Part shown: in pieces, positions 1-64,000 of the stretch | Numbering within the stretch: the stretch's first letter is position 1 | Layout of the letters: every line of letters begins with the position of its first letter | Assembly (NCBI GenBank): GCA_903855945.1 | Contig: CAIOAK010000205.1 | Span: 1-64,000, forward strand | Length of the DNA stretch: 64,000 nt | From: an uncultured Anaeromyxobacter sp. | GTDB taxonomy: Bacteria; Myxococcota; Myxococcia; Myxococcales; Anaeromyxobacteraceae | Direction: 5' to 3' | Made by a program: the position numbers and the translations under genes | The notes under the pieces: generated by a model | What the model saw: only the letters and a program-made list of their open reading frames with translations | What the model was told of the DNA's origin: nothing | Database searches by the model: none

Positions 1-87
1 CTCCACGGCGGCGCCAGGCAGCGAGAACACCCGATTCGCGGCACCGTCATCCGCGAACGCGAAATCCCCCAGAAAAGTGTCAAGCAC
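1..87 (-). CDS. Possible 5' end of an unidentified gene (runs off window)
   Basis: The minus strand is open from a GTG at position 87 to the window edge (29 codons) and reads as plausible protein (…DTFLGDFAFADDGAANRV…). A GGAG lies directly before the GTG, and the frame is also open a little further upstream. No family can be named from so short a piece. It would be the next gene after the alkyltransferase-like gene on the same strand. It could also be chance coding-like sequence in GC-rich DNA. Confidence 0.3.
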   Translation of the reverse strand, partial: MLDTFLGDFAFADDGAANRVFSLPGAAVE

Positions 88-156
88 TCCGAGTGGAAAC
101 GACCCAAATGGCCGAAGGCCGTTTCACGGACCGTCCGCGCCGCGGACCGTCCCGCG

Positions 157-534
157 TCACCGCCGCGGCCTCCACCCGAACCGCGCCAGCGACACACACC
201 CGCGCTCGTCCACCTCCACCCCCTCGTCCTCGAGCAGCGCCCGCTGCACCGCCGACCCCATCGGGTCGAGGATCGAGATGGCTGCCGAGGCGCGGTTGCG
301 GCTGCCGAGCACCCGCTGCCACGGGATCCGGTGGCTGGTCCCCCGAAGCGCCGACAGGGCGTACCCGACCTGCCGCGCCGCGCGCGGCTTGCCCGCGACG
401 AGCGCCACCTGGCCATAGGTCGCGACGCGGCCGCGGGGGATGCGCCGGACGACCCGGTAGTAGGCCTCCCACCCCAAAGGGTGCCGTTTCGGTGACGTCC
501 CGCCCGGGGCGGTCCGGTTTCCCTTGCCAACCAC
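157..534 (-). CDS. Alkyltransferase-like protein (ATL; MGMT DNA-binding fold without the catalytic Cys)
   Basis: About 125 residues make up only the C-terminal DNA-binding domain of O6-alkylguanine-DNA alkyltransferases: a winged-helix segment (RIPRGRVATYGQVA), the arginine-finger region (ARQVGYAL) and the active-site loop. The loop reads PWQRV where true MGMT has PCHRV, so Trp replaces the alkyl-acceptor Cys. In the ATL family such proteins bind O6-alkylguanine, flip the base and hand the lesion to nucleotide excision repair rather than repairing it. The start is uncertain: the longest frame begins with a GTG at 570, but that would overlap the divergent lemA start. The GTG at 534 after a G-rich stretch avoids the overlap, and a TTG at 477 is also possible. 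It diverges from lemA. Confidence 0.8.
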   Translation of the reverse strand: MVGKGNRTAPGGTSPKRHPLGWEAYYRVVRRIPRGRVATYGQVALVAGKPRAARQVGYALSALRGTSHRIPWQRVLGSRNRASAAISILDPMGSAVQRALLEDEGVEVDERGCVSLARFGWRPRR

Positions 535-557
535 CCCCCCGACATTACGCTGGCCAC

Positions 558-1139
558 ATGACCCGTGCACGACTCCCGCTCGCAGTCCTCGCCGCCGCCG
601 CGCTCGCCGGCTGTGGCATCCAGTCCATCCCCCAGGCCAACAACGCCGTCGCCGGCGCCTGGGCCGAGGTGGAGAACCAGTACCAGCGCCGCGCCGACCT
701 GGTCCCCAACCTGGTCGCGACCGTGAAGGGCTACGCGACCCACGAGCAGGAGACCCTCGAGGGGGTGATGGCGGCGCGGGCGCAGGCCACCCAGGTGAAG
801 CTCACCGTGGACCAGCTCACCCCGGAGAACATGAAGAAGTTCGAGGCCGCCCAGAGCGGCCTCACCCAGGCGCTCGGCAAGCTCATGGCGGTCTCCGAGG
901 CCTACCCGAACCTGAAGGCCAACGAGAACTTCCGCGACCTCCAGGTGCAGCTCGAGGGGACGGAGAACCGCATCTCGATCGCGCGGCGCCGCTACATCCA
1001 GTCGGTGCAGGACTTCAACAACCTGGTCACCGTCCCGCCCACCAGCTTCACCAACAGCCTCTTCTACCACCACGCCGCGAAGCCCCAGTTCACCGCCACG
1101 ACGCCCGGCGCAGCCGAGGCGCCCAAGGTGAAGTTCTAG
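558..1139 (+). CDS. lemA: LemA family lipoprotein
   Basis: The 193-residue protein has a lipoprotein signal peptide with lipobox LAGC (lipidated Cys at residue 19), followed by the LemA helical domain. The family signature ENQYQRRADLVPNLV is at about residues 37-51 and the RRYIQSVQDFNNLV helix near 150. LemA proteins are membrane-anchored coiled-coil proteins of unclear function, commonly encoded beside TPM-domain proteins, exactly as here: two TPM genes follow at 10- and 9-base gaps, so the three form an operon. The ATG at 558 is chosen because it gives a proper signal peptide; longer frames upstream are non-coding-like. Confidence 0.9.
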   Translation: MTRARLPLAVLAAAALAGCGIQSIPQANNAVAGAWAEVENQYQRRADLVPNLVATVKGYATHEQETLEGVMAARAQATQVKLTVDQLTPENMKKFEAAQSGLTQALGKLMAVSEAYPNLKANENFRDLQVQLEGTENRISIARRRYIQSVQDFNNLVTVPPTSFTNSLFYHHAAKPQFTATTPGAAEAPKVKF

Positions 1140-1149
1140 GGAGGCGGAC

Positions 1150-1941
1150 GTGACCCGCGGCCGCGCGGCCGCCCTGGCCCTGCTGTTCGCCGTGGCGCCC
1201 CTGCGCGCCGCGCCGGCGGTAGCCGTCCCTCGCCTCACCGGCCCGGTCGTCGACGTCGCCGGGAGCATCGACGACCGCTGGGAGCGGCGCCTCTCCGACC
1301 TGTCGCGCAAGGCGCGTGCGCAGAAGGGCGGCGCCGGGCCGCAGCTCCAGTACCTGATCATCCCCACGCTCGACGGCGAGCCCATCGAGGACTACGCGAT
1401 GCGGGTCGCGGAGGCCTGGAAGCTCGGCACGAAGGGCAAGGACGACGGGGTCCTGGTGGTCGTCGCCCTGAAGGACCGGAAGGTCCGGATCGAGGTGGGA
1501 GGCGGCCTCGAGGGCGGGCTCACGGACGCCCAGTCGGGCCGGATCATCCGCGGCGTCATCGCCCCGGCCTTCCGGGAGAACCGGTACGGCGAGGGGCTCT
1601 ACGCAGCCGGGCAGCAGATCCTGGCGGCCCTGGGAGCGCTCCCGGAGGGGATGTCGCAGCCACAGCGCCGAAAGGCGGAGCCGAGACAGGTGGACATCCC
1701 GATCATCGGAGGGCTCCTCGGGTTCCTCTTCGGGATGGGAGCCCCGATCCTTGTGCTCCTCATCGTGGTCTTCTTGATCCTGCGGCTCCTCTTCGGTTCC
1801 CACCGGGGGCCGCGCGGCCCGTGGGGTGGCGGCGGCTTCGGCGGCGGTCTCGGAGGCGGTGGAGGCTTCAGCGGGGGTGGCGGCGGTTGGAGCGGCGGTG
1901 GTGGAGGCTTCAGCGGAGGCGGCGCCTCCGGGAGCTGGTAG
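1150..1941 (+). CDS. TPM-domain membrane protein (YgcG family)
   Basis: The GTG start follows a good ribosome site (GGGAGGCG). The 263 residues comprise a signal peptide (about 1-25), a TPM domain at about 28-165 with the family's GKDDGVLVVVALKDRKVRIEVG core and GLTDA segment, one transmembrane helix at about 183-210, and a C-terminal tail of Gly-rich GGGGGFSGGG-type repeats ending in ASGSW. TPM (YgcG) proteins are exported, membrane-anchored by the helix, and commonly travel with lemA; proposed roles include photosystem repair in plants and a LemA-partnered envelope function in bacteria. The tail is low-complexity, typical of the family. Middle gene of the lemA operon. Confidence 0.87.
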   Translation: MTRGRAAALALLFAVAPLRAAPAVAVPRLTGPVVDVAGSIDDRWERRLSDLSRKARAQKGGAGPQLQYLIIPTLDGEPIEDYAMRVAEAWKLGTKGKDDGVLVVVALKDRKVRIEVGGGLEGGLTDAQSGRIIRGVIAPAFRENRYGEGLYAAGQQILAALGALPEGMSQPQRRKAEPRQVDIPIIGGLLGFLFGMGAPILVLLIVVFLILRLLFGSHRGPRGPWGGGGFGGGLGGGGGFSGGGGGWSGGGGGFSGGGASGSW

Positions 1942-1950
1942 GAGCGAGAC

Positions 1951-2586
1951 ATGCCCCTCGAACGCACATTTCCGCCGCAGGCCCAGGAGCGGATCGCCGC
2001 AGCGGTCCGCCGCGCCGAGTCGAGGAGCACCGGCCAGGTGGTGCCGGTGGTGGTGGAGCGCTCCCAGCCCTACGAGGAGGTACGCTGGATCGCGGCCGTG
2101 GTCGCGGCCGCCGTCGCAACCGCCCTCGTCGAGCTCGCCTTCCCGGAACCGTCCGTGGCGGAGGTGGTGGTTTTCCAGGTCCTGGGTGGCCTCGTGGGCT
2201 GGTTCGTCGGCCGCCTCGCCCCGGTGGAGCGGCTCCTGGCCGGACGCCGCCACCAGGCGGAGGCGGTCCACGCCAGGGCCGAGCAGGCCTTCCTGGAGCA
2301 CGGGCTGCACCAGACCCGCGAGGGGAACGGGGTGCTCGTCTTCGCCTCGCTGCGGGAGCGGCGCGCCGAGATCCTGGGCGACCGGGCCATCCACGAACGG
2401 ATGGGGGACGCCGGCTGGCAGGAGGCGGTGGACGCGCTGGTGGCCAGCATGGCGCGCGGCGCGCCCGGCGAGGGCTTCGAGGCGGCCATCGATCTCGTGG
2501 GCTCGCGGCTCGCGGCGCACTTTCCCCGTGCCGAGGGAGAGGTCGTACCGAACGAGCTCCCGGACGGCCTGAACCGGGATCGCTGA
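1951..2586 (+). CDS. Second TPM-domain membrane protein
   Basis: 211 residues without a signal peptide. A short N-terminal TPM segment (ERIAAAVRRAESRSTGQVVPVVVERS) is interrupted by two hydrophobic helices (about 45-88), and the TPM body resumes with the typical EGNGVLVFASLRERRAEILGD stretch and a WQEAVDAL helix. This arrangement matches the COG3762-type proteins that follow a YgcG-type gene downstream of lemA. It lies 9 bases after the previous TPM gene. It ends 13 bases short of the convergent radical SAM gene, leaving no room for a conventional terminator. Confidence 0.82.
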   Translation: MPLERTFPPQAQERIAAAVRRAESRSTGQVVPVVVERSQPYEEVRWIAAVVAAAVATALVELAFPEPSVAEVVVFQVLGGLVGWFVGRLAPVERLLAGRRHQAEAVHARAEQAFLEHGLHQTREGNGVLVFASLRERRAEILGDRAIHERMGDAGWQEAVDALVASMARGAPGEGFEAAIDLVGSRLAAHFPRAEGEVVPNELPDGLNRDR

Positions 2587-2599
2587 GCCGACGAAAGGG

Positions 2600-3607
2600 T
2601 CAGGCGCCGCCGGGGCTCCGGAAGGAGCAGTCGGCGCAGGGGGTGAGGTCGGGCCATCCGTCGGCCAGGCGACGCCACGCATCGCCACGCCAGGCCTCCC
2701 CGAGCGGGACCGTCGAGAGCGATCCGAGCCACGGGAGGAGGCCGTCGCGTGCCGCGGGCGCGGGGCAGGGCAGGTAGCGCCCGTCCACCTCCACCCAGGC
2801 CTCCCTGCCCGCGAATGGGCACGTCCCCCTCGGCGGCGGCGAACCGTCCTCCGGCAAGTCCACGAGCCCCGTGAGCTCGACCTGGCCTCCGCCCCGGCGC
2901 GCCGTGGTTGCCGCCGTATCGACGCAGGCGACCGCCGCCCGGTTCCACCGGCGCGCTGCCTCCGCGGAACGCCGGAGCGAGGCGCCGCGCTGGGAGGGAA
3001 AGTGGACCTGGAGGTGGTTCACCTTGACCCGGTCGATCCCCTCCGCGGCGGCCATCCGGACGATGTCGGTGAGATCGGTCAGGTTCTCCTCCCGTGCGGC
3101 CACCTGGAGGCTGACGGCGCAGCGATTCCCTCCCGCCGAGGCCACCTCCTCCCGGACCCGGAGGAGGGTGCGCAGGTCGGCGAGCGCACGATCCGGGTCG
3201 CGCCCCCCGAGGAGCTGGCGATCGAGCGTCTGGTCGGAAGCCCCCCAGGAGACCTTCACGTCCGAGGTCATCGGGCAGAGGAGCCAGGCCCAGCTCTCGG
3301 CGCCCCGGAGCGGGAAGGAGCCGTTCGTGGTGACGTTCAGGAGGATGCGACGTTCGCCGCAGGCGTGGACGAGCCCGGGAAGACCCTCCCACAGGAGCGG
3401 CTCGCCCCGGGTGGAGGGCACCACCTCCCGGGGGAGGGCCGGGAGCGAATCGAGGGCCCGGAGGACGTCGGGGAGGGCGAGCCGGCGCGGGGCTCCGGGC
3501 GGTCGCACGGCGCGCGCCTCATCGGCATGCGTGGCGCACATCGGGCAGCGGAGATTGCACTCGTCCGGGTTGGTGACGAAGGTGACCCGCCAGGGAGCTG
3601 GAAGCAC
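2600..3607 (-). CDS. Radical SAM/SPASM-type enzyme, substrate unknown
   Basis: About 335 residues from the GTG at 3607. The radical SAM cluster motif CNLRCPMC supplies the three ligands near the N-terminus (Cys 17, 21, 24). A TxxGEPLL segment matches the GxE/GEP motif for SAM binding. Near the C-terminus are a CPFAGREAWVEVDGRYLPCP stretch and a CADC pair, the layout of a SPASM-like auxiliary Fe-S domain. Such enzymes modify peptides, proteins or small molecules by radical chemistry. No precursor peptide gene is evident nearby. Longer reading frames upstream would overlap the divergent XRE regulator and are not believable. The gene diverges from that regulator, which may control it. Confidence 0.8.
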   Translation of the reverse strand: MLPAPWRVTFVTNPDECNLRCPMCATHADEARAVRPPGAPRRLALPDVLRALDSLPALPREVVPSTRGEPLLWEGLPGLVHACGERRILLNVTTNGSFPLRGAESWAWLLCPMTSDVKVSWGASDQTLDRQLLGGRDPDRALADLRTLLRVREEVASAGGNRCAVSLQVAAREENLTDLTDIVRMAAAEGIDRVKVNHLQVHFPSQRGASLRRSAEAARRWNRAAVACVDTAATTARRGGGQVELTGLVDLPEDGSPPPRGTCPFAGREAWVEVDGRYLPCPAPAARDGLLPWLGSLSTVPLGEAWRGDAWRRLADGWPDLTPCADCSFRSPGGA

Positions 3608-3631
3608 CCCGTCATCGTAACCGCGGGGCGG

Positions 3632-3661
3632 TTGACAAGGCCATCCGCTCGAACGGATAAA
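3632..3661 (+). promoter_or_regulatory. Sigma-70-type promoter with embedded operator palindrome
   Basis: TTGACA (3632-3637), an 18-base spacer and GATAAA (3656-3661, 4 of 6 matches) form a promoter for the XRE-cupin gene. An inverted repeat ATCCG-N6-CGGAT (3643-3658) occupies the spacer and overlaps the -10, a position suited to repression. Transcription would begin almost at the ATG (3668), so the message may be leaderless. Autoregulation by the XRE protein is inference. Confidence 0.5.
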
Positions 3662-3667
3662 TCGGTC

Positions 3668-4327
3668 ATGCCACCTCGCAGCCCTCCTGGCGCAAGACGA
3701 CCTCGCGCGCGCGCCCGAGGCGCGCGTGTCCCCGGCCACGAGCGGGCCCATCCCGCCGCCGGCAACGATCTCACGCCGGTCCTGGGCGCCAACCTGCGGC
3801 GCCTGCGCAGCCGGCGCGGCCTCTCCCTGGAGAAGCTCGCGCGCATCTCCGGCGTCTCGCGGGCCATGCTCGGCCAGATCGAGCTGGGGCAGAGTGCACC
3901 TACAGTGAACGTCCTGTGGAAGATCGGGACCGCGCTGGAGGTGCCCTTCAGCGCCCTCATCACCAACCGCCCCGCCGCGTCCCTGCAGGTGATGCGGGCC
4001 GACCAGGCCAAGCGGCTCGCCTCCTCCGACGGCAGCTTCGTCTCCCGGGCGCTCTTCCCGTTCGACGAGCCTCGCCGCGTCGAGTTCTACGAGCTGCGGC
4101 TGGCCCCCGGCGGGGTGGAGCGGGCCGACGCCCACCCGCCCGGGACCGTCGAGAACCTGGTGGTGAGCCGCGGAAGCGTGGAGATCGAGGCGGGCGGCGC
4201 CATCCACGCGCTCGGCCCCGGCGACGCGGTGGTGTTCGAGGCCGACGCGCCCCACGCCTACCGGAACGCGGGCGACGTCGAGGCGCTCCTGTACCTCGTG
4301 ATGACCTACGCCGATACCGTGGGGTAG
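3668..4327 (+). CDS. XRE-family regulator with C-terminal cupin domain
   Basis: 219 residues: a basic N-terminal tail, an XRE helix-turn-helix at about 37-92 (LRRLRSRRGLSLEKLARISGVS, then IELGQSAPTVNVLWKI), and a cupin sensor domain at about 125-215 (HPPGTVENLVV…GDAVVFEADAPHAYRN). This is the SutR/PuuR-like architecture of one-component regulators in which the cupin binds a small ligand. The ATG at 3668 is chosen because the promoter lies immediately upstream; longer in-frame extensions run through the divergent gene. The stop is followed after 2 bases by the next ATG, so it is co-transcribed with the REC/TPR protein. Confidence 0.85.
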   Translation: MPPRSPPGARRPRARARGARVPGHERAHPAAGNDLTPVLGANLRRLRSRRGLSLEKLARISGVSRAMLGQIELGQSAPTVNVLWKIGTALEVPFSALITNRPAASLQVMRADQAKRLASSDGSFVSRALFPFDEPRRVEFYELRLAPGGVERADAHPPGTVENLVVSRGSVEIEAGGAIHALGPGDAVVFEADAPHAYRNAGDVEALLYLVMTYADTVG

Positions 4328-4329
4328 GG

Positions 4330-5670
4330 ATGGGCGGACCCACCCGCGAGTTGCTCGTCGAGCGGCGCGTCGCCTCGCCGGAGGCGGTGAGCCGCGCGGA
4401 GGCGGCGGCCGAGCGCAACGGAACGCGGGTCTGCAGCGAGCTGCTCGCGGCCGGGGAGGCCAGCGAGGGAGCGCTCGTGGCGGTCCTGTCCGAGCGCCAC
4501 GGCTGGCCGGGTGTGGACCTCTCCCGTTCCGAGATCCCGGCCGCGGCGCTGGGGCTCGTCCCGCACCGCGTGGCGCTCACCGACACCATCCTTCCCCTCT
4601 CCACGGAGGGCGGGCGGCTCCACCTGGCCGTCGCCGATCCCGACGCCTCCGCCCAGGTCCTCGACGAGGTCCGCTTCGTCACCGGCATGGAGATCTCCCC
4701 GTACCTCGCCGTGGCCGGCTCGCTCCGCAAGGCCATCCTGGAGGCCTACGGGGGCGCCCATCCCGGCTCGACGACGTGGCGCGGCGCCCGGGCCTCCCCC
4801 GGCTGCGCCTTCGCCGTGACGCCCCCCGGGGAGGTGACGCTGCCCGACGGGGAGGAGGACGTGGCGTCGTTCGAGGAGCCGCTTCCCGAGGCTTCCGACC
4901 GGGCGGAGGACGAGCGCCACATCCTGGTGGTCGATGACGAGCCCGAGATCCGGGTCCTCGTCGAGCGGGCCCTCTCGGCTCGGGGCTGGTCGGTCGAGAC
5001 CGCGCCCGACGGCGAGGAGGCGCTCGCGCGCATCGCGGCCCGGCCACCGGCCATCGTGCTCCTCGACGCCATGCTCCCCCGCATCCACGGCTTCGAGGTG
5101 GCCCGCCGGCTGCGCGCGGACCCGCGCACGCGGGAGATCCCGGTGGTCATGATGACCGCCGTGTACCGTGGCTGGCGCTTCGCCCAGGACGCCCGGGAGG
5201 CCTACGGGGCAGAGGACTACGTGGAGAAGCCCTTCCACCTCGACGACCTTCATCGCCGCCTGGAGGCGGTGCTCGAGTCCACCGCGGCCCGTGAGCCCCC
5301 CGTTCCCTCGGGAGCCGAGGTGATGCTGCGGCGTGGGCGCGAGCTCCTGCTCGCCGGCCGGATCGACGCGGCGGTGACGGCATTCGAGGAGGCCATCGCG
5401 GCCGACCCCTTCTCGGCCGAGGCCCACCACCTGCTGGCCAAGGCGCAGAAGGCCCAGGGGGAGCACTTCCGGGCCATGACCTCCTTCGAGCACGCCGTCG
5501 AGCTGCGCGCCGACTACTTCCCGGCGCTGCGAAGCCTCGCGGCGCTCTACGCGGAGAAGGGTTTCCGGCGCAAGGCCGTGGAGACCCTCGAGCGGGCGCT
5601 CACGACGGCGCCCGACGTCGTGGCCCGCGATGCGGTCCGGGCGGACCTGCTCGACCTGCTCGACGGCTGA
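4330..5670 (+). CDS. GspE-N (MshEN) / response-receiver / TPR fusion protein
   Basis: 446 residues in three parts. Residues 1-145 resemble the N-terminal GspE/PilB MshEN domain (LSERHGWPGVDLS, VPHRVAL, LHLAVADP), which in other proteins binds c-di-GMP. Residues about 197-315 are a REC domain with the acidic pair in VVDDEPEI, phospho-acceptor Asp in LLDAML, Thr in MMTAV and Lys in VEKPF. Residues about 330-440 are TPR-like helical repeats. No output DNA-binding or enzyme domain is present, so it probably works as a phosphorylation- or nucleotide-responsive scaffold. No sensor kinase is adjacent. It follows the XRE gene by 2 bases. Confidence 0.8.
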   Translation: MGGPTRELLVERRVASPEAVSRAEAAAERNGTRVCSELLAAGEASEGALVAVLSERHGWPGVDLSRSEIPAAALGLVPHRVALTDTILPLSTEGGRLHLAVADPDASAQVLDEVRFVTGMEISPYLAVAGSLRKAILEAYGGAHPGSTTWRGARASPGCAFAVTPPGEVTLPDGEEDVASFEEPLPEASDRAEDERHILVVDDEPEIRVLVERALSARGWSVETAPDGEEALARIAARPPAIVLLDAMLPRIHGFEVARRLRADPRTREIPVVMMTAVYRGWRFAQDAREAYGAEDYVEKPFHLDDLHRRLEAVLESTAAREPPVPSGAEVMLRRGRELLLAGRIDAAVTAFEEAIAADPFSAEAHHLLAKAQKAQGEHFRAMTSFEHAVELRADYFPALRSLAALYAEKGFRRKAVETLERALTTAPDVVARDAVRADLLDLLDG

Positions 5671-5747
5671 GCAGCGGACTGCCTCGCCGCGCCGCAGCCG
5701 GCGCCACCCACGAACCCCGATCCTGCCTCCGATCCGTTCAAGCGGGC

Positions 5748-5780
5748 GGCGATCGCTGCTCGCCCTTCGGGCAGATCGCC
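5748..5780 (+). terminator. Strong hairpin after the REC/TPR gene
   Basis: Perfect 7-base arms GGCGATC (5748-5754) and GATCGCC (5774-5780) enclose an inner GCCC-TTC-GGGC hairpin. It lies 78 bases after the stop and has no T-tract, so it may be a weak terminator or a structured spacer. The rest of the 261-base gap before the ammonium transporter shows only the sigma-54-like site. Confidence 0.4.
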
Positions 5781-5835
5781 CCCCGGCGGCCTCCCGCTCC
5801 CGGGGGGACCCTGCTCCGGCGCCCCATGCGGCTCC

Positions 5836-5852
5836 CGGCACGCCGGGTGCAA
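5836..5852 (+). promoter_or_regulatory. Sigma-54 (RpoN) type promoter for the ammonium transporter
   Basis: The stretch cGGCACG-N4-gTGCaa has GG (5837-5838) and GC (5849-5850) separated by exactly 10 bases, the invariant -24/-12 spacing; the only core deviations are C for T before GG and G for the first T of TTGCA. It lies about 80 bases before the start codon. Nitrogen-controlled amt genes are classic RpoN targets, which supports the call. Confidence 0.55.
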
Positions 5853-5931
5853 AGCACGGCATCTGTCGGGCGGTCGGGCGCGTGCTCGGTGCGCAGGCGA
5901 TGCGGTCAACTCCAACCCCAGGGAGAACAAG

Positions 5932-7380
5932 ATGGCAGTCGAACCCACGATCAGTGAGCTCGCGAAGAACCTCGCCGACACGCAGACCGCCCTCAACATC
6001 GTCTGGACGATGGTTGCGGGCTTCCTCGTCATGTTCATGCAGGCCGGCTTCGCGCTGGTGGAGACGGGCCTGACCCGCGCCAAGAACGCCGCCCACACGA
6101 TGGGGATGAACTTCCTCGTCTACGCCATCGGCATCATCGGCTTCTACTTCGTCGGATTCGGCCTGCAGATGGGCGGCGTCGGCTCCGCCTTCGGCGAGAC
6201 CACGCTGACGAAGGAGTTCGCCGTCAACCTGTTCGGCAAGGACTTCGGCCTCTTCGGGATGAGCGGGTTCGGACTCCCGCTCTCGATGTTCACCCCGGCC
6301 GTCGCGGCGACCTTCCTCTTCCAGATGGTCTTCATGGACACCACCTGCACGATCCCCACCGGTGCCGCCGCCGAGCGCTGGAAGATCTCGAGCTTCGTGC
6401 TCTTCAGCTTCGTCATCTCCACGATCATCTACCCCATCTACGCCAACTGGGTCTGGGGCGGCGGCTGGCTGTCCGCGCTCGGCACCAACTTCGGCCTGGG
6501 CCACGGCCACGTGGACTTCGCGGGCAGCTCGGTGGTGCACATGACGGGCGGCGTGATGGCGCTCGTCCTCGCCAAGATGATCGGCCCCCGGATCGGCAAG
6601 TACGGTACGGACGGCCGCATCAACCCCATCGCTCCGCAGAGCATCCCGCAGGTCATGATCGGCACCTTCATCCTGGCCTTCGGCTGGTTCGGCTTCAACG
6701 CCGGCTCCACCCTGTCCGGCATGGACACCCGCCTCGCCGTGGTGGCCACGAACACGATGCTGGCCAGCGCCACGGGAGCCTTCGCCGCCTACCTCTACGT
6801 GAAGATCAAGTACGGCAAGGCCGACCCGTCGTGGCTCGCCAACGGCATGCTGGCCGGACTGGTCGCCATCACGGCCCCCTGCGCCTTCGTCTCCTCCTGG
6901 GCCGCCATGCTCATCGGCGCCATCGCCGGCGTCCTCGTCATCCTCGCGGCCACGTTCATCGACGCCAAGCTCAAGATCGACGACCCGGTCGGCGCCATCG
7001 CCGTCCACGGCGTGAACGGTGCCTTCGGCATCCTCGCCACGGGCATCTTCGCGAACGGCGTCTACGGCCAGGGGCTGAACGGCGTGGCCTACGGCGTGAC
7101 CGGCCTGCTCTACGGGGACAAGGGGCAGTTCGTGGCCGAGCTCATCGGCATCGCTGCCAACATCGCCTGGGTGGTCCCGGTGACGGCACTGGCCTTCTTC
7201 CTCATCGGCAAGGTCGTCGGGAATCGAGTCGAGGCGGAGGACGAGGTCAACGGGCTCGACATCTCGGAGATGGGCGTCCACGGCTACTCCGCCGACCCCG
7301 GTCCCGGAACGGGCATCACGCCGCACGCCTACGGTGCGGCGGCATCTTCTGCAGCGGTGGCGACCGTAGTGGGGCGGTAG
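5932..7380 (+). CDS. amt: Ammonium transporter (Amt family)
   Basis: 482 residues, about eleven membrane helices. The N-terminus (WTMVAGFLVMFMQAGFALVE) and TRAKNAAHTM are typical of Amt. The pore twin-His pair is visible as HMTGG near residue 203 and VHGVNGAFG near 360, with DFAGSSVVH just before the first. Amt trimers conduct ammonium/ammonia into the cytoplasm and are usually gated by GlnK, but no glnK gene is adjacent. A good ribosome site (AGGGAGAA) precedes the ATG. The probable RpoN promoter upstream fits nitrogen control, and a strong terminator follows, so the gene is probably a single transcription unit. Confidence 0.93.
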   Translation: MAVEPTISELAKNLADTQTALNIVWTMVAGFLVMFMQAGFALVETGLTRAKNAAHTMGMNFLVYAIGIIGFYFVGFGLQMGGVGSAFGETTLTKEFAVNLFGKDFGLFGMSGFGLPLSMFTPAVAATFLFQMVFMDTTCTIPTGAAAERWKISSFVLFSFVISTIIYPIYANWVWGGGWLSALGTNFGLGHGHVDFAGSSVVHMTGGVMALVLAKMIGPRIGKYGTDGRINPIAPQSIPQVMIGTFILAFGWFGFNAGSTLSGMDTRLAVVATNTMLASATGAFAAYLYVKIKYGKADPSWLANGMLAGLVAITAPCAFVSSWAAMLIGAIAGVLVILAATFIDAKLKIDDPVGAIAVHGVNGAFGILATGIFANGVYGQGLNGVAYGVTGLLYGDKGQFVAELIGIAANIAWVVPVTALAFFLIGKVVGNRVEAEDEVNGLDISEMGVHGYSADPGPGTGITPHAYGAAASSAAVATVVGR

Positions 7381-7397
7381 CCTCGGCGCGGAGCGAG

Positions 7398-7429
7398 GGG
7401 CGCCGGCGGAATCGAGCCCGCCGGCGCCC
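7398..7429 (+). terminator. Rho-independent-type terminator of amt
   Basis: A perfect 12-base stem GGGCGCCGGCGG (7398-7409) / CCGCCGGCGCCC (7418-7429) with an 8-base loop begins 18 bases after the amt stop and is followed by a short pyrimidine-rich run. It separates amt from the antiporter gene. Confidence 0.7.
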
Positions 7430-7458
7430 TTCGGCTATCTGGAACTGGAGACGGATTC

Positions 7459-8706
7459 ATGGTCGAGCATCTGCTCATCGCCCTCGTCGTGCTGCTCGTC
7501 GCCGCCAAGCTGGGCGGCGCGCTGGCCGAGAGGTTCGGGCAACCGGCGGTGCTCGGTGAGCTGCTGGCCGGAGTCGCGGTGGGCGCGCTCCCGCTCCTCG
7601 GTATGGGGCAGCTCGTCTTCCTCGGAACCGATCCGGTGGTGGACGCGCTCGCCGACCTGGGCGTGATCCTGCTGCTCTTCGAGGTGGGGCTCTCCACGCG
7701 CCTCGCCGATCTCATGAAGGTGGGCTGGTCGGCGTTCCTGGTCGCGACCGTGGGGGTCATCGTCCCCATGATCCTGGGCGCGCTGGTGGGCGCCTGGCTC
7801 CTCCCGACGGCACCCGGTTACGTCCACGTGTTCCTGGGAGCGACCCTCTCCGCCACGAGCGTCGGCATCACGGCGCGGGTCCTCCAGGACATGGGCAAGG
7901 TGCGGACGCCGGAGGGGCAGATCGTCCTCGGCGCCGCGGTCATCGACGACGTCATGGGGCTGCTCGTCCTCGCGGTGATGGTCGGTCTGGCGGGGGGAAG
8001 CGGCACCTCCACGGGGCTCACCGCGGTCATCGTCACCGTCAAGGCGTTGGTCTTCATCGGCGGCTCCCTCGTCCTGGGCCGCCTGCTGGCTCCGCGCCTC
8101 TTCGCGCTGACCGCCCGTCTTCGCGGGCGAGGCGTGGTCTTCACCGCCGCGCTCGTCACCGCCTTCGTCCTGGCGCTGGCGGCGCACCTGGCCGGCCTCG
8201 CCCCCATCGTCGGGGCGTTCGCGGCGGGGCTGGTGCTGGAAGGGGTGCCCTTCGGGGAACTCCTGCCGGAGGGGGAGAGCCTGGAGAAGCTGCTCATCCC
8301 CCTCTCGAGCCTGCTCGTCCCGATCTTCTTCGTCCGGATGGGGCTGCGGGTGGACCTCCCGGGGCTGGCCGGCGGATCCCTGCTCCTCGCCGCAGGGCTG
8401 ACGGTCGCGGCGATCGTGGGCAAGCAGGCCTGCGGGCTCGGGGTCGTGAACCGGGGCGTGGACCGGATCGCCGTCGGTCTCGGCATGATCCCGCGCGGGG
8501 AGGTCGGGCTCATCTTCGCGGGCATGGGGCTCGACATGAAGTTCGGGGGGAAGCCGGTCCTGGGACCCGGCGAGTTCGCCGCCGTCGTCGCCATGGTGAT
8601 GGTCACGACCCTCGTCACGCCGCCGCTCCTGCGCTGGCGCATGACCCGCGGGGATCCGATATCGGCCGACGGTCATCCGCGAGGCGCTCCGACGACATCG
8701 GTGTAG
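7459..8706 (+). CDS. CPA2-family cation:proton antiporter (KefB/NapA-like)
   Basis: 415 residues with about twelve hydrophobic helices. The first half shows AERFGQPAVLGELLAGV and FEVGLSTRLADL, typical of Na+/H+ exchanger (CPA2) proteins; VIDDVMGLLVLAV contains the paired-Asp (DD) ion-binding motif of electrogenic NapA-type members. No RCK/TrkA-N nucleotide domain follows, so it is not a full Kef channel. It would exchange Na+ or K+ for protons across the inner membrane, serving pH and salt homeostasis. The start ATG follows GGAACTGGAGA. The MgtC/DUF4010 gene follows 19 bases later. Confidence 0.88.
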   Translation: MVEHLLIALVVLLVAAKLGGALAERFGQPAVLGELLAGVAVGALPLLGMGQLVFLGTDPVVDALADLGVILLLFEVGLSTRLADLMKVGWSAFLVATVGVIVPMILGALVGAWLLPTAPGYVHVFLGATLSATSVGITARVLQDMGKVRTPEGQIVLGAAVIDDVMGLLVLAVMVGLAGGSGTSTGLTAVIVTVKALVFIGGSLVLGRLLAPRLFALTARLRGRGVVFTAALVTAFVLALAAHLAGLAPIVGAFAAGLVLEGVPFGELLPEGESLEKLLIPLSSLLVPIFFVRMGLRVDLPGLAGGSLLLAAGLTVAAIVGKQACGLGVVNRGVDRIAVGLGMIPRGEVGLIFAGMGLDMKFGGKPVLGPGEFAAVVAMVMVTTLVTPPLLRWRMTRGDPISADGHPRGAPTTSV

Positions 8707-8725
8707 GATCCGGGCCGGAGAGCCC

Positions 8726-10012
8726 GTGGATCCCTACGAACCCTTCCTCTCGATCGGACTCGCACTCGTCGCCGGCCTCCTCATCGGCCTGGAGCGGGAA
8801 CAGTCCGCCCCCACCGACAAGGCGCCCGAGTCGTTCCTGGGAGGCGCCCGGACCTATCCGCTCGTGGCCCTCGCCGGGGCGCTCTCCACGCTGCTCGGTC
8901 GCCACTTCGGGGTCTGGATCGTGGTGGCGGCCTTCGCGGCGGTGGTCCTGTTCCTCCTCACCGCCTACGTGGATGTGGTGAAACGCGGTTCGGACCGGGG
9001 GCTCACGTCCGAGGCGGCCTTCCTCATCACCTTCCTGCTCGGCGCGCTCGCGGTGTCGAGCGACATCATCCCGCAGGGCGGCCGGCGGATCTTCACGGTC
9101 CTCGGCACGGCCGTGGGCGTGACGGCACTCCTCTCCTCCAAGCCCTTCGTCCAGCCCATCCTCCGCCGCGTCAGCCGCGAGGACGTGGTGAGCCTCCTCA
9201 AGTTCCTCATCGTGGCGCTGGCGCTGGTCCCGTGGCTGCCGGACCGGGATTTCGGCCCCCAGCATGCCCTCAACCTCCGGACCATCGGCTGGATGATGGC
9301 GCTCGTGACCGGGATGAGCTTCGTGGGCTACGTCGCGACCCGGCTGCTCGGACCCGAGCGGGGGCTCACCATCACCGGATTCGTGGGCGGCCTCGTCTCC
9401 TCCACCGCGGTCACGCTGGCGATGTCGTCCCGGTCGAAGGAGAACGCCGCGCTGGAGCGCCCGGCGGCGCTCGCCGTGGTGCTGGCCTCGTCGATCGTCT
9501 GGGTCCGGGTCCTCGCGGTGGTGGCCGTCGTCGACATGCCTCTCGCCGGCGTGCTGGCCATCCCCATGCTCGTGATGGCGCTCGTGGGGTTCATCGCGAG
9601 CGCCGTCGTCTACCGCGGCTCGGCGCAGCGGGGCAAGGGCGAGGCGATGCAGTTCCGCAACCCGGTGAACCTCGGCTCCGCCTTCGAGTTCGCCCTCATC
9701 TTCGCGGCCGTCATGGCCGGGTCGAAGCTCGCGAGCCACTACCTCGGGTCGGCGGGCGTCTACGCGGCGGCGCTCGTGGCCGGGTCGGCCGACATGGACG
9801 CCATCGCCCTCTCCATGGCCGAGCTGGCCGGCGGGCAGGTGAGCCTCGCCGTGGGCGCAACGGCGGTGGTACTGGCCGGGTTCACGAACACCGTGGTGAA
9901 GGGCGGGATGGCGGTCGCGCTCGGGAGCTGGGGATATGCGCGCATCGTGCTGACCTCGTTCGCCGCGATCCTGGTCTCGGGAGGCCTCTCCCTGCTCGCG
10001 GTGTGGCGGTAG
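8726..10012 (+). CDS. MgtC/SapB-DUF4010 family membrane protein
   Basis: 428 residues, GTG start. The N-terminal third carries the MgtC/SapB signature (GLLIGLERE, GGARTYPLVALAGAL), and the rest is the hydrophobic DUF4010 domain with GFVGGLVSSTAVTLAMSSRS and SADMDAIALSMAEL. About a dozen membrane helices. This two-part architecture is common in free-living bacteria; function is unproven, though MgtC relatives affect Mg2+ and ATP homeostasis. It lies close behind the antiporter and is probably co-transcribed with it as an ion-homeostasis pair. Confidence 0.85.
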   Translation: MDPYEPFLSIGLALVAGLLIGLEREQSAPTDKAPESFLGGARTYPLVALAGALSTLLGRHFGVWIVVAAFAAVVLFLLTAYVDVVKRGSDRGLTSEAAFLITFLLGALAVSSDIIPQGGRRIFTVLGTAVGVTALLSSKPFVQPILRRVSREDVVSLLKFLIVALALVPWLPDRDFGPQHALNLRTIGWMMALVTGMSFVGYVATRLLGPERGLTITGFVGGLVSSTAVTLAMSSRSKENAALERPAALAVVLASSIVWVRVLAVVAVVDMPLAGVLAIPMLVMALVGFIASAVVYRGSAQRGKGEAMQFRNPVNLGSAFEFALIFAAVMAGSKLASHYLGSAGVYAAALVAGSADMDAIALSMAELAGGQVSLAVGATAVVLAGFTNTVVKGGMAVALGSWGYARIVLTSFAAILVSGGLSLLAVWR

Positions 10013-10058
10013 GCGAGGCCGGGCAGCAATGACCGGAAGACCCGGTTAGGAGGTGGGG

Positions 10059-10664
10059 ATGCTCAAGCTCTACTACGTGCCGAAGACCAGGGCCACGCGC
10101 CCGCGCTGGGTTCTCGAGGAGCTCGGTGTCCCCTACGACCTCGTCCGACTGGAGCCAGGTCCCGCCGGAACCCGCGGGGAGGATCACCTGACCCGCCACC
10201 CGCTCGGACACGTCCCGGTGCTGGAGGACCGGGGCCAGTTCATCTTCGAGTCGGGGGCCATCTGCATGCACCTCGCCGACCTCTTCCCCGACAAGCGGCT
10301 CCTGCCGCCGCCCGGATCGGTCGACCGTGCGCTCGCCTACCAGTGGGTGCTCTTCGCCATGTCGGAGATGGAGCCGCCGCTCGTGGCGGGCTACGAGCAG
10401 AGCAAGAAGCCGGAGGCGGAGCGGAGCACGGCTGCCGTCGCGGCGGCCAAGGAGGCCTTCGGCCAGACGGTGGCGACGCTGGAGAAGGCGCTGGCCGGGC
10501 GGAAGTACCTGCTCGGGGATTCCTTCTCGGTGGCCGACGTCATGGTGGGAGCGACGCTCGCCTGGGGACGGGCCATGAAGCTCATGCCGGGAGCTCCGGC
10601 CGTCGATGCCTATCTGGCCCGGCTCCGGGAGCGTCCGGCCTGGCAGCGGGCGCTCGCCGACTAG
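10059..10664 (+). CDS. Glutathione S-transferase family protein
   Basis: 201 residues. The N-terminal thioredoxin-like domain (about 1-78) begins LKLYYVPKTRATRPRWVLEEL and contains the cis-Pro segment HVPVLED followed by FESGAICMHLADLF, the glutathione-binding Glu-Ser pair. The C-terminal helical domain has GDSFSVADVMVGATLAW, the N-capping/Asp motif of the GST core. The start is the ATG at 10059 because AGGAGG lies 5 bases before it; an in-frame GTG two codons earlier falls inside that ribosome site. It ends in a CTAG shared with the stop of the convergent epimerase gene. Confidence 0.88.
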   Translation: MLKLYYVPKTRATRPRWVLEELGVPYDLVRLEPGPAGTRGEDHLTRHPLGHVPVLEDRGQFIFESGAICMHLADLFPDKRLLPPPGSVDRALAYQWVLFAMSEMEPPLVAGYEQSKKPEAERSTAAVAAAKEAFGQTVATLEKALAGRKYLLGDSFSVADVMVGATLAWGRAMKLMPGAPAVDAYLARLRERPAWQRALAD

Positions 10665-11779
10665 CCTGCGCCCTTCCGGGCGGCCGCCCAGGCCGAGAGC
10701 ACCTGCCTCTCCCGCTCGCGCGAGATGCCGGCGCGCAGCTTGGCGCGCCGCTCCGCCGGGAGCCGGTTCCACCAGGCCAGCGTGTCCCGCGCCGTCTCGT
10801 CGAGGGGGCGGAAGCGGAGGCCGGCCGCGCGCGCGCGCGCGATCGAGACCTGCGACATCCCGCTCTCCGGACCGCCGGCCGGGATCCAGACCGGCATGTC
10901 GCCCCACGGCTCGACCTGTTCCTTCTCGAGGAAGGGAGCCGGGACCCAGGTGAGCGCGCCCTTCGGGCCGGAGGCGGGCTGGCAGGCCGCGAGCATCTCC
11001 CGCATCGTGGTCCGCGCCGCCGGACCCACCGCGTTGAAGATCCCGGTGGCGCGCCGCCCGGCCATCTCCACCATCCAGCCGCCCAGATCGCGGACGTCGA
11101 TCAACTGGATCGGGTCGTCCCCCGTGCCCGGCGCGAGCACCTCACCTCCCTCGGCGAGCCGGACCGGCCAGTAGGTGAAGCGGTCGGTCGGGTCGTCCGG
11201 TCCCACGATGAGGCCGGGGCGGACGACCAGCACCCGCCCGGGCATGGCGCCCTCGGCAGCCCTCTCGCAGGCGGCCTTGAGGGCGCCGTAATTCGCCCGG
11301 ATGTCCTCGGTTGCGGGGTCGGTGAGCTTCGCGATCTGGGCCCCCTCGTCCGAGCCCGGCGGGATCGACTCGTCGTAGACCGAGATGGTGGAGACGAAGA
11401 CGTACCGTTCCACCGACGGTGCGAGCAGTTCCGCCGACATGCGCACGATCCGCGGAACGTAACCGGAGGTGTCGATCACCACGTCCCAGCTCCGGCCGCG
11501 GAGCGCTTCCAGCTTCCCGTCCCGGTCCCCGTGGAGTTGCTCCACGTCGGTGAAGCGGCCCGGGTTGGTCTTGCCCCGGTTGAAGAGCGTGACCACGTCG
11601 CCCCGCGCGCCCGCCGCCTCGACGAGCGCCGGGCCGAGGAAGCTCGTGCCTCCGAGGATGAGGATCCGGGACGGCTTCGCCGGCGAGGCGTACGCCCCCG
11701 GCCCTTCCGCGCGCGGGGCAGCGCAGGCGGCCAGCGTCGCCAGGGAGGCCTGCAGGAAGTCGCGACGGGTGACGGCCAT
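10661..11779 (-). CDS. Tat-exported NAD-dependent epimerase/dehydratase-like protein
   Basis: 372 residues. The N-terminus has a twin-arginine motif (RRDFLQ) and a short hydrophobic stretch ending LAACAAP, possibly a lipobox. The Rossmann start GGTSFLG lies near 42, followed by a short-chain dehydrogenase/epimerase body (FVSTISVYDE, YGALKAACE as the YxxxK pair, RPGLIVGP). Members act on nucleotide sugars or isoflavone-like substrates; export of a cofactor-dependent enzyme by Tat is unusual but consistent with folded-protein export. Last gene of a minus-strand operon, 9 bases after the aldo/keto reductase. Confidence 0.82.
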   Translation of the reverse strand: MAVTRRDFLQASLATLAACAAPRAEGPGAYASPAKPSRILILGGTSFLGPALVEAAGARGDVVTLFNRGKTNPGRFTDVEQLHGDRDGKLEALRGRSWDVVIDTSGYVPRIVRMSAELLAPSVERYVFVSTISVYDESIPPGSDEGAQIAKLTDPATEDIRANYGALKAACERAAEGAMPGRVLVVRPGLIVGPDDPTDRFTYWPVRLAEGGEVLAPGTGDDPIQLIDVRDLGGWMVEMAGRRATGIFNAVGPAARTTMREMLAACQPASGPKGALTWVPAPFLEKEQVEPWGDMPVWIPAGGPESGMSQVSIARARAAGLRFRPLDETARDTLAWWNRLPAERRAKLRAGISRERERQVLSAWAAARKGAG

Positions 11780-11788
11780 GGTGTCCTC

Positions 11789-12706
11789 TCAGGCGCGGAA
11801 GTCGGTGGCCATGCGGCGGCGCATCCGCTCGTCGGGCAGCGGACCTGCGCCCGCCGCCAGGTTGTCGGACATGTGATCGGGGCGTCGCGTGGCCGGGATG
11901 GCGCTCGTCACGGCCGGGTGGGAGATCACGAACTTGAGGAACACCTGCGCCCAGGAGGCGGCGCCGATCTCCCCCGCCCAGGAGGGGAGCGGCTCCCCCT
12001 TCACCGTCGTGAAGAGCGCGCCCTCCTCGAACGGGCGCATCACCAGCACGGCGACGCCGGCGTCGGCGGCCGCCGGCAGGAGCCGCCGCTCGGCCTCGCG
12101 GGAGGCGATCGAGTAGGGGAGCTGGACGAAGTCCACCCCTCCGCCGGCGACGAGCTTCTCGAGCAAGGGGAAGGAGGACGTCGCGTGGTGGGTGATCCCC
12201 ACGTACCGGATCCGCCCCTTCTCCTTCCACTCCCGGAGCACCGGGAGGTGGGTCTCCCAGTCGAGGAGGTTGTGCACCTGCATGAGATCCATGCGGTCGG
12301 CGCGGAGGCGCCGGAACGACTCCCGCATCTGCGCCTCGCCCGCCGCCTTGCCGGTGGTCCAGACCTTGGTGGCGAGGAAGGGGCGTGGTCCGCCGGCCGC
12401 GGCGAGCAGGTCTCCCGCCACCGACTCGGCCCGGCCGTACATCGGCGAGGAATCGATCACCCGGCCGCCCCCCGCGAGGAAGAGCCGGATCACCTCGGCG
12501 AGCGGCGCCCGCTCCTCCGGAGAGCCCCCCACGTCGAAGGTCTGCCAGGTCCCGAGCCCCACCACCGGCAGGGTCTCACGAGTTCGCGGGATGGGGCGCT
12601 CCACCATGGCGACGGCACCTCCGGCGCCCCGAGCGCGGGACGCCACGGACAGCATGCCCCCGGCCGAGGCGAGGAGGAAGTGGCGACGGGAGAGCCGCCT
12701 CTTCAC
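11789..12706 (-). CDS. Tat-exported aldo/keto reductase
   Basis: 305 residues from a GTG that overlaps the upstream carrier stop (GTGA). The N-terminus has a twin-Arg signal (RRHFLL) and a hydrophobic segment ending ASRARGAGG. The aldo/keto reductase barrel follows: GLGTWQ, the catalytic DSSPMYG (Asp and Tyr), LATKVW with the Lys, and HNLLDWE with the His region. Substrate unknown. Together with the next gene it forms a pair of exported redox enzymes. A longer frame extending upstream over the carrier gene is a shadow. Confidence 0.85.
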   Translation of the reverse strand: MKRRLSRRHFLLASAGGMLSVASRARGAGGAVAMVERPIPRTRETLPVVGLGTWQTFDVGGSPEERAPLAEVIRLFLAGGGRVIDSSPMYGRAESVAGDLLAAAGGPRPFLATKVWTTGKAAGEAQMRESFRRLRADRMDLMQVHNLLDWETHLPVLREWKEKGRIRYVGITHHATSSFPLLEKLVAGGGVDFVQLPYSIASREAERRLLPAAADAGVAVLVMRPFEEGALFTTVKGEPLPSWAGEIGAASWAQVFLKFVISHPAVTSAIPATRRPDHMSDNLAAGAGPLPDERMRRRMATDFRA

Positions 12707-13998
12707 GGGACCCCCTCGGGCGCCGCGCGCCGCTCCCGGCTCCGCTCCTCCCGCGCCAGCCACAACGCCAACCCCACGCCGAGGATGCCCACCGGCACCG
12801 CGGCGATCAGGCTTCCGGCCACGCCAGCCCCCATCGCGGCGAGCCCCCGGGCCAGCCAGGCCGATCCGGCGTCGCCGGCCCGGTAGACCACCGTGTCGAC
12901 GAAGGCCTTCGACTTGTAGCGCTCCTCGCGGGTCACCACCGTGTACAGCACCTCCCGGGCCGGGCGCTCGACGGCGTAGCTGGCCGCGCGGCGCAGCGCC
13001 TGGAAGGACGCCAGCACCCAGAAGGTGGGCCACCCGGCCGCCAGCGCGAATCCGGCGGCGGTGAGGGCGGGAACGAGCGCGAGCGCCGCGCCGAGCCCCA
13101 GGCTGGTGACGATTCGCCCGGTGGCGAGCGAACCGGTGAGGAGGGCGGCCACGTTCACGGCCAGATCGACCCGGGCGAAGAGGCGGGTGCGGGAGACCGA
13201 GTCGAGCCCGGAGCCGGCCACGAGGTGGGCCACCTGGAAGTAGAGGAGCGTCGAACCCAGCGTGAAGAGGAGCGTCTGCGCGGCGATGGCGAGCAGGTAG
13301 CGATCGCGGAAGACGAGCGCCACGCCGCTCCAGGCGCCTCCCCCGAGCGCCGCACCGGCCTCCTCCGGGCTCCGCCCCTCCGCCCCCCGGGCCTCGGCCG
13401 CCCCGGTCCGGTGCGACCATCCGATGATCCGCAGCATGGATCGGGTGGAGAGCTCGAGCAGGACGGCCGACACGAGCACCAGGTTCGCCACGCCGATCCG
13501 CCCCACCAGCAGCTCCACGCAGAGCGGCCCGGCGATGGCCCCGGCGCTCCCGCCGGCGGCCACGAATCCGAAGAGCCGCTTGCCCTGACCGGAGGTGAAG
13601 AGATCGACGAGGAGCGACCAGAAGACCGAGACCACGAAGAGGCCGTAGACGCTCACCCAGACGAAGAAGGCCCGGGCGAGCGGGGCAGGGGAGACGCCGG
13701 CGCGGAGGAGCACCCAGAATCCGAGCAGCGTCGCGAGGAAGAACCGGTAGACGATCGGCACGGCCCGCGCACGCGGGACCCGGGCCACGAGGCGCGAGTA
13801 GATCGGGACGGCGACCAGCATGAGCCCGAAGGTGGCGGTGAAGTTCCAGGGCAGGTTGTCCACGCCGCCGCGGATCCCCATCTCCTCGCGAAGGGAGCGG
13901 AGCACGTAGTAGCCGGCGAGCAGCAGGAAGAAGGAGGTGAAGGCCCAGGCGGCGGCGGCGCCCTCACCCGGTCGGACGTCCACGGGGCGCGCCATCAT
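12703..13998 (-). CDS. MFS-type transporter resembling ADP/ATP (NTP/NDP) translocases
   Basis: 431 residues with about twelve membrane helices. The N-terminus FFLLLAGYYVLRSLREEMGI, a central RLFGFVAAGGSAGAIAGPL, and a late FQALRRAASYAVERPAREVLYTVV / EERYKSKAFVDTVVYRAGD block match the COG3202 ATP/ADP-translocase-like carriers. These are best known from intracellular bacteria and plastids, but diverged relatives occur in free-living bacteria where the substrate is unknown. It begins 5 bases after the large FAD/Fe-S dehydrogenase and overlaps the aldo/keto reductase start by 4 bases. Confidence 0.78.
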   Translation of the reverse strand: MMARPVDVRPGEGAAAAWAFTSFFLLLAGYYVLRSLREEMGIRGGVDNLPWNFTATFGLMLVAVPIYSRLVARVPRARAVPIVYRFFLATLLGFWVLLRAGVSPAPLARAFFVWVSVYGLFVVSVFWSLLVDLFTSGQGKRLFGFVAAGGSAGAIAGPLCVELLVGRIGVANLVLVSAVLLELSTRSMLRIIGWSHRTGAAEARGAEGRSPEEAGAALGGGAWSGVALVFRDRYLLAIAAQTLLFTLGSTLLYFQVAHLVAGSGLDSVSRTRLFARVDLAVNVAALLTGSLATGRIVTSLGLGAALALVPALTAAGFALAAGWPTFWVLASFQALRRAASYAVERPAREVLYTVVTREERYKSKAFVDTVVYRAGDAGSAWLARGLAAMGAGVAGSLIAAVPVGILGVGLALWLAREERSRERRAAPEGVP

Positions 13999-14002
13999 GA
14001 CC

Positions 14003-17000
14003 CTACAGCTGGATGACCTTGGCCTGCTGGGCGCGGGAGCGGAAGATCTCCTGCCAGCCGGCCCCGGAGAGGCGGGTCGCCGCCTCGACCGCCAGGTGGC
14101 GCGTCACCGTTCCCAGGCGATCGTTTCGCCCCAGCCCCTGCACGCAGGAGGGGCAGTTCGTGAGCATCAGGGTGCCCGGCGGGCGCCCCTCCGTGGCCTC
14201 CCGCACCGCCGCCGCCTTGCGATGGAGCATGGAGTCGGTGATGTCCGGCCGGGAGAGCGCGAGCGTGCCCGCCTCCGAGCAGCAGTGGGGGCTCTCGGTG
14301 GCGGGGAAGCCGGCCCGCTTCAGGGTGGCGATGCCCGTGCCCCGCAGCGAGTCGTGGCAGGGCGTGTGGTAGAGCGCCGACGGCGCGCCGCCCGGCAGCA
14401 CGAGCCCGACGTCGAGCGCGAAGCCGACCGCATCCCGAACCGGGGCCCCGAAGATCTTCTCGATCTCCATGCCCTCCAGGCCGTCCATGCAGGTCCCGCA
14501 GCTCACCACCACGGCGTCGAAGTCCAGGTGGGAGAACATGTCCCGGACCTGGCTGAAGAGGATGGTGTCGCGCAGCACGGTTCGGCCGTGCTGATCGGTG
14601 AGGGCGTTGGCGTGGGCCGGGAAGCCGCAGCAGAGGAAGGGGGGCGGGAGGACGACCCGCAGCCCGGTCTCGAGGAGCAGGTGGATGGCGGCCTGGGAGA
14701 TGCGGGAGAAGAGCCGCTCCGACCCGCACCCGGGGAAGTAGAAGACCGTTCCGCGTGCCTCCCCGTCCGGCTCGAAGAGGAGTGCCTGGTCGGGGCCGCA
14801 CTCGGGCACGACGTCGCGAAGGGTTCCCTCGTCGGCCGGGGTCACGGGCGAGCGCAGGGTCGCGAGCAGGCGGGAGCGCGAGTCGAGCTTCTGCAGCGGC
14901 GCCGTGATCTCGTACCCGGCCCTCTGCAGCGCCCCGCCGATGCGAACGAGGCCGGTCCGCAGGAGCTTGTTCCCGAGCCGCGACCGGGTGTCGAGGTAGC
15001 GCAGCGTGAGCTTCGTGGTGACCGGCATGCGCTTGAAGCCCCAGGCGGCCAGGATCTCCCGCTCGATGACCGTGACCTCTCCCGTGTCGATGTCCACCGG
15101 GCAGGGCTTCAGGCACTTGTGACAGATGGTGCAGTGGTCGGCCACCTCCTCGAGGTGGCGGAGCATCTCGAAGGAGTCGGAGCGCTGCCGCTGGGCGTCG
15201 TAGAGCAGCGCCTCGACGAGCGCGCCGATGGCCAGGTTCTTGTTGCGCGGGTGGAAGAACATCCCGCGGGCCGGGTAGAAGACGCAGCAGTCCGGCTTGC
15301 ACTTGCCGCAGCGGACGCAGGTGGCGATGCGCCGGGCCAGCTCCTCCAGCTGCCCGTGCTGGAGGATGCGGGCCTCCAGCTTCAGCAGGTTGAACGAGGG
15401 CGTGTAGACGTGGTCGAGCACGGACAGGTCGGAGAGCTTGCCCGGGTTCATGAGCCCGCCCGGATCGACCTGCTTGCGGTAGGCCTCCAGCTCCTTGCGA
15501 CGCTCCGGGTCCCAGTAGCGGAGCTTCGTGACGCCGATCCCGTGCTCGCCCGAGACCACGCCGCCGAGCTCTTGGACCCGATCGAAGACCTTCTCGACCA
15601 CCGCGTCGGCCCGCCGTAGCATCTGCCGGTCGTTGGAGAGCACCGGGATGTTCACGTGCACGTTGCCGTCGCCGGCGTGCATGTGGGTGGCGAGCACGAT
15701 GAGGCGCGCCCGGACCTCCTCCCAGATCGAACCCAGTGTGGCCGCCACCTTCGGGTAGCTGCCGAGCAGCGCCGCCAGGTCCGTTCGGAGCCGGTCGGTC
15801 ACCGCCAGCGAGCGGACCTCGGTCTCCGTGGCCGCCCCGAGCGACTCGCGGGAGCGCGTGCAGGCCCCGAGCGCCGCCGCGAGCTTGGCCGACCAGAGCG
15901 CGTCCCCCGGCGTGGGTGCGGCGCGCAGGAAGGTCTCGGCCCGCCGGGCGAAGTTCTCCTGGCAGTGGCGCTCCTCGTGGACGTTCATCGCGTCGATGAA
16001 GAGCGAGAACTCGCGCAGGGCCGCGAGCGGGAGGACCACGTCCTCGTTGATCTTGAAGGCGTTGGTGCGCCGGGCGATGGCCCCGAGCTTCTTTCGGTCG
16101 GCCCAGAAGCGCTTGCCCTCCGCCGCGTCGAGCGCCTCGGCCAGGAAGGTGTTGGGGTGCGGCGCCAGGATGGCGCGGATGCTCGCCACCCCGCGGGCGA
16201 CCTCCTCCGTGGAGTGGCCCACCACGTCCACGATGATGACCGCCTTGGGGATCTCCGCCCGGGGCGCCTTCACCTGGTAGCCGATGGCCTTCACGTACTG
16301 GTCGTCGAAGTGCTCGAGCGCCGAGAGCGCCTCCTGGCCCCGGTTCGGCATCTGGCTGGCGATCTCCAGGATCACCTCGCTCGCCTCCTCGAAGTCGGGG
16401 CCGAAGAACTCCAGGCAGAGCGTTCGGGTGTGCGGGTAGGCCGGGTAGAGGATGAACTCGGCGGAGGTGATGACGCCGTCGGTGCCCTCCTTCTGCACGC
16501 CCGGGAGGCCGCCCAGCGCCTTGTTCGTGATGTCCTTCCAGAGGCCGCGCTTGCGGATCTCGCTGCCGAGCAGCTCGATGGAGCGCACGAGCGCTCCGGC
16601 GGCGTCGCGCACCTCGAAGCGGACCCGGTCGTCGAAGAGGATCTTGCGGAGCTGGTGGTTCACCCGGGACACGGTCCAGTCGTGGCCGCCGGGCATGGCG
16701 ATGCGGAACGACACCAGGTTGTCGATGCAGGTGCCCCAGAGCACGCAGTCCTTGCCGCCGGCGTTCTCCGCGATGTTGCCGCCGATGGTGCAGGCCCAGG
16801 CGCTCGTGGGGTCGGTGGCGAAGACCAGGTTGCGGTGGGTGGCGTGCTCCATGGCCGCCTCGGTGATGACCCCAGCCTCGAGCGCGATCACCTGCCCCTC
16901 GACCGTCCGCCCGTCGTCGAGCAGGAACGGGCGGGCGGAGACGCCCCGGATGCGGTTCAGCTTCTCCGTGTTCACCATCACGCAGTCGGGCGTGAGCGGG

Positions 17001-17611
17001 ATGGCGCCGCCGGTGAGCCCCGTCCCCGCGCCGCGCGGGATGGCGTGGAGGCCGAGGTCGCGGATGGCGGAGAGCAGGGGCGCGACCTGGGACTCCTCCG
17101 TGGGGGTCACCACCGCGAGCGGGAGGTGGAGCCGCCAGTCGGTGGCGTCGGTGGCGTGGGAGACGAGCGTGAACGGATCGAGCAGGACGTTCTCCCGCCC
17201 CACCACCGCGCCCAGCGCCCGGCGGACCCGGGCCTGCAGGTCGGGCATGAGCCGGACCTCGTCGCGGACCGCGTCGAGCATGCGGCTGGCCTCGGCGAGC
17301 ACGTCGAGCACCGCCGCGTCGTTGCCGGCCCCGTCCCGGATGAGCCGGAGGCTCGCCGCTGCGTCGCCGAAGAAGCGCTTGCGCCTCCGGGACGAATGGA
17401 CGAGCTCCTGGCGCAGGTACGGGTTCCGCCGGTGGATGAGCACCTCGCCGAAGACCCGCATGAGGAGGCGGGCGGAGCGGCCGGTGACGCGACGTTCCCG
17501 CAGCTCCTCCAGCTTCTTCCAGGCCGCCTTGCCGAGCAGGGACGAGACCGCCTGCCGGTCGTCGGCGGAGGTGTAGTTGTAGGGGATCTCGCGGTGGCTG
17601 GGGCTGGTCAT
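14003..17611 (-). CDS. Large FAD-linked, Fe-S cluster oxidoreductase (DUF3683/GlcD-GlcF type)
   Basis: 1202 residues, a fusion of subunits that are separate in glycolate oxidase. Residues 1-110 are a DUF3683-like N-terminus. About 125-400 is a PCMH-type FAD-binding domain with IPRGAGTGLTGGAIPL. About 400-705 is the FAD-oxidase C-terminal domain, ending HMHAGDGNVHVNIP and SGEHGIGVTK. Two ferredoxin clusters follow (CVRCGKCKPDC and CTICHKCLKPCP), then two CCG domains (CCGFPAHA, CCSEAG). The family oxidises D-lactate or another 2-hydroxy acid and passes electrons to the quinone pool or a carrier. It has no signal peptide, so it is cytoplasmic or membrane-peripheral. First gene of the minus-strand operon. 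Confidence 0.85.
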   Translation of the reverse strand: MTSPSHREIPYNYTSADDRQAVSSLLGKAAWKKLEELRERRVTGRSARLLMRVFGEVLIHRRNPYLRQELVHSSRRRKRFFGDAAASLRLIRDGAGNDAAVLDVLAEASRMLDAVRDEVRLMPDLQARVRRALGAVVGRENVLLDPFTLVSHATDATDWRLHLPLAVVTPTEESQVAPLLSAIRDLGLHAIPRGAGTGLTGGAIPLTPDCVMVNTEKLNRIRGVSARPFLLDDGRTVEGQVIALEAGVITEAAMEHATHRNLVFATDPTSAWACTIGGNIAENAGGKDCVLWGTCIDNLVSFRIAMPGGHDWTVSRVNHQLRKILFDDRVRFEVRDAAGALVRSIELLGSEIRKRGLWKDITNKALGGLPGVQKEGTDGVITSAEFILYPAYPHTRTLCLEFFGPDFEEASEVILEIASQMPNRGQEALSALEHFDDQYVKAIGYQVKAPRAEIPKAVIIVDVVGHSTEEVARGVASIRAILAPHPNTFLAEALDAAEGKRFWADRKKLGAIARRTNAFKINEDVVLPLAALREFSLFIDAMNVHEERHCQENFARRAETFLRAAPTPGDALWSAKLAAALGACTRSRESLGAATETEVRSLAVTDRLRTDLAALLGSYPKVAATLGSIWEEVRARLIVLATHMHAGDGNVHVNIPVLSNDRQMLRRADAVVEKVFDRVQELGGVVSGEHGIGVTKLRYWDPERRKELEAYRKQVDPGGLMNPGKLSDLSVLDHVYTPSFNLLKLEARILQHGQLEELARRIATCVRCGKCKPDCCVFYPARGMFFHPRNKNLAIGALVEALLYDAQRQRSDSFEMLRHLEEVADHCTICHKCLKPCPVDIDTGEVTVIEREILAAWGFKRMPVTTKLTLRYLDTRSRLGNKLLRTGLVRIGGALQRAGYEITAPLQKLDSRSRLLATLRSPVTPADEGTLRDVVPECGPDQALLFEPDGEARGTVFYFPGCGSERLFSRISQAAIHLLLETGLRVVLPPPFLCCGFPAHANALTDQHGRTVLRDTILFSQVRDMFSHLDFDAVVVSCGTCMDGLEGMEIEKIFGAPVRDAVGFALDVGLVLPGGAPSALYHTPCHDSLRGTGIATLKRAGFPATESPHCCSEAGTLALSRPDITDSMLHRKAAAVREATEGRPPGTLMLTNCPSCVQGLGRNDRLGTVTRHLAVEAATRLSGAGWQEIFRSRAQQAKVIQL

Positions 17612-17672
17612 GGTCGTCGCCGGCGTGGCGGGACCCGATCCTTAGCAGGTTCCATGCCCCGTGCGTCCACCG

Positions 17673-17701
17673 AAAATAATAGTAAAAACAGATATTTACA
17701 A
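17673..17701 (-). promoter_or_regulatory. Promoter of the FAD/Fe-S dehydrogenase operon
   Basis: On the minus strand TTGTAA (17701-17696), 17 bases and TATTTT (17678-17673) form a reasonable sigma-70 promoter in a sharply AT-rich patch, about 60 bases before the start codon. The plus-strand octamer AAAAACAG is repeated directly at 17684-17691 and 17700-17707. The patch also directly follows the YtxH stop and its T-runs may help end that transcript. Confidence 0.45.
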
Positions 17702-17709
17702 AAACAGCG

Positions 17710-17946
17710 CTAGCCCTTCTTCATCGTCTCGTTGAACGAGGCGACGGCGGCCCGCTCCGCGTCGCGGACGGCCTGCGGGATGCGCCCCATCTTCTCGCGG
17801 GCGTCCTCCCCCATGTCGAGGAACTTCTCGCGGGTCTTGTGGCCCGCCTGGGGGGCGTAGAGCAGTGCCACCACTCCGCCCACCGCTGCGCCTGCGAGGA
17901 ACGCGAAGAGAACCGTTCCCGCTCCAACTCCGTTGTTCTGGCTCAT
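17710..17946 (-). CDS. YtxH-domain small membrane protein
   Basis: 78 residues. One hydrophobic helix (about 9-30: VLFAFLAGAAVGGVVALLYAP) followed by the YtxH signature QAGHKTREKFLDMGEDAREK and an amphipathic tail ending MKKG. YtxH proteins are small single-pass membrane proteins linked to general stress in Firmicutes; their role here is unknown. AAGGAGG precedes the ATG, which overlaps the stop of the DUF948 gene by 4 bases, so the two are translationally coupled. Confidence 0.83.
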   Translation of the reverse strand: MSQNNGVGAGTVLFAFLAGAAVGGVVALLYAPQAGHKTREKFLDMGEDAREKMGRIPQAVRDAERAAVASFNETMKKG

Positions 17947-18386
17947 GTGGTCGCCTCCTTGTCGTGCTTCTCGTGGTGATGGGAAGTCGTGTGCTCGTGC
18001 GCCGCCTCGTGCGGCGCCGCGGGAGGGTCCCCCTGCATGCCCCCCCTCCAGGCCTTCACCGCAGCCGCCACCGCCGGGACGACGGCCGCGACCACCGGCC
18101 CCGCCACCTGCATCGTGCTGCGCATCTGGTTCATGACCTGCGCGGCGGCTTGCGCTCCGTCGATGATCTCCGAAAGCTTGCCGTCCTGCTCCAGCGAGGC
18201 GCCCAGCCGATCGACCCGATCGGCGGTCCGGTGGATCGAGACCACGGCCGCCTCGATGTCCTTGGCGCTCTTCTCGACCACCACTCGCAGCGTGTGCAGG
18301 GTCCCGTAGAGCTGGACGACGAGCGGGAGCAGCGCTCCCACGAACACCGCCACGAGAACCACCAGCGCGATCTGCCAACCTTGCAT
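17943..18386 (-). CDS. DUF948-like membrane protein
   Basis: 147 residues: an N-terminal membrane helix (about 5-28), then a DUF948-type amphipathic/coiled segment (KDIEAAVVSIHRTADRVDRLG), an Ala/Val-rich hydrophobic stretch and a His-rich charged tail (HEHTTSHHHEKHDKE). DUF948 and YtxH genes are often neighbours in Gram-positive and delta-proteobacterial genomes, as here. The ATG at 18386 follows GGAGG; the much longer frame that contains it is a shadow of the genes to the right. Confidence 0.75.
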   Translation of the reverse strand: MQGWQIALVVLVAVFVGALLPLVVQLYGTLHTLRVVVEKSAKDIEAAVVSIHRTADRVDRLGASLEQDGKLSEIIDGAQAAAQVMNQMRSTMQVAGPVVAAVVPAVAAAVKAWRGGMQGDPPAAPHEAAHEHTTSHHHEKHDKEATT

Positions 18387-18484
18387 GCGGCCTCCGTCCG
18401 GTCCCGGGACCGGAGCTTCCACCCCCGATTCTGCTCCCGTCCGGCCCGCGACGCGAACTCCCGGAAAGGGTGTGCCCGTCAGGG

Positions 18485-18517
18485 CGATATCCCTGGAATC
18501 ACTGGATATCGTTGACA
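18485..18517. promoter_or_regulatory. Palindromic operator next to a TTGACA box
   Basis: Arms CGATATCC (18485-18492) and GGATATCG (18504-18511) form a perfect 8-base inverted repeat with an 11-base spacer; TTGACA (18512-18517) follows immediately. It lies between the divergent DUF948 and quinone oxidoreductase genes. No good -10 is visible at normal distance, so the promoter assignment is weak, but the palindrome looks like a dimeric regulator site. Confidence 0.45.
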
Positions 18518-18560
18518 CCGTGACCCGCCCGGGGCAAGACAGCCGCCGGAGGACTCCCCC

Positions 18561-19532
18561 ATGAAGGCGATCCGCATCCACCAGACCGGCGGTCCCGAGG
18601 TGCTCCGTCTCGAGGAGCTGCCCGTGGCTGCGCCGGGGCCGGGCCAGGCCCGCGTCCGGCACACCGCCATCGGCGTCAACTTCATCGACACCTACCACCG
18701 CACCGGGCTCTACAAGCTCCCGCTCCCCGCCGGACTGGGCGTCGAGGCGGCCGGCGTCGTGGAGGCGGTGGGCGACGGCGTCTCGCACGTGAGGGCGGGG
18801 GATCGCGTGGCCTACGTGTCCCGGCCGCCCGGCGCCTACGCCGAGGCCGCCGTCGTCCCGGCCGACCGGCTCGTGCACATCCCGCCGGGCATCTCCGACG
18901 AGGTCGCCGCCGCGGTGATGCTGAAGGGGATGACGGTCTGGATGCTGGTGCGGCGGATCCACGTCGTGAAGCCGGGTGAGACGGTGCTCTTCCACGCCGC
19001 CGCCGGCGGGGTGGGGCTCCTCGCCATGCAGTGGCTCCGCGCGCTCGGGGCCCGGACCATCGCCACGGTGGGCAGCGACGAGAAGGGGAAGCTGGCCGCC
19101 GCCGCGGGCGCCACCGACGTCATCGTCTACACCCGCGAGGACTTCGTACCGCGCGTGAAAGAGCTCACCCAGGGGAAGGGCGTCCCGGTGGTCTACGACT
19201 CGGTGGGGCGGAGCACCTGGGAGGGCTCGCTCGACTGCCTCTCCCCGCTCGGACTGATGGTGAGCTACGGCAACTCCTCCGGCCCGGTGCCGCCGGTGGA
19301 CATCTCGGTGCTGGCCGGGAAGGGCTCCCTCTTCCTCACCCGCCCGACCCTCTTCAGCTACACCGCCCGGCGGGAGGACCTGGAGGAGGGTGCCCGGGAG
19401 CTCTTCGGGCTCATCGCCGCCCGGGAGATCCTCGTCGAGGTGAAGCACCGCTGGCCGCTCGCCGACGCCGCCGCCGCCCACCGGGCGCTCGAGGGTCGGC
19501 AGACCACCGGATCCATCGTCCTCGTCCCGTAG
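18561..19532 (+). CDS. qor: NADPH:quinone oxidoreductase (zeta-crystallin type)
   Basis: 323 residues of the medium-chain dehydrogenase family. The N-terminal GroES-like domain has IGVNFIDTYHRTGLY, the quinone-reductase signature; the nucleotide-binding domain has HAAAGGVGLLAMQWLRALGA with the AAGGVG NADPH loop. The zinc-ligand Cys residues of alcohol dehydrogenases are absent, as expected for this group. It reduces quinones by one electron and may protect against electrophiles. The MFS gene starts at the very next base after its stop, so they form an operon. Confidence 0.9.
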   Translation: MKAIRIHQTGGPEVLRLEELPVAAPGPGQARVRHTAIGVNFIDTYHRTGLYKLPLPAGLGVEAAGVVEAVGDGVSHVRAGDRVAYVSRPPGAYAEAAVVPADRLVHIPPGISDEVAAAVMLKGMTVWMLVRRIHVVKPGETVLFHAAAGGVGLLAMQWLRALGARTIATVGSDEKGKLAAAAGATDVIVYTREDFVPRVKELTQGKGVPVVYDSVGRSTWEGSLDCLSPLGLMVSYGNSSGPVPPVDISVLAGKGSLFLTRPTLFSYTARREDLEEGARELFGLIAAREILVEVKHRWPLADAAAAHRALEGRQTTGSIVLVP

Positions 19533-20717
19533 ATGGCCGCCCCGAGCCCGGTGGCGCTCCGCAGCCGCGCCACCGGGGCGCTCGCGGCCGGCACGGTGGC
19601 CGCCTACGCGGCGATGTACGTCACGCAGCCGCTCCTGCCGCTCCTCTCCGCCGAGTTCGGCCTCCCGCCGGCCACCGCCGGCCTCTCGGTGTCGGCGGTG
19701 GTGCTCGCCATCGCCGCGGGCTCCTTCCTCGCCGGCCCGCTCTCCGACGCGCTTGGGCGCAAGACGGTCATGGTGGGCTCGCTCGCGCTCCTCGTGCTCC
19801 CCACGCTCGGATGCGCGGTCGCTCGGACCTTTCCGCAGCTCGTGGCGTGGCGGGCCGCGCAGGGGCTCCTCATCCCCGGGGTCACCGCGGTCGTGGTGGC
19901 CTGGGCCGGGGACCACTACGCGCCGGGGAAGATCCGAACCGCCGTGGGCGCGGTCATCGCAGCGAGCGTCGCCGGCGGCCTGCTCGGCCGGGTCGCGAGC
20001 GGGATGGTGGCCGAGCACTCCGGCTGGCGCGCCGCCTTCGTCCTCTCCGCGGCGGTGACCGGGGCGGGTGCCCTGGGGATGGCGCTCGAGCTTCCGGGCG
20101 GCGGGGGCACCGGCACCCCCTGGCGCGGGGCGATGGGCGGGATGTTCCGCCACCTGCGCAACCGGAGGCTGCTGGGCGGGTTCGCGCTCGGCTTCTGCCT
20201 CTTCTTCGCCTTCATCGCCATCTTCACCTACCTGCCTTACCGGCTCGCGGCTCCGCCGTTCCGGCTCCCCACCGACGCCATCGCCTCCGCCTACCTCGTG
20301 TACGTCGCGGGTATCGTGGTCTCGCCGGTGGCCGGGCGAATGGCCGGGCGGGTGGCGCCGGAGCGGATCATGCTCGCCGGGCTCGCCGTGTCGGCGCTGG
20401 GCGTCCTGGTGACCCTCTCCGGTTCGCTCCCGGCCCTCGTCCTGGGGCTCCTCGTCCTCGTGGTGGGGATGTTCACCGCGCAGGCCATCGGGCCGTCCTA
20501 CGTGAACGAGAACGCGCGGGAGGCGAAGGGGGGAGCGAACGCCCTGTACCTCGCCTTCTACTACCTGGGCGGGACGCTCGGTTCCTGGATTCCCGGGCTC
20601 GCCTGGCAGCGCTTCGGCTGGGGCGGGGTGGCCGCGGTGAGCCTCCTCGCACTCGGAGTCGCAGCGCTCGCCGTCTCCCTGCTCTGCCGTCCCGCCGGCA
20701 CACCGGCGGCCGTCTAG
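19533..20717 (+). CDS. MFS transporter (drug-efflux/YnfM-like)
   Basis: 394 residues with twelve predicted helices. YVTQPLLPLLSAEFGL in helix 1 and GPLSDALGRKTVMVG after helix 2 (MFS motif A) are diagnostic; a GRVASGMVAEHSGWRAAF stretch resembles motif C of 12-helix drug/H+ antiporters such as YnfM. It begins directly after the quinone reductase stop. The pairing suggests removal or detoxification of quinone-like or aromatic compounds (inference). The stop lies in a CTAG shared with the convergent hydrogenase protease gene. Confidence 0.87.
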   Translation: MAAPSPVALRSRATGALAAGTVAAYAAMYVTQPLLPLLSAEFGLPPATAGLSVSAVVLAIAAGSFLAGPLSDALGRKTVMVGSLALLVLPTLGCAVARTFPQLVAWRAAQGLLIPGVTAVVVAWAGDHYAPGKIRTAVGAVIAASVAGGLLGRVASGMVAEHSGWRAAFVLSAAVTGAGALGMALELPGGGGTGTPWRGAMGGMFRHLRNRRLLGGFALGFCLFFAFIAIFTYLPYRLAAPPFRLPTDAIASAYLVYVAGIVVSPVAGRMAGRVAPERIMLAGLAVSALGVLVTLSGSLPALVLGLLVLVVGMFTAQAIGPSYVNENAREAKGGANALYLAFYYLGGTLGSWIPGLAWQRFGWGGVAAVSLLALGVAALAVSLLCRPAGTPAAV

Positions 20718-21247
20718 TCTCGCGGCCCCCGCCGCTCCCACCAGATGTCCGGGTCGCGCGGCGTCGCCAGGCGGCGCGCCCCGATCCCGAGCCTGCGCAG
20801 ATCGGCGAGCACACCCTCCACGAGGGCGGGTACGGCGCCCCGCAGCGTTCCGCTGAGGCCGGTGCCCAGGTCGATGCTCTCCGGGATGGCGCCCAGGAGG
20901 ACCACGTCGGTCGGGCCGCCGCCGCGGAAGTCCAGGGTGAGGAGCGCCTCGCGGATGCCCGGCTCGTGCGGGCTCATGGCGGTCTTCGGGCCCACCGCGA
21001 GGATCTCCTGCCGGTCGTATCGATTCACGTCGCCGGGGGCGCCCCGGTCCCGGACCGCGTCCACGAGGATGGCCGCCTCCGTGCCGTGGAGCATCGAGAC
21101 GAGATCCATCCCCGGTGTTCCCGCGTCCAGGACCTCGGCGTCCCCGTCGAGGTCCCACCCGGCCTGCAGGGTGCGCGCGACGTAGGGGCCGAGACCGTCG
21201 TCGCCGTTCAGCACGTTTCCGATGCCCAGCACGACCACACGCGCCAT
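20714..21247 (-). CDS. Hydrogenase maturation protease (HyaD/HybD type)
   Basis: 177 residues. The start GIGNVLNGDDGLG matches the [NiFe]-hydrogenase endopeptidase motif GIGN-x-L-x-x-D-E/D-G-x-G; the Ni-binding acidic residue (Glu16 in HybD) is Asp here. The second and third ligand regions are visible as ILVDAV and SPHEPGI. Such proteases trim the large subunit's C-terminus after Ni insertion. No hydrogenase subunit lies in the window, so it acts on one encoded elsewhere, or on another target. A ferredoxin-like gene diverges from it. Confidence 0.83.
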   Translation of the reverse strand: MARVVVLGIGNVLNGDDGLGPYVARTLQAGWDLDGDAEVLDAGTPGMDLVSMLHGTEAAILVDAVRDRGAPGDVNRYDRQEILAVGPKTAMSPHEPGIREALLTLDFRGGGPTDVVLLGAIPESIDLGTGLSGTLRGAVPALVEGVLADLRRLGIGARRLATPRDPDIWWERRGPRD

Positions 21248-21342
21248 GGCCCAATCCTACAGCACCTTCACGCTCGCGATCTCGTCCCCGGTCGCATCGT
21301 GGGTGTGAATGGCGCGAGGGGCCTCGACAGGGGCGCCAACCC

Positions 21343-22116
21343 ATGCGAACTACGCCGTCCATGCGACGGGTCATCGTGAAGATCGACGAGGCGCGCTGCG
21401 ACGGGTGCGGCGAGTGCGTGCCCTCCTGCGCAGAGGGAGCGATACAGGTGGTGAACGGCAAGGCCCGCCTGCTCGCCGACGAGCTGTGCGACGGCCTCGG
21501 CGCGTGCCTCGGCGAGTGCCCCCAGGGCGCCATCCAGGTCCTGGAGCGTGATGCCGCTGCCTTCGACGAGGCGGCGGTGGCTCGCCACCTCGCAGGGGCG
21601 TCCCGGCAGGGTCCCGCCCACCCCCCGGCTCGCCGTCCGCTCTCCATCGTCCAGCCGTCCCCGACCTCGGAAGGCGGAGGCTGTCCCGGGTCGCGAAGCG
21701 TCGATCGGGTGCCGGCACCGGTATCCGCGGCTCCGTCCGGTGCCGTGCAGAGCCAGCTCTCCCACTGGCCGGTTCAGCTCGGGCTCGTCTCCCCTCGCGC
21801 GCCGTGGCTCGCCGGCGCCGACCTGCTCCTCGCCGCCGACTGCGTCCCGTTCGCCTACGCCGACTTCCACCGCGACCTGCTCGCCGGAAGGAGGGTGCTC
21901 GTCGGCTGCCCGAAGCTCGACGACGTGCAGGGCTACGTCGCCAAGCTGACCGAGCTCTTCCGGGAGGCCCGGCCGCGCAGCCTGACCGTGGCCCGCATGG
22001 AGGTGCCCTGCTGCGGCGGCATCACCTGGGCGGCCCGGGAGGCGGCGCGACTCTCCGGGATCCCGCTGGACGTCGCCGAGGTGAACGTGAGCGTGGGCGG
22101 CGAGCGTCTCCCCTGA
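21343..22116 (+). CDS. 4Fe-4S ferredoxin-domain protein with C-terminal CCGG region
   Basis: 257 residues from the ATG at 21343; a second ATG at 21361 is equally possible. The N-terminus has a ferredoxin motif (CDGCGECVPSC) and a diverged second one (CDGLGACLGECP) that keeps three cysteines plus Pro. After a variable linker, the C-terminal half has LLAADCVPFAYADFH, VLVGCPKLDD and a VPCCGGI motif. This layout is seen in anaerobe proteins annotated simply as iron-sulfur binding; they are thought to pass electrons to an unknown partner. Proximity to the divergent hydrogenase protease hints at hydrogen metabolism (inference). Confidence 0.78.
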   Translation: MRTTPSMRRVIVKIDEARCDGCGECVPSCAEGAIQVVNGKARLLADELCDGLGACLGECPQGAIQVLERDAAAFDEAAVARHLAGASRQGPAHPPARRPLSIVQPSPTSEGGGCPGSRSVDRVPAPVSAAPSGAVQSQLSHWPVQLGLVSPRAPWLAGADLLLAADCVPFAYADFHRDLLAGRRVLVGCPKLDDVQGYVAKLTELFREARPRSLTVARMEVPCCGGITWAAREAARLSGIPLDVAEVNVSVGGERLP

Positions 22117-22170
22117 GGGCGCGGTAGAATCCTCCCGTACGCGCCGAGACCAGGGCGCAGGGGGGACCCC

Positions 22171-22506
22171 ATGAGATGGCAAGGCATCGCCGCGGTCGCA
22201 ATCCTCGCCGCGGCTCCGCCGCTCGGCGCGAAGGGCGCCGACGACCCGGGCGTCAGCCGTCTGGAGATCCTCGTGGGGCAGGAGGCCACGGTGAGCGGAG
22301 GTCCGATCCGCGAGCTCATCTGCGACGACGGCGCCCTCGTGAGCCCCTCGTTCACGCCGGATGGCGTGGCGCTGAAGGGGCTCCGCGCCGGCACGACCCT
22401 CTGCTCCTTCCGCGACGCGGCCTCGGTTCGAAAGGTCCTCCGGGTGGTGGTGCGCGAGTCGCCCCCGCAGGGGGGAAGCGGCGCCTCCTCCACGGGCGGG
22501 AGCTAG
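22171..22506 (+). CDS. Exported protein with secretin/pilus N-terminal-like domain
   Basis: 111 residues: a signal peptide (about 1-20, ending PPLGAKG) and one beta-rich domain. The stretch LEILVGQEATV…GVALKGLRAGTTLCSF resembles the short beta domain at the N-terminus of pilus-assembly secretins (T2SS-T3SS pil_N), whose core reads 'vGxs…itGxxxGxTtl'. The match is by eye. Two Cys residues could form a disulfide. No secretin is nearby. The USP gene follows 3 bases after the stop, so it heads a short operon. Confidence 0.55.
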   Translation: MRWQGIAAVAILAAAPPLGAKGADDPGVSRLEILVGQEATVSGGPIRELICDDGALVSPSFTPDGVALKGLRAGTTLCSFRDAASVRKVLRVVVRESPPQGGSGASSTGGS

Positions 22507-22509
22507 CGC

Positions 22510-22938
22510 GTGGCCGCCTGGAAGCGGATCGGCTGCGCCATCGACTTCTCCGCGGGTTCCCGGATCGCCATGAAGGAGGCCATCGACCTCGCGCGCCGGT
22601 CCGGGGCGGAGCTCGATCTCCTCCACGCCGAGGAGCCGCCGGGCATGACCGACCTTCCGCCGCCGGAGGCCGTGGTCGAGGCGGCGCATCGCGACGAATC
22701 GGCCCACCTCGACGGATGGCGGGCGGAGGCCTCGGCGGAGCTGGGCAGGCCCGTGGGCGGAGTCGTCTTCCACGGCCCGGCGGCGCCGGCCATCGCCCGG
22801 GTCGCGGCGGAGCGCGGGATCGATCTCCTCGTCACCGGCACCCACGGGCGGCGCGGGCTGCGCCACCTCGTGCTCGGGTCGGTCGCCGAGCGTCTCGCGC
22901 ACCTCGCCCCTTGCTCGGTCCTGGTCGTCCGGACGTGA
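22510..22938 (+). CDS. Universal stress protein (UspA family)
   Basis: 142 residues from a GTG. The single USP domain has the N-terminal strand IGCAIDFS and the ATP-binding signature G-x2-G-x9-G-(S): GTHGRRGLRHLVLGSVAE, followed by CSVLVVR, so it is of the ATP-binding class. USPs are cytoplasmic stress regulators. The stop overlaps the start of the M28 peptidase (GTGA). Confidence 0.87.
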   Translation: MAAWKRIGCAIDFSAGSRIAMKEAIDLARRSGAELDLLHAEEPPGMTDLPPPEAVVEAAHRDESAHLDGWRAEASAELGRPVGGVVFHGPAAPAIARVAAERGIDLLVTGTHGRRGLRHLVLGSVAERLAHLAPCSVLVVRT

Positions 22939-24338
22939 TCGGCGCGCTCCTCCTGGCGAGCCTGGTGGCGACGGAGCCGCCGGCCCGCACCGCGAGCACC
23001 GGAACGGAAGCGGAGGCCATCGTCGGGGAGGCACTGCGTGGCGGAGCCTTCGGCGTCGTCGCGGAGCTCACCGATGGTGTGGGAGCGCGGCCAGCCGGCT
23101 CGCCCGGCGCGGCCGCGGCCGTGCGCTGGGCCGAGGGATGGCTCCGCCTCCACGGGATCGCGGTCCGCCTCCAGCCGTTGGAGGTGGCGTCCTGGGTGCG
23201 CGGGGAGGAGCGGGCCGAGGTGGTGGCCGACGCCGGCCGACGGCCCCAGCCGCTCGCCATCACCGCGCTGGGTGGGAGCTCCCCCACGCGCCGGGGCGGA
23301 GTCATGGCCGAGGTGCTGGAGGTCTCGAGCCTGGAGGAGCTCCGGGCCCTGGGACCGAAGGCCAAGGGGAAGATCGTCCTCCTCCAGCACGACATGAAGG
23401 TCGCCTCCGATTACGGCCGCTTCTCGCCCTTGCGGATGAACGGCCCGGCGGAGGCCTCGCGTCTGGGCGCCGCGGCGGCGCTCGTCCGATCGCTCTCCAC
23501 GGCCACCTTCCGGCTGCCGCACACCGGCGCCACCTTCTTCCCTCCGGGCGTCGATCCCATCCCCGCCGGAGCGCTCGCCGTGGAGGATGCCGAGCTCCTC
23601 CACCGGCTGCTCGCGCGCGGGCCCGTGCGCGTGCGGCTCGCCCTGGGAGGGCGGATGGCCTACCCGCCGGTCGCGCGGTCGGCCAACGTCGTCGCCGAGA
23701 TCCGCGGCGCCACCGCACCCGAGGAGGTCGTGCTCATCGGCGCCCACCTCGACTCCTGGGATCTCGGAACCGGCGCCGTGGACGACGCCGCCGGGGTGGC
23801 CATGGTCCTCGAGACGATGCGGATCCTCTCCGCCATGCCCCACCCGCCGCGCCGGACCGTGCGGGGCGTGCTCTTCATGAACGAGGAGAACGGGCTCGAG
23901 GGAGGGGTGGCCTACCACGAGGCTTCGCTCGCCGACGGAACGCGCCACGTCGTGGCGCTCGAGGCCGACGCCGGCGCCGGGCGCCCCGTGGGGCTGAGCG
24001 CGACCGTGGGCCCCGGTGGACTCGACCTCGTCCGGAGGCTCGCCGCTCCGCTCGCCCGGGTCGGGGCCGAGAAGGTGAGCGAGGGCGGAGGAGGGGCGGA
24101 CATCTCGCCGCTCGCCTGGGCGGGCGTCCCGTTCGTGGAGGTGGAGCAGGACACCTCCCGCTACTTCGACTGGCACCACAGCGCCGCCGACACCCTCGAC
24201 AAGGTGGATCCGCAGGAGCTCGCCCGGGCCACGGCGGCCTTCGCCTGGATCACCTGGGCGCTCGCGGAGGCCCCGGATACCTTGCCGCGCACCGTTCCGC
24301 CCCGGCGCGAGCCCTGGTGGAAGCGACCCTCGCCGTGA
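22935..24338 (+). CDS. Exported M28-family zinc aminopeptidase
   Basis: 467 residues from a GTG overlapping the USP stop by 4 bases, giving a short signal-like N-terminus (IGALLLASLVAT). A PA-type insert (about 130-260) precedes the M28 catalytic domain. Metal ligands are recognisable as GAHLDSWD (His and Asp), DDAAG, the EE pair in FMNEENGLEGG, an Asp in ALEADAGAG and the late His in FDWHHSAADTLDKVD. These enzymes trim N-terminal residues from peptides in the periplasm or outside the cell. Probably co-transcribed with the USP gene. Confidence 0.88.
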   Translation: MIGALLLASLVATEPPARTASTGTEAEAIVGEALRGGAFGVVAELTDGVGARPAGSPGAAAAVRWAEGWLRLHGIAVRLQPLEVASWVRGEERAEVVADAGRRPQPLAITALGGSSPTRRGGVMAEVLEVSSLEELRALGPKAKGKIVLLQHDMKVASDYGRFSPLRMNGPAEASRLGAAAALVRSLSTATFRLPHTGATFFPPGVDPIPAGALAVEDAELLHRLLARGPVRVRLALGGRMAYPPVARSANVVAEIRGATAPEEVVLIGAHLDSWDLGTGAVDDAAGVAMVLETMRILSAMPHPPRRTVRGVLFMNEENGLEGGVAYHEASLADGTRHVVALEADAGAGRPVGLSATVGPGGLDLVRRLAAPLARVGAEKVSEGGGGADISPLAWAGVPFVEVEQDTSRYFDWHHSAADTLDKVDPQELARATAAFAWITWALAEAPDTLPRTVPPRREPWWKRPSP

Positions 24339-24354
24339 TTAGGATCACGGGACG

Positions 24355-25302
24355 ATGAGAGGTCCAGGCCCCAACGACCCCTGCTGGTGCGGCAGCGGGA
24401 AGAAGTACAAGAAGTGCCACCGCGACCGGGACGCCGAGGCGCCTCCGACCGACAGGAAGGTGCGCGCCGGCACGGTCACGCCGATGCGCGCGGTGGCGCC
24501 GTCCATCCCGCGCCCCAGCTACGCCCGGACGGGCCGTCCGCGCCCCGCGCCGCGGATCGCCGACCCCGCCGACCGGATCGCCCGGATGCGCCGGGCCGGC
24601 CGCGCCGCCGCCGAGGTCCTCGCGGAGGTCTCCCGCGCCGCCCGCGTCGGGGTCACCACCGACGAGCTCGACGTGATCGCCCACGAGGCCTGCATCGCCC
24701 GCGGCGCCTATCCGAGCCCGCTCAACTACCACGGCTTCCCCAAGGCCATCTGCACGTCGGTGAACGAGGTGATCCTCCACGGCATCCCGGACAGCCGGCC
24801 GCTCCAGGAGGGGGACATCGTCGGCCTCGACGTCACGCTCTACCTCGACGGGGTGCACGGCGACTGCTGCGCCACGGTTCCCGTGGGGAGGGTGGACGAC
24901 GAGTCGGAGCGCCTCCTGCGGGTCGCCGAGGAGTGCATGATGAAGGGGGTCGGCGCGGTGCGGCCGGGGCGCCCGGTGTCCGACATCGGGAGGGCGGTGG
25001 AGGCCCACGCGTCCGCCCACGGCTACGGGGTGGTGCGCTCCTTCTGCGGCCACGGCATCGGAGAGGACTTCCACGCCGAGCCCCAGGTGCTCCACTACTT
25101 CGAGCCGGGCGCCCGGGAACTCATGCAGGCCGGCATGACCTTCACGGTCGAGCCGATGATCACCGTGGGGGACGAGCGGCACGTCGTCTGGCCCGACGGG
25201 TGGACCGCGGTCACCGCCGACGGCAAGCGGGCGGCCCAGTTCGAGCACACGGTGCTCGTCACCGACACCGGCGTCGAGATCCTCACCGCCCTGCCGCGGT
25301 GA
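24355..25302 (+). CDS. map: Methionine aminopeptidase type I with N-terminal SEC-C zinc motif
   Basis: 315 residues. Residues 6-22 form a SEC-C motif (PNDPCWCGSGKKYKKCH), a small zinc site that helps ribosome or SecB-type contacts in other proteins. A basic/Pro-rich linker leads to the aminopeptidase fold (about 70-310), with metal ligands in GLDVTLYLDGVHGD (two Asp), GHGIG (His), FTVEPM (Glu) and FEHTVLVT (Glu). It removes initiator Met from nascent proteins. The N-terminal extension makes it longer than the 250-residue E. coli enzyme. The 3' end overlaps the convergent rsmE gene by 20 bases. Confidence 0.93.
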   Translation: MRGPGPNDPCWCGSGKKYKKCHRDRDAEAPPTDRKVRAGTVTPMRAVAPSIPRPSYARTGRPRPAPRIADPADRIARMRRAGRAAAEVLAEVSRAARVGVTTDELDVIAHEACIARGAYPSPLNYHGFPKAICTSVNEVILHGIPDSRPLQEGDIVGLDVTLYLDGVHGDCCATVPVGRVDDESERLLRVAEECMMKGVGAVRPGRPVSDIGRAVEAHASAHGYGVVRSFCGHGIGEDFHAEPQVLHYFEPGARELMQAGMTFTVEPMITVGDERHVVWPDGWTAVTADGKRAAQFEHTVLVTDTGVEILTALPR

Positions 25303-26035
25303 CCCGCCGCAGCCACATCTCCACCTGGGCCACCGCGAAGGGGACCGCCACGTCCACGCGCAGCGGACGAGGACCGAGCGTGAAGGGGGCGAATCCGCGC
25401 TCCGCGAGCGTGCGGGCCTCGTACTCCGTGAGCCCGCCCTCCGGCCCGATGGCGATCACGGCGCGCGCGGCCGCCGCGCCGACCGACTCGACCGGCCCCG
25501 GAGCGCCCGGGTGGGCGAGGAGGCGAGCCTCCCGGCCGGGCGGGAAGAGCCCGTCGAGGTGATCCTCCACGAAGGGCTTGAAATGGCGGTGGAGCGACAC
25601 CTCGGGGGGAACGGTGTCCCGCCCCTGCTCCAGCCCGAGCCGGACCTCCGCCTCCATCGCCGCGGGGTCGAGGAGAGGGGAGGCGAAGAAGGACTTCTCC
25701 ACCCGGTAGGTGCCGACGAGCGCGAGCCGCTTCACCCCCATGGACGCCACCGCCTGCAGCACCTTCCGAAGGATCTTGGGGCGCGGGAGCGCGAGGACGA
25801 GGGAGACCGGGGAGGGCGCAGGGGGCGGGTCGCCCAGGCGGACGGCGAGCTGCACGAGCTCGGGGGTGGCCGCGAGGATCCGGGCCTCGCCCACCGTCCC
25901 GCGCCAGAGCCCGGCCACCAGGCGGTCGCCGGGTGCGGCGCGCAGGACCTCGACCACGTGGCGGGCCCGGCGCCCCCGCACGTGGGCCACGCCGTCGCCG
26001 TCCACCTCTTCTTCGTCGAGGAGCAGGAGGTTCAA
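25283..26035 (-). CDS. rsmE: 16S rRNA (uracil-1498-N3)-methyltransferase RsmE
   Basis: 250 residues of the SPOUT superfamily. The N-terminal PUA-like domain has HVRGRRARHVVEVLRAAPGDRL; the knotted methyltransferase domain contains ALPRPKILRKVLQAVASMGV, the SAM loop AIGPEGGLTEYE and the C-terminal LGPRPLRVDVA (LG-x-R-xLR-x-[ED]-TA in the family, here VDVA). It methylates U1498 of 16S rRNA. A TTG is the only start that keeps the N-terminal strand. Confidence 0.9.
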   Translation of the reverse strand: MNLLLLDEEEVDGDGVAHVRGRRARHVVEVLRAAPGDRLVAGLWRGTVGEARILAATPELVQLAVRLGDPPPAPSPVSLVLALPRPKILRKVLQAVASMGVKRLALVGTYRVEKSFFASPLLDPAAMEAEVRLGLEQGRDTVPPEVSLHRHFKPFVEDHLDGLFPPGREARLLAHPGAPGPVESVGAAAARAVIAIGPEGGLTEYEARTLAERGFAPFTLGPRPLRVDVAVPFAVAQVEMWLRRVTAAGR

Positions 26036-26052
26036 TGGGGTACCATGCCGCG

Positions 26053-26379
26053 ATGGCCGAGAAGCCCCCCTACTGGTACCTCATCTCCGTGCTCGCGAGC
26101 ACCCTCCCGCTCGAGCCGGAGCTGGCCATGAGCCTGTACGAGGTCGCCTCCTCCCTCCACCGGAGCGGCGAGGGGCACGGCGAGGTCCAGCAGGACCGGA
26201 TCGAGGGGAGGGTGACGAACCTCCACCGCTCCTATGCGGTCGGGTCCATCTCCGGACCGGGCTTCGAGGCGGATGTGGAGATGCCGGCGGGGAAGGGGAA
26301 GGTGCGCTTCCTGCTCACCCGGGAGGGGCTCGACCTGGGGAAGCGGCGCGCGCGGCTCGACGCGGCGCTGCGCAACTGA
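26053..26379 (+). CDS. Conserved-looking small protein, unknown function
   Basis: 108 residues from the ATG at 26053 (an in-frame ATG at 26035 would overlap the rsmE start). It begins EKPPYWYLISVLAS and reads as a soluble alpha/beta protein: TLPLEPELAMSLYEVASSLHRSG, then VTNLHRSYAVGSISGPGFEADVEMP and a basic C-terminus KRRARLDAALRN. No domain is recognised. Strong third-position GC bias supports coding. It diverges from rsmE. Confidence 0.6.
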   Translation: MAEKPPYWYLISVLASTLPLEPELAMSLYEVASSLHRSGEGHGEVQQDRIEGRVTNLHRSYAVGSISGPGFEADVEMPAGKGKVRFLLTREGLDLGKRRARLDAALRN

Positions 26380-26423
26380 GCCCCAGCCTGGCGATCGGGC
26401 GCGCTCCGGGTTATCCACGGAGG

Positions 26424-26924
26424 ATGAACCTCCGAGCCGCCGCCGCCCTCCTCGCCCTCGCCCTCGCGGGATGCGCCACCTATCCCACCGTTCCCTTCGA
26501 GGGCGCGAGCTACCAGACCGGCAACGACTTCTCCGCCTACCGCACCTTCGAGTTCGTCCCGCTCCCGGCGGGATCGGCGCGCCTGGTCGCCTCCCTCGAC
26601 TACTTCGACGTCGAGGGGGTGCTGGCGCGGGACCTCTCCACCGCCGGCAACCTGGCCCGTTCGATCAGCGGGTCGCCCGACCTCTACGTGGCCTACTACC
26701 AGGGCGGGCGCCAGGTGGACGTGCAGGCCTGGGGCTACACGACGGCCGGGAATCCGGTGGTGGACGTGGTGGACGTGCCCTCCTCCTGCCTCGTGGTGGA
26801 CCTGATCGATGCGCGCCGGATGGTGCTCGTCTGGCGCGGCATCGCCACCGACGCGCTCACCGGGCAGCAGTCCCTCGACCCGGCCATCCGCCAGATGCTG
26901 CGCGGCTGGCCCCCGCGGGGATAG
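26424..26924 (+). CDS. DUF4136-type lipoprotein
   Basis: 166 residues. The signal peptide ends in lipobox LAGC (Cys about 17). The mature part has DFSAYRTFEFVPLP, YYQGGRQVDVQAWGY, VVDLIDARRMVLVWRGIATDAL and PAIRQML, the pattern of DUF4136 lipoproteins, in which the 'W-G-A/I' strand and C-terminal 'I-x-ML' helix are conserved. Outer-membrane or periplasmic, function unknown. GGAGG sits directly before the ATG. It converges with lhgO at a 17-base gap. Confidence 0.78.
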   Translation: MNLRAAAALLALALAGCATYPTVPFEGASYQTGNDFSAYRTFEFVPLPAGSARLVASLDYFDVEGVLARDLSTAGNLARSISGSPDLYVAYYQGGRQVDVQAWGYTTAGNPVVDVVDVPSSCLVVDLIDARRMVLVWRGIATDALTGQQSLDPAIRQMLRGWPPRG

Positions 26925-26941
26925 CTCCGGGGTCGCGGCGG

Positions 26942-28147
26942 CTAGAACGCGCCCGCGAAGTGCTCGTCGGCGATCTGCCGGGCGAGCTCGAGCGAGCTCG
27001 TGAAGGCGGGCGAGATGGGGTTGAGCACGTGCAGGGTGTCCCCCGCCCGCTCCACGATGAAGTCCATGAGCAGCGTCTTCGTCCGCCAGTCCACGAGCTG
27101 GGGGCGGATCCCCACCTTGTCGGCCCGCTCCACCTCGGCGGGGTCGAAGCCGTGGACGAGACGCGCCGCGTCCCGGTGCAGGAAGGCGGGCAGGTACTTC
27201 CGGGGCTCGGAGAGGGCCACCGAGCGGAACCCGGCGTTCCGGAAGAAGAGGATGGCGTCCTCGGCGAGGATGCGGGGGGCGTCGCCGTCCACCCCCGCCA
27301 GGATCCCGTAGTTCTCGCGCCCGAAGGCCGGGATGGCGGTGGGGCCGAGGTAGACGTCGCCCTTTACACTACGAGTGAAGTGCACCCCCAGGAAGGGGTT
27401 GCGGGGGTCGGGAACCGGGTAGATGTTGCCGTTCACGGCGAGCCGCGCCCCCGGCCGGAGCTTCCGGTAGATGCCCTTGAAGGGGATGAGCCGGTAGTGC
27501 TCCCCCACGCCGAAGAAGCGGGCCACCCGGTCGCAGTGGGCGCCGGCCGCGTTCACGAGCCGCCCGTAGGACACCGGCCCCGCGCTCGTGCGGATCGCGC
27601 CCGGTCCCGCCGCGCCCAGCACCTCCACGCCGGTCCGGATGCGCACCCGGCCGCTCCCGGTGAGGTCGGCCTGCATCGAGGCGAGCACCGCCTTCGGATC
27701 GACCACCGCCGTCATCCGGGACCAGAGCGCCCGTCCCACGGTCCGGGCCGAGGGCTCCACCTCGGCGAGCCCCTTCTCGTCCAGCATCTCGACTCGAGCC
27801 CCGTTGGCGGCGGCCCGGCGGGCCAGCTCGTCGAGGATGGGGAGCTCCGCCTCCTCCCGGGCGACGATCACCTTGCCGGATTCCAGGAGCGGGAGCCCCT
27901 TCTCCAGGCAGTAGCCCCGCATGGCCATGTTCCCGGCCAGGCAGGTCCTCGCCTTGCGGCTGTCGGGCGCGTAGTAGATGCCGGCGTGGAGCACGCCCGA
28001 GTTTCGCCCCGAGGCGTGGCGCCCCAGCCCCTCCTCCTTCTCCAGCAGGAGGACGTCCCGGGCGCCGCGGGCGGCGAACTCCCGCGCCAGGCCCAGGCCG
28101 ATGATCCCGGCCCCCACGATGACGATGTCGGCGCGCTCTGCGGTCAC
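26942..28147 (-). CDS. lhgO: L-2-hydroxyglutarate oxidase/dehydrogenase (LhgO)
   Basis: 401 residues, GTG start. The FAD dinucleotide-binding motif VIVGAGIIGLGLAREF begins near residue 9, followed by ASGRNSGVLHAGIYY, which is characteristic of LhgO/L2HGDH rather than other DAO-fold enzymes; later come KGIYRKL, GVHFTRSVKGDVYLGPTAIPA and FNPISPAFTSSLE-like tail (here LNPISPAFTSSL). It oxidises L-2-hydroxyglutarate to 2-oxoglutarate and passes electrons to the quinone pool. Diverges from acuI. Confidence 0.92.
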   Translation of the reverse strand: MTAERADIVIVGAGIIGLGLAREFAARGARDVLLLEKEEGLGRHASGRNSGVLHAGIYYAPDSRKARTCLAGNMAMRGYCLEKGLPLLESGKVIVAREEAELPILDELARRAAANGARVEMLDEKGLAEVEPSARTVGRALWSRMTAVVDPKAVLASMQADLTGSGRVRIRTGVEVLGAAGPGAIRTSAGPVSYGRLVNAAGAHCDRVARFFGVGEHYRLIPFKGIYRKLRPGARLAVNGNIYPVPDPRNPFLGVHFTRSVKGDVYLGPTAIPAFGRENYGILAGVDGDAPRILAEDAILFFRNAGFRSVALSEPRKYLPAFLHRDAARLVHGFDPAEVERADKVGIRPQLVDWRTKTLLMDFIVERAGDTLHVLNPISPAFTSSLELARQIADEHFAGAF

Positions 28148-28217
28148 GGGCGGATGCTAGCCGAGCGGCGCGCGAACCGTTAGAACCATTCTCCCACCCG
28201 GTCCGGAGGTCATTCCC

Positions 28218-29201
28218 GTGTTTCGAGCCATCCTCGTCGAGAAGAGCGAGTCCGGGCAGTCCGTGCGCGTGGCCGAGGTCGACGAGGCATCGCTCCCCGT
28301 CGGCGACGTCCTCGTCCGGGTCGAGCGCTCCACCGTCAACTACAAGGACGCGCTGGCCATCACCGGGAAGGGGCCGGTCATCCGGAAGTTCCCCATGATC
28401 CCCGGAATCGACGGCGCCGGCGTGGTGGCCGAGTCCGCGCACGCCTCATTCCGCCCTGGCGACCGGGTGCTCGTGAACGGCTACGGCGTGGGCGAGGGGC
28501 ACTGGGGGTGCCTGGCTGGAGCCGCGCGGCTCGACGGCAACTGGCTCGTACCCGTCCCCTCCAACTTCACCACGACCCAGGCCATGGCCATCGGCACGGC
28601 GGGCTACACCGCCATGCTCTGCGTGATGGCGCTGCAGCGTCACGGCGTCGCGCCTGGAAAGGGAGACGTTCTCGTCACCGGAGCGGCCGGCGGCGTGGGG
28701 AGCGTGGCCATCGCGCTGCTCGCCGGGCTGGGCTACCGGGTGGTGGCCTCCACCGGTCGCGCCTCGGAGGCGCCCTACCTCACCGCGCTCGGCGCCGCCG
28801 AGGTGCTCGATCGTGCCACCCTCGCCGCGCCCGGGAAGCCGATGCAGAAGGAGCGCTGGGCCGGCGTCGTCGACTCGGTCGGGAGCCAGACCCTCGCGAA
28901 CGCCTGCGCCTCCACCCGCTACGGCGGGACGGTCGCCGCCTGCGGACTCGCCGGCGGCATGGATTTCCCCGCCACGGTGGCCCCGTTCATCCTCCGGGGC
29001 GTGACGCTCGCCGGCGTGGACAGCGTGATGGCGCCGATGGCGCTCCGCCGGGAGGCCTGGCAGCGGCTCTCCCGGGAGCTCGACACCGGCAAGCTCGCGG
29101 CGATGACCCGGGAAATCCCGCTCGCCGAGGCCATCCCGCTCGCGGGAGAGCTGCTCGCCGGGCGGGTGCGCGGGCGGGTCGTCGTGGACGTGACCCGGTA
29201 G
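28218..29201 (+). CDS. acuI: Acrylyl-CoA reductase/YhdH-type MDR oxidoreductase
   Basis: 327 residues, GTG start. [34 protein letters not shown] is the AcuI/YhdH signature (shown in part), with [20 protein letters not shown] and NADPH loop [16 protein letters not shown]. AcuI reduces acrylyl-CoA to propionyl-CoA with NADPH and protects against acrylate. Start after CGGAGGTC. Divergent from lhgO; followed by a palindrome and the cytochrome oxidase operon. Confidence 0.88.
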
Positions 29202-29217
29202 TTTTTGACGCGATGTG

Positions 29218-29256
29218 CCAGGAAAATCCTGGGGTTGCCATAAAATAGTGTTGACA
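29218..29256 (+). promoter_or_regulatory. Palindrome and promoter-like boxes before the cytochrome oxidase operon
   Basis: CCAGGA-AAA-TCCTGG (29218-29232) is a perfect 6-base inverted repeat 17 bases after the acuI stop; it could end acuI transcription or bind a regulator. Just downstream, TAAAAT (29241-29246) matches a -10 in 5 of 6 bases and TTGACA (29251-29256) is a perfect -35, but neither has its partner at standard spacing. AT content is clearly above the surroundings. Confidence 0.4.
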
Positions 29257-29291
29257 GGTCTATGTTGGTTCGGCAAGCAAGTGCGGTTGCC

Positions 29292-30128
29292 ATGGCACCG
29301 CACCGACGACCTGCAATCCTGCTCGGATTCCTGGCCCTTCTGGGGGCCTCGCCCGCCGTTGCACAGACCACCGATCTGCTGAAGCGGGAGGTGGCGGCGA
29401 TCGGCGTCGTCGAGAAGCTCGGGGCCACGGTTCCGCGCGGCGCCACCTTCACCGATTCAGGAGGGAACCCGGTCCGGTTCTCCGACCTCTCCGGGAAGCC
29501 GCTCCTCCTCTCCTTCAACTACACGAGCTGTCCGCGCCTCTGCGGCCTCCAGCTCCACGGCATGGCCCGCGCGCTCCGGGACGCGGGCTGGGACGGCGCC
29601 GCCTTCGGCGTCGTCTCGGTCAGCATCGATCCGGAGGAGACGCAGGAGCAGCTCGCCCGGACCCGGCAGCAGCTCACCCACGAGGCGGGCGGGAGCCCGG
29701 GGGTCGAGGCGGGCTGGCGATTCCTCCGCGGCGACAAGGCCGACGTGGACGCCCTCGCCGACGCGGTGGGCTTCAAGTACCGGTTCGATCCGGCCACGGG
29801 CGAGTTCGCGCACCAGGCGACGCTCGTCGTCCTCACGGCCGACGGCCGTGTGAGCGGTTACCTCCACGGCATCACCTACCCGGCGACCGCGCTGCGGACC
29901 GCGCTCGACCGCGCCGGGTCGGGCGCCGTGGCCACCGCCGAGCAGCAGCGGAGCATCGGCGGCTTCCTCCTCACCTGCATGGGCTTCGACCCGGCCGACC
30001 CGGCCCCGCTGGCCCTGAAGGTCATGCGCACCGGAGGCGTCCTCGCGATGGCCTTCCTGCTCGTCTTCCTCGGAACCCTGGCGTACCGCGACGTGAAGCG
30101 GCGCAGAACGGAGAACCTCACCACATGA
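29292..30128 (+). CDS. SCO1/SenC copper chaperone with C-terminal membrane helix
   Basis: About 278 residues from the ATG at 29292, which gives a clean signal peptide ([22 protein letters not shown]); an ATG at 29262 adds ten residues. The thioredoxin-like SCO domain has the copper Cys pair in SCPRLCGL and a distal His in [12 protein letters not shown]-terminal helix ([18 protein letters not shown]) and basic tail anchor it. SCO proteins deliver copper to the CuA centre of cytochrome oxidase subunit II, which is encoded next with a 4-base overlap. Confidence 0.9.
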
Positions 30129-31105
30129 TCCGACTCCCCGACCTCCTGGCCGGAAGCCTGATCGCGGCCGGCCCCGGGTACATGCCCGAACGGGCCTCCA
30201 GCGTCGCCGAGGGCGTGGACCAGGTCTTCGCGCTCCTCTTCTGGATGAGCGCCTTCTTCCTCGTGGTCATCATCGGGCTCACGGTGCTCTTCGTGATCCG
30301 CTACCGGGCCCGGGCCTCGCGCCCCGGCCCGGAGGCCTCGCCGGACCACTCCACGAAGCTCGAGATCTTCTGGACCGCCATCCCGCTCCTGCTCGTCTTC
30401 GTGATCTTCGCGGCCTCCACCAAGGTCTACCTGGCCATGACCGAGCTCGAGCCGGGCGCCAACCCGCAGCGGGTCCAGGTGACCGCGCGCAAGTGGTCCT
30501 GGTGGTTCGACCACGCCGGCGGCAAGGGCTCGAAGGAGCTCCACGTGCTCGTCGGGCGGCCGGTGGAGCTCGTCCTCGCCTCCACGGACGTCGTCCACTC
30601 GCTCTACGTGCCCCAGTTCCGGCTGAAGCAGGACGCCGTCCCCGGGCGCTTCACGCGGATGGTCTTCACCCCCACGGTGCCCGGGACCTATCCGATCCTC
30701 TGCACCGAGTACTGCGGGACGAACCACTCCACGATGTCGGCCGTGGCGGTGGTCCACCCCGACCAGGCCTCCTTCGACGCCTGGGCCGCCGAGGGCAAGG
30801 GCGGCGAGGAGTCGCTCCTCCAGGTCGGCGTCCGGGTCTTCGAGGAAAAGGGCTGCTCGGCCTGCCACAGCGTGGACGGCTCGCCGGGCGTGGGCCCGTC
30901 CATCAAGGGCATCTGGGGCAAGGACGAGAAGCTCACCGACGGGAAGATCGCCAAGGTGGACGAGAACTACATCCGCGAGTCGATCGTGACGCCCGGCGCC
31001 AAGATCGTGGCCGGCTTCGACGACATGATGCCCCCCGTGCCCCTCGACGACCGGGAGATCCAGGGGATCGTGGCCTACATCCAGAGTCTGAAGGAGGGAC
31101 CATGA
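30125..31105 (+). CDS. coxB: Cytochrome c oxidase subunit II with fused cytochrome c (caa3 type)
   Basis: 326 residues: two N-terminal membrane helices, the CuA cupredoxin domain with ligand set [12 protein letters not shown], and a C-terminal cytochrome c domain with CSACH (near residue 247) and a distal Met in FDDMMPP. The conserved WSWWFD aromatic cluster for electron entry is present. The fused haem defines a caa3-type oxidase that takes electrons from cytochrome c domains. Part of a scoA-coxB-A-C-D cluster with 4-base overlaps on both sides. Confidence 0.95.
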
Positions 31106-32772
31106 CCACGGCCCCGGCCGCCGCGGCGGAGCACGCCGCCGGCGACAGCTACCTCACGCACGGGAAGGGGATCGCCTCCTGGCTCTTCTCCCTCGACCAC
31201 AAGCGCATCGGCATCATGTACCTGGCGCTGATCGTCTTCTCCCTCTTCCTGGGCGGCGTGTTCGCCATGGTGGTCCGCTTCCACCTGTGGGACCCGTCCG
31301 GCGGGCTCGTCTCCAACGACGCCTACAACAAGATGTTCACGCTGCACGGCGCGGTGATGATCTTCCTGTTCGTCATCCCCGGCATCCCGTCGGCGCTGGG
31401 GAACTTCGTCGTCCCGCTCATGGTGGGGGCGAAGGACGTCGCCTTCCCCCGGGTGAACCTCCTCTCCTTCTGGCTCTTCGTGGCCGGGGCGGTGCTGTTC
31501 ATCGCCACGCTGGTGGTGGGCGGCCTCGACACCGGCTGGACCCTCTACCCGCCCTACAGCCTGGAGTCGTCCCGGGGGCTCGGCATCCTGCTCGCGCTCA
31601 CCGGCGTCTTCCTGGCCGGGTTCAGCTCCATCCTCACCGGCGTGAACTTCATCGCCACCATCCACAAGATGCGCGCCCCCGGCCAGGGCTGGTTCGACCT
31701 GCCGCTCTTCCTCTGGGCCCTCTACGCCACCGGCATCATCCAGATCTTCGCCACGCCGGTGCTCGGCATCACGGTCGCGCTCGGCTTCCTGGAGCGGGTC
31801 TTCCACCTCGGGATCTTCATGCCGGAGTACGGCGGCGACCCGGTGCTCTTCCAGCACTTCTTCTGGTTCTACTCCCACCCCGCCGTCTACATCATGATCC
31901 TGCCGGCCATGGGGATCGTGAGCGAGGTGGTGGCGGTCTTCAGCCGCAAGCCCATCTTCGGCTACAAGTTCATCGCCATGAGCTCGATCGCCATCGCGCT
32001 CATCGGCTTCTTCGTCTGGGGCCACCACATGTTCGTGTCCGGCCAGTCGAAGTGGGCCAACATCATCTTCAGCTTCCTGACCCTGCTCGTGGCCATCCCC
32101 TCGGCCATCAAGACGTTCAACTGGCTGGCCACCCTGTACAAGGGTCACATCATCCTCAAGACCCCGATGCTCTTCGTGCTCTCCTTCTTCGCCATCTTCG
32201 GCGTGGGAGGGCTCACCGGACTCTTCCTGGGAACGCTCGCCACCGACATCCCGCTGCACGACACCTACTTCGTGGTGGCCCACTTCCACTTCGTGATGGT
32301 CGGGGCGGTGATGATCGCCTTCCTGGCGGGGCTCTTCTACTGGTGGCCCAAGATGACCGGACGGATGTACGACGAGCGGCTGGGCACGGCCTCGGCGATC
32401 CTCATCTTCCTCGGGTTCAACGTCACCTTCATCCCCCAGTTCCTGGCCGGCACGATGGGGATGCCGCGCCGCTACGCCACCTACGCCGAGCAGTTCGTGG
32501 GGCTGAACCGCGTCTCCACCGTCGGTGCGGTGCTGCTCGCCGCCGGCCTCGGGGTCGCGCTCTGGGCCTTCGTGGCCTCGCTCCGCCACGGGGCGCGCGC
32601 GCCCGCCAACCCCTGGGGCGCCGCCACGCTGGAGTGGGCCACCAGCTCCCCTCCGCCCCACGACAACTTCGCGGTCGCCCCGCGCGGTGTCCCCCCGTAC
32701 GACTACACCGGCCTCACCCACGCCTCCGACGAGGCGGGGTGGATCCCGGTCCGTCCGGAGGGTGCCCGATGA
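31102..32772 (+). CDS. coxA: Cytochrome c oxidase subunit I (A2-type haem-copper oxidase)
   Basis: 556 residues, twelve membrane helices. Haem a and haem a3/CuB ligands are visible in [28 protein letters not shown] and [14 protein letters not shown]. Helix VI reads YSHPAVY rather than GHPEVY: the proton-channel Glu is missing and replaced by the Tyr-Ser pair typical of A2-type oxidases such as Thermus/Rhodothermus caa3. The Tyr of the His-Tyr crosslink (HPAVY) is retained. It reduces O2 to water and pumps protons. Confidence 0.96.
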
Positions 32773-33473
32773 GCCACCTGGCCCAGACCGGCACCGCCGG
32801 GGCGCCCGAGGACCGGTTCCTGGCGCACCACTTCCCGGACATGACCGCCCAGTCCCAGACGAGCAAGCTGGGGATCTGGCTCTTCCTGGGCAGCGAGGTC
32901 CTCTTCTTCAGCGGGCTCTTCGTGGCCTACGGAGTCTACCGGGCCAACCACTACGCCCTCTTCCACTACGCCCACCACTTCCTCGACTGGCGCATGGGGG
33001 CGCTCAACACCGTGGTCCTGGTGGGGAGCAGCCTCTCCGCCGCATGGTCGGTGCGCTGCGCCCAGCTCGGCGACCGGCGCGGCCTGCGGATCACGCTGCT
33101 GCTCACGCTGCTCCTGGCCGGGATGTTCCTCGTGGTGAAGTACTTCGAGTACAGCCACAAGCTGCACAACGGGATCGCCTGGGGCGCGGCCTGCCACCCC
33201 TCCGAGGAGATCCTCTCCACGCTGCCCGCGTCGGTCCGGGCCCTGCCGGTCCCGAAGGACCTCGGCACCTTCTTCAGCATCTACTACCTCATGACCGGAC
33301 TGCACGGGATCCACGTGCTCGTGGGCATGGGGCTCTACGTCTGGCTCATCCGGCGTGCCACGCGGGGCGACTTCGGCCCCGGATACTTCGTCCCGGTCGA
33401 TTCCGTGGCCCTCTACTGGCACCTCGTGGACATGATCTGGATCTTCCTCTTCCCGCTCCTCTACCTCATCTGA
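32769..33473 (+). CDS. coxC: Cytochrome c oxidase subunit III
   Basis: 234 residues, seven predicted helices. [28 protein letters not shown], the E-K/H-rich [11 protein letters not shown] and [13 protein letters not shown] plus [20 protein letters not shown] are diagnostic for haem-copper oxidase subunit III. The ATG overlaps the coxA stop (ATGA). It stabilises proton uptake in the complex. A longer frame through coxA is a shadow. Confidence 0.94.
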
Positions 33474-33485
33474 TCGGGTGCCTCC

Positions 33486-33842
33486 GTGACCGAACACGCC
33501 TCCGCCCGCCCCGCCCACGAGCCCGGCACCCACGTGATGAGCCCGGGGATCCTCGTCGCCACCGCGGCCTCTCTCATGGTGCTGACCGCCATCACGGTCA
33601 CCAGTTCCCGGATCGACCTGGGGCCGTGGAACGTGGTGGTGGCGCTCGCCATCGCCTGCACGAAGGCGACCATCGTGGCCCTCTTCTTCATGCACCTGAA
33701 GTACGAGAACCGGTTCCTGATGGTGATCCTGATCGCGGCCGCGCTGTTCGCTGCGCTCTTCGTATCCTTCGTGGTATTCGACACGGTGCAGTACCAGCCC
33801 GAGATCCGGGCGGCCGACCAGGCGGTGCGAAAGGGATCCTGA
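33486..33842 (+). CDS. coxD: Cytochrome c oxidase subunit IV (CoxD/CtaF-like)
   Basis: 118 residues, GTG start. Three hydrophobic helices; VVVALAIACTKATIVALFFMHLKYENRF (shown in part) is the conserved core of bacterial cytochrome oxidase subunit IV, with the K-A-x-x-V-x-x-x-FMHL pattern. It is an accessory subunit needed for assembly or stability. Eight bases separate it from the next gene. Confidence 0.9.
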   Translation: MTEHASARPAHEPGTHVMSPGILVATAASLMVLTAITVTSSRIDLGPWNVVVALAIACTKATIVALFFMHLKYENRFLMVILIAAALFAALFVSFVVFDTVQYQPEIRAADQAVRKGS

Positions 33843-33849
33843 ACGAGCG

Positions 33850-35331
33850 ATGACCTCTCCCCGGGTACTCCGAACCGTTCGCAGCCTGGCCGCGATCCTC
33901 GCCCTCTCGGGGTTCGGGGTGGGGTTGCCCTCGGGTGCCCTGGCCTACGAGGAGCGGGTCCACCAGCTCATCGGGGAGCGCGCGTTCCCCGTCCCCGGCC
34001 CCGCGCCGTCCGCCGCGGGGCAGGCCGACCTCGACGAGCTGCGCGTCGCCACCTGGCGAGCCGGCGCCGCCCATCCCGACCCGGGCGTCCGTGCACGCTT
34101 CCTGGCTCGCTTTCCCTCCGAGCCCTCCTTCGACCCCTGGGCCTGGAAGCAGTTCCTCGGGCTCACGGCGGAGGCGCGCGTCGTCGGGCTCGATGTGCCC
34201 CCCGCCCCGGCGCCGGACGGTCGGACCCTGCTCGCCCTCTCCTCGCGACTCCCCGACGAGGATCGCCGGAACGTGGAGCGGTTCGCACACGCCCCCGACC
34301 GGCACGTCCTGCGCGACGACAAGGGGCTGCCCCTCCCGCTCGATCCCGCACAGCTCGACATGGGGGCGCTGACGGGGCTCTCCAGCCAGGCCTGGGCCCA
34401 TTACGGCCTGCCCCGGCTCGCCTTCTCCGACTCCCCCGACGTGCTGAAGACCGAGCCCCGCCGCTGGGCCTGGCCTCCCACTGCGAAGGCCTTCGCCCCC
34501 GAGATGGCTCAGGTCCACACCGACGTGGCGCTCGCGGCGGCCACCTCCGGCACGCCGGGTGGGCGCGCGCTCGGACTCGTCTGGCTCGGGGCGGCACACC
34601 ACTACATGGAGGACGTGTCGAACCAGATCCACACGCTCCAGGCGGTCTACCCGTTCTTCCGCGACGCGAAGATCGAGAGCTGGAAGGAGAACCTCTTCTC
34701 GCTGTGGGGGCTCCTGCGGCCGCGCCCGGGGTTCGAGGAGATCGGGCTCGGCATCATCAAGAACCACCACCTCTTCCTCGAGGACCTCTGGGGTGCCCGC
34801 ACCGCCGACGCGGTCGCCGGGCTGCCGGGGGGAGCGGGGGCGCAGGCGGGGCTCGCGGCGCTCGCCCGCGGGGATGCGGAGGAGGAGAGGGCGCTCGACG
34901 CGCTCCGGCTCGACCCGGCCGGCCCCTTCGCCCGCGCCATCGCCGAGCAGGTGATCGACGCGTCCAGCCTGGAGGGGGCGGAGGTCTACCTGACCGCGCG
35001 CGAGCTCGCCCGCCCACGCCTCTCCCGGGCTCGCTACGTCTACCAGGCGGCCACCGCCGACGCCGAGCTCCGCCCGTCCCCCGACCCGGCGCAGCTGGCC
35101 CGCTTCTACGAGCTGGAGGCCAAGGGCTTCGGCCGCGCGGCGAGCGCCATCCGGCGCCACGTGCTCCTCTACGACCAGGAGACGGCGCGGGCGGCCCGGT
35201 CGGAGGCCGATCGGGTCGCGGTGCGGGACGCGGTCCTCCGCCGTCTCGTGGCGGACCGGATGGACGCCCGCGATGCCGAGGACTCCCGCCTCGCGTCCTG
35301 GCTGGCCGCGAAGGGGATCACCCCTCGCTGA
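33850..35331 (+). CDS. Exported protein resembling zinc-dependent phospholipase C
   Basis: 493 residues with a signal peptide (about 1-32, ending GALAYEERVHQLIG). The mature N-terminus YEERVHQ with an early His, and the central WLGAAHHYMEDVSNQIH with closely spaced His, Glu and Asp residues, resemble the zinc-ligand layout of the phospholipase C/P1-nuclease fold (H…H-x3-H/ED…H). A HAPDRHV segment adds further His. The match is by eye and partial, so lipid hydrolysis is tentative. It follows coxD by 7 bases and may be transcribed with the oxidase. Its 3' end overlaps the convergent GalT-like gene by 14 bases. Confidence 0.55.
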   Translation: MTSPRVLRTVRSLAAILALSGFGVGLPSGALAYEERVHQLIGERAFPVPGPAPSAAGQADLDELRVATWRAGAAHPDPGVRARFLARFPSEPSFDPWAWKQFLGLTAEARVVGLDVPPAPAPDGRTLLALSSRLPDEDRRNVERFAHAPDRHVLRDDKGLPLPLDPAQLDMGALTGLSSQAWAHYGLPRLAFSDSPDVLKTEPRRWAWPPTAKAFAPEMAQVHTDVALAAATSGTPGGRALGLVWLGAAHHYMEDVSNQIHTLQAVYPFFRDAKIESWKENLFSLWGLLRPRPGFEEIGLGIIKNHHLFLEDLWGARTADAVAGLPGGAGAQAGLAALARGDAEEERALDALRLDPAGPFARAIAEQVIDASSLEGAEVYLTARELARPRLSRARYVYQAATADAELRPSPDPAQLARFYELEAKGFGRAASAIRRHVLLYDQETARAARSEADRVAVRDAVLRRLVADRMDARDAEDSRLASWLAAKGITPR

Positions 35332-36373
35332 ACGCGACCCGGAGGCGCGCCGCGACCTCCTCCGGCCAGACCATGCAGTACCGCTCCCCGAGCAGCATGT
35401 TGAGGTAGTTCGCGTCCGGGACGTGGAGCACCGGGTCGATGTAGAGGCGAGGGAGCAGACGGGCCGACAGGGAGTGTCGGCCGGAGCGCTCCCCCGATCG
35501 GTCCGACACGAAGGTCATGTTGAAGCTCCAGAGACCCGCTCCCGCGAATCCCCGGAGCGCCCGGTGCGCCCCGACGGCGAAGTCGGCGATGTCCTCGTCG
35601 GTGAGCTCGAGGACCGTGGACTTTCCGGGCAGCACCGCCCTGCAGTCGCCGAGCAGCCCGATCGGTGAGAACGGGACGAACCAGGTCCAGCCCCCGGTCC
35701 GCCCCACCACTCGTCCGGCCTCCTCCTCCGCGGCCAGGAGGTCGGGCGCGAAGGGGCGGCCGGTGGAGGCGAGCCAGGATTCCTCCGCCGCCAGCTCGCG
35801 CCGGGTGGCGCTCCCCGGCTCGGACGTGCCGAGGACCTGGAGGTGGGGGTGGAGCTGCGTTCCCCCTGCCGGCGGCATGAAGTTCCAGGTGACCATGCCG
35901 TACAGGTCACCGCCCATGCGGGGGAGGGTGGCGGAGAGGAAGTCGCGCGCCGTGGCGATTCCGTTCACGACGAGCGATTCCGGCACGTCGGCCATCGAGA
36001 CGTCGTGCCGGGCGACCGGGACGACCACCGCCGAGAGCTCGTCGTAGGGGAACAGGTTCGGGAAGACCACGGCCTCCCCGCGACGGAATCGCCCGCCCGG
36101 TACCAGGTCTTCCGGGAAGCGCGGAGTGACGACGTCGATCCTTCCCGGGCAGAACGGGCATCCCGGCCGGCGCGCCTCCGCGAGGTCGGCGAGGTCGGAG
36201 GGGGCCGCCGCCGGCAGCGAGAAGTGGCAGATCCGGGAGGATTCGCCGGTGAGGGGGTCGTACCGGATCTCGCTCTCGACGTCGGTGAGCGCGAAGGAGT
36301 TCCGGGGGTCGTGGATGCGGGCGACCCTCCGTTCCTTCCGAAAAATCAGCCCATCAGACCGAATCCGAGCCAT
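35318..36373 (-). CDS. Galactose-1-phosphate uridylyltransferase-like (HIT superfamily) protein
   Basis: 351 residues from the ATG at 36373, which follows a GGGGGG ribosome site. DPLTGESSRICHF and CPFCPG resemble GalT's N-terminal part and its zinc Cys pair; VVFPNLFPYDE and WNFMPPAGGTQLHPHLQVLG contain the HIT-type active site, here HPHLQ where GalT has HPHGQ. VPFSPIGLLGDCRAVLP and WSFNMTF follow. It probably transfers or cleaves nucleotidyl groups; GalT, ADP-glucose phosphorylase and Ap4A phosphorylase are all possible. No gal genes are nearby. Confidence 0.72.
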   Translation of the reverse strand: MARIRSDGLIFRKERRVARIHDPRNSFALTDVESEIRYDPLTGESSRICHFSLPAAAPSDLADLAEARRPGCPFCPGRIDVVTPRFPEDLVPGGRFRRGEAVVFPNLFPYDELSAVVVPVARHDVSMADVPESLVVNGIATARDFLSATLPRMGGDLYGMVTWNFMPPAGGTQLHPHLQVLGTSEPGSATRRELAAEESWLASTGRPFAPDLLAAEEEAGRVVGRTGGWTWFVPFSPIGLLGDCRAVLPGKSTVLELTDEDIADFAVGAHRALRGFAGAGLWSFNMTFVSDRSGERSGRHSLSARLLPRLYIDPVLHVPDANYLNMLLGERYCMVWPEEVAARLRVAFSEG

Positions 36374-36384
36374 CCTACCCCCCA

Positions 36385-36442
36385 GCACCCAACAGGGTGC
36401 CTCCATACCGTTAGCCAACCGTGCTCGTTCAGCATTAGCTGA
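36385..36442. promoter_or_regulatory. Two palindromes between the GalT-like and ferritin-like genes
   Basis: GCACCC-AACA-GGGTGC (36385-36400) lies 12 bases upstream of the GalT-like start on its leader, and TCAGC-ATTA-GCTGA (36429-36442) lies about 40 bases upstream of the ferritin-like start. Both are short perfect inverted repeats with AT-rich 4-base centres in a divergent control region. No clear -35/-10 pair was found. Confidence 0.35.
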
Positions 36443-36480
36443 GACTCCACCACCTTCACAACTTTGCCGGGGAGAGAACG

Positions 36481-37005
36481 ATGGCCCAGACGATCGACTT
36501 CGCCAAGCTGACCCTCAAGGACGCGCTCGACCTCGCCGTCCTGATCGAGGAGGAGGCTCGGGGCCGCTACGACGAGTTCGCGAAGCTCGTGGGCGGCCGC
36601 TACCCGGGCGACGCGGACGAGGTGTTCCGGAACATGGCGGTGTACGAGGGGAAGCACCGGGACGAGCTGAAGGCGCGCCGCCAGCAGCTCTTCGGCTCCG
36701 CGCCGGTCACGGTGACTCTCGCCCTCCTCGACGACGTCGAGGCGCCCGACCGGGGCCAGCCGCGCGTCTTCATGTCGCCCCGCCAGGCCATGGAGGTGGC
36801 GCTCCTCTCCGAGGAGAAGGCCTGGACCTTCTTCGACGACGCGCTGAAGCACGTGAAGGACGCCGAAGTGCGCAAGCTCTTCGAGGAGCTGCGCGGCGAG
36901 GAGAAGCAGTACCAAGAGTACATCCGCAAGGCCATGGTCACCCTCCCGTCCGGACCGGACGTCGAGGAGGACGAGGCCGACGCGCCAGGGTCCGACGCGG
37001 GGTAG
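36481..37005 (+). CDS. Ferritin-like/rubrerythrin-family di-iron protein
   Basis: 174 residues, all helical. Two ferritin-like half repeats are seen: LAVLIEEEARGRYDEFAKL … FRNMAVYEGKHRDEL (Glu, then E-x2-H) and ALLSEEKAWTFFDDAL … EELRGEEKQYQEYI (Glu, then E-x2-Y where His is usual). It resembles rubrerythrin-type proteins that lack the rubredoxin domain. Such proteins reduce peroxides or handle iron. The C-terminal tail is acidic. GGGGAGAG precedes the ATG. The methyltransferase gene starts 2 bases after its stop. Confidence 0.78.
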   Translation: MAQTIDFAKLTLKDALDLAVLIEEEARGRYDEFAKLVGGRYPGDADEVFRNMAVYEGKHRDELKARRQQLFGSAPVTVTLALLDDVEAPDRGQPRVFMSPRQAMEVALLSEEKAWTFFDDALKHVKDAEVRKLFEELRGEEKQYQEYIRKAMVTLPSGPDVEEDEADAPGSDAG

Positions 37006-37007
37006 CC

Positions 37008-37709
37008 TTGGTCCGCTTCGTGCTCGTCCGGCCGCGGGTCCCCGAGAACGTGGGGGCGGCCGCCCGGGTCCTGCGCAACTTCGGGCACGCCGACTGGGTC
37101 CTCGTCGATCCGGAGCGGCTCGATCTGTCGGCGGCGCGTCGCATGGCGGTGGGAGCGGAGGATCTCCTCGACGGAGTCCCGGTCGTGCCGCGGCTCGACG
37201 ACGCGGTCCAGGACTGCGCCTGGGTGGTGGGCACCGACTCCCGCCGCGTGCGAGGCCGGCCGCCGCTCGATCCCGAGGAGCTGGCCGGCGCCCTGGGGGA
37301 GCAGCCGCCCCGGGGGAGGACCGCGCTCGTCTTCGGCGGCGAGCGGGACGGACTGCGGGCCGGGGAGCTGGCGCGCTGCGACGCCCTCTCCCGCATCCCC
37401 GCCTCCTCGCCACAGCCCTCCCTCAACCTCGCCCAGGCCGTGGCGGTCTACGCCTTCACGCTCCGTCCACGGGCTCGCCCGGCGCGCAGCGCCCCCGCCG
37501 CCCCGCCCGCCGTCGCCGACGACGGGGAACTCCTCCGGGTGGAGGGCTCGCTGCGGGAGGCGCTCTCCGCGGGCGGGTTCCTGCGGGGTCCCGAGCGTCA
37601 CGCGGTGCGGGACCTCTTTCACACGCTGCGCCGGTCCCGCCTCACCCGGCGCGAGGCGCGCCTCTGGATCGCCGCCCTGCTCCGGGTGGCTCGAAGGGAG
37701 AACGCGTGA
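37008..37709 (+). CDS. TrmH/SpoU-family RNA 2'-O-methyltransferase (TrmJ-like)
   Basis: 233 residues from a TTG two bases after the ferritin-like stop (a GTG at 37020 is the alternative). The three SpoU motifs are clear: PENVGAAARVLRNFG, ALVFGGERDGL and SLNLAQAVAVYAF. The C-terminal part (residues about 165-230) matches the TrmJ-type extension. TrmJ methylates the ribose at position 32 of tRNAs. The stop overlaps the start of the CitE-like gene by 4 bases. Confidence 0.85.
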   Translation: MVRFVLVRPRVPENVGAAARVLRNFGHADWVLVDPERLDLSAARRMAVGAEDLLDGVPVVPRLDDAVQDCAWVVGTDSRRVRGRPPLDPEELAGALGEQPPRGRTALVFGGERDGLRAGELARCDALSRIPASSPQPSLNLAQAVAVYAFTLRPRARPARSAPAAPPAVADDGELLRVEGSLREALSAGGFLRGPERHAVRDLFHTLRRSRLTRREARLWIAALLRVARRENA

Positions 37710-38575
37710 CCGACGCACGCCCCCGCCGCAGCGCCCTCTACGTCCCGGCCGCGAACGCCCGGGCCCTGGAGAAGATCCCGGGGATCGACGCGGACGTGGT
37801 CCTGGTGGACCTGGAGGACGCCGTCGCGCCGGCCGCCAAGGAGGGGGCGCGCAGCACCGCGCTCGCGGCCATCCGGCGGGGCCTCGGCCGGGCCGAGGTC
37901 GTACTCAGGGTGAATGGTGCCGGGACCCCCTGGGGTGCCGCGGACCTGGCCGCCGCGGCCACCTCGGGCGCCGATGCGGTCCTCCTGCCGAAGGTGGAGG
38001 GTGCCGAGTCGGTCCGGGAGGCCGAGCGGATGCTCGTGGCCGCCGGCGCGCCCGCCTCGCTCGCGCTCTGGGCCATGATCGAGACGCCGGCCGGTGTGCT
38101 CCGCGCGGCCGAGGTGGCCGCCGCCACCCCGCGCCTCGCCTGCCTCGTGGCCGGCACCTCCGACCTCGTGAAGGACCTGCGGGCACGCCACACGCCGGGG
38201 CGCATGGAGGTGCTCGTCTCCCTCTCCCTCGTGGTCCTGGCCGCGCGGGCGAGCGGCCTGGCGGCGCTCGACGGCGTGCACCTCGACCTCTCCGACGACG
38301 CCGGCTTCGAGGCCGCCTGTCGCCAGGGGCGCGATCTGGGGTTCGACGGGAAGACGCTCATCCACCCCCGGACCGTGGACGCCGCCAACGCGGCATTCAC
38401 TCCGAGTGAAGAAGAGATGGAGCGGGCCCGGCGGATCATCGAGGCCCACGCCGTTGCCGAGGCCGAGGGGAAGGGGGTCGTCGTGGTGGACGGGCGGCTC
38501 GTCGAGTCGCTTCACGTCGCCGAGGCCCGGCGGGTGGTGGCGCTGTCCGCGGCCATCGCGGCCCGCCGCGGATAG
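37706..38575 (+). CDS. HpcH/HpaI-family lyase (CitE-like, CoA-ester lyase)
   Basis: 289 residues, GTG start overlapping the upstream stop. SALYVPAANARALEKI, VLVDLEDAVAP (catalytic Asp/Glu metal site), LRVNGAGTPWG, LPKVEGAESV, MIETPAGVL and GFDGKTLIHP are the CitE/MclA signature blocks. Such enzymes cleave malyl-CoA, citramalyl-CoA or citryl-ACP. No citrate lyase alpha or gamma genes are adjacent, so a stand-alone malyl/citramalyl-CoA lyase role is more likely. Confidence 0.88.
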   Translation: MTDARPRRSALYVPAANARALEKIPGIDADVVLVDLEDAVAPAAKEGARSTALAAIRRGLGRAEVVLRVNGAGTPWGAADLAAAATSGADAVLLPKVEGAESVREAERMLVAAGAPASLALWAMIETPAGVLRAAEVAAATPRLACLVAGTSDLVKDLRARHTPGRMEVLVSLSLVVLAARASGLAALDGVHLDLSDDAGFEAACRQGRDLGFDGKTLIHPRTVDAANAAFTPSEEEMERARRIIEAHAVAEAEGKGVVVVDGRLVESLHVAEARRVVALSAAIAARRG

Positions 38576-38584
38576 GATCTCCCG

Positions 38585-39199
38585 GTGGCCGCGCCCAGCC
38601 TCGACGACGTCCGCCTGGCCCTGGCCCGCCGCCCGGCGCTGCACCTGCCGGAGCCGCAGCCTCGCCGTGCCGCAGTGTCGGTCGTGCTGCGCGATCGGCC
38701 GCGCGGGCCGGAGATCCTCTTCATCCGGCGCGCCGAGCGGGCCGGCGACCTCTGGTCTGGCCACGTGGCCTTCCCCGGCGGGCGGGTCGAGCCGGGGGAG
38801 GGGCTCGAGGAGGCGGCTGTCCGGGAGACCCGGGAAGAGGTGGGGCTCGATCTGCGCGCCGCCGCCGCACGCCTGGGCGCCCTCGACGAGATCCAGGCCA
38901 TCGGAAGGGGCAGGGCGGTGGGGCTCTCCATCCAGCCCTGGGTGTGGGCGCTGCACACCGATCCCGGACCGTTCCAGCTCTCGGAGGAGGTGGCGGAGGT
39001 GCGTTGGGTCGGGCTGGGTGATCTCCTCGACCCGGCGCGACGGGCGCCGTTCCCGTACGTCCACGAGGGGCGGGAACTCGTCCTCCCCAGCCTGGACGTG
39101 GACGGGCTCGTGATCTGGGGGCTCACCTACCGGATGCTGGAGATCTTCGCGGCGGTGCTGGGCGAGGAGCTCCCCGGGCACCCGAGTCGGGGCCTCTAG
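38585..39199 (+). CDS. Nudix hydrolase (CoA pyrophosphatase/NudL-like)
   Basis: 204 residues, GTG start. RRAAVSVVLRDR and LFIRRAERAGDLWSGHVAFPGGR precede the Nudix box GGRVEPGEGLEEAAVRETREEVGL (shown here only as the G-x5-E-x7-REVxEE-type pattern), and GHVAFPGG is typical of the CoA-diphosphatase group. It would hydrolyse CoA or its derivatives; next to a CoA-ester lyase this fits CoA-ester housekeeping. The stop is in a CTAG shared with the convergent methyltransferase. Confidence 0.86.
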   Translation: MAAPSLDDVRLALARRPALHLPEPQPRRAAVSVVLRDRPRGPEILFIRRAERAGDLWSGHVAFPGGRVEPGEGLEEAAVRETREEVGLDLRAAAARLGALDEIQAIGRGRAVGLSIQPWVWALHTDPGPFQLSEEVAEVRWVGLGDLLDPARRAPFPYVHEGRELVLPSLDVDGLVIWGLTYRMLEIFAAVLGEELPGHPSRGL

Positions 39200-39936
39200 C
39201 CGCCGAGGATCTCGAGCACCCAGGTCTTCATGACCGGCCGGTCCTCGATGGCGGTGGTGGTCGGGACGAGGTAGGCGCCCCGGTCCACGGCCCCCTCCCG
39301 GGCCGAGTAGAGCCGTCCAGGGTCGCCCGCCAGGACCCTGACCCCGCGGGCGGCGAGCCCCCGGCCCCAGGCCTGGAATCGCGCCGAGAGCTCCTTCTCG
39401 TAGAAGACGTCCCCGGCGAGCACCACGTCCACGTCGGGGAGGTCCGCATCGAGCGGCGAGCGCGCCTGGAAATCCAGCACGACCCCGTTGTGGAGCGCGT
39501 TCAGCCGGACCGCCCCCTCGCAGAAGGGGTCGACGTCGAAGGCCACCACCCGGGAGGCCCCGGCGAGCACCGCTGCGATGGCCACGAGGCCGCTGCCGGT
39601 GCCGACGTCGGCCACCCGGAGCCCCGCCACGAGCTCCGGATGGTCGAGGACGTGCCGGGCCAGAGCCTGCCCGCCAGCCCACGGGAACGCCCAGAACGGC
39701 GAATCGTCCCAGCCGGCCAGGTCGGCGGCGGTGGCGCGCCAGAGCTCCGTCATCTCGGTGGCCTGGTAGATCTCGATCTCCGGCACGAGCGGCACGGGCG
39801 CGAGCGCCGTCCGGTCCCGGATGAAGTCCATCCAGCCGTCGAGACTTCGGCTCGGGGCGGGAACAACTCCGGTCGGGGGTACGGCGCCATCGGGTGTCGG
39901 CACAGGTGCACCTTCGGCTGAATGGCCGGGAATCAC
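39196..39936 (-). CDS. Class I SAM methyltransferase (ETFB-lysine methyltransferase-like)
   Basis: 246 residues. After a Pro-rich N-terminus, FWAFPWAGGQALARHVLDHPEL leads into the SAM-binding motif VADVGTGSGLVAIAAVLAGA, acidic motif VVAFDVDPF, and VVLAGDVFYEKELS. This order resembles METTL20/ETFB lysine methyltransferases and the nicotinamide N-methyltransferase-like group, which methylate protein lysines. Start is the ATG at 39936; a later start is possible since the first 30 residues are low-complexity. Confidence 0.78.
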   Translation of the reverse strand: MIPGHSAEGAPVPTPDGAVPPTGVVPAPSRSLDGWMDFIRDRTALAPVPLVPEIEIYQATEMTELWRATAADLAGWDDSPFWAFPWAGGQALARHVLDHPELVAGLRVADVGTGSGLVAIAAVLAGASRVVAFDVDPFCEGAVRLNALHNGVVLDFQARSPLDADLPDVDVVLAGDVFYEKELSARFQAWGRGLAARGVRVLAGDPGRLYSAREGAVDRGAYLVPTTTAIEDRPVMKTWVLEILGG

Positions 39937-39991
39937 AACCCGGCGGCCGGGCGATGCGGAAACTCAAGCAGGCGTGAGTTCGTCCGGTCGC

Positions 39992-41089
39992 TCAGGGAGA
40001 CGGTCGCCCGGGCTCCCCGCCGGCCGTCAGCGGGCTGGCCAGCCAGACGCGGAGCAGGGTCCAGGTGAGGCCGAGCAGCGTGGGACCGACGAAGACGCCG
40101 ATGAAGCCCCAGGCCACGAGGCCACCGATGGCGCCCAGGAAGATGACCGACATCGGGAGCCCCGTGCCCCGGCTGATCACGTAGGGGCGCGCCACCGAGT
40201 CGATGACGTTGTTGGCGATGAAGCCCCAGACGAGCGTGAAGATCGCCGCTCCGGGGCGGCCGGCGTAGAAGAGCCAGCCCGCGGCTCCCAGGTAGACGAG
40301 GTGGATGCCGAGCTGCATGACGTCCATCACGAAGGAGACCACCATCAGCATGGCCACCGCCGGGACGCCGACCACCCACAGGCCGATCCCCTCGAGCAAC
40401 GCGAGCCCCGCGGCGGTTCCGATGATCCCCACCGAGACGTAGCGGATGGTGGTGCCGCCCAGCTCGACGAGATGCACCGCGTGGCTGCCCCCCACCCGTT
40501 CGGCGATCCGGATCGCCATCGCCGCGCCCCGCTGCCCGCCCGCCAGCATGGGCCAGGCGAGGACCACGGCGAGAAGCACCTGGACGATGGTCCAGGTGCT
40601 CGCGAGCACGCGCATCAAGCCCCACTCGGCCATGCGCGCAGATTCGGCCCGGCTGCCGGCGAACTGCGCGATGAGCCCCTCGACCGCTTCCCGCCATCCT
40701 CCGGAGAAAAGGCGCCCGATCACCGGCAGCTCGCGGATCCACTGCGGGGGGTCGGGGAGGGTCCAGGTCTCGGGGTGGGAGGCCAGCGCGACGATGCTGC
40801 GGAGGCTGGGGACGATCGCCATGGCGGTGAGCGCGATGGGCGCGACGACGAGCACGAGGAGGACCAGCACGGAGAGCGAGGCCGCCACGCCCGCATGCCC
40901 CCCCGTCCGGTGAAGGAACCAGCGGTGGAGCGGCCACACCGTGACCGACATGAAGAGCGACCAGAGGAGGATGGTGCCGAACGGTGCCAGGATGGCGAAG
41001 GCGGTCGCCAGCAGGGCGCCGACCAGCGCCAGCGCGATCCCACGCTCGAAGAGTCCACGCCCTCCCTGGGGGGCCGAGGTGCCGTCCAC
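39992..41089 (-). CDS. AI-2E family transporter (PerM-like)
   Basis: About 365 residues from the GTG at 41089, which follows GGAGGG; a TTG at 41125 would add 12 residues. Seven to eight membrane helices, with the family pattern of an amphipathic central segment (WIRELPVIGRLFSGGW), GLALLEGIGLWVVGVP and the late helix block VWGFIANNVIDSVARPYVISRGTGLP plus FLGAIGGLVAWGFIGVFVGPTLL. Members export small molecules or act as Na+/H+ antiporters; AI-2 export is proven only for few. The start lies about 60 bases from the divergent PLP enzyme gene. Confidence 0.85.
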   Translation of the reverse strand: MDGTSAPQGGRGLFERGIALALVGALLATAFAILAPFGTILLWSLFMSVTVWPLHRWFLHRTGGHAGVAASLSVLVLLVLVVAPIALTAMAIVPSLRSIVALASHPETWTLPDPPQWIRELPVIGRLFSGGWREAVEGLIAQFAGSRAESARMAEWGLMRVLASTWTIVQVLLAVVLAWPMLAGGQRGAAMAIRIAERVGGSHAVHLVELGGTTIRYVSVGIIGTAAGLALLEGIGLWVVGVPAVAMLMVVSFVMDVMQLGIHLVYLGAAGWLFYAGRPGAAIFTLVWGFIANNVIDSVARPYVISRGTGLPMSVIFLGAIGGLVAWGFIGVFVGPTLLGLTWTLLRVWLASPLTAGGEPGRPSP

Positions 41090-41148
41090 CGATACCCCAT
41101 ACCCTCCCGCGCCCCGCCGGAGCAACAGCGGGCTGGTATGGTCTCCTC

Positions 41149-42399
41149 ATGTCCACTCCGCGATCGAAGACCGCCTACGTCGTCCGCCCGCCGACGGCCG
41201 TCCTGACCCGGGGCTTCGACCCGCGCCTGTCGGTGGGGTCGGCCCGCCCGGCCGTCTTCCGCTCGTCCACCTACGTCTTCTCGAGCCCCGAGGCCGCCGA
41301 GCGCGCCTTCGCCATCGCGCTCGGGAAGGCGCGCCCCGCAGACGGGGAGAGCGTGGACCTCATCTACTCCCGCCTCTCCCACCCGAACGCCGAGATCGCC
41401 GAGGACCACCTGGTCCCGCTCGAGAAGGGGGCCGAGTCGGCGGCGGTCTTCAACTCCGGCATGGCGGCCATCTCCACGATCTTCCTCACGCTGTGCCCGC
41501 CCGGGTCGAGCTTCGTCTACACGGTTCCGCTCTACGGCGGCACCCAGCACCTCATCCACCAGCTGCTCGAGCCGATGGGGGTGAAGGGCATCCCGGTGAT
41601 GGCCGGCGACGCGGGTGCGATGGCCCTGGCCGTGGCGGGCGCGCGCAACCTCCGGCTCGTGCTGGTCGAGTCGCCGGCGAACCCCACGCTGGTGATGACG
41701 GACATCGCGGCCGCCGCGGCCGCCGCCGGGGAGCACCCGGACCGGCCCGTGGTGGCGGTGGACAACACCTTCATGGGCCCAACCTTCCAGCACCCGCTCG
41801 TGCTCGGCGCCGACCTGTCGGTCTACTCGGCGACCAAGTACCTGGGGGGATTCAGCGACATGCTGGGCGGCGCGGTCCTGGGCCGGGATCCCGAGCTGCT
41901 GGTGCGGCTCCGGGGCACCCGGGCCATCCTGGGGAACATCCTCCAGCCCGACGAGGCCTGGATGCTCGACGGGCGCCTCCCCACCGTCGGGCTGCGCATG
42001 AACCGTCAGTCGAAGAACGCCCAGCGCATCGCCGAGGCGCTGCAGGGCCATCCGCGGCTGCGCCGGATCATCTATCCGTCGCTCTTCACCGACCCCGAGC
42101 AGGTTCGCATCCGCGACGCCCAGTGCAGCTACCCCGGGGGCATCCTCTCCCTGGTCCTCGAGGGAGGGAAGCGGGCCGCCTTCGACTTCCTGCGGCGGCT
42201 GCGCATCGCCAAGAACGCCGTCAGCCTGGGGGGCGTCGAGACGCTGGCCTGCCACCCGGCCACCACCACACACTCCGAGATGTCGGACGAGGAGCTGGTC
42301 CGCTACGGCGTGGGGCAGGACCTCGTGCGCATCTCCGTGGGGATCGAGCACTGGCGCGACCTGCTCGCCGAGATCCGCGGCGCGCTCGACGAGAGCTGA
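41149..42399 (+). CDS. Cystathionine gamma-synthase/methionine gamma-lyase family PLP enzyme
   Basis: 416 residues of the Cys/Met-metabolism PLP family. PLP site landmarks: IYSRLSHPN (Tyr/Arg for the phosphate of the neighbour subunit), FNSGMAAIST, VYTVPLYGGTQHL, VAVDNTFMGP with the PLP Asp, and the lysine in YSATKYLGGFSD. The C-terminal half has LGGVETLACHPATTTHS and VRISVGIEHW. The YSRLSHPN and FMGP variants suggest a lyase-type or 'cystathionine gamma-synthase family' subgroup; exact substrate cannot be fixed. Diverges from the AI-2E transporter. Confidence 0.88.
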   Translation: MSTPRSKTAYVVRPPTAVLTRGFDPRLSVGSARPAVFRSSTYVFSSPEAAERAFAIALGKARPADGESVDLIYSRLSHPNAEIAEDHLVPLEKGAESAAVFNSGMAAISTIFLTLCPPGSSFVYTVPLYGGTQHLIHQLLEPMGVKGIPVMAGDAGAMALAVAGARNLRLVLVESPANPTLVMTDIAAAAAAAGEHPDRPVVAVDNTFMGPTFQHPLVLGADLSVYSATKYLGGFSDMLGGAVLGRDPELLVRLRGTRAILGNILQPDEAWMLDGRLPTVGLRMNRQSKNAQRIAEALQGHPRLRRIIYPSLFTDPEQVRIRDAQCSYPGGILSLVLEGGKRAAFDFLRRLRIAKNAVSLGGVETLACHPATTTHSEMSDEELVRYGVGQDLVRISVGIEHWRDLLAEIRGALDES

Positions 42400-42406
42400 G
42401 CGCGCG

Positions 42407-43402
42407 CTACGGCCGCGCGATCTCCCGGGCCAGCTCGACGATCGAGAGGGGAGACGACCCCTCCGCCTTGTTGTTCACGATGACGAGCCCCTGCTTGCCG
42501 CGCTCCGCCGCGCGCCGGACGAGGGCGGCCACCGAGGTCCGGCTCTCCGGATCGGGGTCGGCCAGGCGGTCGAACGGGGCGTAGAGATCGCGAGCCTCCT
42601 CGTACCCGCGCCCGTGCCCGAGCATCCATCGCACCACGAGCAAGGGCTGCGCCTCCACCGGCGCCACCGCGGACTGGGCCTCCAGGGAGGGCATGGAGGG
42701 GTGCACCGTGAACCCGTGCGACGCGCCCGCCGCCGCCAGCGCCGCGGCGTAGGCGGCGCCGAGGAGCTCGACGTTCCGGATCTCCACCGCGTACGGGACG
42801 CCCGGAGGGAGGGCCGACAGGAAGGTGCCCAGCCGCTCGGTGAACCGCCCCGGGTCGCGGGAATGGGCGCGGGGGAGGGGCGGGAACTGGAAGAGGAGCA
42901 CGCCCAGCCGGTCGCCCAGCCCCTCGACGGCCGGGGCCACCACGGCGTCGCGCGCGAAGGACGGGTCGAGCCAGCGCGGGTTCTCCGCGCCAGCGCCGCG
43001 CCCGTCCCGCAGCCACGGGAAGGTGCAGCGCTGCGAGGCCTTCACCAGGAAGCGGAAGCCGTCCGGCACCTGCGCGGCGTGGTGCGCGAAGGCCGGGGCG
43101 GACAGCGGCGAATAGAAGGTCCGGTCGATCCCCGCGGCGCGGAGCAGGGGGTGACGTGCGTAGGCGACGAGCCCCCCGGCGGAGAGCGCCTCCGCGGAAT
43201 GCCGCCCCGCCCAGACGAGGCCGTCCCATCCCGGGAAGGACCACGACGAGGTCCCCATCCGGATCTCCGGCGGCAGCTGGGTCGCCAGGTCATTCACTTT
43301 AAGTGAAATAGGAGCGGCATTTACCCCGCGTGACGAGAGGGAGCCGAAGAGGCCCAGTTGCTCGGGGGACGAGGACCCCCGCGCTCCACGTTGCGCCGAC
43401 AT
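42407..43402 (-). CDS. DUF72 (YecE-like) family protein
   Basis: 331 residues with a TIM-barrel DUF72 domain: MGTSSWSFPGWDGLVW, EALSAGGLVAYARHPLLRAAGIDRTFYSPLS, RFLVKASQRCTFPW, LGVLLFQFPP, YAVEIRNVELL and VIVNNKAEGSSPLSIVELA. DUF72 proteins are widespread, with no proven activity. The first 45 residues are a non-conserved Ser/Gly-rich lead; the ATG at 43402 may be one of several possible starts. It ends 7 bases from the convergent PLP enzyme gene. Confidence 0.83.
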   Translation of the reverse strand: MSAQRGARGSSSPEQLGLFGSLSSRGVNAAPISLKVNDLATQLPPEIRMGTSSWSFPGWDGLVWAGRHSAEALSAGGLVAYARHPLLRAAGIDRTFYSPLSAPAFAHHAAQVPDGFRFLVKASQRCTFPWLRDGRGAGAENPRWLDPSFARDAVVAPAVEGLGDRLGVLLFQFPPLPRAHSRDPGRFTERLGTFLSALPPGVPYAVEIRNVELLGAAYAAALAAAGASHGFTVHPSMPSLEAQSAVAPVEAQPLLVVRWMLGHGRGYEEARDLYAPFDRLADPDPESRTSVAALVRRAAERGKQGLVIVNNKAEGSSPLSIVELAREIARP

Positions 43403-43553
43403 GTAGGGAATCTAGTCACTTCGGGTCATGCGCGCCCCCCGGATGGGTAATAAAGAGCTGCGCACGTCCCGTGAATGATGGTCAGGGTGGACTGTTCACG
43501 GTACTTCCGCTGCCGATCACTCCGGGTTACAGATCCATCCGCAGGGAGGAAAC

Positions 43554-44192
43554 GTGGGCCACGGGATGGTGCGACGGAGCGTGCAGGCGTCGGTGGCGGC
43601 CCTCGGGGCGGTCATCCTGCTCCTGCCGTGCACCGCCGGCCTGCATCCGTCCCCCCTCGCGCAGTCGGCCGCCGAGCCGCGCCCGCTCGACCCGCTGGCC
43701 GCGCACGTCCTCGTCCGGAGTCCGTCACTGCCCGTGAATGACGCCACGGAGCTCGCCACGGTGGTCCGCGAGGAGTCCAGCGCGGCCGGCCTCGACCCGA
43801 TCCTCGTCCTCGCCGTCATCGGCGTGGAATCGGGGTGGGAGACGCACGCGGTCTCGGAGCGGGGAGCCCGCGGCCTGATGCAGCTCCGGCGTGCGGCGCT
43901 GGAGAGCGAGGAGCGGCAGGCGGGCGTCGCCCCCGGGGATGCCCACGACCCGGTCCACAACGTCCGCATGGGGATCCGCTACCTGGGCCGGATGGTGGCC
44001 TCCTTCGGCGATCTCGACCTGGCGCTCACGGCCTACAACTCGGGCCCCACCCGGACGCTCTCGGCGCTCCTCGCGGTCGAGGACATGCCCGACGGGATGC
44101 TCGCCTACGCGCGCAAGGTTCGGCGCGAGGAGCGGCGCATCCGGCGCGAGATGCCGCACGCCCTCCTCACCGTGGCCCAGGCGTCGGGGTAG
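43554..44192 (+). CDS. Exported lytic transglycosylase (SLT domain)
   Basis: 212 residues from a GTG with an excellent ribosome site (GGAGGAAAC). A signal peptide (about 1-40) precedes an SLT domain: LAVIGVESGWETHAVSERGARGLMQL with catalytic Glu in VESG and the GARGLMQL loop, then DPVHNVRMGIRYLGRMVASFGDLDLALTAYNSGP with the AYNxGP motif. It cleaves peptidoglycan with formation of 1,6-anhydroMurNAc. The 5' gap of 151 bases to the divergent DUF72 gene holds no clear promoter. Confidence 0.9.
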   Translation: MGHGMVRRSVQASVAALGAVILLLPCTAGLHPSPLAQSAAEPRPLDPLAAHVLVRSPSLPVNDATELATVVREESSAAGLDPILVLAVIGVESGWETHAVSERGARGLMQLRRAALESEERQAGVAPGDAHDPVHNVRMGIRYLGRMVASFGDLDLALTAYNSGPTRTLSALLAVEDMPDGMLAYARKVRREERRIRREMPHALLTVAQASG

Positions 44193-44203
44193 ACTCCCGG
44201 TCC

Positions 44204-44851
44204 ATGCCCCGAAGGACCCTTCTCCGCCCCGCGCCGGCGGCCTGGACGCGCTCCGAGCTCGCCGCCCTGCGCCGCCTGCGAACCCCGGCCCGCATCCAGG
44301 ACTTCCTGGATGCGCTCTCCTACCGCGCCGAGGACGCTCCGGCCTGCCCGCGCCGCGTGCTCGCCGAGCGGACGGCCCACTGCTACGACGGGGCGCTCTT
44401 CGCCGCGGCGGCCCTGCGGCTGGCCGGCCACCCGCCGCTCCTCGTCGACCTGCAGGCGGTGCGGGACGACGACCACGTGCTGGCGGTCTTCCGGGAGGGC
44501 GGGTGCTGGGGAGCCATCGCCAAGTCGAACTTCGCCGGCCTGCGCTTCCGCGAGCCCATCTTCCGCAGCGTGCGGGAGCTCGCCACGAGCTACTTCGAGA
44601 GCTACTTCAACCTGGAGGGGGAGAAGACGCTGCGCCGCTACTCGCGCCCCTTCGACCTCTCGAGGTTCGACCGGCTCGGCTGGACCTTCGACGAGACCTG
44701 GCTGCCCGACATCGCGGGGCGGCTCGACGCCTCCCGGCACCACCCGGTCCTCCCGCCGGCGCGGGAGCGCCGTCTTCGCCCGGTGGACGACCGGTCGATG
44801 CGCTCCGGGATGGTGGGCACCGACCTGGCCGGCGTCCACCGGAACGGCTGA
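44204..44851 (+). CDS. Transglutaminase-like cysteine protein, unknown role
   Basis: 215 residues. TAHCYDGALFAAAALRLAG and DDDHVLAVFREGGCWGAIAKSN form a Cys…His(…Asp/Asn) arrangement like the transglutaminase-like fold, where the Cys heads a helix and His sits on the next strand before a VxR/W. The RSVRELATSYFESYFN and LRRYSRPFDLSRFDRLGWTFDETWLPDI stretches are distinctive but unassigned. No signal peptide. It follows the transglycosylase by 11 bases. The frame stays open after its TGA for another 79 codons. Confidence 0.55.
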   Translation: MPRRTLLRPAPAAWTRSELAALRRLRTPARIQDFLDALSYRAEDAPACPRRVLAERTAHCYDGALFAAAALRLAGHPPLLVDLQAVRDDDHVLAVFREGGCWGAIAKSNFAGLRFREPIFRSVRELATSYFESYFNLEGEKTLRRYSRPFDLSRFDRLGWTFDETWLPDIAGRLDASRHHPVLPPARERRLRPVDDRSMRSGMVGTDLAGVHRNG

Positions 44852-44950
44852 GGCGGCGAGCGCCATCTGGGGAACACCTGGATCGCCATCACCTCCTGCT
44901 CCTGGGATGGTGCCGGATCCGCGGGATCTCGCTGCGGCGGCCTGCTCGGG

Positions 44951-45088
44951 GTGGCGGGGATCGCGCTCGTCTTCTGGCCGGAGTTCCGGCACCTGCAGGC
45001 GGGGGACGGTGCGTTCCTGGGTTCCGCCCGGGCCGGCCACATCGCCGTGGTGATCGCCGGGAACCCGGTGGTGCTGCGCCTCCGCTAA
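44951..45088 (+). CDS. Possible 45-residue membrane peptide after the transglutaminase-like gene
   Basis: The frame of the previous gene remains open past its TGA to a TAA at 45086-45088. It codes believable protein (…VAGIALVFWPEFRH…AGHIAVVIAGNPVVLRLR). The only usual start inside is a GTG at 44951. The stop shares CTAA with the convergent nitronate monooxygenase stop, like several true pairs here. It could be a small gene, the severed tail of the previous gene, or chance. Confidence 0.3.
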   Translation: MAGIALVFWPEFRHLQAGDGAFLGSARAGHIAVVIAGNPVVLRLR

Positions 45089-46242
45089 CCGAGGGCGGCT
45101 TCCCGCAGGGCGCCGTCCTGGGCGTCGAGGGCCACGTCCATGTCGTCCACGATGGCCTGCACGGAGCGGAGCTCCCCCACCTTCGTCTCGGGCAGCCGCA
45201 CCAGGCTCTGGCCCGTGTAGTAGAGCCCCTGCACCTCGTCCCCCTGGGCCACCGCCCGCAGCAGCGCGTCGGTGATGCAGAAGCTCTCCTGGAAGTTGCT
45301 CGCCCGGCACTTGCAGAGCCCCTCGGCCAGGCACTCGATGCAGGCCTTCTTTCGCCCCATGTAGCCGGAGGGGCCGAAGTACCAGGCCTTCGAACGGGGA
45401 GGGTAGCTCTTGCCGGCGGCCAGCCCGTCGGTGAACGGGCTGCGCACGGCGCGGGCCTTCATGCCCTTCACACAGCTCGTGATGATGGCGACGTCCTCCG
45501 CCTTCTTGCCGAGGTGGACCTGCTTGAAGGTGGGGTGGGCGTCGCCGTCGCTGGAGGCGATGAAGCGGGTGGCGAGTTGCACGCCCGCCGCGCCCTGGGC
45601 GAAGTAGCGTCCCAGGTCGGAGGCGTGGACGCCGCCGGCCGCAACCACCGGCAGCGACGTGGCGGCGCAGACCTCCTCCACCAGCGTGGGCAGCGGATGG
45701 CCGATATCGCCGATGTGCCCGCCCGCCTCGGCTCCCTCGGCCACCACCCACTCGGCGCCCCACTTCTCGTACATGGCCGCGAGCCGTCCCGAGGAGACGA
45801 TGCCCGCGAAGGGGGTGCCGGCGTCGCGGCACCAGCGGATGATGTCCCGGGAGATGCCCGCCCCCTGGACGAGGAAGGAGACGCCCTCGTCGAGAGCGGT
45901 GCGGGCGGAAAGCTCGAAGTCGGCCTTGTTGATGGCGGCCATCAGGTTCACGCCCACGAAGCCGCCCGGCGCGGTGGCCTTGGCGCGCTGGATCTCGGCG
46001 CGCAGGTGCTCGGGCGTCTTGATCACGGCGGAGATGGTGCCCACCCCGACGAAGCGGCGGGATCGGGCGGCGGCGACCTTTCCGGCCAGGCCGTCGGAGG
46101 CGTGGATGCCCATGCCGCCCTGCACGAGCAGCCGCTTTCCGGAGGCGACGATGGCCGCGATGGCGGCGCGATCGAGCTTGGGAGCCGGCGCGGGGGCGGT
46201 GGACGGAGCGGACGACGTGAGGTTCTCTGCGGCCATCGACAT
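45085..46242 (-). CDS. Nitronate monooxygenase family flavoprotein with Cys-rich C-terminus
   Basis: 385 residues from the ATG at 46242 (GGAGCGAAC before it). The FMN-binding TIM barrel shows VQGGMGIHAS, GGFVGVNLM, GAGISRDII, VAEGAEAGGHIG (FMN phosphate/His region), LPVVAAGGVHAS and GAAGVQLATRFIAS. The C-terminal extension contains C-x2-C-x5-C-x-C-x9-C (KACIECLAEGLCKC…FC), which could bind a metal or Fe-S cluster. Typical NMO proteins are about 320-360 residues, so the tail is an addition. FabK-like enoyl reductase is an alternative. Confidence 0.82.
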   Translation of the reverse strand: MSMAAENLTSSAPSTAPAPAPKLDRAAIAAIVASGKRLLVQGGMGIHASDGLAGKVAAARSRRFVGVGTISAVIKTPEHLRAEIQRAKATAPGGFVGVNLMAAINKADFELSARTALDEGVSFLVQGAGISRDIIRWCRDAGTPFAGIVSSGRLAAMYEKWGAEWVVAEGAEAGGHIGDIGHPLPTLVEEVCAATSLPVVAAGGVHASDLGRYFAQGAAGVQLATRFIASSDGDAHPTFKQVHLGKKAEDVAIITSCVKGMKARAVRSPFTDGLAAGKSYPPRSKAWYFGPSGYMGRKKACIECLAEGLCKCRASNFQESFCITDALLRAVAQGDEVQGLYYTGQSLVRLPETKVGELRSVQAIVDDMDVALDAQDGALREAALG

Positions 46243-46445
46243 GTTCGCTCCGGGTGATGCAGTCGGGAGGGGAGGACGCACCCTACCCGGGGCGTGTCAT
46301 GCCCATGTCACGGCGAGCGAAACGTCGGAGCGCCCGGATGGCGCAGCGCGGCGTAAACAATGCTTTCCGGGGTCGCCCGGACGGGGGAAGAGGCACGACG
46401 GCGGCGCGTCGACAGGCGGGCCGGGACATGATTACCTCCGGCGCC

Positions 46446-48508
<2,063 letters not shown>

Positions 48509-48512
<4 letters not shown>

Positions 48513-49318
48513 GGCGCATCTGCGTCCTCGCCCAGAAGGGCGGCGTGGGGAAGACCACCGTCAGCCTGAACCTGGCGGTGGCCTTCGCCCGGCTGGGTCG
48601 GCGCACGCTCCTCGTGGACCTCGACCCGCAGGGGGGCGTCGGCCACTCGCTCGGTCGGGACGACACGGCGCTGCACGGCCTCGCCGATGTGCTCATGGGG
48701 CGGGTCGCCCCGGACAAGGGGCCCATCCGCACACGCCTTCCCGCCTTCTCGGTCCTGGCGCGCGGGCGGCTCGATCCGATCGACGCGGTGGAGTACGAGG
48801 AGGCGCTGCGGGGCGGGGCGCTCGCCCGGGCGCTCGACCCCGTGGAGCCGGGCTACGACCTCGTCCTGTACGACACACCCGCCGGGCTCGGTGCGATCAC
48901 CCGCGCCGCGCTGGCCCGCGCCCACTTCGCGCTCGTGCCCTTCCAGGCCGAGGCGCTCTCGGCACGCTCGGTGTCCCATGCGGTGCGGGTGGTGGACCAC
49001 GTCCGGGAGAACGAGAATCCGGCGCTGCGGCTCCTGGGCATCCTTCCCACCATGGTCGATCGGGCGAGCGCCGACGCGGTGGCCGCACTGGGGCAGGTCT
49101 GGGAGAGCCAGCCTCGGGTGCTCGAGACCGTCATCCCCCGGGCGACCATCTTCGTCGAGGCCAGCCGGAAGGGTGTCCCGATCTCCTTCGTGCACGGTCC
49201 GGCGGCTCCGGAGGCGCGGCGATTCGGGATGCTCGCGGACGAGCTGGAGCAGGCGATGGAGCGGATTTCCCGAGAGGAGGGCGCGGCCGATGAACCCACC
49301 GGGCAGCAAGAGCACTGA
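48509..49318 (+). CDS. ParA/Soj-family ATPase without an adjacent ParB
   Basis: 269 residues, GTG start. The deviant Walker A KGGVGKTTVSLNLA at the N-terminus, LLVDLDPQGGVGHSL (switch I/A'), YDTPAGLGAITRAAL (Walker B region) and VPFQAEALSARSV define a ParA/MinD-type ATPase. No parB gene follows; instead a Roadblock-like gene overlaps its 3' end by 29 bases. Orphan ParA proteins position chromosomes, protein clusters or motility machinery. The unusual upstream neighbour is an exported peptidase, sharing a 4-base overlap. Confidence 0.88.
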
Positions 49319-49760
49319 CGGAGGATTCCTCCCCTTTCGCGCAGCCCAGGCGCTCGGCGGCTCGACGCGGGACACCGCGCCCGTGCAGGCCGAGCCCGAG
49401 GCCGGCGCGACACGGGCCGAGGCCTGGGACTCCCTGCTCGGATGGTGCGACCGGGCGGGCATGGCGGACGGAGGGCTGCTGACCGATCGGGAGGGAAACG
49501 TTCTCGAGATCCGCGGCGCGCCACCGCCCTGCGACCCCGCAGCGGCGGCGAGGAGCATGGTCGATGCCCTGGCCGGGGCTCCGGCAGCCGGACCCGAGGG
49601 GGTTGCGGCTGCGCTCGACCTCGGTGCCACATGGATCACCGGATTCGGCGTGACCACCCCGGCCGGCACGACATACACGGCAGTCTTCTGGGGGCGGGCG
49701 CCGCTGCGCGCAACCATCCGCGCTCCACTCGCGCGCTGGATCGGAGAGGTGCTCGGTTAA
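49290..49760 (+). CDS. Roadblock/LC7-like (MglB-type) protein
   Basis: 156 residues. After a variable 40-residue lead come GGLLTDREGNVLEIRG, typical of the Roadblock beta-strand pair, a helix (AARSMVDALAG), and a FGVTTPAGTTYTAVFWG strand. Roadblock proteins regulate small GTPases or ATPases; the 29-base overlap with the parA-like gene argues they act together. Detection is by eye. The TAA stop lies in a TTAA shared with the convergent selenoprotein gene. Confidence 0.6.
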   Translation: MNPPGSKSTDGGFLPFRAAQALGGSTRDTAPVQAEPEAGATRAEAWDSLLGWCDRAGMADGGLLTDREGNVLEIRGAPPPCDPAAAARSMVDALAGAPAAGPEGVAAALDLGATWITGFGVTTPAGTTYTAVFWGRAPLRATIRAPLARWIGEVLG

Positions 49761-49990
49761 GTCTTCACCCGCCGTGCGATCTCCCCGAGCAGTTCCTCGG
49801 TGTCGGGCCACTCGCCGGTCGCGAGCTTCGAGTGGATCACTTGGCCGCCGAGGGTGACCTCGAGGGCCCCCCGCCTCCCGGGCTTGAACTCGACGTCCAC
49901 CTTTCCGGCAAACCGCCTGGTGATGGCCTGCCCGAGACCTCGGGCACGGGGGAGGTAGTTTCAAACCAGGCAGTATTCGATGGTGACCAT
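49757..49990 (-). CDS. SelW/Rdx-family selenoprotein (in-frame UGA = Sec)
   Basis: 77 residues when the UGA at 49963-49961 is read as selenocysteine. The N-terminus MVTIEYCLVU shows the family CxxC/CxxU redox motif on a short beta strand; after the UGA the frame continues NYLPRARGLGQAITRRF, VDVEFKPGRRGALEVTLGGQVIHSKL and GEWPDTEELLGEIARRV, all typical of SelW/SelT/SelH (Rdx) proteins. A hairpin 15 bases after the UGA fits a bacterial SECIS element. GGGGGAAG precedes the ATG. The protein is a small thioredoxin-fold redox protein; its partner is unknown. Simple ORF calling would break it at UGA. It converges on the Roadblock-like gene with a TTAA shared stop. Confidence 0.85.
49930..49945 (-). 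promoter_or_regulatory. Bacterial SECIS-like hairpin of the selW-type gene
   Basis: On the minus strand GCCCGA-GGTC-TCGGGC forms a 6-base perfect stem whose apical loop contains GGUC, the loop seen in the E. coli fdhF SECIS (AGGUCU). It starts 15 bases after the UGA, within the distance accepted for SelB-dependent Sec insertion. It lies inside the coding sequence and encodes ARGLG, which is conserved in the family, so protein constraint also shapes it. Confidence 0.7.
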
Positions 49991-50113
49991 TCTTCCCCCA
50001 TGACGCCGAGGGCCCCGGCTCGCAACCACCTCGCCCGCCGCATCCCGGGATCGGGAGCGACGGGGAGGGGCAGGCGAGGCGCGGGGCCCGGCTGCCGGGA
50101 TACCGGCGACGAA

Positions 50114-50305
50114 CTAGACCTTGACGATGCAGTCGGTCGGGCAGACGGCGATGCAGGCCATCTCACCGCCCTGGGCAGCGCACTCGTCGCACTTCTCGGC
50201 GTCGATCACGTAGGCGTCGTCGCCCGAGGCGATGGCGGTGTTGGGGCACTCCGGCTCGCAGGCGCCGCAGCTGGTGCAGTCATCGACGACGATCTTGTTG
50301 GCCAT
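50114..50305 (-). CDS. fdx: 2[4Fe-4S] ferredoxin (Alvin/nif-type)
   Basis: 63 residues. First cluster motif CTSCGACEPECP; second cluster CDEC-x8-C-x3-CP (CDECAAQGGEMACIAVCP), with the 6- to 8-residue insertion and longer C-terminus characteristic of Allochromatium-type ferredoxins of very low potential. It carries electrons for low-potential reactions. GGAG precedes the ATG. The 123 bases between it and the selenoprotein gene, on the same strand, show no feature. Confidence 0.92.
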   Translation of the reverse strand: MANKIVVDDCTSCGACEPECPNTAIASGDDAYVIDAEKCDECAAQGGEMACIAVCPTDCIVKV

Positions 50306-50484
50306 CTTGGTTCTCCAGTTCTTCGGTTCTTGGAAGGGATTGGAAATGCTCGGTCGCCGTCCCTTGCACGGCGCGCGCCACCATGGTCGGAAAGTCGAAT
50401 CCCCCTGTTCCCGGCAATTTATCGATTCAAGGTCCGGAGGAACTTGCGGCGAAGGGGGGTGTGACCGCAAAAAGTGCGGGGAAT

Positions 50485-50505
50485 ACAGGAGAATTCCGGT
50501 CCTGT
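50485..50505 (-). terminator. Hairpin downstream of the glutaminase gene
   Basis: ACAGGA (50485-50490) and TCCTGT (50500-50505) form a 6-base stem with a 9-base loop, 9 bases after the glutaminase stop; a second hairpin CCGCA-AAAAG-TGCGG lies at 50465-50479. No long T-run, so the terminator call is moderate. The remaining 160 bases before the ferredoxin gene show AT-rich promoter-like sequence without a clear pair of boxes. Confidence 0.4.
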
Positions 50506-50514
50506 TTGGAAACG

Positions 50515-51531
50515 CTACGGAGCCTGCCCCTTGCGAGCCTTCACCGAGTACGGGTTGGCGTCGAGCGCGCTCGACACGTCCCGGATGGCCCGCTGGGCGC
50601 GGACGCTGTTTCCGGTCGCGTCGAGGGGAGGGGAGAACACGGCGATCCCGAAGCGCCCGGGAGCGACGGCGAGGATCCCGCCACCGACCCCGCTCTTGCC
50701 CGGGAGCCCGACCTGGTAGAGCCAGATGCCCGAGTCGTCGTACAGGCCGGCCGTGGCCATGATCGCCAGGATCCGGGGAACGTTGGCAGACGAGACGACC
50801 TGCTTCCCCGTCACCGGGTTCCGTCCGCCGTTGGCCAGCGTGGCCGCCATCACGGCGAGGTCGTGGACGTTCACGGAGATGGCGCACTGGCGGGTGTAGA
50901 TGTCGGTGCTCTCGCCCGGGTCGAAGTAGAGCCGGCCGTAGGCCTGCATCAGCTTGGCGATGGCCTGGTTCCGGCCGTTGGTCGCGGCCTCCGAGCGGTA
51001 GACCGTCTCGTCCACCGTGAGCTTCCTCCCGGCGGCCTCCTCGTGGATGGCGAGGATGCGGGCCCACTTCTCCTCGCCGGTCGCGCCCTCGACGAGGCTC
51101 GTCGTGGCGATGGCCCCGGGATTCACGAAGGGGTTCATCTCGGCCCCCTTGTGCTGCTCGATGGCCACGATGGAGTTGAAGACCTGCCCGGTGGCGTCGA
51201 CGCCGATCTTGTCCAGGACCGCCTTCGCCCCCGAGTGCTCGATCACGCTCGCCAGCGTGAACACCTTGGAGATCGACTGGATGGAGAAGCGCGCCGCCAC
51301 GTCCCCCTTCTCGAACACCTTGCCGTCCACGGTGACCACCGAGATCCCGTAGAGCTTCGGGTCCACCCTGGCGAGCGCGGGGATGTAGTCGGCGTTCTTC
51401 CCCTCCTGGAGCGTCCGGTATTTCTCCCAGGCGGCGTCGACCGCGACCTCGATCGGATCGGGAGGAGCCGCGCGGGCGGCCAGGGAGAGGGAGAGCGCGA
51501 GGAGAACGGCGAGCGAGCGTGCGAGATTCAC
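50515..51531 (-). CDS. glsA: Exported glutaminase (GlsA family)
   Basis: 338 residues from the GTG at 51531 (GAGG 8 bases before it; a GTG at 51540 is less well placed). Signal peptide about 1-22 ending LAARAAPP. The beta-lactamase-like glutaminase domain has the Ser-x-x-Lys nucleophile in IQSISKVFTL, NPFVNPGAI, NGRNQAIAKLM, and AVSVNVHDLAVMAATLANGG-like tail block. It hydrolyses glutamine to glutamate and ammonia; here the signal peptide puts it in the periplasm, unlike cytoplasmic E. coli GlsA. Next to porin-type genes, it may feed the glutamate supply. Confidence 0.9.
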   Translation of the reverse strand: MNLARSLAVLLALSLSLAARAAPPDPIEVAVDAAWEKYRTLQEGKNADYIPALARVDPKLYGISVVTVDGKVFEKGDVAARFSIQSISKVFTLASVIEHSGAKAVLDKIGVDATGQVFNSIVAIEQHKGAEMNPFVNPGAIATTSLVEGATGEEKWARILAIHEEAAGRKLTVDETVYRSEAATNGRNQAIAKLMQAYGRLYFDPGESTDIYTRQCAISVNVHDLAVMAATLANGGRNPVTGKQVVSSANVPRILAIMATAGLYDDSGIWLYQVGLPGKSGVGGGILAVAPGRFGIAVFSPPLDATGNSVRAQRAIRDVSSALDANPYSVKARKGQAP

Positions 51532-51547
51532 GGAGTCCACCTCGGGG

Positions 51548-52771
51548 TCACCACGTGTGCGCGTAGTCGACGCGGAACGAGAACTGGAGGCGATAGTCGG
51601 TGCCCACCGCGCCCCCCTTGTCGCGCCGCTCGCCGTAGAGGAACTCGGCCCCCGCCATCACCGCGGGGATGGGGCGGAAGAGCAGGTTGGCGGAGGCGTA
51701 CTGGCCGAGCTCGAAGGCGGCCGGGGTCTGCTGGTCGGTCGTGAACATGCGGGTCATCGACCACCCGACCGAGCTCGAGAACTGATCGCTCCAGGCGTGG
51801 TCGTAGTAGGCCACGAGACCGAGGAGCGGCAAGGCCTTGGCCGCGTCGTTCTCCGGCGCGAGGTCGAAGGTGGCGTCGTTCATGTAGGCGGCGATGCCGG
51901 CGCCGTACACGGCCTGAAGTCGAAGGTGGTCCCGCTTCCAGAGGTTCACCACCGAGGAGAGGCTGGCGCCCCAGCCCGTGGTGTACCCCCACTGGGAGTC
52001 CGTGGTCGCGGTCTGGAGCACCTGGTACCCGAGCCAGCGGAGGATCCCCGACGCCTGCACGTGCCCGAAGCCCCCCGAGAAGCGGTAGCGCGCGGTCACG
52101 TCCGGGTAGCGGGTGTAGCTGGTCGCTCCGACCAGGGGATCCACGCTGCCCCCGCTGCCGCTGTCGATGGCCAGCCCGGGCGCCTCGATGGCGACGGCGA
52201 GGGAGTGCTCGCCGGAGAGCGGTGTCCAGCGGAGCTGCGGATTGCGCAGGAAGACCATGCCGCCCGGCCCCCAGTAGTCGATGACGTCGGGGAAGACGTC
52301 CACGTCCATGAAGAGGCTCTGGGTCTGCCCGGCCAGGAACTGCCAGAACTCGGCGTAGGCGAGCCGAAGCCGGATGGTGGTCTGGCCGACGTGGACGCCC
52401 ACGCCGAAGAGGTCGAACTCGAACTGGGCCCGGGCCGGCGCGAAGCCGGTCGGGACCTCGCCCCAGACGCCGAAGCGGGTCTGCTTCACGCTGAAGCTGG
52501 TCTCGCCGTCGGGCCCGAACTGCCCGGGCAGGACGGGGATGGTGGTGAAGCGCAGGGTGTCCTTCCAGTCCGGGGCCACCCGCTTGAAGTCGCCGATCAC
52601 GTCCAGCTGGGCGAAGCCGTAGATCTTGAAGATGGGCTTCGAGACCTCGGCTGGCGGCTCGCCGGCGGGCACCTGCACCTCCGCCGACGGCGCGGCCGGC
52701 AGGGCGGCGAGGAGGAGCCCCGCCACGAGGGCGAGGGGACGGAAGGTGGAGGGATGTGCCCGGCTCTGCAT
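51548..52771 (-). CDS. DcaP-like outer-membrane porin
   Basis: 407 residues: signal peptide about 1-30, then beta-barrel strands. FKIYGFAQLDVIGDFKRV, FSVKQTRFGVWGEVPTGF and FEFDLFGVG match DcaP-like trimeric porins; the C-terminus ends in an alternating aromatic strand (LQFSFRVDYAHTW) closing on Trp, as in outer-membrane barrels. DcaP-type porins admit dicarboxylic or negatively charged compounds. It is 16 bases upstream of the glutaminase gene. Confidence 0.8.
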   Translation of the reverse strand: MQSRAHPSTFRPLALVAGLLLAALPAAPSAEVQVPAGEPPAEVSKPIFKIYGFAQLDVIGDFKRVAPDWKDTLRFTTIPVLPGQFGPDGETSFSVKQTRFGVWGEVPTGFAPARAQFEFDLFGVGVHVGQTTIRLRLAYAEFWQFLAGQTQSLFMDVDVFPDVIDYWGPGGMVFLRNPQLRWTPLSGEHSLAVAIEAPGLAIDSGSGGSVDPLVGATSYTRYPDVTARYRFSGGFGHVQASGILRWLGYQVLQTATTDSQWGYTTGWGASLSSVVNLWKRDHLRLQAVYGAGIAAYMNDATFDLAPENDAAKALPLLGLVAYYDHAWSDQFSSSVGWSMTRMFTTDQQTPAAFELGQYASANLLFRPIPAVMAGAEFLYGERRDKGGAVGTDYRLQFSFRVDYAHTW

Positions 52772-52787
52772 GCGGAACTCCGTTCGA

Positions 52788-53897
52788 TCACTTCCGGTAG
52801 GTCCAGCCGATGGTGAGCGTGGTGATGAAGTCGTTGTTCGGGGAGGTCGGGTTTGGCGGGCGCGTGTCGAAGGTGTCGGTGAAGGTGATGCCCACGTTGA
52901 AGTCCCGGAAGACCTCGTACTTCACCTTGGCGGTGAAGGTGCCGCGGAGGCGACCGAAGTCGGAGAGGCCCGGGAGGAGAACCAGGGTCACCTCCGAGGC
53001 AAGCTTGGGGTGGTCGTACTGGAACGCGGTCCAGGTCGCGGCCACCAGGGCGTCGAGCTCGTAGTTCGGGTCGGCGTTCGAGTAGACCTCCCGGGAGCCG
53101 GCCAGCCCGCCCGTGATCCAGAGCTCGGTCCAGCCGTTGCGGACGACGGAGTGGGCCACGCCTGGAGAGATGGAGAGCCGGATGACGAGATCGAGCTCCT
53201 GGTTGTGCTCGGCGAGGAAGCCCAGCACGGTCCGCCAGGAGTTCTCGAAGTACCACTCGCCCAGGAGGCCGATGGTGCCGCGGCTCACCGCGGTGCCGCT
53301 CCTCAGGTTATTCGTGTCGTCGACCTGGAAGTAGCCGTCGAAGGTGAGCTTCGCGCCGAGGGCCTGGTCGCGGTAGGAGAACTCCCCCGCCGTGGAGACG
53401 GTGGTGGCCCAGTGTGCCTTGGCGAGGGTGAACCCCAGGTCGAAGGAGGCGCGGACCCGACCGAGGAAGGCGTCCTCCATGGGAATGATCTCCACCACCT
53501 CCGACATGGCCATCACGTCCGTGGTGGGGAGCGCTCCCACCGCCAGCTGGAAGTCGATGGGGGAGGAGAGCGCTCCGAACGACCGCTCTCCGGTCCGCAA
53601 CTCCACCTCGAAGGGATGGGGCGAGGTCACCCGGGCCACCTTCGCCCACTCGACCGAGATCCGGCCGACGTCGTCGGTGGAGAGGTCGAGCTTGCCCCGG
53701 GACATGCCCTTGATCTCGCCCGTGAAGTGGTCTCCGTTCCGCATGATCAAGGTGTCGACCTTCTCCCGGGCCGCGGCCGGCAGCGCGGGGAGGAGCAACA
53801 GGGCGACGAGCAGGATGCGCGCGATCAGGGGAAATGGACCTTCCGGGAGGCGGTCGAGAGGCCGGCCGAGGCAGAATAGCTCATCTCCCCGGCACAC
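52788..53897 (-). CDS. DUF481 (YdiY-like) outer-membrane beta-barrel protein
   Basis: About 345-369 residues. A hydrophobic signal core (LIARILLVALLLLPALPAAA) is followed by VDTLIMRNGDHFTGEIKGMSRGKLDLSTD, a LSm-like segment commonly found in front of DUF481, and then barrel strands ending FITTLTIGWTYRK. No ATG/GTG/TTG lies immediately before the signal core: the nearest usual codon is GTG at 53897, which adds 23 residues; a CTG at 53828 would give the best signal peptide. DUF481 barrels are salt-induced in E. coli. Confidence 0.75.
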   Translation of the reverse strand: MCRGDELFCLGRPLDRLPEGPFPLIARILLVALLLLPALPAAAREKVDTLIMRNGDHFTGEIKGMSRGKLDLSTDDVGRISVEWAKVARVTSPHPFEVELRTGERSFGALSSPIDFQLAVGALPTTDVMAMSEVVEIIPMEDAFLGRVRASFDLGFTLAKAHWATTVSTAGEFSYRDQALGAKLTFDGYFQVDDTNNLRSGTAVSRGTIGLLGEWYFENSWRTVLGFLAEHNQELDLVIRLSISPGVAHSVVRNGWTELWITGGLAGSREVYSNADPNYELDALVAATWTAFQYDHPKLASEVTLVLLPGLSDFGRLRGTFTAKVKYEVFRDFNVGITFTDTFDTRPPNPTSPNNDFITTLTIGWTYRK

Positions 53898-53921
53898 CCG
53901 GCGGTCGGATAGTATTCCGGC

Positions 53922-54464
53922 ATGGACCTCCTCGACTCGAAGCGGCTCTTCCCCTGGGCGGCCGCCGGCTGTCTCCTCGCCATGACCGCGGGCTGCGCCT
54001 CGCTCCGGGCCGGCGACGAGCGCGTCGCCTACTACACGAAGGAGGCGGGCTCCTTCACCTACGCGAAGCGGTGCCTCGACGCGTGGCCCTCGGTCCTGAA
54101 GGTCCTCGGCGCTCATGGGTATCCGCTCCAGGGGCGCGATCGGCAGTACGCCGGCGAGGGCAAGCAGAGTGGATTCCAGTCCTTCGTCGATCAAGGGGAC
54201 GAGACCCAGGCCGTCGAGGGGGGCGGGCTCACGGTGCTGACCGGCTGGCTGGCGGCCGCCGAGGGCAGGAGCCGCTACCAGGTCACCGGCAATCCCGGAA
54301 CCCCGACGGGCTGCACCGTCACCTTCATCCGGATCTTCACCGGAACCATCGACCCGGCGAACGATCGGCGCGAGACCGACTGGAAGATCCAGATGGAGCT
54401 GATGCGGCAGATCCAGCCCGACGCGGCGGTGCGCATCGACGCGGGAGCGCCGAAGGGCGGCTGA
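53922..54464 (+). CDS. Lipoprotein, unknown function
   Basis: 180 residues. Signal peptide with lipobox MTAGC (Cys about 25). The mature protein has an EAGSFTYAKRCLDAWPSVLKVLGAHGYPL stretch and an ITGNP/GTPTGCTVTFIRIFTG strand region with one Cys pair possible. No domain recognised. Divergent from the DUF481 gene at a 24-base gap, so both must use promoters inside each other. Confidence 0.7.
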   Translation: MDLLDSKRLFPWAAAGCLLAMTAGCASLRAGDERVAYYTKEAGSFTYAKRCLDAWPSVLKVLGAHGYPLQGRDRQYAGEGKQSGFQSFVDQGDETQAVEGGGLTVLTGWLAAAEGRSRYQVTGNPGTPTGCTVTFIRIFTGTIDPANDRRETDWKIQMELMRQIQPDAAVRIDAGAPKGG

Positions 54465-54494
54465 CCCTCCGGCGCACCCTCGGGCGCAGGTCCG

Positions 54495-55070
54495 CTACTT
54501 GCCGGCCAGGGACTTCACGAGCCCTTCGGCCTTGACCTTCACCTTCATGCCCTCGGTGATGGCCGTGGCGTAGTCGCCGGACTTCGCCAGCTCGGCGGCG
54601 GACTCCCAGTCCCTGGCGAGGCGGTCGATCCCCTGCCTGGCGGCGTCGACGGCGTCCTTGCCGACCCCGCGCGGGAGCTTCTTCGAGGCGGAGAGCTGGG
54701 CCACGCGATCCTTCAGGGCGGCGACCGCCTGATCGTAGTTCGACACCAGGACCTTGTAAGCCGCCATGAGCTGCTCCTTGCGGGCGGCGGCGGTGGCGAA
54801 GGCCTCCTTCACCTTGGCCGGAACCTCGCCCGCTGCGGCAAGCGCTCCCTTGAAGTCCTGCTTCGCGGCGAGTTCCTTCGCCTTGGCGAGGCTCGCCTGG
54901 GCCGCCTGGACGACGTCGGGCGCGTACCTCGCCGCGTCCCCCTTCACCGACTCCAGGGCCGCGGTGGCAGCTGCCATGGCGGCCTCGGCGGGAGCCTTGG
55001 CGGCGTCGGCGCAGGCGAGGACGAGGGAGAGGGGGATGACGGCCAGGGCGATGCGGAGATTTCTCGACAT
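54495..55070 (-). CDS. Lipoprotein with Ala/Lys-rich helical repeat
   Basis: 191 residues from the ATG at 55070 (AGGAG before it). Signal peptide with LVLAC (Cys about 20). The mature part is entirely helical: AAMAAATAALESVKGDAARYAPDVVQAAQASLAKAKELAAKQDFKGAL, then a charged coiled-coil with heptad-like A/L positions. Resembles surface Ala-rich lipoproteins; function unknown. A hairpin lies just upstream at 55120-55141. Confidence 0.7.
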   Translation of the reverse strand: MSRNLRIALAVIPLSLVLACADAAKAPAEAAMAAATAALESVKGDAARYAPDVVQAAQASLAKAKELAAKQDFKGALAAAGEVPAKVKEAFATAAARKEQLMAAYKVLVSNYDQAVAALKDRVAQLSASKKLPRGVGKDAVDAARQGIDRLARDWESAAELAKSGDYATAITEGMKVKVKAEGLVKSLAGK

Positions 55071-55119
55071 TCGTTCTGCTCCTCGGCGGGGGCGACGCAC
55101 GAAGGCGGCGCCAGGGTTT

Positions 55120-55141
55120 CGGGAGCGAATACCCGCTCCCG
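55120..55141 (-). terminator. Hairpin between OmpP1-side genes and the helical lipoprotein
   Basis: CGGGAGCG (55120-55127) and CGCTCCCG (55134-55141) form a perfect 8-base stem with a 6-base loop. On the minus strand it follows the OmpP1 gene and the small fragment, so it may terminate that transcript. No T-run follows. Confidence 0.4.
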
Positions 55142-55195
55142 GGCCCGGACGCCAGCCTTCGTTCACCCCGCCAGGGGCCTGGAGGCAGATGGCGC

Positions 55196-55294
55196 CTACT
55201 GCTTCGACACCTCGCCCCACACCACGTCCCGCAAGGCCGCCTCGATCTCGTCCGGCGCGCACTTGATGTTCATGAAGCTGTTCGCGCCCATCAT
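55196..55294 (-). pseudogene. Short fragment resembling the C-terminal end of a response-receiver domain
   Basis: A 32-codon frame just after the OmpP1 stop reads MMGANSFMNIKCAPDEIEAAL and then RDVVWGEV. The GA-x2-F-x3-K…P-[DE]-E-[IL]-x-x-A[LI] pattern with a closing GE is like the last beta strand and helix of REC domains of LuxR-type regulators, though one residue longer before the Lys. The rest of such a protein is absent, so it looks like a gene remnant; a genuine tiny peptide cannot be excluded. Confidence 0.3.
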
Positions 55295-55323
55295 CTTCAG
55301 GTCGGTGACGTCACGGCCTCTTC

Positions 55324-56619
55324 CTAGAACTTGTAGGCGATGCCGGCGTCGAGGCCGACCTGGGTCATGGTCGTCGTGTAGGAGGCGATGCCCTGGCCGT
55401 AGGGACCCGGGTAGTCCGGGGTTCCGTACGGAGGATTGGCGTTGGAGCCGGTGATGCTCGACGAGGGAGCGTACATGCCTCCCACGTTGATGACGACGTG
55501 CTTGCCGAGGTTGAAGCCGGCACCGAGGGTGATGTGGTTCTCGGTCACGGCGGGGAAGGCGACGTTCTCGAAGGCCCGGGAGGCGTCGAGGGGGTTCTTG
55601 CCGTAGTTGTAGCCGGCGCGGATGGCGAGCCACTCGAGGGGCGTGACCTGCACGCCGATCTTGAAGACGAACTGGCTCGACCAGTTCATGTTCCAGGGCA
55701 TGGCGCCGCTCGAGTTCTGGGAGAAGGCGGGCTTGTCGGCGCCGTTGGTCGCGGACCAGTTGATCCACTCCACGTCGGCGGCGATGAGGAGCATGTCGAT
55801 GGGGCGGACCGAGGCTCCGACGGTGAGGACGCAGGGCTGGTTGAAGGTGAGCTTGTCGATGCCGCCGGGCAGCGGCGGGTAGGAGGCGCCGGCCGGGTTG
55901 GGGCGGACGCCGGTGTTGTATGCGAAGTCCTGGAAGAAGGAGGTGGTCTCGAAGGCGACGCCGATGGTGAGCATCTCGATGGGGGTGATCTTGACGCCGA
56001 CGGTGCCGCCGATGCCGAAGGCCCCCGCCGTGTCGTGCGTGGCCTGGCCGAAGGCGCTGGCCACGTTCCACTCGGTGGTGGCCCACATCGCGTTCACGGT
56101 GACGCCGAAGGAGAACATCTTGTTGAGCTTGTAGGCGATGCCGGGCGTGAAGCGCATCTGGGAGTAGCTCGTGAAGGTGGTGCTGGAGTAGAGGTTCTGG
56201 CCGTAGTCGACCCCCATGCCGGCGACGCCGTAGGCGCCGATGCCGAAGGTCCACTGGTCGTCGATGGGGATGAGGATGCCGAAGGCCGGGATGGGGGAGC
56301 CGCCGCGGCTGCTCTCCAGGGTCACCCCGGGCTGGTTGACGAGCATGTTGCCGTGGCCGGCGTCGATGCCGGAGGCGCTGTACTTCACGGTGGGCAGGAA
56401 GAAGGTGGCGCCGAAGTCGACCCGGCCTCCCAGCTCGGTGATGCCGGCGGGGTTGGACAGGATGCTCGCAGCGTCCAGCGTGGCTCCCACGCCCACGCCG
56501 CCCATCGAGTTCTGCACCGGCCCGAAGCCGATCATCCGCATTCCGTTGGTTGCATACGCAGGCGTTGCGGCGGTGACGAGCAGGGCAGCGCCAAGATAAG
56601 TCAGTTTGTGAAGTTTCAC
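55324..56619 (-). CDS. OmpP1/FadL-family outer-membrane transporter
   Basis: 431 residues from a GTG with GGAGG 6 bases before it. Signal peptide about 1-22 (ending AATPAYATNG); the mature N-terminus TNGMRMIGFGPVQNSMGGVGVGATLDAASILSNPAG is the FadL family hallmark (shown in part), forming the N-terminal hatch. Barrel strands follow and the chain closes on AYKF. FadL-type channels take up fatty acids or aromatic hydrocarbons. The gene is downstream of, and on the same strand as, the sigma-54 activator. Confidence 0.9.
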   Translation of the reverse strand: MKLHKLTYLGAALLVTAATPAYATNGMRMIGFGPVQNSMGGVGVGATLDAASILSNPAGITELGGRVDFGATFFLPTVKYSASGIDAGHGNMLVNQPGVTLESSRGGSPIPAFGILIPIDDQWTFGIGAYGVAGMGVDYGQNLYSSTTFTSYSQMRFTPGIAYKLNKMFSFGVTVNAMWATTEWNVASAFGQATHDTAGAFGIGGTVGVKITPIEMLTIGVAFETTSFFQDFAYNTGVRPNPAGASYPPLPGGIDKLTFNQPCVLTVGASVRPIDMLLIAADVEWINWSATNGADKPAFSQNSSGAMPWNMNWSSQFVFKIGVQVTPLEWLAIRAGYNYGKNPLDASRAFENVAFPAVTENHITLGAGFNLGKHVVINVGGMYAPSSSITGSNANPPYGTPDYPGPYGQGIASYTTTMTQVGLDAGIAYKF

Positions 56620-56727
56620 CGGGTACCTCCCGCTGGGGTTTCCAGGTGACAGTGCGCGTGCCATGCCGGAAACCGGGACCCTGCAAATCCACGAGGTTCC
56701 CCGCGACCGTGCCGGTGCAGCGACGAA

Positions 56728-56749
56728 ACGTCTCGCCACGGCGAGACGT
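56728..56749. terminator. 22-base palindrome between the activator and OmpP1 genes
   Basis: ACGTCTCGCC-AC-GGCGAGACGT is a perfect 10-base inverted repeat. Read on the minus strand it begins 27 bases after the activator stop and is followed by TTTCG, so it can act as a terminator. It also lies about 65-75 bases upstream of a TGGCACG-type -24 element (56663-56657) before the OmpP1 gene, a typical place for an activator site; the -12 there (CTGTC) is poor. Both readings stay open. Confidence 0.45.
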
Positions 56750-56776
56750 CCTGTGTCGGTGCCGCGACGGAATCGG

Positions 56777-58180
56777 TCAGGCCAGGCTGGCCGCCCGCAT
56801 CCGGCGCCAGAGGGTGCTCCGGCTCACCCCCAGGGAGCGAGCCGTGGCAAGTCGATTCCACCGGTTCTGCTCCAGCGCCGCGCGAAGCTCGGCGTCGTCC
56901 ACCGGCCCCAGTCCGAAACCCTTCCCCGTATCGGTCGGAAGGACGGGAAGATCTCCCGCCAGCATCGTCGGGGGGATGATCTCCGGAGGGAGGTCCTCCG
57001 GTTGCAGGGTCTGCCCCTGGCAGACCGTGGCCGCGAACTCGAGCGCATTCTCCAGCTCGCGGACGTTTCCTGGCCACTCGTGGGACATGAGCACGCGGAT
57101 GGTCTCCGGGGACAGGCGCAGCGCGCGCCCGGTCCGCGTTCCCACGCGTGACAGGAGCAGGCGCGCCATCGGCTCGATGTCCTCGCGGCGACTGCGCAGC
57201 GGGGGAAGCTCGATCGGGAATACCCGGAGGCGGTAGTAGAGGTCCTCCCGGAAGCGGCCATCGGCCACGAGCCGTCGCAGGTTGCGGTTGGTGGCCGCGA
57301 TGATCCGCGAGTTCGTGCGACGGGTCTGGCTGTCCCCGACCCGCTCGTAGGTGTGCTCCTGGAGCACGCGGAGCAGCTTCACCTGGAGGTGGAGGGGGAC
57401 GTCGCCCACCTCGTCGAGGAAGAGGGTGCCGTCCTCGGAAGCCTCGAACCGGCCCGCGCGGTCCCGGACGGCGCCGGTGAATGCACCTCGGACGTGACCG
57501 AAGAGCTCGCTCTCGAGCAACTCGCCCGGCAGGGCAGCTGCGTTCACCGCGATGAACGGCCCCGACTTGCGAGGGGAGTGGGAGTGGATGATCCGTGCCA
57601 CGACCTCCTTGCCCGTCCCGCTCTCGCCGGTCACGAGCACGGTTGACTCGCTGTGCTGGAGGACGTCGATCATCCGGAACACGCGCGCCATCGCCGGGGA
57701 GCGGGCGATGAGCCCGAATCCAGCGATGGGGCCGCTCGCCTCCACCGTGGACTCGTCGGCGGGGCGGAGGACGACGAGGAAGGCGGCGGCCGGGTCGCAC
57801 ACGCCGAACTTGTCGTGGAGCAGGGGAGCCGCGGAGACCGACATGAGGCGGGCCGGTCCCGAGGGGACGTTCAGCACCGCGCGCCATCCCTCCCGCTTCT
57901 CCCCGGCGAGGAGCGCCTGGCGTAGCGGCCCGTCCGGGCCGAAGAGCTCGGAGCCGAGGAGCGACTCGATGGGCATCCCCTGGGCGCGGGAGGCCGTCTC
58001 GAGCCCCAGGAGGGAGCCGAGAAGTTCCGACGCATAGCGGATCCGGAAGTCCGCATCGAGCGCCATGCAGACCCGGCCGAGCGAGCCGAAGGCGGTGTTC
58101 ACCGCCGCGAAGGCCCGTTCCTGGTCGCTCATGCCGGCGGCGCACGAGGCGGTCTCTTCTTCAGGCGAGCGCGACGTCAT
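56777..58180 (-). CDS. Sigma-54-dependent transcriptional activator (PAS-AAA-Fis)
   Basis: 467 residues. A PAS-like sensor (about 20-150), then the AAA+ central domain with Walker A GESGTGKE, the GAFTGA loop for sigma-54 contact, Walker [11 protein letters not shown], the sensor R-finger [13 protein letters not shown], and a Fis-type HTH at the end ([17 protein letters not shown]). No REC domain, so it is a one-component sensor. It diverges from the octahaem cytochrome operon, which has a GG-N10-GC promoter, so it probably activates that operon in response to a signal sensed by the PAS domain. Confidence 0.92.
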
Positions 58181-58201
58181 GTGTCACCCCGGGATGAAAC
58201 G

Positions 58202-58247
58202 GAATGTATCGAAGCATTGAGACATTCGGTGTCAGATGTTGCAATGT
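58202..58247. promoter_or_regulatory. Inverted-repeat cluster, likely activator binding sites
   Basis: In an AT-rich stretch between the divergent genes lie GAATGT-N14-ACATTC (58202-58227), GACA-TTCGG-TGTC (58221-58233), ACATT-N16-AATGT (58222-58247) and CATTG-N22-CAATG (58215-58246). They overlap, as if several half-sites of one motif (about ACATTC/GAATGT) were arrayed. They lie 40-100 bases upstream of the sigma-54-like element, the usual place for enhancer sites of the divergent activator. Confidence 0.5.
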
Positions 58248-58285
58248 GCTTATCATAACTACCTGATTTTACTGATGTCACCGGC

Positions 58286-58301
58286 AGGCACGCCCCGCGC
58301 A
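58286..58301 (+). promoter_or_regulatory. Candidate sigma-54 promoter of the octahaem cytochrome operon
   Basis: aGGCACG-N4-GCGCA has GG (58287-58288) and GC (58299-58300) exactly 10 bases apart. The -24 half is good; the -12 half (GCGC instead of TTGC) is weak. Transcription would start near 58312, about 43 bases before the GTG start. The adjacent sigma-54 activator gene supports the call. Confidence 0.45.
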
Positions 58302-58354
58302 GTTGTGCTCTTGCGAGCATCGCGCCGTTCCACCACTTCGCCGCGGGTTCCCCA

Positions 58355-59773
58355 GTGACCAAAAGGCATCTCCTCCTCGGAATGGTGTTCCTCTCAGCGG
58401 TCGTGGCCGTGGTCCTCGCGGCCATCGTGCTGCAGCGCCCGGCGCCGCCATCCCCGGCAGCCCCCGCCTTCACGCGGCGGCCGCGCCCCCACTTCGATCA
58501 CGCGCCCGTGACCCCGGCGAAGTTCGACAGTCCCCAGGCGGTGACCCGCTCCTGCCTCGGCTGCCACCCCGACGCGGCACACGTGATGAAGAGTTCCCAC
58601 TGGCTCTGGCTCGGTGAGGAGGTCGCGATCCCGGGTCACGACGGGAAGACCCGCATCGGCAAGAGGAACCTCCTCAACAACTTCTGCATCGCGAACCGGG
58701 GAAACGAGAAGTCCTGCACGAAGTGCCACGCCGGCTACGGCTGGGCCGACGACACGTTCGACTTCAAGAACGCCGAGAACGTGGACTGCCTGGTCTGCCA
58801 CGAGCGGAGCGGGAACTACGTGAAGGGGACGTACGGGATCCCGACCAAGGAGAGCGACCTCGTCGCCGCGGCCAGGTCGGTCGGGACGCCCCAGCGGGAG
58901 AACTGCCTCGGCTGCCACGCCTACGGAGGCGGAGGGCAGGGGGTGAAGCACGGAGACATCGACTCGTCCCTCGCCCACCCGTTCGAGGAGGAGGACGTGC
59001 ACATCGGGCGTCACGGCTTCCTCTGCGTGGACTGCCACCGGGCGCCCGATCACCAGATCCAGGGGAGGGCGTTCTCGGTCAGCGTGGAGGATTCGCACGG
59101 CCTGGCCTGCACCGACTGCCACGCGGGGCACCGGCACGGCGACGAGCGCATCGACACGCACGTGAAGTCGGTCGCCTGCCAGACCTGCCACATCCCGGAG
59201 TTCGCAGGGAAGCTGCCCACCAAGGCCTGGTGGGACTGGAGCCAGGCCGGCGATGCGTCCCGGAAGGAGGACCCGCACGGCTACCTCAAGATCAAGGGCG
59301 AGTTCACCTACGCGCAGGGAGCCGCGCCCGAGTACCGCTGGTTCAACGGGACCGTGGGACGCTACCTGCTCGGGGACAAGATCGACCCGACGAAGGTCAC
59401 ACAGCTCAATCCGCTGCTCGGCGGGATCGAAGATCCCAGGTCGAAGATCTGGCCCTTCAAGATCCACCGGGGCAAGCAGCCGTACGACGCCGGTTTCAAC
59501 TACCTCTTCCCGCCTGTCACCGGTGGTCCGGGCGGCTACTGGACCACCTTCGACTGGGACAGCGCATTCCGGCTCGGCTCCAAGGCCTCCAACATCCCCT
59601 ACAGCGGCAAGTACGGTTTCGCGCCCACCGAGATGTACTGGCCGCTCTCCCACATGGTGTCCACGAAGGAGAAGGCGCTGGCCTGCACGGACTGCCATGG
59701 CGACCGCTCCCGGATGGACTGGCAGGCGCTGGGCTATGCCGGCGACCCCATCAAGACCGGAGGCCGCCGATGA
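58355..59773 (+). CDS. Octahaem c-type cytochrome, tetrathionate reductase (OTR) family
   Basis: 472 residues from a GTG. An N-terminal membrane helix/signal anchor (about 8-27) precedes eight CxxCH haem sites (CLGCH, CTKCH, CLVCH, CLGCH, CVDCH, CTDCH, CQTCH, CTDCH). NNFCIANRGNEKSCTKCHAGYGW, in which a Cys pair flanks the active-site region, is the OTR family hallmark. OTR reduces tetrathionate, and also nitrite and hydroxylamine in vitro, in the periplasm. The gene heads an operon (4-base overlap with the next) behind a sigma-54 promoter. Confidence 0.88.
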   Translation: MTKRHLLLGMVFLSAVVAVVLAAIVLQRPAPPSPAAPAFTRRPRPHFDHAPVTPAKFDSPQAVTRSCLGCHPDAAHVMKSSHWLWLGEEVAIPGHDGKTRIGKRNLLNNFCIANRGNEKSCTKCHAGYGWADDTFDFKNAENVDCLVCHERSGNYVKGTYGIPTKESDLVAAARSVGTPQRENCLGCHAYGGGGQGVKHGDIDSSLAHPFEEEDVHIGRHGFLCVDCHRAPDHQIQGRAFSVSVEDSHGLACTDCHAGHRHGDERIDTHVKSVACQTCHIPEFAGKLPTKAWWDWSQAGDASRKEDPHGYLKIKGEFTYAQGAAPEYRWFNGTVGRYLLGDKIDPTKVTQLNPLLGGIEDPRSKIWPFKIHRGKQPYDAGFNYLFPPVTGGPGGYWTTFDWDSAFRLGSKASNIPYSGKYGFAPTEMYWPLSHMVSTKEKALACTDCHGDRSRMDWQALGYAGDPIKTGGRR

Positions 59774-62019
59774 TCCGCGCCCTTGCAGCTGCCATCCTCG
59801 TCGCCGCCGGGCCTGCGATGGCCCAGCAGCCGGTGAACCCGATCCACCCGCTCTTCGCGCCCCTGGACGCAGCGGGCCGGAAGGTCCGCTCCGCCGCGGA
59901 GATGAGCGCCGAGAAGACCTGCGGCGCCTGCCACGACGCGCTCTACATCGGCGCCCATACGGACCACAAGGCGCCCCGCTCCGCGGCCACCTGCGTGCAG
60001 TGCCACGTGGGCGGCGGTCGCCTCGAGATCCTGCCCGAGCGGCTGGACGCCGAGGGAAAGCTCCGCAGGGAGTCGATCCGCATCGGGACGCCTCGCGCCG
60101 CGAACTGCGCCGTCTGCCACGGGATCGTCTCGGACGGGGCGGCTCCGCTGGCGGTTCCGGCCGCGCTCGAGGCAGCTCCGGCGGCCGGGCGCACCTGGTC
60201 GCTCACCCTCGGAGAGGGCGCCATCGTGGCCCCGCAGCGGATGAACGAGTCGTTCCTGGACCTGGAGGGGAAGGACGCCCTCGTGGGTCCATGGGACGTG
60301 CATGCCGCGAAGCTGGTGGACTGCGTCGCCTGCCACTACGCGGCCAACAGCCCGGCGCGAACCGACGGGAAGCAGGGCTCGCTGCGCTACCTCACTGCGG
60401 ACCCGCGGCGGCAGACCCAGGCCGAGTTCCTGGTCCGCCCCGACCACCGGCTCGCCGAGCAGGACTGCCGCGCCTGTCACGATCCCATGAAGGCACACGC
60501 CTTCCTTCCGTACCGGGAGCGGCACATGGAGGTGCTCTCCTGCACCGCCTGCCATGCGGCCGGTTCGGTGGGGCCTGCGGCCGAGATGGTGGACGCCTCG
60601 GTGGTCACCGCGCGGGGCGGGCCGGCGATCCACTTCCGGAACGTCGTGCGGGGGGCGGACGACACGATGAACACGGCCACCATCCGGCGACTCCGTCCGC
60701 TCCTCCTCGAGCGCGTCGAGGCGGACGGTGTGCGACGCGTGGCCCCGGTGAACCTGCTCAGCCGTTACCGCTGGATCTCCAGCGCCGACGGCGCGGACGT
60801 GCCGTTCGAGACGGTGACGCGCGCCTGGCGCGTCGGCGACGGCTACGCACCGGAGGTCATCGCCGCCTTCGACGCCGACCGGAACGGCCAGCTCGACCCT
60901 GCCGAGCTCCGGCTCGACACGCCGGCGAGGACCGAGCTCATCGCCGCCCGGCTCCGGGCGCTTGGCGTGGACGGGCCAGCGGTTGTGGGAACGCTCGAGG
61001 CCCACCCCATCGCGCACGGGATCTCCACCCGGGACCGGGCCCTGCGCGACTGCGCGGCGTGCCACTCCGAGGATTCCCGCCTCTCCGACGAGTACGTCGT
61101 CGCCTCCTTCCTCCCCGGCGGTTCGCCTCCGCGCCCCCCGGAGGGATCGCGCGTTGCGCTCGCCGGCCTCATCGCTCCGTCGCAGGCGGGCGGGGTTGTC
61201 CTGAAGCGAGATCGCGAAGGCGCGCCCGGGGCCCTCTTCGTCCTGGGGCACTCCCGTCAGGCCTGGACGAACCGGGTAGGATTCCTCGTCTTCCTCGCGG
61301 TGCTCCTCGGCGCGATCGTCCACGGCGGCCTGCGCATCGCCTTCCGGAAGCGGCGGGCGCACGCCGACACGCACGAGGGGGCGCGGGAATACGTTTTCGG
61401 TCGCTACGAGCGGCTCTGGCACTGGACGATGGCGGCGAGCGGCATCCTGCTCATCGTCACCGGCCTCCAGATCCACGGCACCGGCACCTGGAGCCTGATG
61501 AGCCTCTCCACGGCGGTGGCCGTGCACAACGCCTTCGCCGTCGTGCTGATCCTGAACGGCTTCCTGGCGCTCTTCTACCACCTGACCACGGCCGCCATCC
61601 GGAACTTCCTGCCGCACCCCCAGGGCTTCCTGAAGGGTGTCTTCGAGCACATGACCTACCAGGCCCGGGGGATCTTCTACGGGGAGTCTCACCCGAGGAA
61701 CGAGGCCGGACAGAAGCTCAATCCGATGCAGCAGGTCACCTACCTGGCGCTCCTCAACGTGCTCTTCCCGCTCCAGATCGTCACCGGGACGATCATCTGG
61801 CTGGTGGGGCGCCATCCGTCCGTGGCGGCCGCCGTGAACGGCCTGAGCTGGGTGGCGCCGGTGCACAACCTCGGCGCGTGGCTCTTCCTCACCTTCTTCG
61901 TCCTGCACGTCTACCTGGTCTCGACGGGGCGCACCCCCACCGACCATCTCAAGTCCATGATCACCGGCTACCAGCACGTCGACGGCGATGTCGCGACGCC
62001 GGAAGGAGCTGAGCGATGA
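59770..62019 (+). CDS. Heptahaem cytochrome c / cytochrome b561-type membrane fusion protein
   Basis: 749 residues. Signal peptide (about 1-18), then a periplasmic part with seven CxxCH sites (CGACH, CVQCH, CAVCH, CVACH, CRACH, CTACH, CAACH) and an EF-hand-like loop (DADRNGQLDPAE, about residue 370). The C-terminal third has five hydrophobic helices with His ligands for two b haems in LWHWTMA, VHNAFAVVLILNGFLALFYH and VHNLGAWLFLTFFVLHVY. It would oxidise quinol in the membrane and deliver electrons directly to the octahaem reductase encoded just upstream. Overlaps both neighbours by 4 bases. Confidence 0.87.
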   Translation: MIRALAAAILVAAGPAMAQQPVNPIHPLFAPLDAAGRKVRSAAEMSAEKTCGACHDALYIGAHTDHKAPRSAATCVQCHVGGGRLEILPERLDAEGKLRRESIRIGTPRAANCAVCHGIVSDGAAPLAVPAALEAAPAAGRTWSLTLGEGAIVAPQRMNESFLDLEGKDALVGPWDVHAAKLVDCVACHYAANSPARTDGKQGSLRYLTADPRRQTQAEFLVRPDHRLAEQDCRACHDPMKAHAFLPYRERHMEVLSCTACHAAGSVGPAAEMVDASVVTARGGPAIHFRNVVRGADDTMNTATIRRLRPLLLERVEADGVRRVAPVNLLSRYRWISSADGADVPFETVTRAWRVGDGYAPEVIAAFDADRNGQLDPAELRLDTPARTELIAARLRALGVDGPAVVGTLEAHPIAHGISTRDRALRDCAACHSEDSRLSDEYVVASFLPGGSPPRPPEGSRVALAGLIAPSQAGGVVLKRDREGAPGALFVLGHSRQAWTNRVGFLVFLAVLLGAIVHGGLRIAFRKRRAHADTHEGAREYVFGRYERLWHWTMAASGILLIVTGLQIHGTGTWSLMSLSTAVAVHNAFAVVLILNGFLALFYHLTTAAIRNFLPHPQGFLKGVFEHMTYQARGIFYGESHPRNEAGQKLNPMQQVTYLALLNVLFPLQIVTGTIIWLVGRHPSVAAAVNGLSWVAPVHNLGAWLFLTFFVLHVYLVSTGRTPTDHLKSMITGYQHVDGDVATPEGAER

Positions 62020-62540
62020 GCGCCAGTCGTGAGCCCCGTCCCTACGTCAACCCGTTCGTCGCCGGCACGCTGCTCGGCGTGGTGCTCTTTCTGAGCATCT
62101 TCATCACCGGAGGTGGACTGGGCGCCTCGGCGGGGATGAGCCGTGTCCAGACCGGATTCCTCGATCTCCTGGCCCCGGCCCACGTGGACCGGGTGGCCTA
62201 CTTCGCCGAGATGGCCGGCGGGTCGAGGAACCCCTGGCTCCACTACTCCATCTACATGCTCGTCGGCACCGTCCTCGGTGGCTTCGTGTCAGGCCTCTGG
62301 AACCGGCGCGTGAAGCTGGAGACGCGCAAGGGGCCGCGCATCTCGGTGCACGCACGCTGGGGGCTGGCGCTGCTCGGTGGCCTCATCATGGGCTACGGCG
62401 CGCGCATGGCCCGCGGCTGCACATCGGGGCAGGCGCTCTCCGGGGGCGCGGTGCTCTCGGTGGGCAGCTGGGCCTTCGCGATGGCGATCTTCGCGAGCGC
62501 CTACGCGGTGGCCTGGTTCTTCCGCCGGCTCTGGACCTGA
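62016..62540 (+). CDS. YeeE/YedE (TsuA-like) transporter, N-terminal-type half
   Basis: 174 residues with four hydrophobic helices. VNPFVAGTLLGVVLFLSIFITGGGLGASAG at the start and RWGLALLGGLIMGYGARMARGCTSGQALSGGAVLSVGSW near the end (shown in part) match the YeeE/YedE family; RGCTSG carries a conserved substrate Cys. In TsuA, members import thiosulfate through a chain of Cys residues. This is one half of the transporter, the other half being encoded next. Overlaps the cytochrome b fusion gene by 4 bases. Confidence 0.83.
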   Translation: MSASREPRPYVNPFVAGTLLGVVLFLSIFITGGGLGASAGMSRVQTGFLDLLAPAHVDRVAYFAEMAGGSRNPWLHYSIYMLVGTVLGGFVSGLWNRRVKLETRKGPRISVHARWGLALLGGLIMGYGARMARGCTSGQALSGGAVLSVGSWAFAMAIFASAYAVAWFFRRLWT

Positions 62541-62558
62541 AACCGGGAGGCAATCCAC

Positions 62559-63875
62559 ATGGCACCCTTCGACCTCACATCCCTCGGTTTCATCCCCTAC
62601 GCGCTGGTGTTCGGCGCCATCGGCTTCGGCTTCGGCGCCGCGCTCGAGATGGGCGGCTTCGGCGACACGCGCAAGCTGGCCGGGCAGTTCTACTTCCAGG
62701 ACATGACCGTCCTGAAGGTCATGTTCACCGGGATCATCGTCGCGGCGGTGCTCGTGGCGCTGGCCACCTCCTACGGCCTCCTCGACATGAACCGCGTCTT
62801 CGTGAACCCCACCTACCTCTGGCCGGGGATCGTGGGCGGTCTCATCATGGGCGTCGGTTTCGTCATCGGCGGCTTCTGCCCGGGGACTTCGCTGGTGGCC
62901 GCCTCCACGCTCAAGGTGGACGGGATGTTCTTCCTGCTCGGCGCGCTCGGGGGCGTCTGGCTCTTCGGCGAGACCGTGTCGAGCTTCCAGGGCTTCTGGC
63001 TCTCCTCGTACATGGGACGCTTCACGCTCCCCGAGTGGCTCGGCCTGCCGGTCGGCGTCACGGTGCTGCTCGTGGTGCTGATGGCCCTCCTCCTCTTCTG
63101 GGCCGGCGACCTCGCGCAGCAGGTCTTCGGCCAGAAGAGGCCCTGGGCCGAGGTCCGGCGCGTCCCGGGCCCCCGCAGCCTCGCCTTCGCGGGCACGCTG
63201 GTGGCGGCGAGCATGGTCCTCGTGGTCCACGGCCAGCCCGACCCGGAGTCCAAGTTCGCGAGGATGGGGCCCGAGCTCCGGAGGTCGGTGGAGGAACGGG
63301 CGATCTTCGTCGATCCCGCCGAGGTGGTGGCGCTGCGCAAGGACATCGGGGTCCAGGTCGCGATCCTCGACCTGCGGGACGAGCGGGACTTCAACCTCTT
63401 CCACGTCGGCGGCTCGCGACGCGCCAGCCTCTCCGACCTGGAGTCCCCGGAGCGGTTGAAGCTACTCGTGGATCAGCCGCCGACCACGGTCACCTTCGTG
63501 GTGGGCAGCGGCGAGGCCGGCGCGCTGACCGCATGGAGGCGACTCACCGCGCTGGGCGTGCCCAACCTCTACGTCGTCGAGGGGGGCATCAATCGCTGGC
63601 TGGAACGATACCCGGTCGACGCCTGCGTCGCGGAGCGGGTGGGGAGGGCCGACGCGAAGGACGTTCCGGCCTGGCGATTCCTCTACGCCACCGGGAGCAG
63701 CCAGCCGGCGGCCTGGCCGGAGCTGGAGGCCTCCCGTTCGTTCCGCTCGCCCTGTGGCGAGGTCGCGTCCGCGGAGCACGGGGGCGGCGTCCACGCCCGT
63801 TCCTGGCCGGCCGCGACCTACACGAAGCGGGTGAAGCTGAAGAGCAAGGCTGCGGTGAAGGGCGGGTGCGGCTAG
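62559..63875 (+). CDS. YeeE/YedE transporter second half fused to an inactive rhodanese domain
   Basis: 438 residues. About 1-210 are six membrane helices of the YeeE type, with GFGFGAALEMGGFGDTRKLAGQFYFQDMTVLKVMFTGI and the conserved Cys motif IGGFCPGTSLVAAS. Residues about 245-360 resemble a rhodanese fold (VAILDLRDERDFNLFHVGGSRRASL, then NLYVVEGGINRW), but the active-site loop reads VVGSGEAGALTAW: the catalytic Cys is missing. The C-terminus is Lys-rich with a terminal Cys (GGCG). It probably binds, without transferring, sulfur or the transported anion. The stop shares CTAG with the convergent gene. Confidence 0.82.
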   Translation: MAPFDLTSLGFIPYALVFGAIGFGFGAALEMGGFGDTRKLAGQFYFQDMTVLKVMFTGIIVAAVLVALATSYGLLDMNRVFVNPTYLWPGIVGGLIMGVGFVIGGFCPGTSLVAASTLKVDGMFFLLGALGGVWLFGETVSSFQGFWLSSYMGRFTLPEWLGLPVGVTVLLVVLMALLLFWAGDLAQQVFGQKRPWAEVRRVPGPRSLAFAGTLVAASMVLVVHGQPDPESKFARMGPELRRSVEERAIFVDPAEVVALRKDIGVQVAILDLRDERDFNLFHVGGSRRASLSDLESPERLKLLVDQPPTTVTFVVGSGEAGALTAWRRLTALGVPNLYVVEGGINRWLERYPVDACVAERVGRADAKDVPAWRFLYATGSSQPAAWPELEASRSFRSPCGEVASAEHGGGVHARSWPAATYTKRVKLKSKAAVKGGCG

Positions 63876-64000
63876 GAAGTGCGGAGGTGGGAGGTGGCCA
63901 CGATCCATCCCACCAGGAGACCGAGCCCGGTCAGGAGAGCCACCGACCACCCGGCCAGCCGCCGCTGGTAGGCCGGCAGCTCCACGTCCAGGCTCGGAAT
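63872..64000 (-). CDS. Partial gene: C-terminal end of a membrane protein (start beyond window)
   Basis: 43 codons read into the window from its right edge, ending in a TAG that shares CTAG with the rhodanese-YeeE stop. The tail has one hydrophobic helix (WSVALLTGLGLLVGWIV) preceded by YQRRLAG and ends THS/HLRTS-like (ATSHLRTS). Its family cannot be told from this part; a C-terminally anchored respiratory or assembly protein would fit. Confidence 0.6.
   Translation of the reverse strand: MPSLDVELPAYQRRLAGWSVALLTGLGLLVGWIVATSHLRTS

Follow-up and report, generated by a model that had tools for sequence, protein, structure and literature searches.

Sec-containing SelW-like proteins have been known since 2005 as an established bacterial family, with members in Geobacter sulfurreducens, Desulfotalea and Symbiobacterium (PMC1088965, PMC1794560). 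In the Sargasso Sea set they were found to be the most abundant selenoprotein family, with 48 genes, and the function of the family was described as unclear, the CxxU motif being taken to suggest a redox role (PMC1088965). Very few Cys forms were reported in Sec-using bacteria, and the use of Sec in the Anaeromyxobacter lineage has been known since 2006, the SelW-like protein being missing from the list for A. dehalogenans (PMC1794560). A literature search that covered part of the literature found no paper on SelW in Myxococcota. The first-pass annotation of the DNA described here had presented its SelW-like gene in a tone of novelty, which is unsupported in view of these earlier reports.

The gene is located in the window, that is, the whole stretch of 64,000 nucleotides of an uncultured Anaeromyxobacter sp. 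that was analysed, and the coordinates of its features are collected in Table 1. When TGA was read as U, the minus strand from 49990 to 49757 was found to encode MVTIEYCLVUNYLPRARGLGQAI...RRVKT followed by the stop codon, with one in-frame TGA only (49963-49961). In profile searches the 77-residue readthrough product matched Pfam Rdx PF10262 with 66.6 bits (E = 2.4e-18; curated cut-off 22.6 bits) and NCBIfam TIGR02174 (SelT/SelW/SelH, CXXU_selWTH) with 65.8 bits (curated cut-off 34.2 bits). The translation and these matches bear out the first-pass claim of a complete Rdx/SelW protein read through the UGA with a CLVU site. The CxxU motif was found as C7-L-V-U10 close to the N terminus, following the first beta strand, and the Cys7 and Sec/Cys columns were invariant in the alignment of relatives. 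The stop codon TAA (49759-49757) overlapped that of an ORF on the plus strand, also TAA and ending at 49760, the TTAA being common to both, as had been annotated earlier; the name Roadblock-like given to that ORF (49320-49760) did not stand, as no Pfam match was found for it even at E = 5. The SelW-like gene was the one Rdx gene found in the source genome (assembly of 4.07 Mb, 99% complete). The nearest solved structures by sequence were Protein C17orf37 (2ljk), bacterial Rdx proteins and selenoprotein W (2npb), and these solved relatives point to a thioredoxin-like fold for the product. Overall, the region is read as a functional SelW-like selenoprotein gene in which Sec would be inserted at the UGA, with a probability of about 0.96.

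Table 1. Features of the SelW-like locus and their positions in the window.
Feature	Position	Strand	Details or basis
SelW-like (Rdx family) gene, predicted selenoprotein	49757..49990	-	77 residues, CLVU redox site, ATG start, TAA stop
In-frame UGA, predicted selenocysteine codon, residue 10	49961..49963	-	UGA conservation across Myxococcota
Cys7, putative resolving cysteine of the CxxU motif	49970..49972	-	Invariant in alignment A1
bSECIS hairpin, 7-bp stem, apical loop GGUC (49939-49936)	49929..49946	-	21 nt 3' of UGA; model fit, covariation
Purine-rich GGGGGAAG 5' of ATG, likely ribosome-binding site	49992..49999	-	Inferred from sequence reading
4Fe-4S ferredoxin gene, upstream neighbour	50114..50305	-	Pfam Fer4, Fer4_9, Fer4_10

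A conserved gene neighbourhood was also considered as an argument and was rejected after tblastn, in which none of the NMO, S9 peptidase, glutaminase and porin-like proteins of the window was found near the SelW homologues in related genomes.

The source genome was found to contain one copy of selA (378 bits), one selB ORF of 649 aa above the cut-off with both SelB winged-helix (SECIS-binding) domains, one tRNA-Sec (selC) with the anticodon UCA (78.5 bits), and selD (381 bits) with its own in-frame UGA in LSHGAGUACKIRP. The working Sec system that the first-pass annotation had implied was searched for as selA, selB, selC and selD, and all four were present in the genome of the SelW-like gene. 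The selA and selB genes were located on the same contig with about 6 kb between them, flanking three NADH dehydrogenase-like genes; in this region (L044 4972-13553, G000:C91) selA and selB were found on the minus strand around three plus-strand nuoL/M/N-like genes, the nuo names coming from sequence reading. The 1256-aa selA ORF is most likely an open frame antisense to the nuoL-like gene and not a fusion. A formate dehydrogenase alpha-like (FdhA) gene was found to contain an in-frame TGA in NQARVUHGPTVAGLAP (L054 1501-2403, G000:C177, minus strand), and it may be considered a further selenoprotein candidate besides selD.

Among 156 Myxococcota genomes, each at least 90% complete, the Rdx family was found in 88, and 86 of these contained at least one Rdx copy with one TGA inside the match. 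The selA gene was present in 85 of the 86 genomes with a UGA-containing Rdx gene, and the exception (G069) contained tRNA-Sec (72.7 bits) and a UGA-containing selD. The two remaining genomes, G030 (L024) and G072 (L061), were found to be Cys-only, with a CxxC motif in which the Cys was aligned with the UGA column, and no selA, tRNA-Sec or selD above the cut-off was found in either. This Sec/Cys split agrees with the very few Cys forms reported in Sec users (PMC1794560). In the set of relatives, an Rdx match was found in 18 of 60 genomes, 17 of which contained exactly one TGA, placed at the same CxxU column; three members of the genus, each from its own assembly, also had the UGA at this column. 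Homologues with neither Cys nor Sec at the UGA position, the case that the first-pass annotation had set against its own reading, were looked for, and the column was found to be occupied by Sec or Cys.

The gene could instead be a pseudogene, in which a Cys-type SelW was broken by a change from TGC to TGA, or the product of a sequencing or assembly error, as the standard code closes the frame and the TGA lies one base from a Cys codon. Within the genus, pN was found to be not much below pS, and the dN/dS of 0.4-0.9, only moderately below 1, would also be in keeping with decay; these values are partly due to codon bias and to the hairpin, which hold the synonymous sites, and dN/dS was set aside as weak as a main argument. 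Against such decay or error, the same codon was found to be UGA in other species and families as well, assembled independently (86 genomes), the remaining frame was open and without indels in four genus-level sequences, and the UGA tracked the Sec machinery. As general explanations, decay into a pseudogene and sequencing error are ruled out by the conservation of the UGA and its tracking of the Sec machinery; for the present gene they are highly improbable. That the UGA is a true stop, the real gene being the downstream 47-residue GTG ORF (49757-49900) that the standard code allows or another frame, is hardly credible, since the family profile was continuous over the UGA (residues 2-71) and both sides of the UGA were conserved in relatives.

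The hairpin with a GGUC apical loop, which had been noted after the UGA in the first reading of the DNA, was recovered at the same place. The published bSECIS criteria comprise a loop of 3-9 nt, a stem of 4-16 bp, a G in the first two loop positions, a distance of 16-37 nt from the UGA and an MFE at or below -7.5 (PMC13188914), and the hairpin was found to contain a loop of 4 nt with GG and a stem of 7 bp, 21 nt from the UGA, with -13.2 kcal/mol. For DNA this rich in G+C the energy was unexceptional, three stretches that began at the UGA giving z values of -0.5 to -1.2. The bSECIS model was also fitted by 57% of codon positions picked at random in the genes of the source genome, and when the window sequence was recoded synonymously, an equally good hairpin arose in 11% of trials, such recoding tests being not significant for most single sequences. 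Single-sequence folding was therefore dropped as proof of a SECIS and covariation was used instead.

Each of the 32 UGA homologues examined fitted the bSECIS model, and in nearly every case the distance from the UGA to the apical loop was 21-22 nt. RNAalifold returned the same hairpin in the ungapped alignment of 28 homologues. Over the seven stem pairs of these 28 homologues, 94.4% of the cells were found to pair, as against 20-68% in slid controls and 79% in shuffles. In 22 cells both sides were changed with the pair kept, and none of 500 shuffles was as good; as the shuffles ignore relatedness, more weight is due to the slid controls and to how many different pair types were seen. It is only through this covariation over 28 homologues that the hairpin becomes significant. 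The G at the second loop position was invariant while its codon switched between Arg, Ser and Gly. In the source genus the stem register was one base tighter with the loop GGUC, and the codons in the loop and stem (GCC CGA GGT CTC GGG) were identical in four divergent genus-level sequences, CGA and GGT making up only 3.8% and 5.8% of the codons of their amino acids in the source genome. On the covariation, the hairpin after the UGA is identified as a bSECIS element. Readthrough of the UGA with Trp, or with Cys by near-cognate decoding, occurs in other systems and is barely conceivable here, given the complete Sec pathway of the organism, the Sec or Cys at this position across the family and the covariation of the hairpin as a bSECIS.

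The distribution of the gene was found to be patchy, which was counted against the Sec reading. No Rdx gene was found in any of the 20 Anaeromyxobacteraceae genomes of other genera that were searched (G004-G023), and selA was kept in all 20. This absence is consistent with the list for A. dehalogenans, and SelW was either lost in the other genera of the family or gained in the source genus. In one related genome (G110:C44:127685-128259, minus strand) two Rdx genes were found about 170 bases apart, one with and one without an in-frame TGA, possibly a Sec/Cys tandem pair. A contig labelled as a Chloroflexi MAG from Lac Pavin (L041, JAPLGR010000136.1) was found to contain a SelW-UGA gene whose identity is 68% and whose SECIS is the same, and the contig is probably misbinned or mislabelled.

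In the mechanism proposed for the SelW-like gene, selenophosphate would be made by SelD and Ser-tRNA-Sec would be turned into Sec-tRNA-Sec by SelA. SelB-GTP with Sec-tRNA-Sec (UCA) would use its C-terminal winged helices to bind the hairpin, which is located 15-32 nt past the UGA. Selenocysteine would then be placed at residue 10 with no termination, giving a 77-residue thioredoxin-like protein in which Cys7-x-x-Sec10 could form a reversible selenenylsulfide. The protein may act as a small thiol/selenol oxidoreductase, and its partner is probably either a thiol of low molecular weight or a thioredoxin-like protein. The gene, the conserved UGA, the Sec machinery and the covarying hairpin are seen in the sequences and support the predicted insertion of Sec, and the redox cycle and the partner are suggested by analogy with the family.

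More broadly, the odds are about even that SelW in Myxococcota is an almost purely selenoprotein family, jointly selected on the protein and on the SECIS within the gene, with Cys taking over mainly after loss of the complete Sec system, and that it is a major and overlooked part of the selenoproteomes of myxobacteria that may have a dedicated new redox partner. In the deep-Sep paper, NCBI was found to have annotated correctly only 195 of 298 selenoprotein genes of known families in 20 test genomes (PMC12013277). The present gene is a clean and strongly supported case of a small selenoprotein gene split at the UGA by standard gene calling, useful for annotation and for the training of selenoprotein finders; the understanding of Sec biology is unchanged by it.

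Compared with mouse selenoprotein W (PDB 2npb), the protein was found to belong to the same family by sequence (26.9 bits) and to share the CxxU site. The eukaryotic SECIS is located in the 3' UTR, as in mammalian selenoprotein W, whereas the SECIS of the present gene is located inside the coding sequence. The Rdx domain is also shared with the Cys-containing bacterial Rdx proteins (PDB 2fa8, 2oka, 2p0g), which differ in that the Cys type, with CxxC, was found in the sampled Myxococcota without Sec machinery (G030 and G072). The protein was 60-68% identical to its genus-level relatives and about 30% identical to other myxobacterial members. With the bacterial SelW-like family it shares the Rdx domain, the CxxU motif, the bSECIS directly after the UGA and the scarcity of Cys homologues in Sec users, and it differs in nothing qualitative. 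It is a further member of this known family, and what is added here is the contrast of Sec and Cys forms across the phylum, together with the covariation of the hairpin.

What the first reader, a model, noticed from the sequence alone, without database searches (positions are those of the whole stretch)
58355..63875. Inducible sulfur-oxyanion unit: OTR octahaem + heptahaem/cyt b fusion + split YeeE + dead rhodanese
Four genes overlap or nearly touch: a periplasmic octahaem OTR-type reductase, a fusion that joins seven c haems to a di-haem b membrane module, and two halves of a TsuA-like transporter. The arrangement predicts quinol-to-periplasm electron flow to reduce tetrathionate (or a related compound) coupled to uptake of the product. 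I do not know of a described system with this exact set.
Basis: partly seen in the sequence, partly recalled or inferred. Interest (0 to 1): 0.75.

Follow-up and report, generated by a model that had tools for sequence, protein, structure and literature searches.

The report
Sulfur-respiration operon with transporter-tethered cysteine arm
A widespread but seemingly undescribed four-gene bacterial unit links an octahaem reductase to a membrane electron supply and to a two-part sulfur transporter that ends in a cysteine tail, which suggests that bacteria breathe a sulfur compound and import the product in one machine.

Summary
OTR (TIGR04315, 8 CxxCH), a heptahaem/cytochrome b fusion (HCB), and a two-gene YeeE pair (YA; YB with a Cys-less rhodanese-like domain) lie at 58355-63875 with two ATGA overlaps and an 18-base gap. 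A divergent sigma-54 activator faces them, and a GG-N10-GC promoter element is kept in 9 of 9 relatives. All 19 named loci with a full-length HCB (Myxococcota, Spirochaetes, Acidobacteria, Aminicenantes, Oligoflexales, Deltaproteobacteria) carry the same four genes in the same order. The split YeeE itself is known (PmpAB-type). The domain is predicted periplasmic. Most likely mechanism: quinol -> cyt b -> heptahaem wire -> OTR, reductive cleavage of polythionate or sulfane sulfur, capture on the Cys arm, import through the split YeeE. Context supports a sulfur role; substrate, direction and arm chemistry are inferred. Selenite/tellurite is the main rival substrate. I found no description of the cassette in the papers I could search.

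The parts
58355..59773 (+). OTR: octahaem tetrathionate-reductase-family cytochrome c, 472 aa, N-terminal signal/anchor (hydrophobic residues 7-25); Cys111 and Lys198 align with 1SP3 Cys64 and Lys153
59770..62019 (+). HCB: heptahaem c domain (OTR-related, 7 CxxCH plus 7 other invariant His) fused to a PhsC/FdnI/HyaC-like cytochrome b; EF-hand-like loop at residues 368-380
62016..62540 (+). YA: C-terminal half of a YeeE/TsuA-type transporter (PmpA-like), Cys135 in RGCTSG
62559..63875 (+). YB: N-terminal half of a YeeE-type transporter (PmpB-like, Cys107 in GGFCPG), extra TM helix, Cys-less rhodanese-like domain, C-terminal tail KGGCG (Cys437)
63252..63605 (+). rhodanese-like domain of YB (residues about 232-349), loop without Cys
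63837..63872 (+). basic C-terminal tail ending in GGCG (proposed sulfur-carrier arm)
58287..58301 (+). sigma-54-type element GGCACGCCCCGCGCA (GG-N10-GC), 53 bases upstream of the OTR start codon
56777..58180 (-). REG: divergent sigma-54 enhancer-binding activator with an N-terminal sensor region (conserved Cys in RVCMALD and GVCDP)

Best explanation
A respiratory sulfur module. Quinol is oxidised by the HCB cytochrome b; electrons pass through HCB's seven c haems (an OTR-related wire) to the octahaem OTR in the periplasm; OTR reductively cleaves an S-S bond in a polythionate such as tetrathionate, or in another sulfane-sulfur species. The product (thiosulfate or sulfane sulfur) is held on the C-terminal Cys of the periplasmic arm of YB and handed to the YA/YB channel for import. 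In this lineage a divergent sigma-54 activator switches the operon on. Shown: gene content, order, conservation, domain identities, conserved Cys/Lys/His, promoter element. Inferred: substrate, direction of electron flow, loading of the arm, transport.
For: Same four genes in the same order in 19 of 19 named full-length-HCB loci. In a 147-row OTR tree the window clade has 42 rows, 40 with the YeeE pair; the other 2 end 2 and 200 bases after OTR at contig edges. OTR keeps the residues equivalent to Lys153 and Cys64 in 40 of 40 clade-1 rows and the eight haem motifs in 97-100% of them. HCB's periplasmic part has 14 invariant His = 7 CxxCH + 7 others, consistent with an all bis-His wire; it is OTR-related by profile (98.0%) and weakly by fold (1SP3 E 5.5e-4; FdnI 1KQF_C target TM 0.67). 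YA and YB keep the Cys equivalent to TsuA Cys293 and Cys91. Cys in the last three residues in 44 of 44 complete rhodanese-bearing proteins, against 13 of 5492 other ORFs of 90 aa or more with this tail motif and 0 of 8 rhodaneses near other OTRs. Arm predicted periplasmic by charge. OTR-cyt b loci without the split pair sometimes have full-length YeeE (4 of 58), SoxY (1), PDO/SQR/Blh-like genes. Papers (passages): T. dismutans otr beside a cyt b gene (PMC4911364); otr beside soxY/soxZ in lucinid symbionts (PMC11237559); otr induced 36-fold by tetrathionate (PMC8528874, section 17).
Against: No biochemistry on any member. OTR also reduces nitrite and hydroxylamine in vitro, and Shewanella-type OTR, the nearest biochemically known relative, has no YeeE, cyt b or arm nearby (L105, L107, L118). 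Four clade-1 loci (L163, L165-L167) lack any detected cyt b. Most OTR-cyt b loci (46 of 58) show none of the sulfur genes I looked for. The ArsR protein tested from another lineage does not place its Cys where SqrR does (SqrR residue recalled). Arm function is by analogy to SoxY; no SoxY model matches YB.
Confidence: 0.5

Rival explanations
1. The unit reduces selenite or tellurite rather than sulfur oxyanions; the YeeE pair and Cys arm handle reduced selenium.
For: YA's best NCBIfam match is the selenium protein YedE/FdhT (40.4 bits, cut-off 350). Related YA-YB cassettes lie beside NrfD genes and, in L240, an ExtM-like cytochrome (selenite/tellurite operon, 175.1 bits, cut-off 800). The Geobacter ext cluster also joins a rhodanese, c cytochromes and a cyt b (PMC5877670, passages).
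Against: All these scores are far below cut-off; a TsuA model matches YA almost equally (35.8 bits); OTR's neighbours elsewhere include sulfane-sulfur genes.
Confidence: 0.12
2. The electron flow runs the other way: OTR oxidises thiosulfate or arm-bound sulfane sulfur and HCB passes electrons to quinone.
For: FdnI/HyaC-type cyt b, the closest folds, feed quinone in their known complexes (recalled). SoxY-type arms serve oxidation. OTR sits near SQR/PDO/SoxY genes in some loci.
Against: The tetrathionate/thiosulfate couple is +198 mV (PMC8528874, section 17), above menaquinone and ubiquinone (recalled), so thiosulfate-to-tetrathionate oxidation cannot drive quinone reduction well; otr is induced by added tetrathionate in anoxic sediment (same paper).
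Confidence: 0.18
3. A nitrite/hydroxylamine detoxification or ammonification system; the YeeE pair is a bystander.
For: S. oneidensis OTR reduces nitrite and hydroxylamine (reported in passages of PMC4484225).
Against: The YeeE pair is present at all 40 clade-1 rows of the tree whose downstream sequence is held; the tail Cys and TsuA-type Cys are conserved; a bystander would not be.
Confidence: 0.06
4. A sulfane-sulfur detoxification and sulfur-assimilation unit, not growth-supporting respiration.
For: YeeE/TsuA proteins serve assimilation in E. coli (PMC11582611, passages); ArsR-type repressor genes lie upstream in 6 of the 19 named loci (L039-L044).
Against: A quinol-linked 15-haem chain is a costly tool for assimilation; the window lineage uses a sigma-54 activator.
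Confidence: 0.14

Closest known systems
Octahaem tetrathionate reductase of Shewanella oneidensis (PDB 1SP3)
   Same: Eight CxxCH; residues equivalent to Lys153 and Cys64; strong sequence match
   Different: Nearest sampled relatives L105/L107 have no cyt b, YeeE or arm nearby; window OTR sits in a dedicated four-gene operon
OTR plus adjacent cytochrome b in Thermosulfurimonas dismutans (TDIS_1882/1883; PMC4911364, passages)
   Same: OTR paired with a membrane cyt b
   Different: No heptahaem fusion, YeeE pair or arm mentioned in the passages
PmpA/PmpB split YeeE pair and TsuA (PMC11582611, passages)
   Same: C-half and N-half as two genes; Cys equivalent to TsuA Cys293 and Cys91
   Different: YB is much longer: extra TM, rhodanese-like domain and GGCG tail; coupled to OTR
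SoxYZ carrier and SoxT importer (PMC11582611, passages)
   Same: Works alike if the model holds: C-terminal GGC(GG) arm presents sulfur to a YeeE-type importer
   Different: Arm is fused to the importer through a rhodanese-like domain; no SoxY homology found
Geobacter CbcL-type multihaem c / cytochrome b fusions (recalled, not tested)
   Same: Multihaem c domain joined to a di-haem b module
   Different: Different partners; HCB's c domain is OTR-related
Geobacter extHIJKLMNOPQS selenite/tellurite cluster (PMC5877670, passages)
   Same: Rhodanese-like protein with multihaem c and b cytochromes
   Different: No OTR and no YeeE mentioned in the passages; Rieske protein, porin and selenoprotein present
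YTD cluster of sulfur disproportionators (PMC8528874 section 17; PMC13047784 passages)
   Same: YedE/YeeE permease for sulfur trafficking
   Different: Partners are TusA and DsrE-like proteins, not a periplasmic cytochrome

Membership tests
OTR family (TIGR04315) | Score above curated cut-off; eight CxxCH | tested here: met
   520.7 bits against 375; 8 motifs
OTR family (TIGR04315) | Lys ligand to the active-site haem (1SP3 Lys153, number recalled) | tested here: met
   Lys198 aligned; Lys in 40 of 40 clade-1 rows
OTR family (TIGR04315) | Tetrathionate reductase activity | not testable with these tools
   no assay
YeeE/YedE split pair (PmpAB) | Two genes matching the C-half and N-half of Sulf_transp, one conserved Cys each | tested here: met
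   Pfam positions 177-308 and 3-192; RGCTSG and GGFCPG
TsuA thiosulfate transporter (equivalog) | NCBIfam score above cut-off; full length | tested here: not met
   YA 35.8 and 18.8 bits against 400 and 645; no TsuA match for YB
Rhodanese (active sulfurtransferase) | Rhodanese fold | tested here: met
   Pfam 39.4 bits; Foldseek target TM up to 0.78
Rhodanese (active sulfurtransferase) | Catalytic Cys in the active-site loop | tested here: not met
   no Cys in 36 of 36 scored segments; Val faces the Cys of 6MXV in the alignment
SoxY carrier | Homology to SoxY | tested here: not met
   no SoxY match for YB in Pfam or NCBIfam
SoxY carrier | C-terminal GGC(GG) Cys arm | tested here: met
   Cys in the last three residues in 44 of 44 complete proteins; works like, not a member
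SqrR/BigR persulfide sensor (ArsR gene of other lineages) | Two Cys at the SqrR positions (recalled) | tested here: not met
   L042 regulator aligns to SqrR (E 1.8e-10) but its LC-type Cys is offset by three residues; one protein tested
Sigma-54 activated operon | AAA+ sigma-54 activator with Fis HTH; GG-N10-GC promoter | tested here: met
   (9 of 9 upstream regions, read by eye)
CbcL-type quinol oxidase | Homology of the c domain to CbcL | not tested
   recalled comparison only

The most novel reading that the evidence does not exclude
OTR's natural substrate in this clade is not free tetrathionate but sulfur bound to a protein arm: a transporter-tethered, Cys-less rhodanese domain with a C-terminal GGC tail picks up (thio)sulfonate or sulfane sulfur, swings it into the OTR active site for quinol-driven reduction, and passes the product into the YeeE channel. 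The same arm-plus-YeeE unit is reused with other respiratory enzymes (NrfD-type, heptahaem OTR-like), making it a general module.
Probability: 0.25. Interest if true: 0.85.

Novelty: new variant of a known kind. Interest (0 to 1): 0.62.

Why it matters
OTR has a crystal structure and in-vitro activities, but its physiological role is unclear. Strict linkage of one whole OTR clade to a sulfur importer and a Cys arm gives genomic evidence for a sulfur role and names testable partners. The relocation of the rhodanese Cys to a C-terminal arm on a transporter would be a new way to couple periplasmic sulfur redox chemistry to import, in widespread bacteria including the isolate Anaeromyxobacter oryzae Red232.

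Tried and rejected
Persulfide sensing by SqrR-type ArsR: alignment of one upstream ArsR protein (L042) puts its Cys off the SqrR position, so I do not claim it; four of the six upstream ArsR genes have two Cys regions, two do not. TsuA equivalog: rejected on score. Two independent origins of the YeeE linkage: the FastTree tree needs 4 changes with the two contig-edge rows included, the ML tree 2, forced by starred branches, but the AU test does not reject one clade (difference 11.95 log units, p 0.259), so I claim one or two origins only. Chance tail: rejected by the 13 of 5492 background. FadL-like gene as part of the unit: a homologue was found beside REG in L019 but not in L017, so not claimed. 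The AlphaFold model of HCB is mediocre (pLDDT 69) and of YB moderate (72.3); only domain-level statements are used. The other YeeE pair of this genome (C206) lacks the arm and is not near an OTR.

Rows dropped before counts: one search read 160 loci (L002, L026-L044, L077-L216); 3 (L090, L091, L094) gave no OTR over 150 bits, leaving 157. The tree left out 11 of these 157 for OTR segments under 300 aa (L087, L088, L089, L134, L154-L159, L206) and added 1SP3. The ML tree used 84 rows chosen by me. In one search the incomplete L172 was left out, as were YB pieces cut by contig ends (L026, L031, L041). The fetched OTR contexts were most but not all hits; partial, low-scoring, duplicate or already held hits were not all fetched.

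Full report
What is there. The four genes are real, on the + strand, and tightly packed: OTR 58355-59773, HCB 59770-62019, YA 62016-62540, YB 62559-63875. OTR scores 520.7 bits on TIGR04315 (cut-off 375), matches 1SP3 at E 1.4e-134 and has eight CxxCH. HCB has seven CxxCH and a b-type module matching Ni_hydr_CYTB and, below cut-off, the PhsC-type model PRK15006. YA and YB are the C- and N-halves of a Sulf_transp protein; YB goes on into a rhodanese-like domain. The window is part of contig C205 of a 4.07 Mb genome whose same-family relatives include Anaeromyxobacter records.

Surroundings. A sigma-54 activator (56777-58180, -) is divergent. Nine of nine upstream regions that I compared by eye keep GG-N10-GC (window: GGCACGCCCCGCGCA, 58287-58301). 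The automatic pattern listed a hit in only two of them, at other places, so the count is a reading of the printed sequences, not a program's count. Two Cys of the sensor region (RVCMALD, GVCDP) are kept in the relatives printed. In other lineages (L039-L044) an ArsR-type gene lies upstream instead.

Distribution. HCB is full length in 10 of 60 genomes of the first search, own genome included, all in the same family. A scan of named genomes gave 22 loci, of which 19 (L026-L044) match most of HCB; all 19 have OTR-HCB-YA-YB in this order, YB being cut by the contig end in some. The other 3 (L045-L047) are weak partial matches. Record titles name Anaeromyxobacter, other Myxococcota, Spirochaetes, Oligoflexales, Acidobacteria, Deltaproteobacteria and Aminicenantes; most are metagenome bins, A. 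oryzae Red232 (L029) has a complete chromosome. Two further cassettes (L113, L130) come from the sample of the phylum of a Hyphomicrobium genome.

OTR contexts at large. I sampled TIGR04315 in five phylum samples: 195, 329, 398, 198 and 247 genomes, and read 160 loci, of which 157 had a scorable OTR. Of these 49 have the YeeE pair or part of it: 29 with fused HCB, 6 with separate heptahaem and cyt b, 1 with heptahaem only, 9 with cyt b only, 4 with no cyt b detected. 58 have cyt b without the pair and 50 have neither; these 50 include 2 contig-edge loci (L152, L169), Shewanella-type OTR and distant OTR-like cytochromes. In the OTR tree of 147 rows one clade of 42 rows holds 40 pair-linked OTRs, the other two ending at contig edges; it is placed beside 1SP3 and its relatives with weak support (83). 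A second group of 8 pair-linked OTRs lies among OTR-cyt b proteins. Whether the linkage arose once or twice is open.

Active site and wire. All 40 clade-1 OTRs keep the residues equivalent to 1SP3 Lys153 and Cys64 (numbers recalled). HCB's c domain aligns with OTR's middle haems by profile (probability 98.0%) and weakly by fold with 1SP3. Its periplasmic part has exactly 14 invariant His in 18 sequences, seven of them in CxxCH, so I infer bis-His haems and no catalysis. The b module resembles FdnI and HyaC.

The tail. No Cys occurs in any of 36 scored rhodanese segments, yet all 44 complete rhodanese-bearing proteins (31 fused YB, 4 separate, 9 of the second group, whose domain is called rhodanese from Pfam on one of them, L081, and by likeness) have a Cys in the last three residues, mostly GGC(G) after a basic stretch. 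Among other ORFs of the same loci 13 of 5492 carry such a tail, and 0 of 8 rhodaneses near other OTRs have Cys there. The loop before the last TM helix of YB is positive (5 K/R, 2 D/E), so the domain is predicted periplasmic. Related rhodanese-bearing proteins beside NrfD genes also end in EGC (L239-L241, L247, L249) or GGGCN (L253), and beside heptahaem OTR-like cytochromes small proteins with signal-like starts end in GGC (L248, L251, L252) (NrfD was confirmed by Pfam in L240 and L253 only).

Independent sulfur hints. Of the 58 OTR-cyt b loci without the pair, 12 have at least one of the sulfur genes sought nearby, including 4 full-length or partial YeeE hits, 1 SoxY, 2 persulfide-dioxygenase-like, 3 SQR/Blh-like and 7 rhodanese hits; 46 have none. 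One of the SQR/Blh hits (L120) is weak and one YeeE hit (L101) is a short ORF.

Literature. Searches in open-access PMC papers found no description of the cassette or the tail in what I read; subscription papers and preprints were not searched. Passages read: PMC4911364 (otr beside cyt b), PMC11582611 (PmpAB halves, Cys91/Cys293), PMC11237559 (otr beside soxY), PMC8528874 (section 17 and passages: otr up 36-fold with tetrathionate; couple at +198 mV), PMC4484225 (haem II catalytic; nitrite and hydroxylamine), PMC5877670 (ext cluster), PMC10376724, PMC12142623, PMC5317091, PMC5276818, PMC9040765, PMC13047784, PMC7096707, PMC8840924. The other papers in the listings were seen as listings only.

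Verdict. A conserved, apparently undescribed respiratory sulfur module built from known families, with one unexpected element, the Cys arm. The direction and substrate remain to be shown by experiment.

Noticed in passing
L248:1107-1412, L251:1023-1328, L252:2140-2454: Small proteins (101-104 aa) with signal-like starts ending in AGGC/PGGC, no Pfam match (two tested), next to a heptahaem OTR-like cytochrome and a YA/YB-type gene.
   Followed up: partly
L239, L240, L241, L247, L249, L253: YA/YB-type genes beside NrfD-type membrane proteins (Pfam run on L240 and L253), rhodanese-bearing proteins with EGC or GGGCN tails; L240 also beside an ExtM-like cytochrome.
   Followed up: partly
G000:C206:13445-14421 (L221): A second split YeeE pair in the same genome without rhodanese domain or arm, not near cytochromes.
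   Followed up: partly
L083, L086, L197-L205, L215, L216: OTR domains in longer proteins with 12-14 CxxCH, forming their own branch, with no YeeE pair nearby.
   Followed up: no
window 60871-60909 (HCB residues 368-380): EF-hand-like loop DADRNGQLDPAEL; the first Asp and the Glu are invariant in 18 HCB sequences; possible Ca site.
   Followed up: no
L108:4992-6230 and 10672-11160: Full-length YeeE just upstream of an OTR-cyt b pair and a SoxY (TIGR04488 over cut-off) downstream.
   Followed up: partly
window 55324-56739 (-) and 54495-55262 (-): FadL/TodX-type outer-membrane protein next to the regulator, and an ORF without Pfam match.
   Followed up: no
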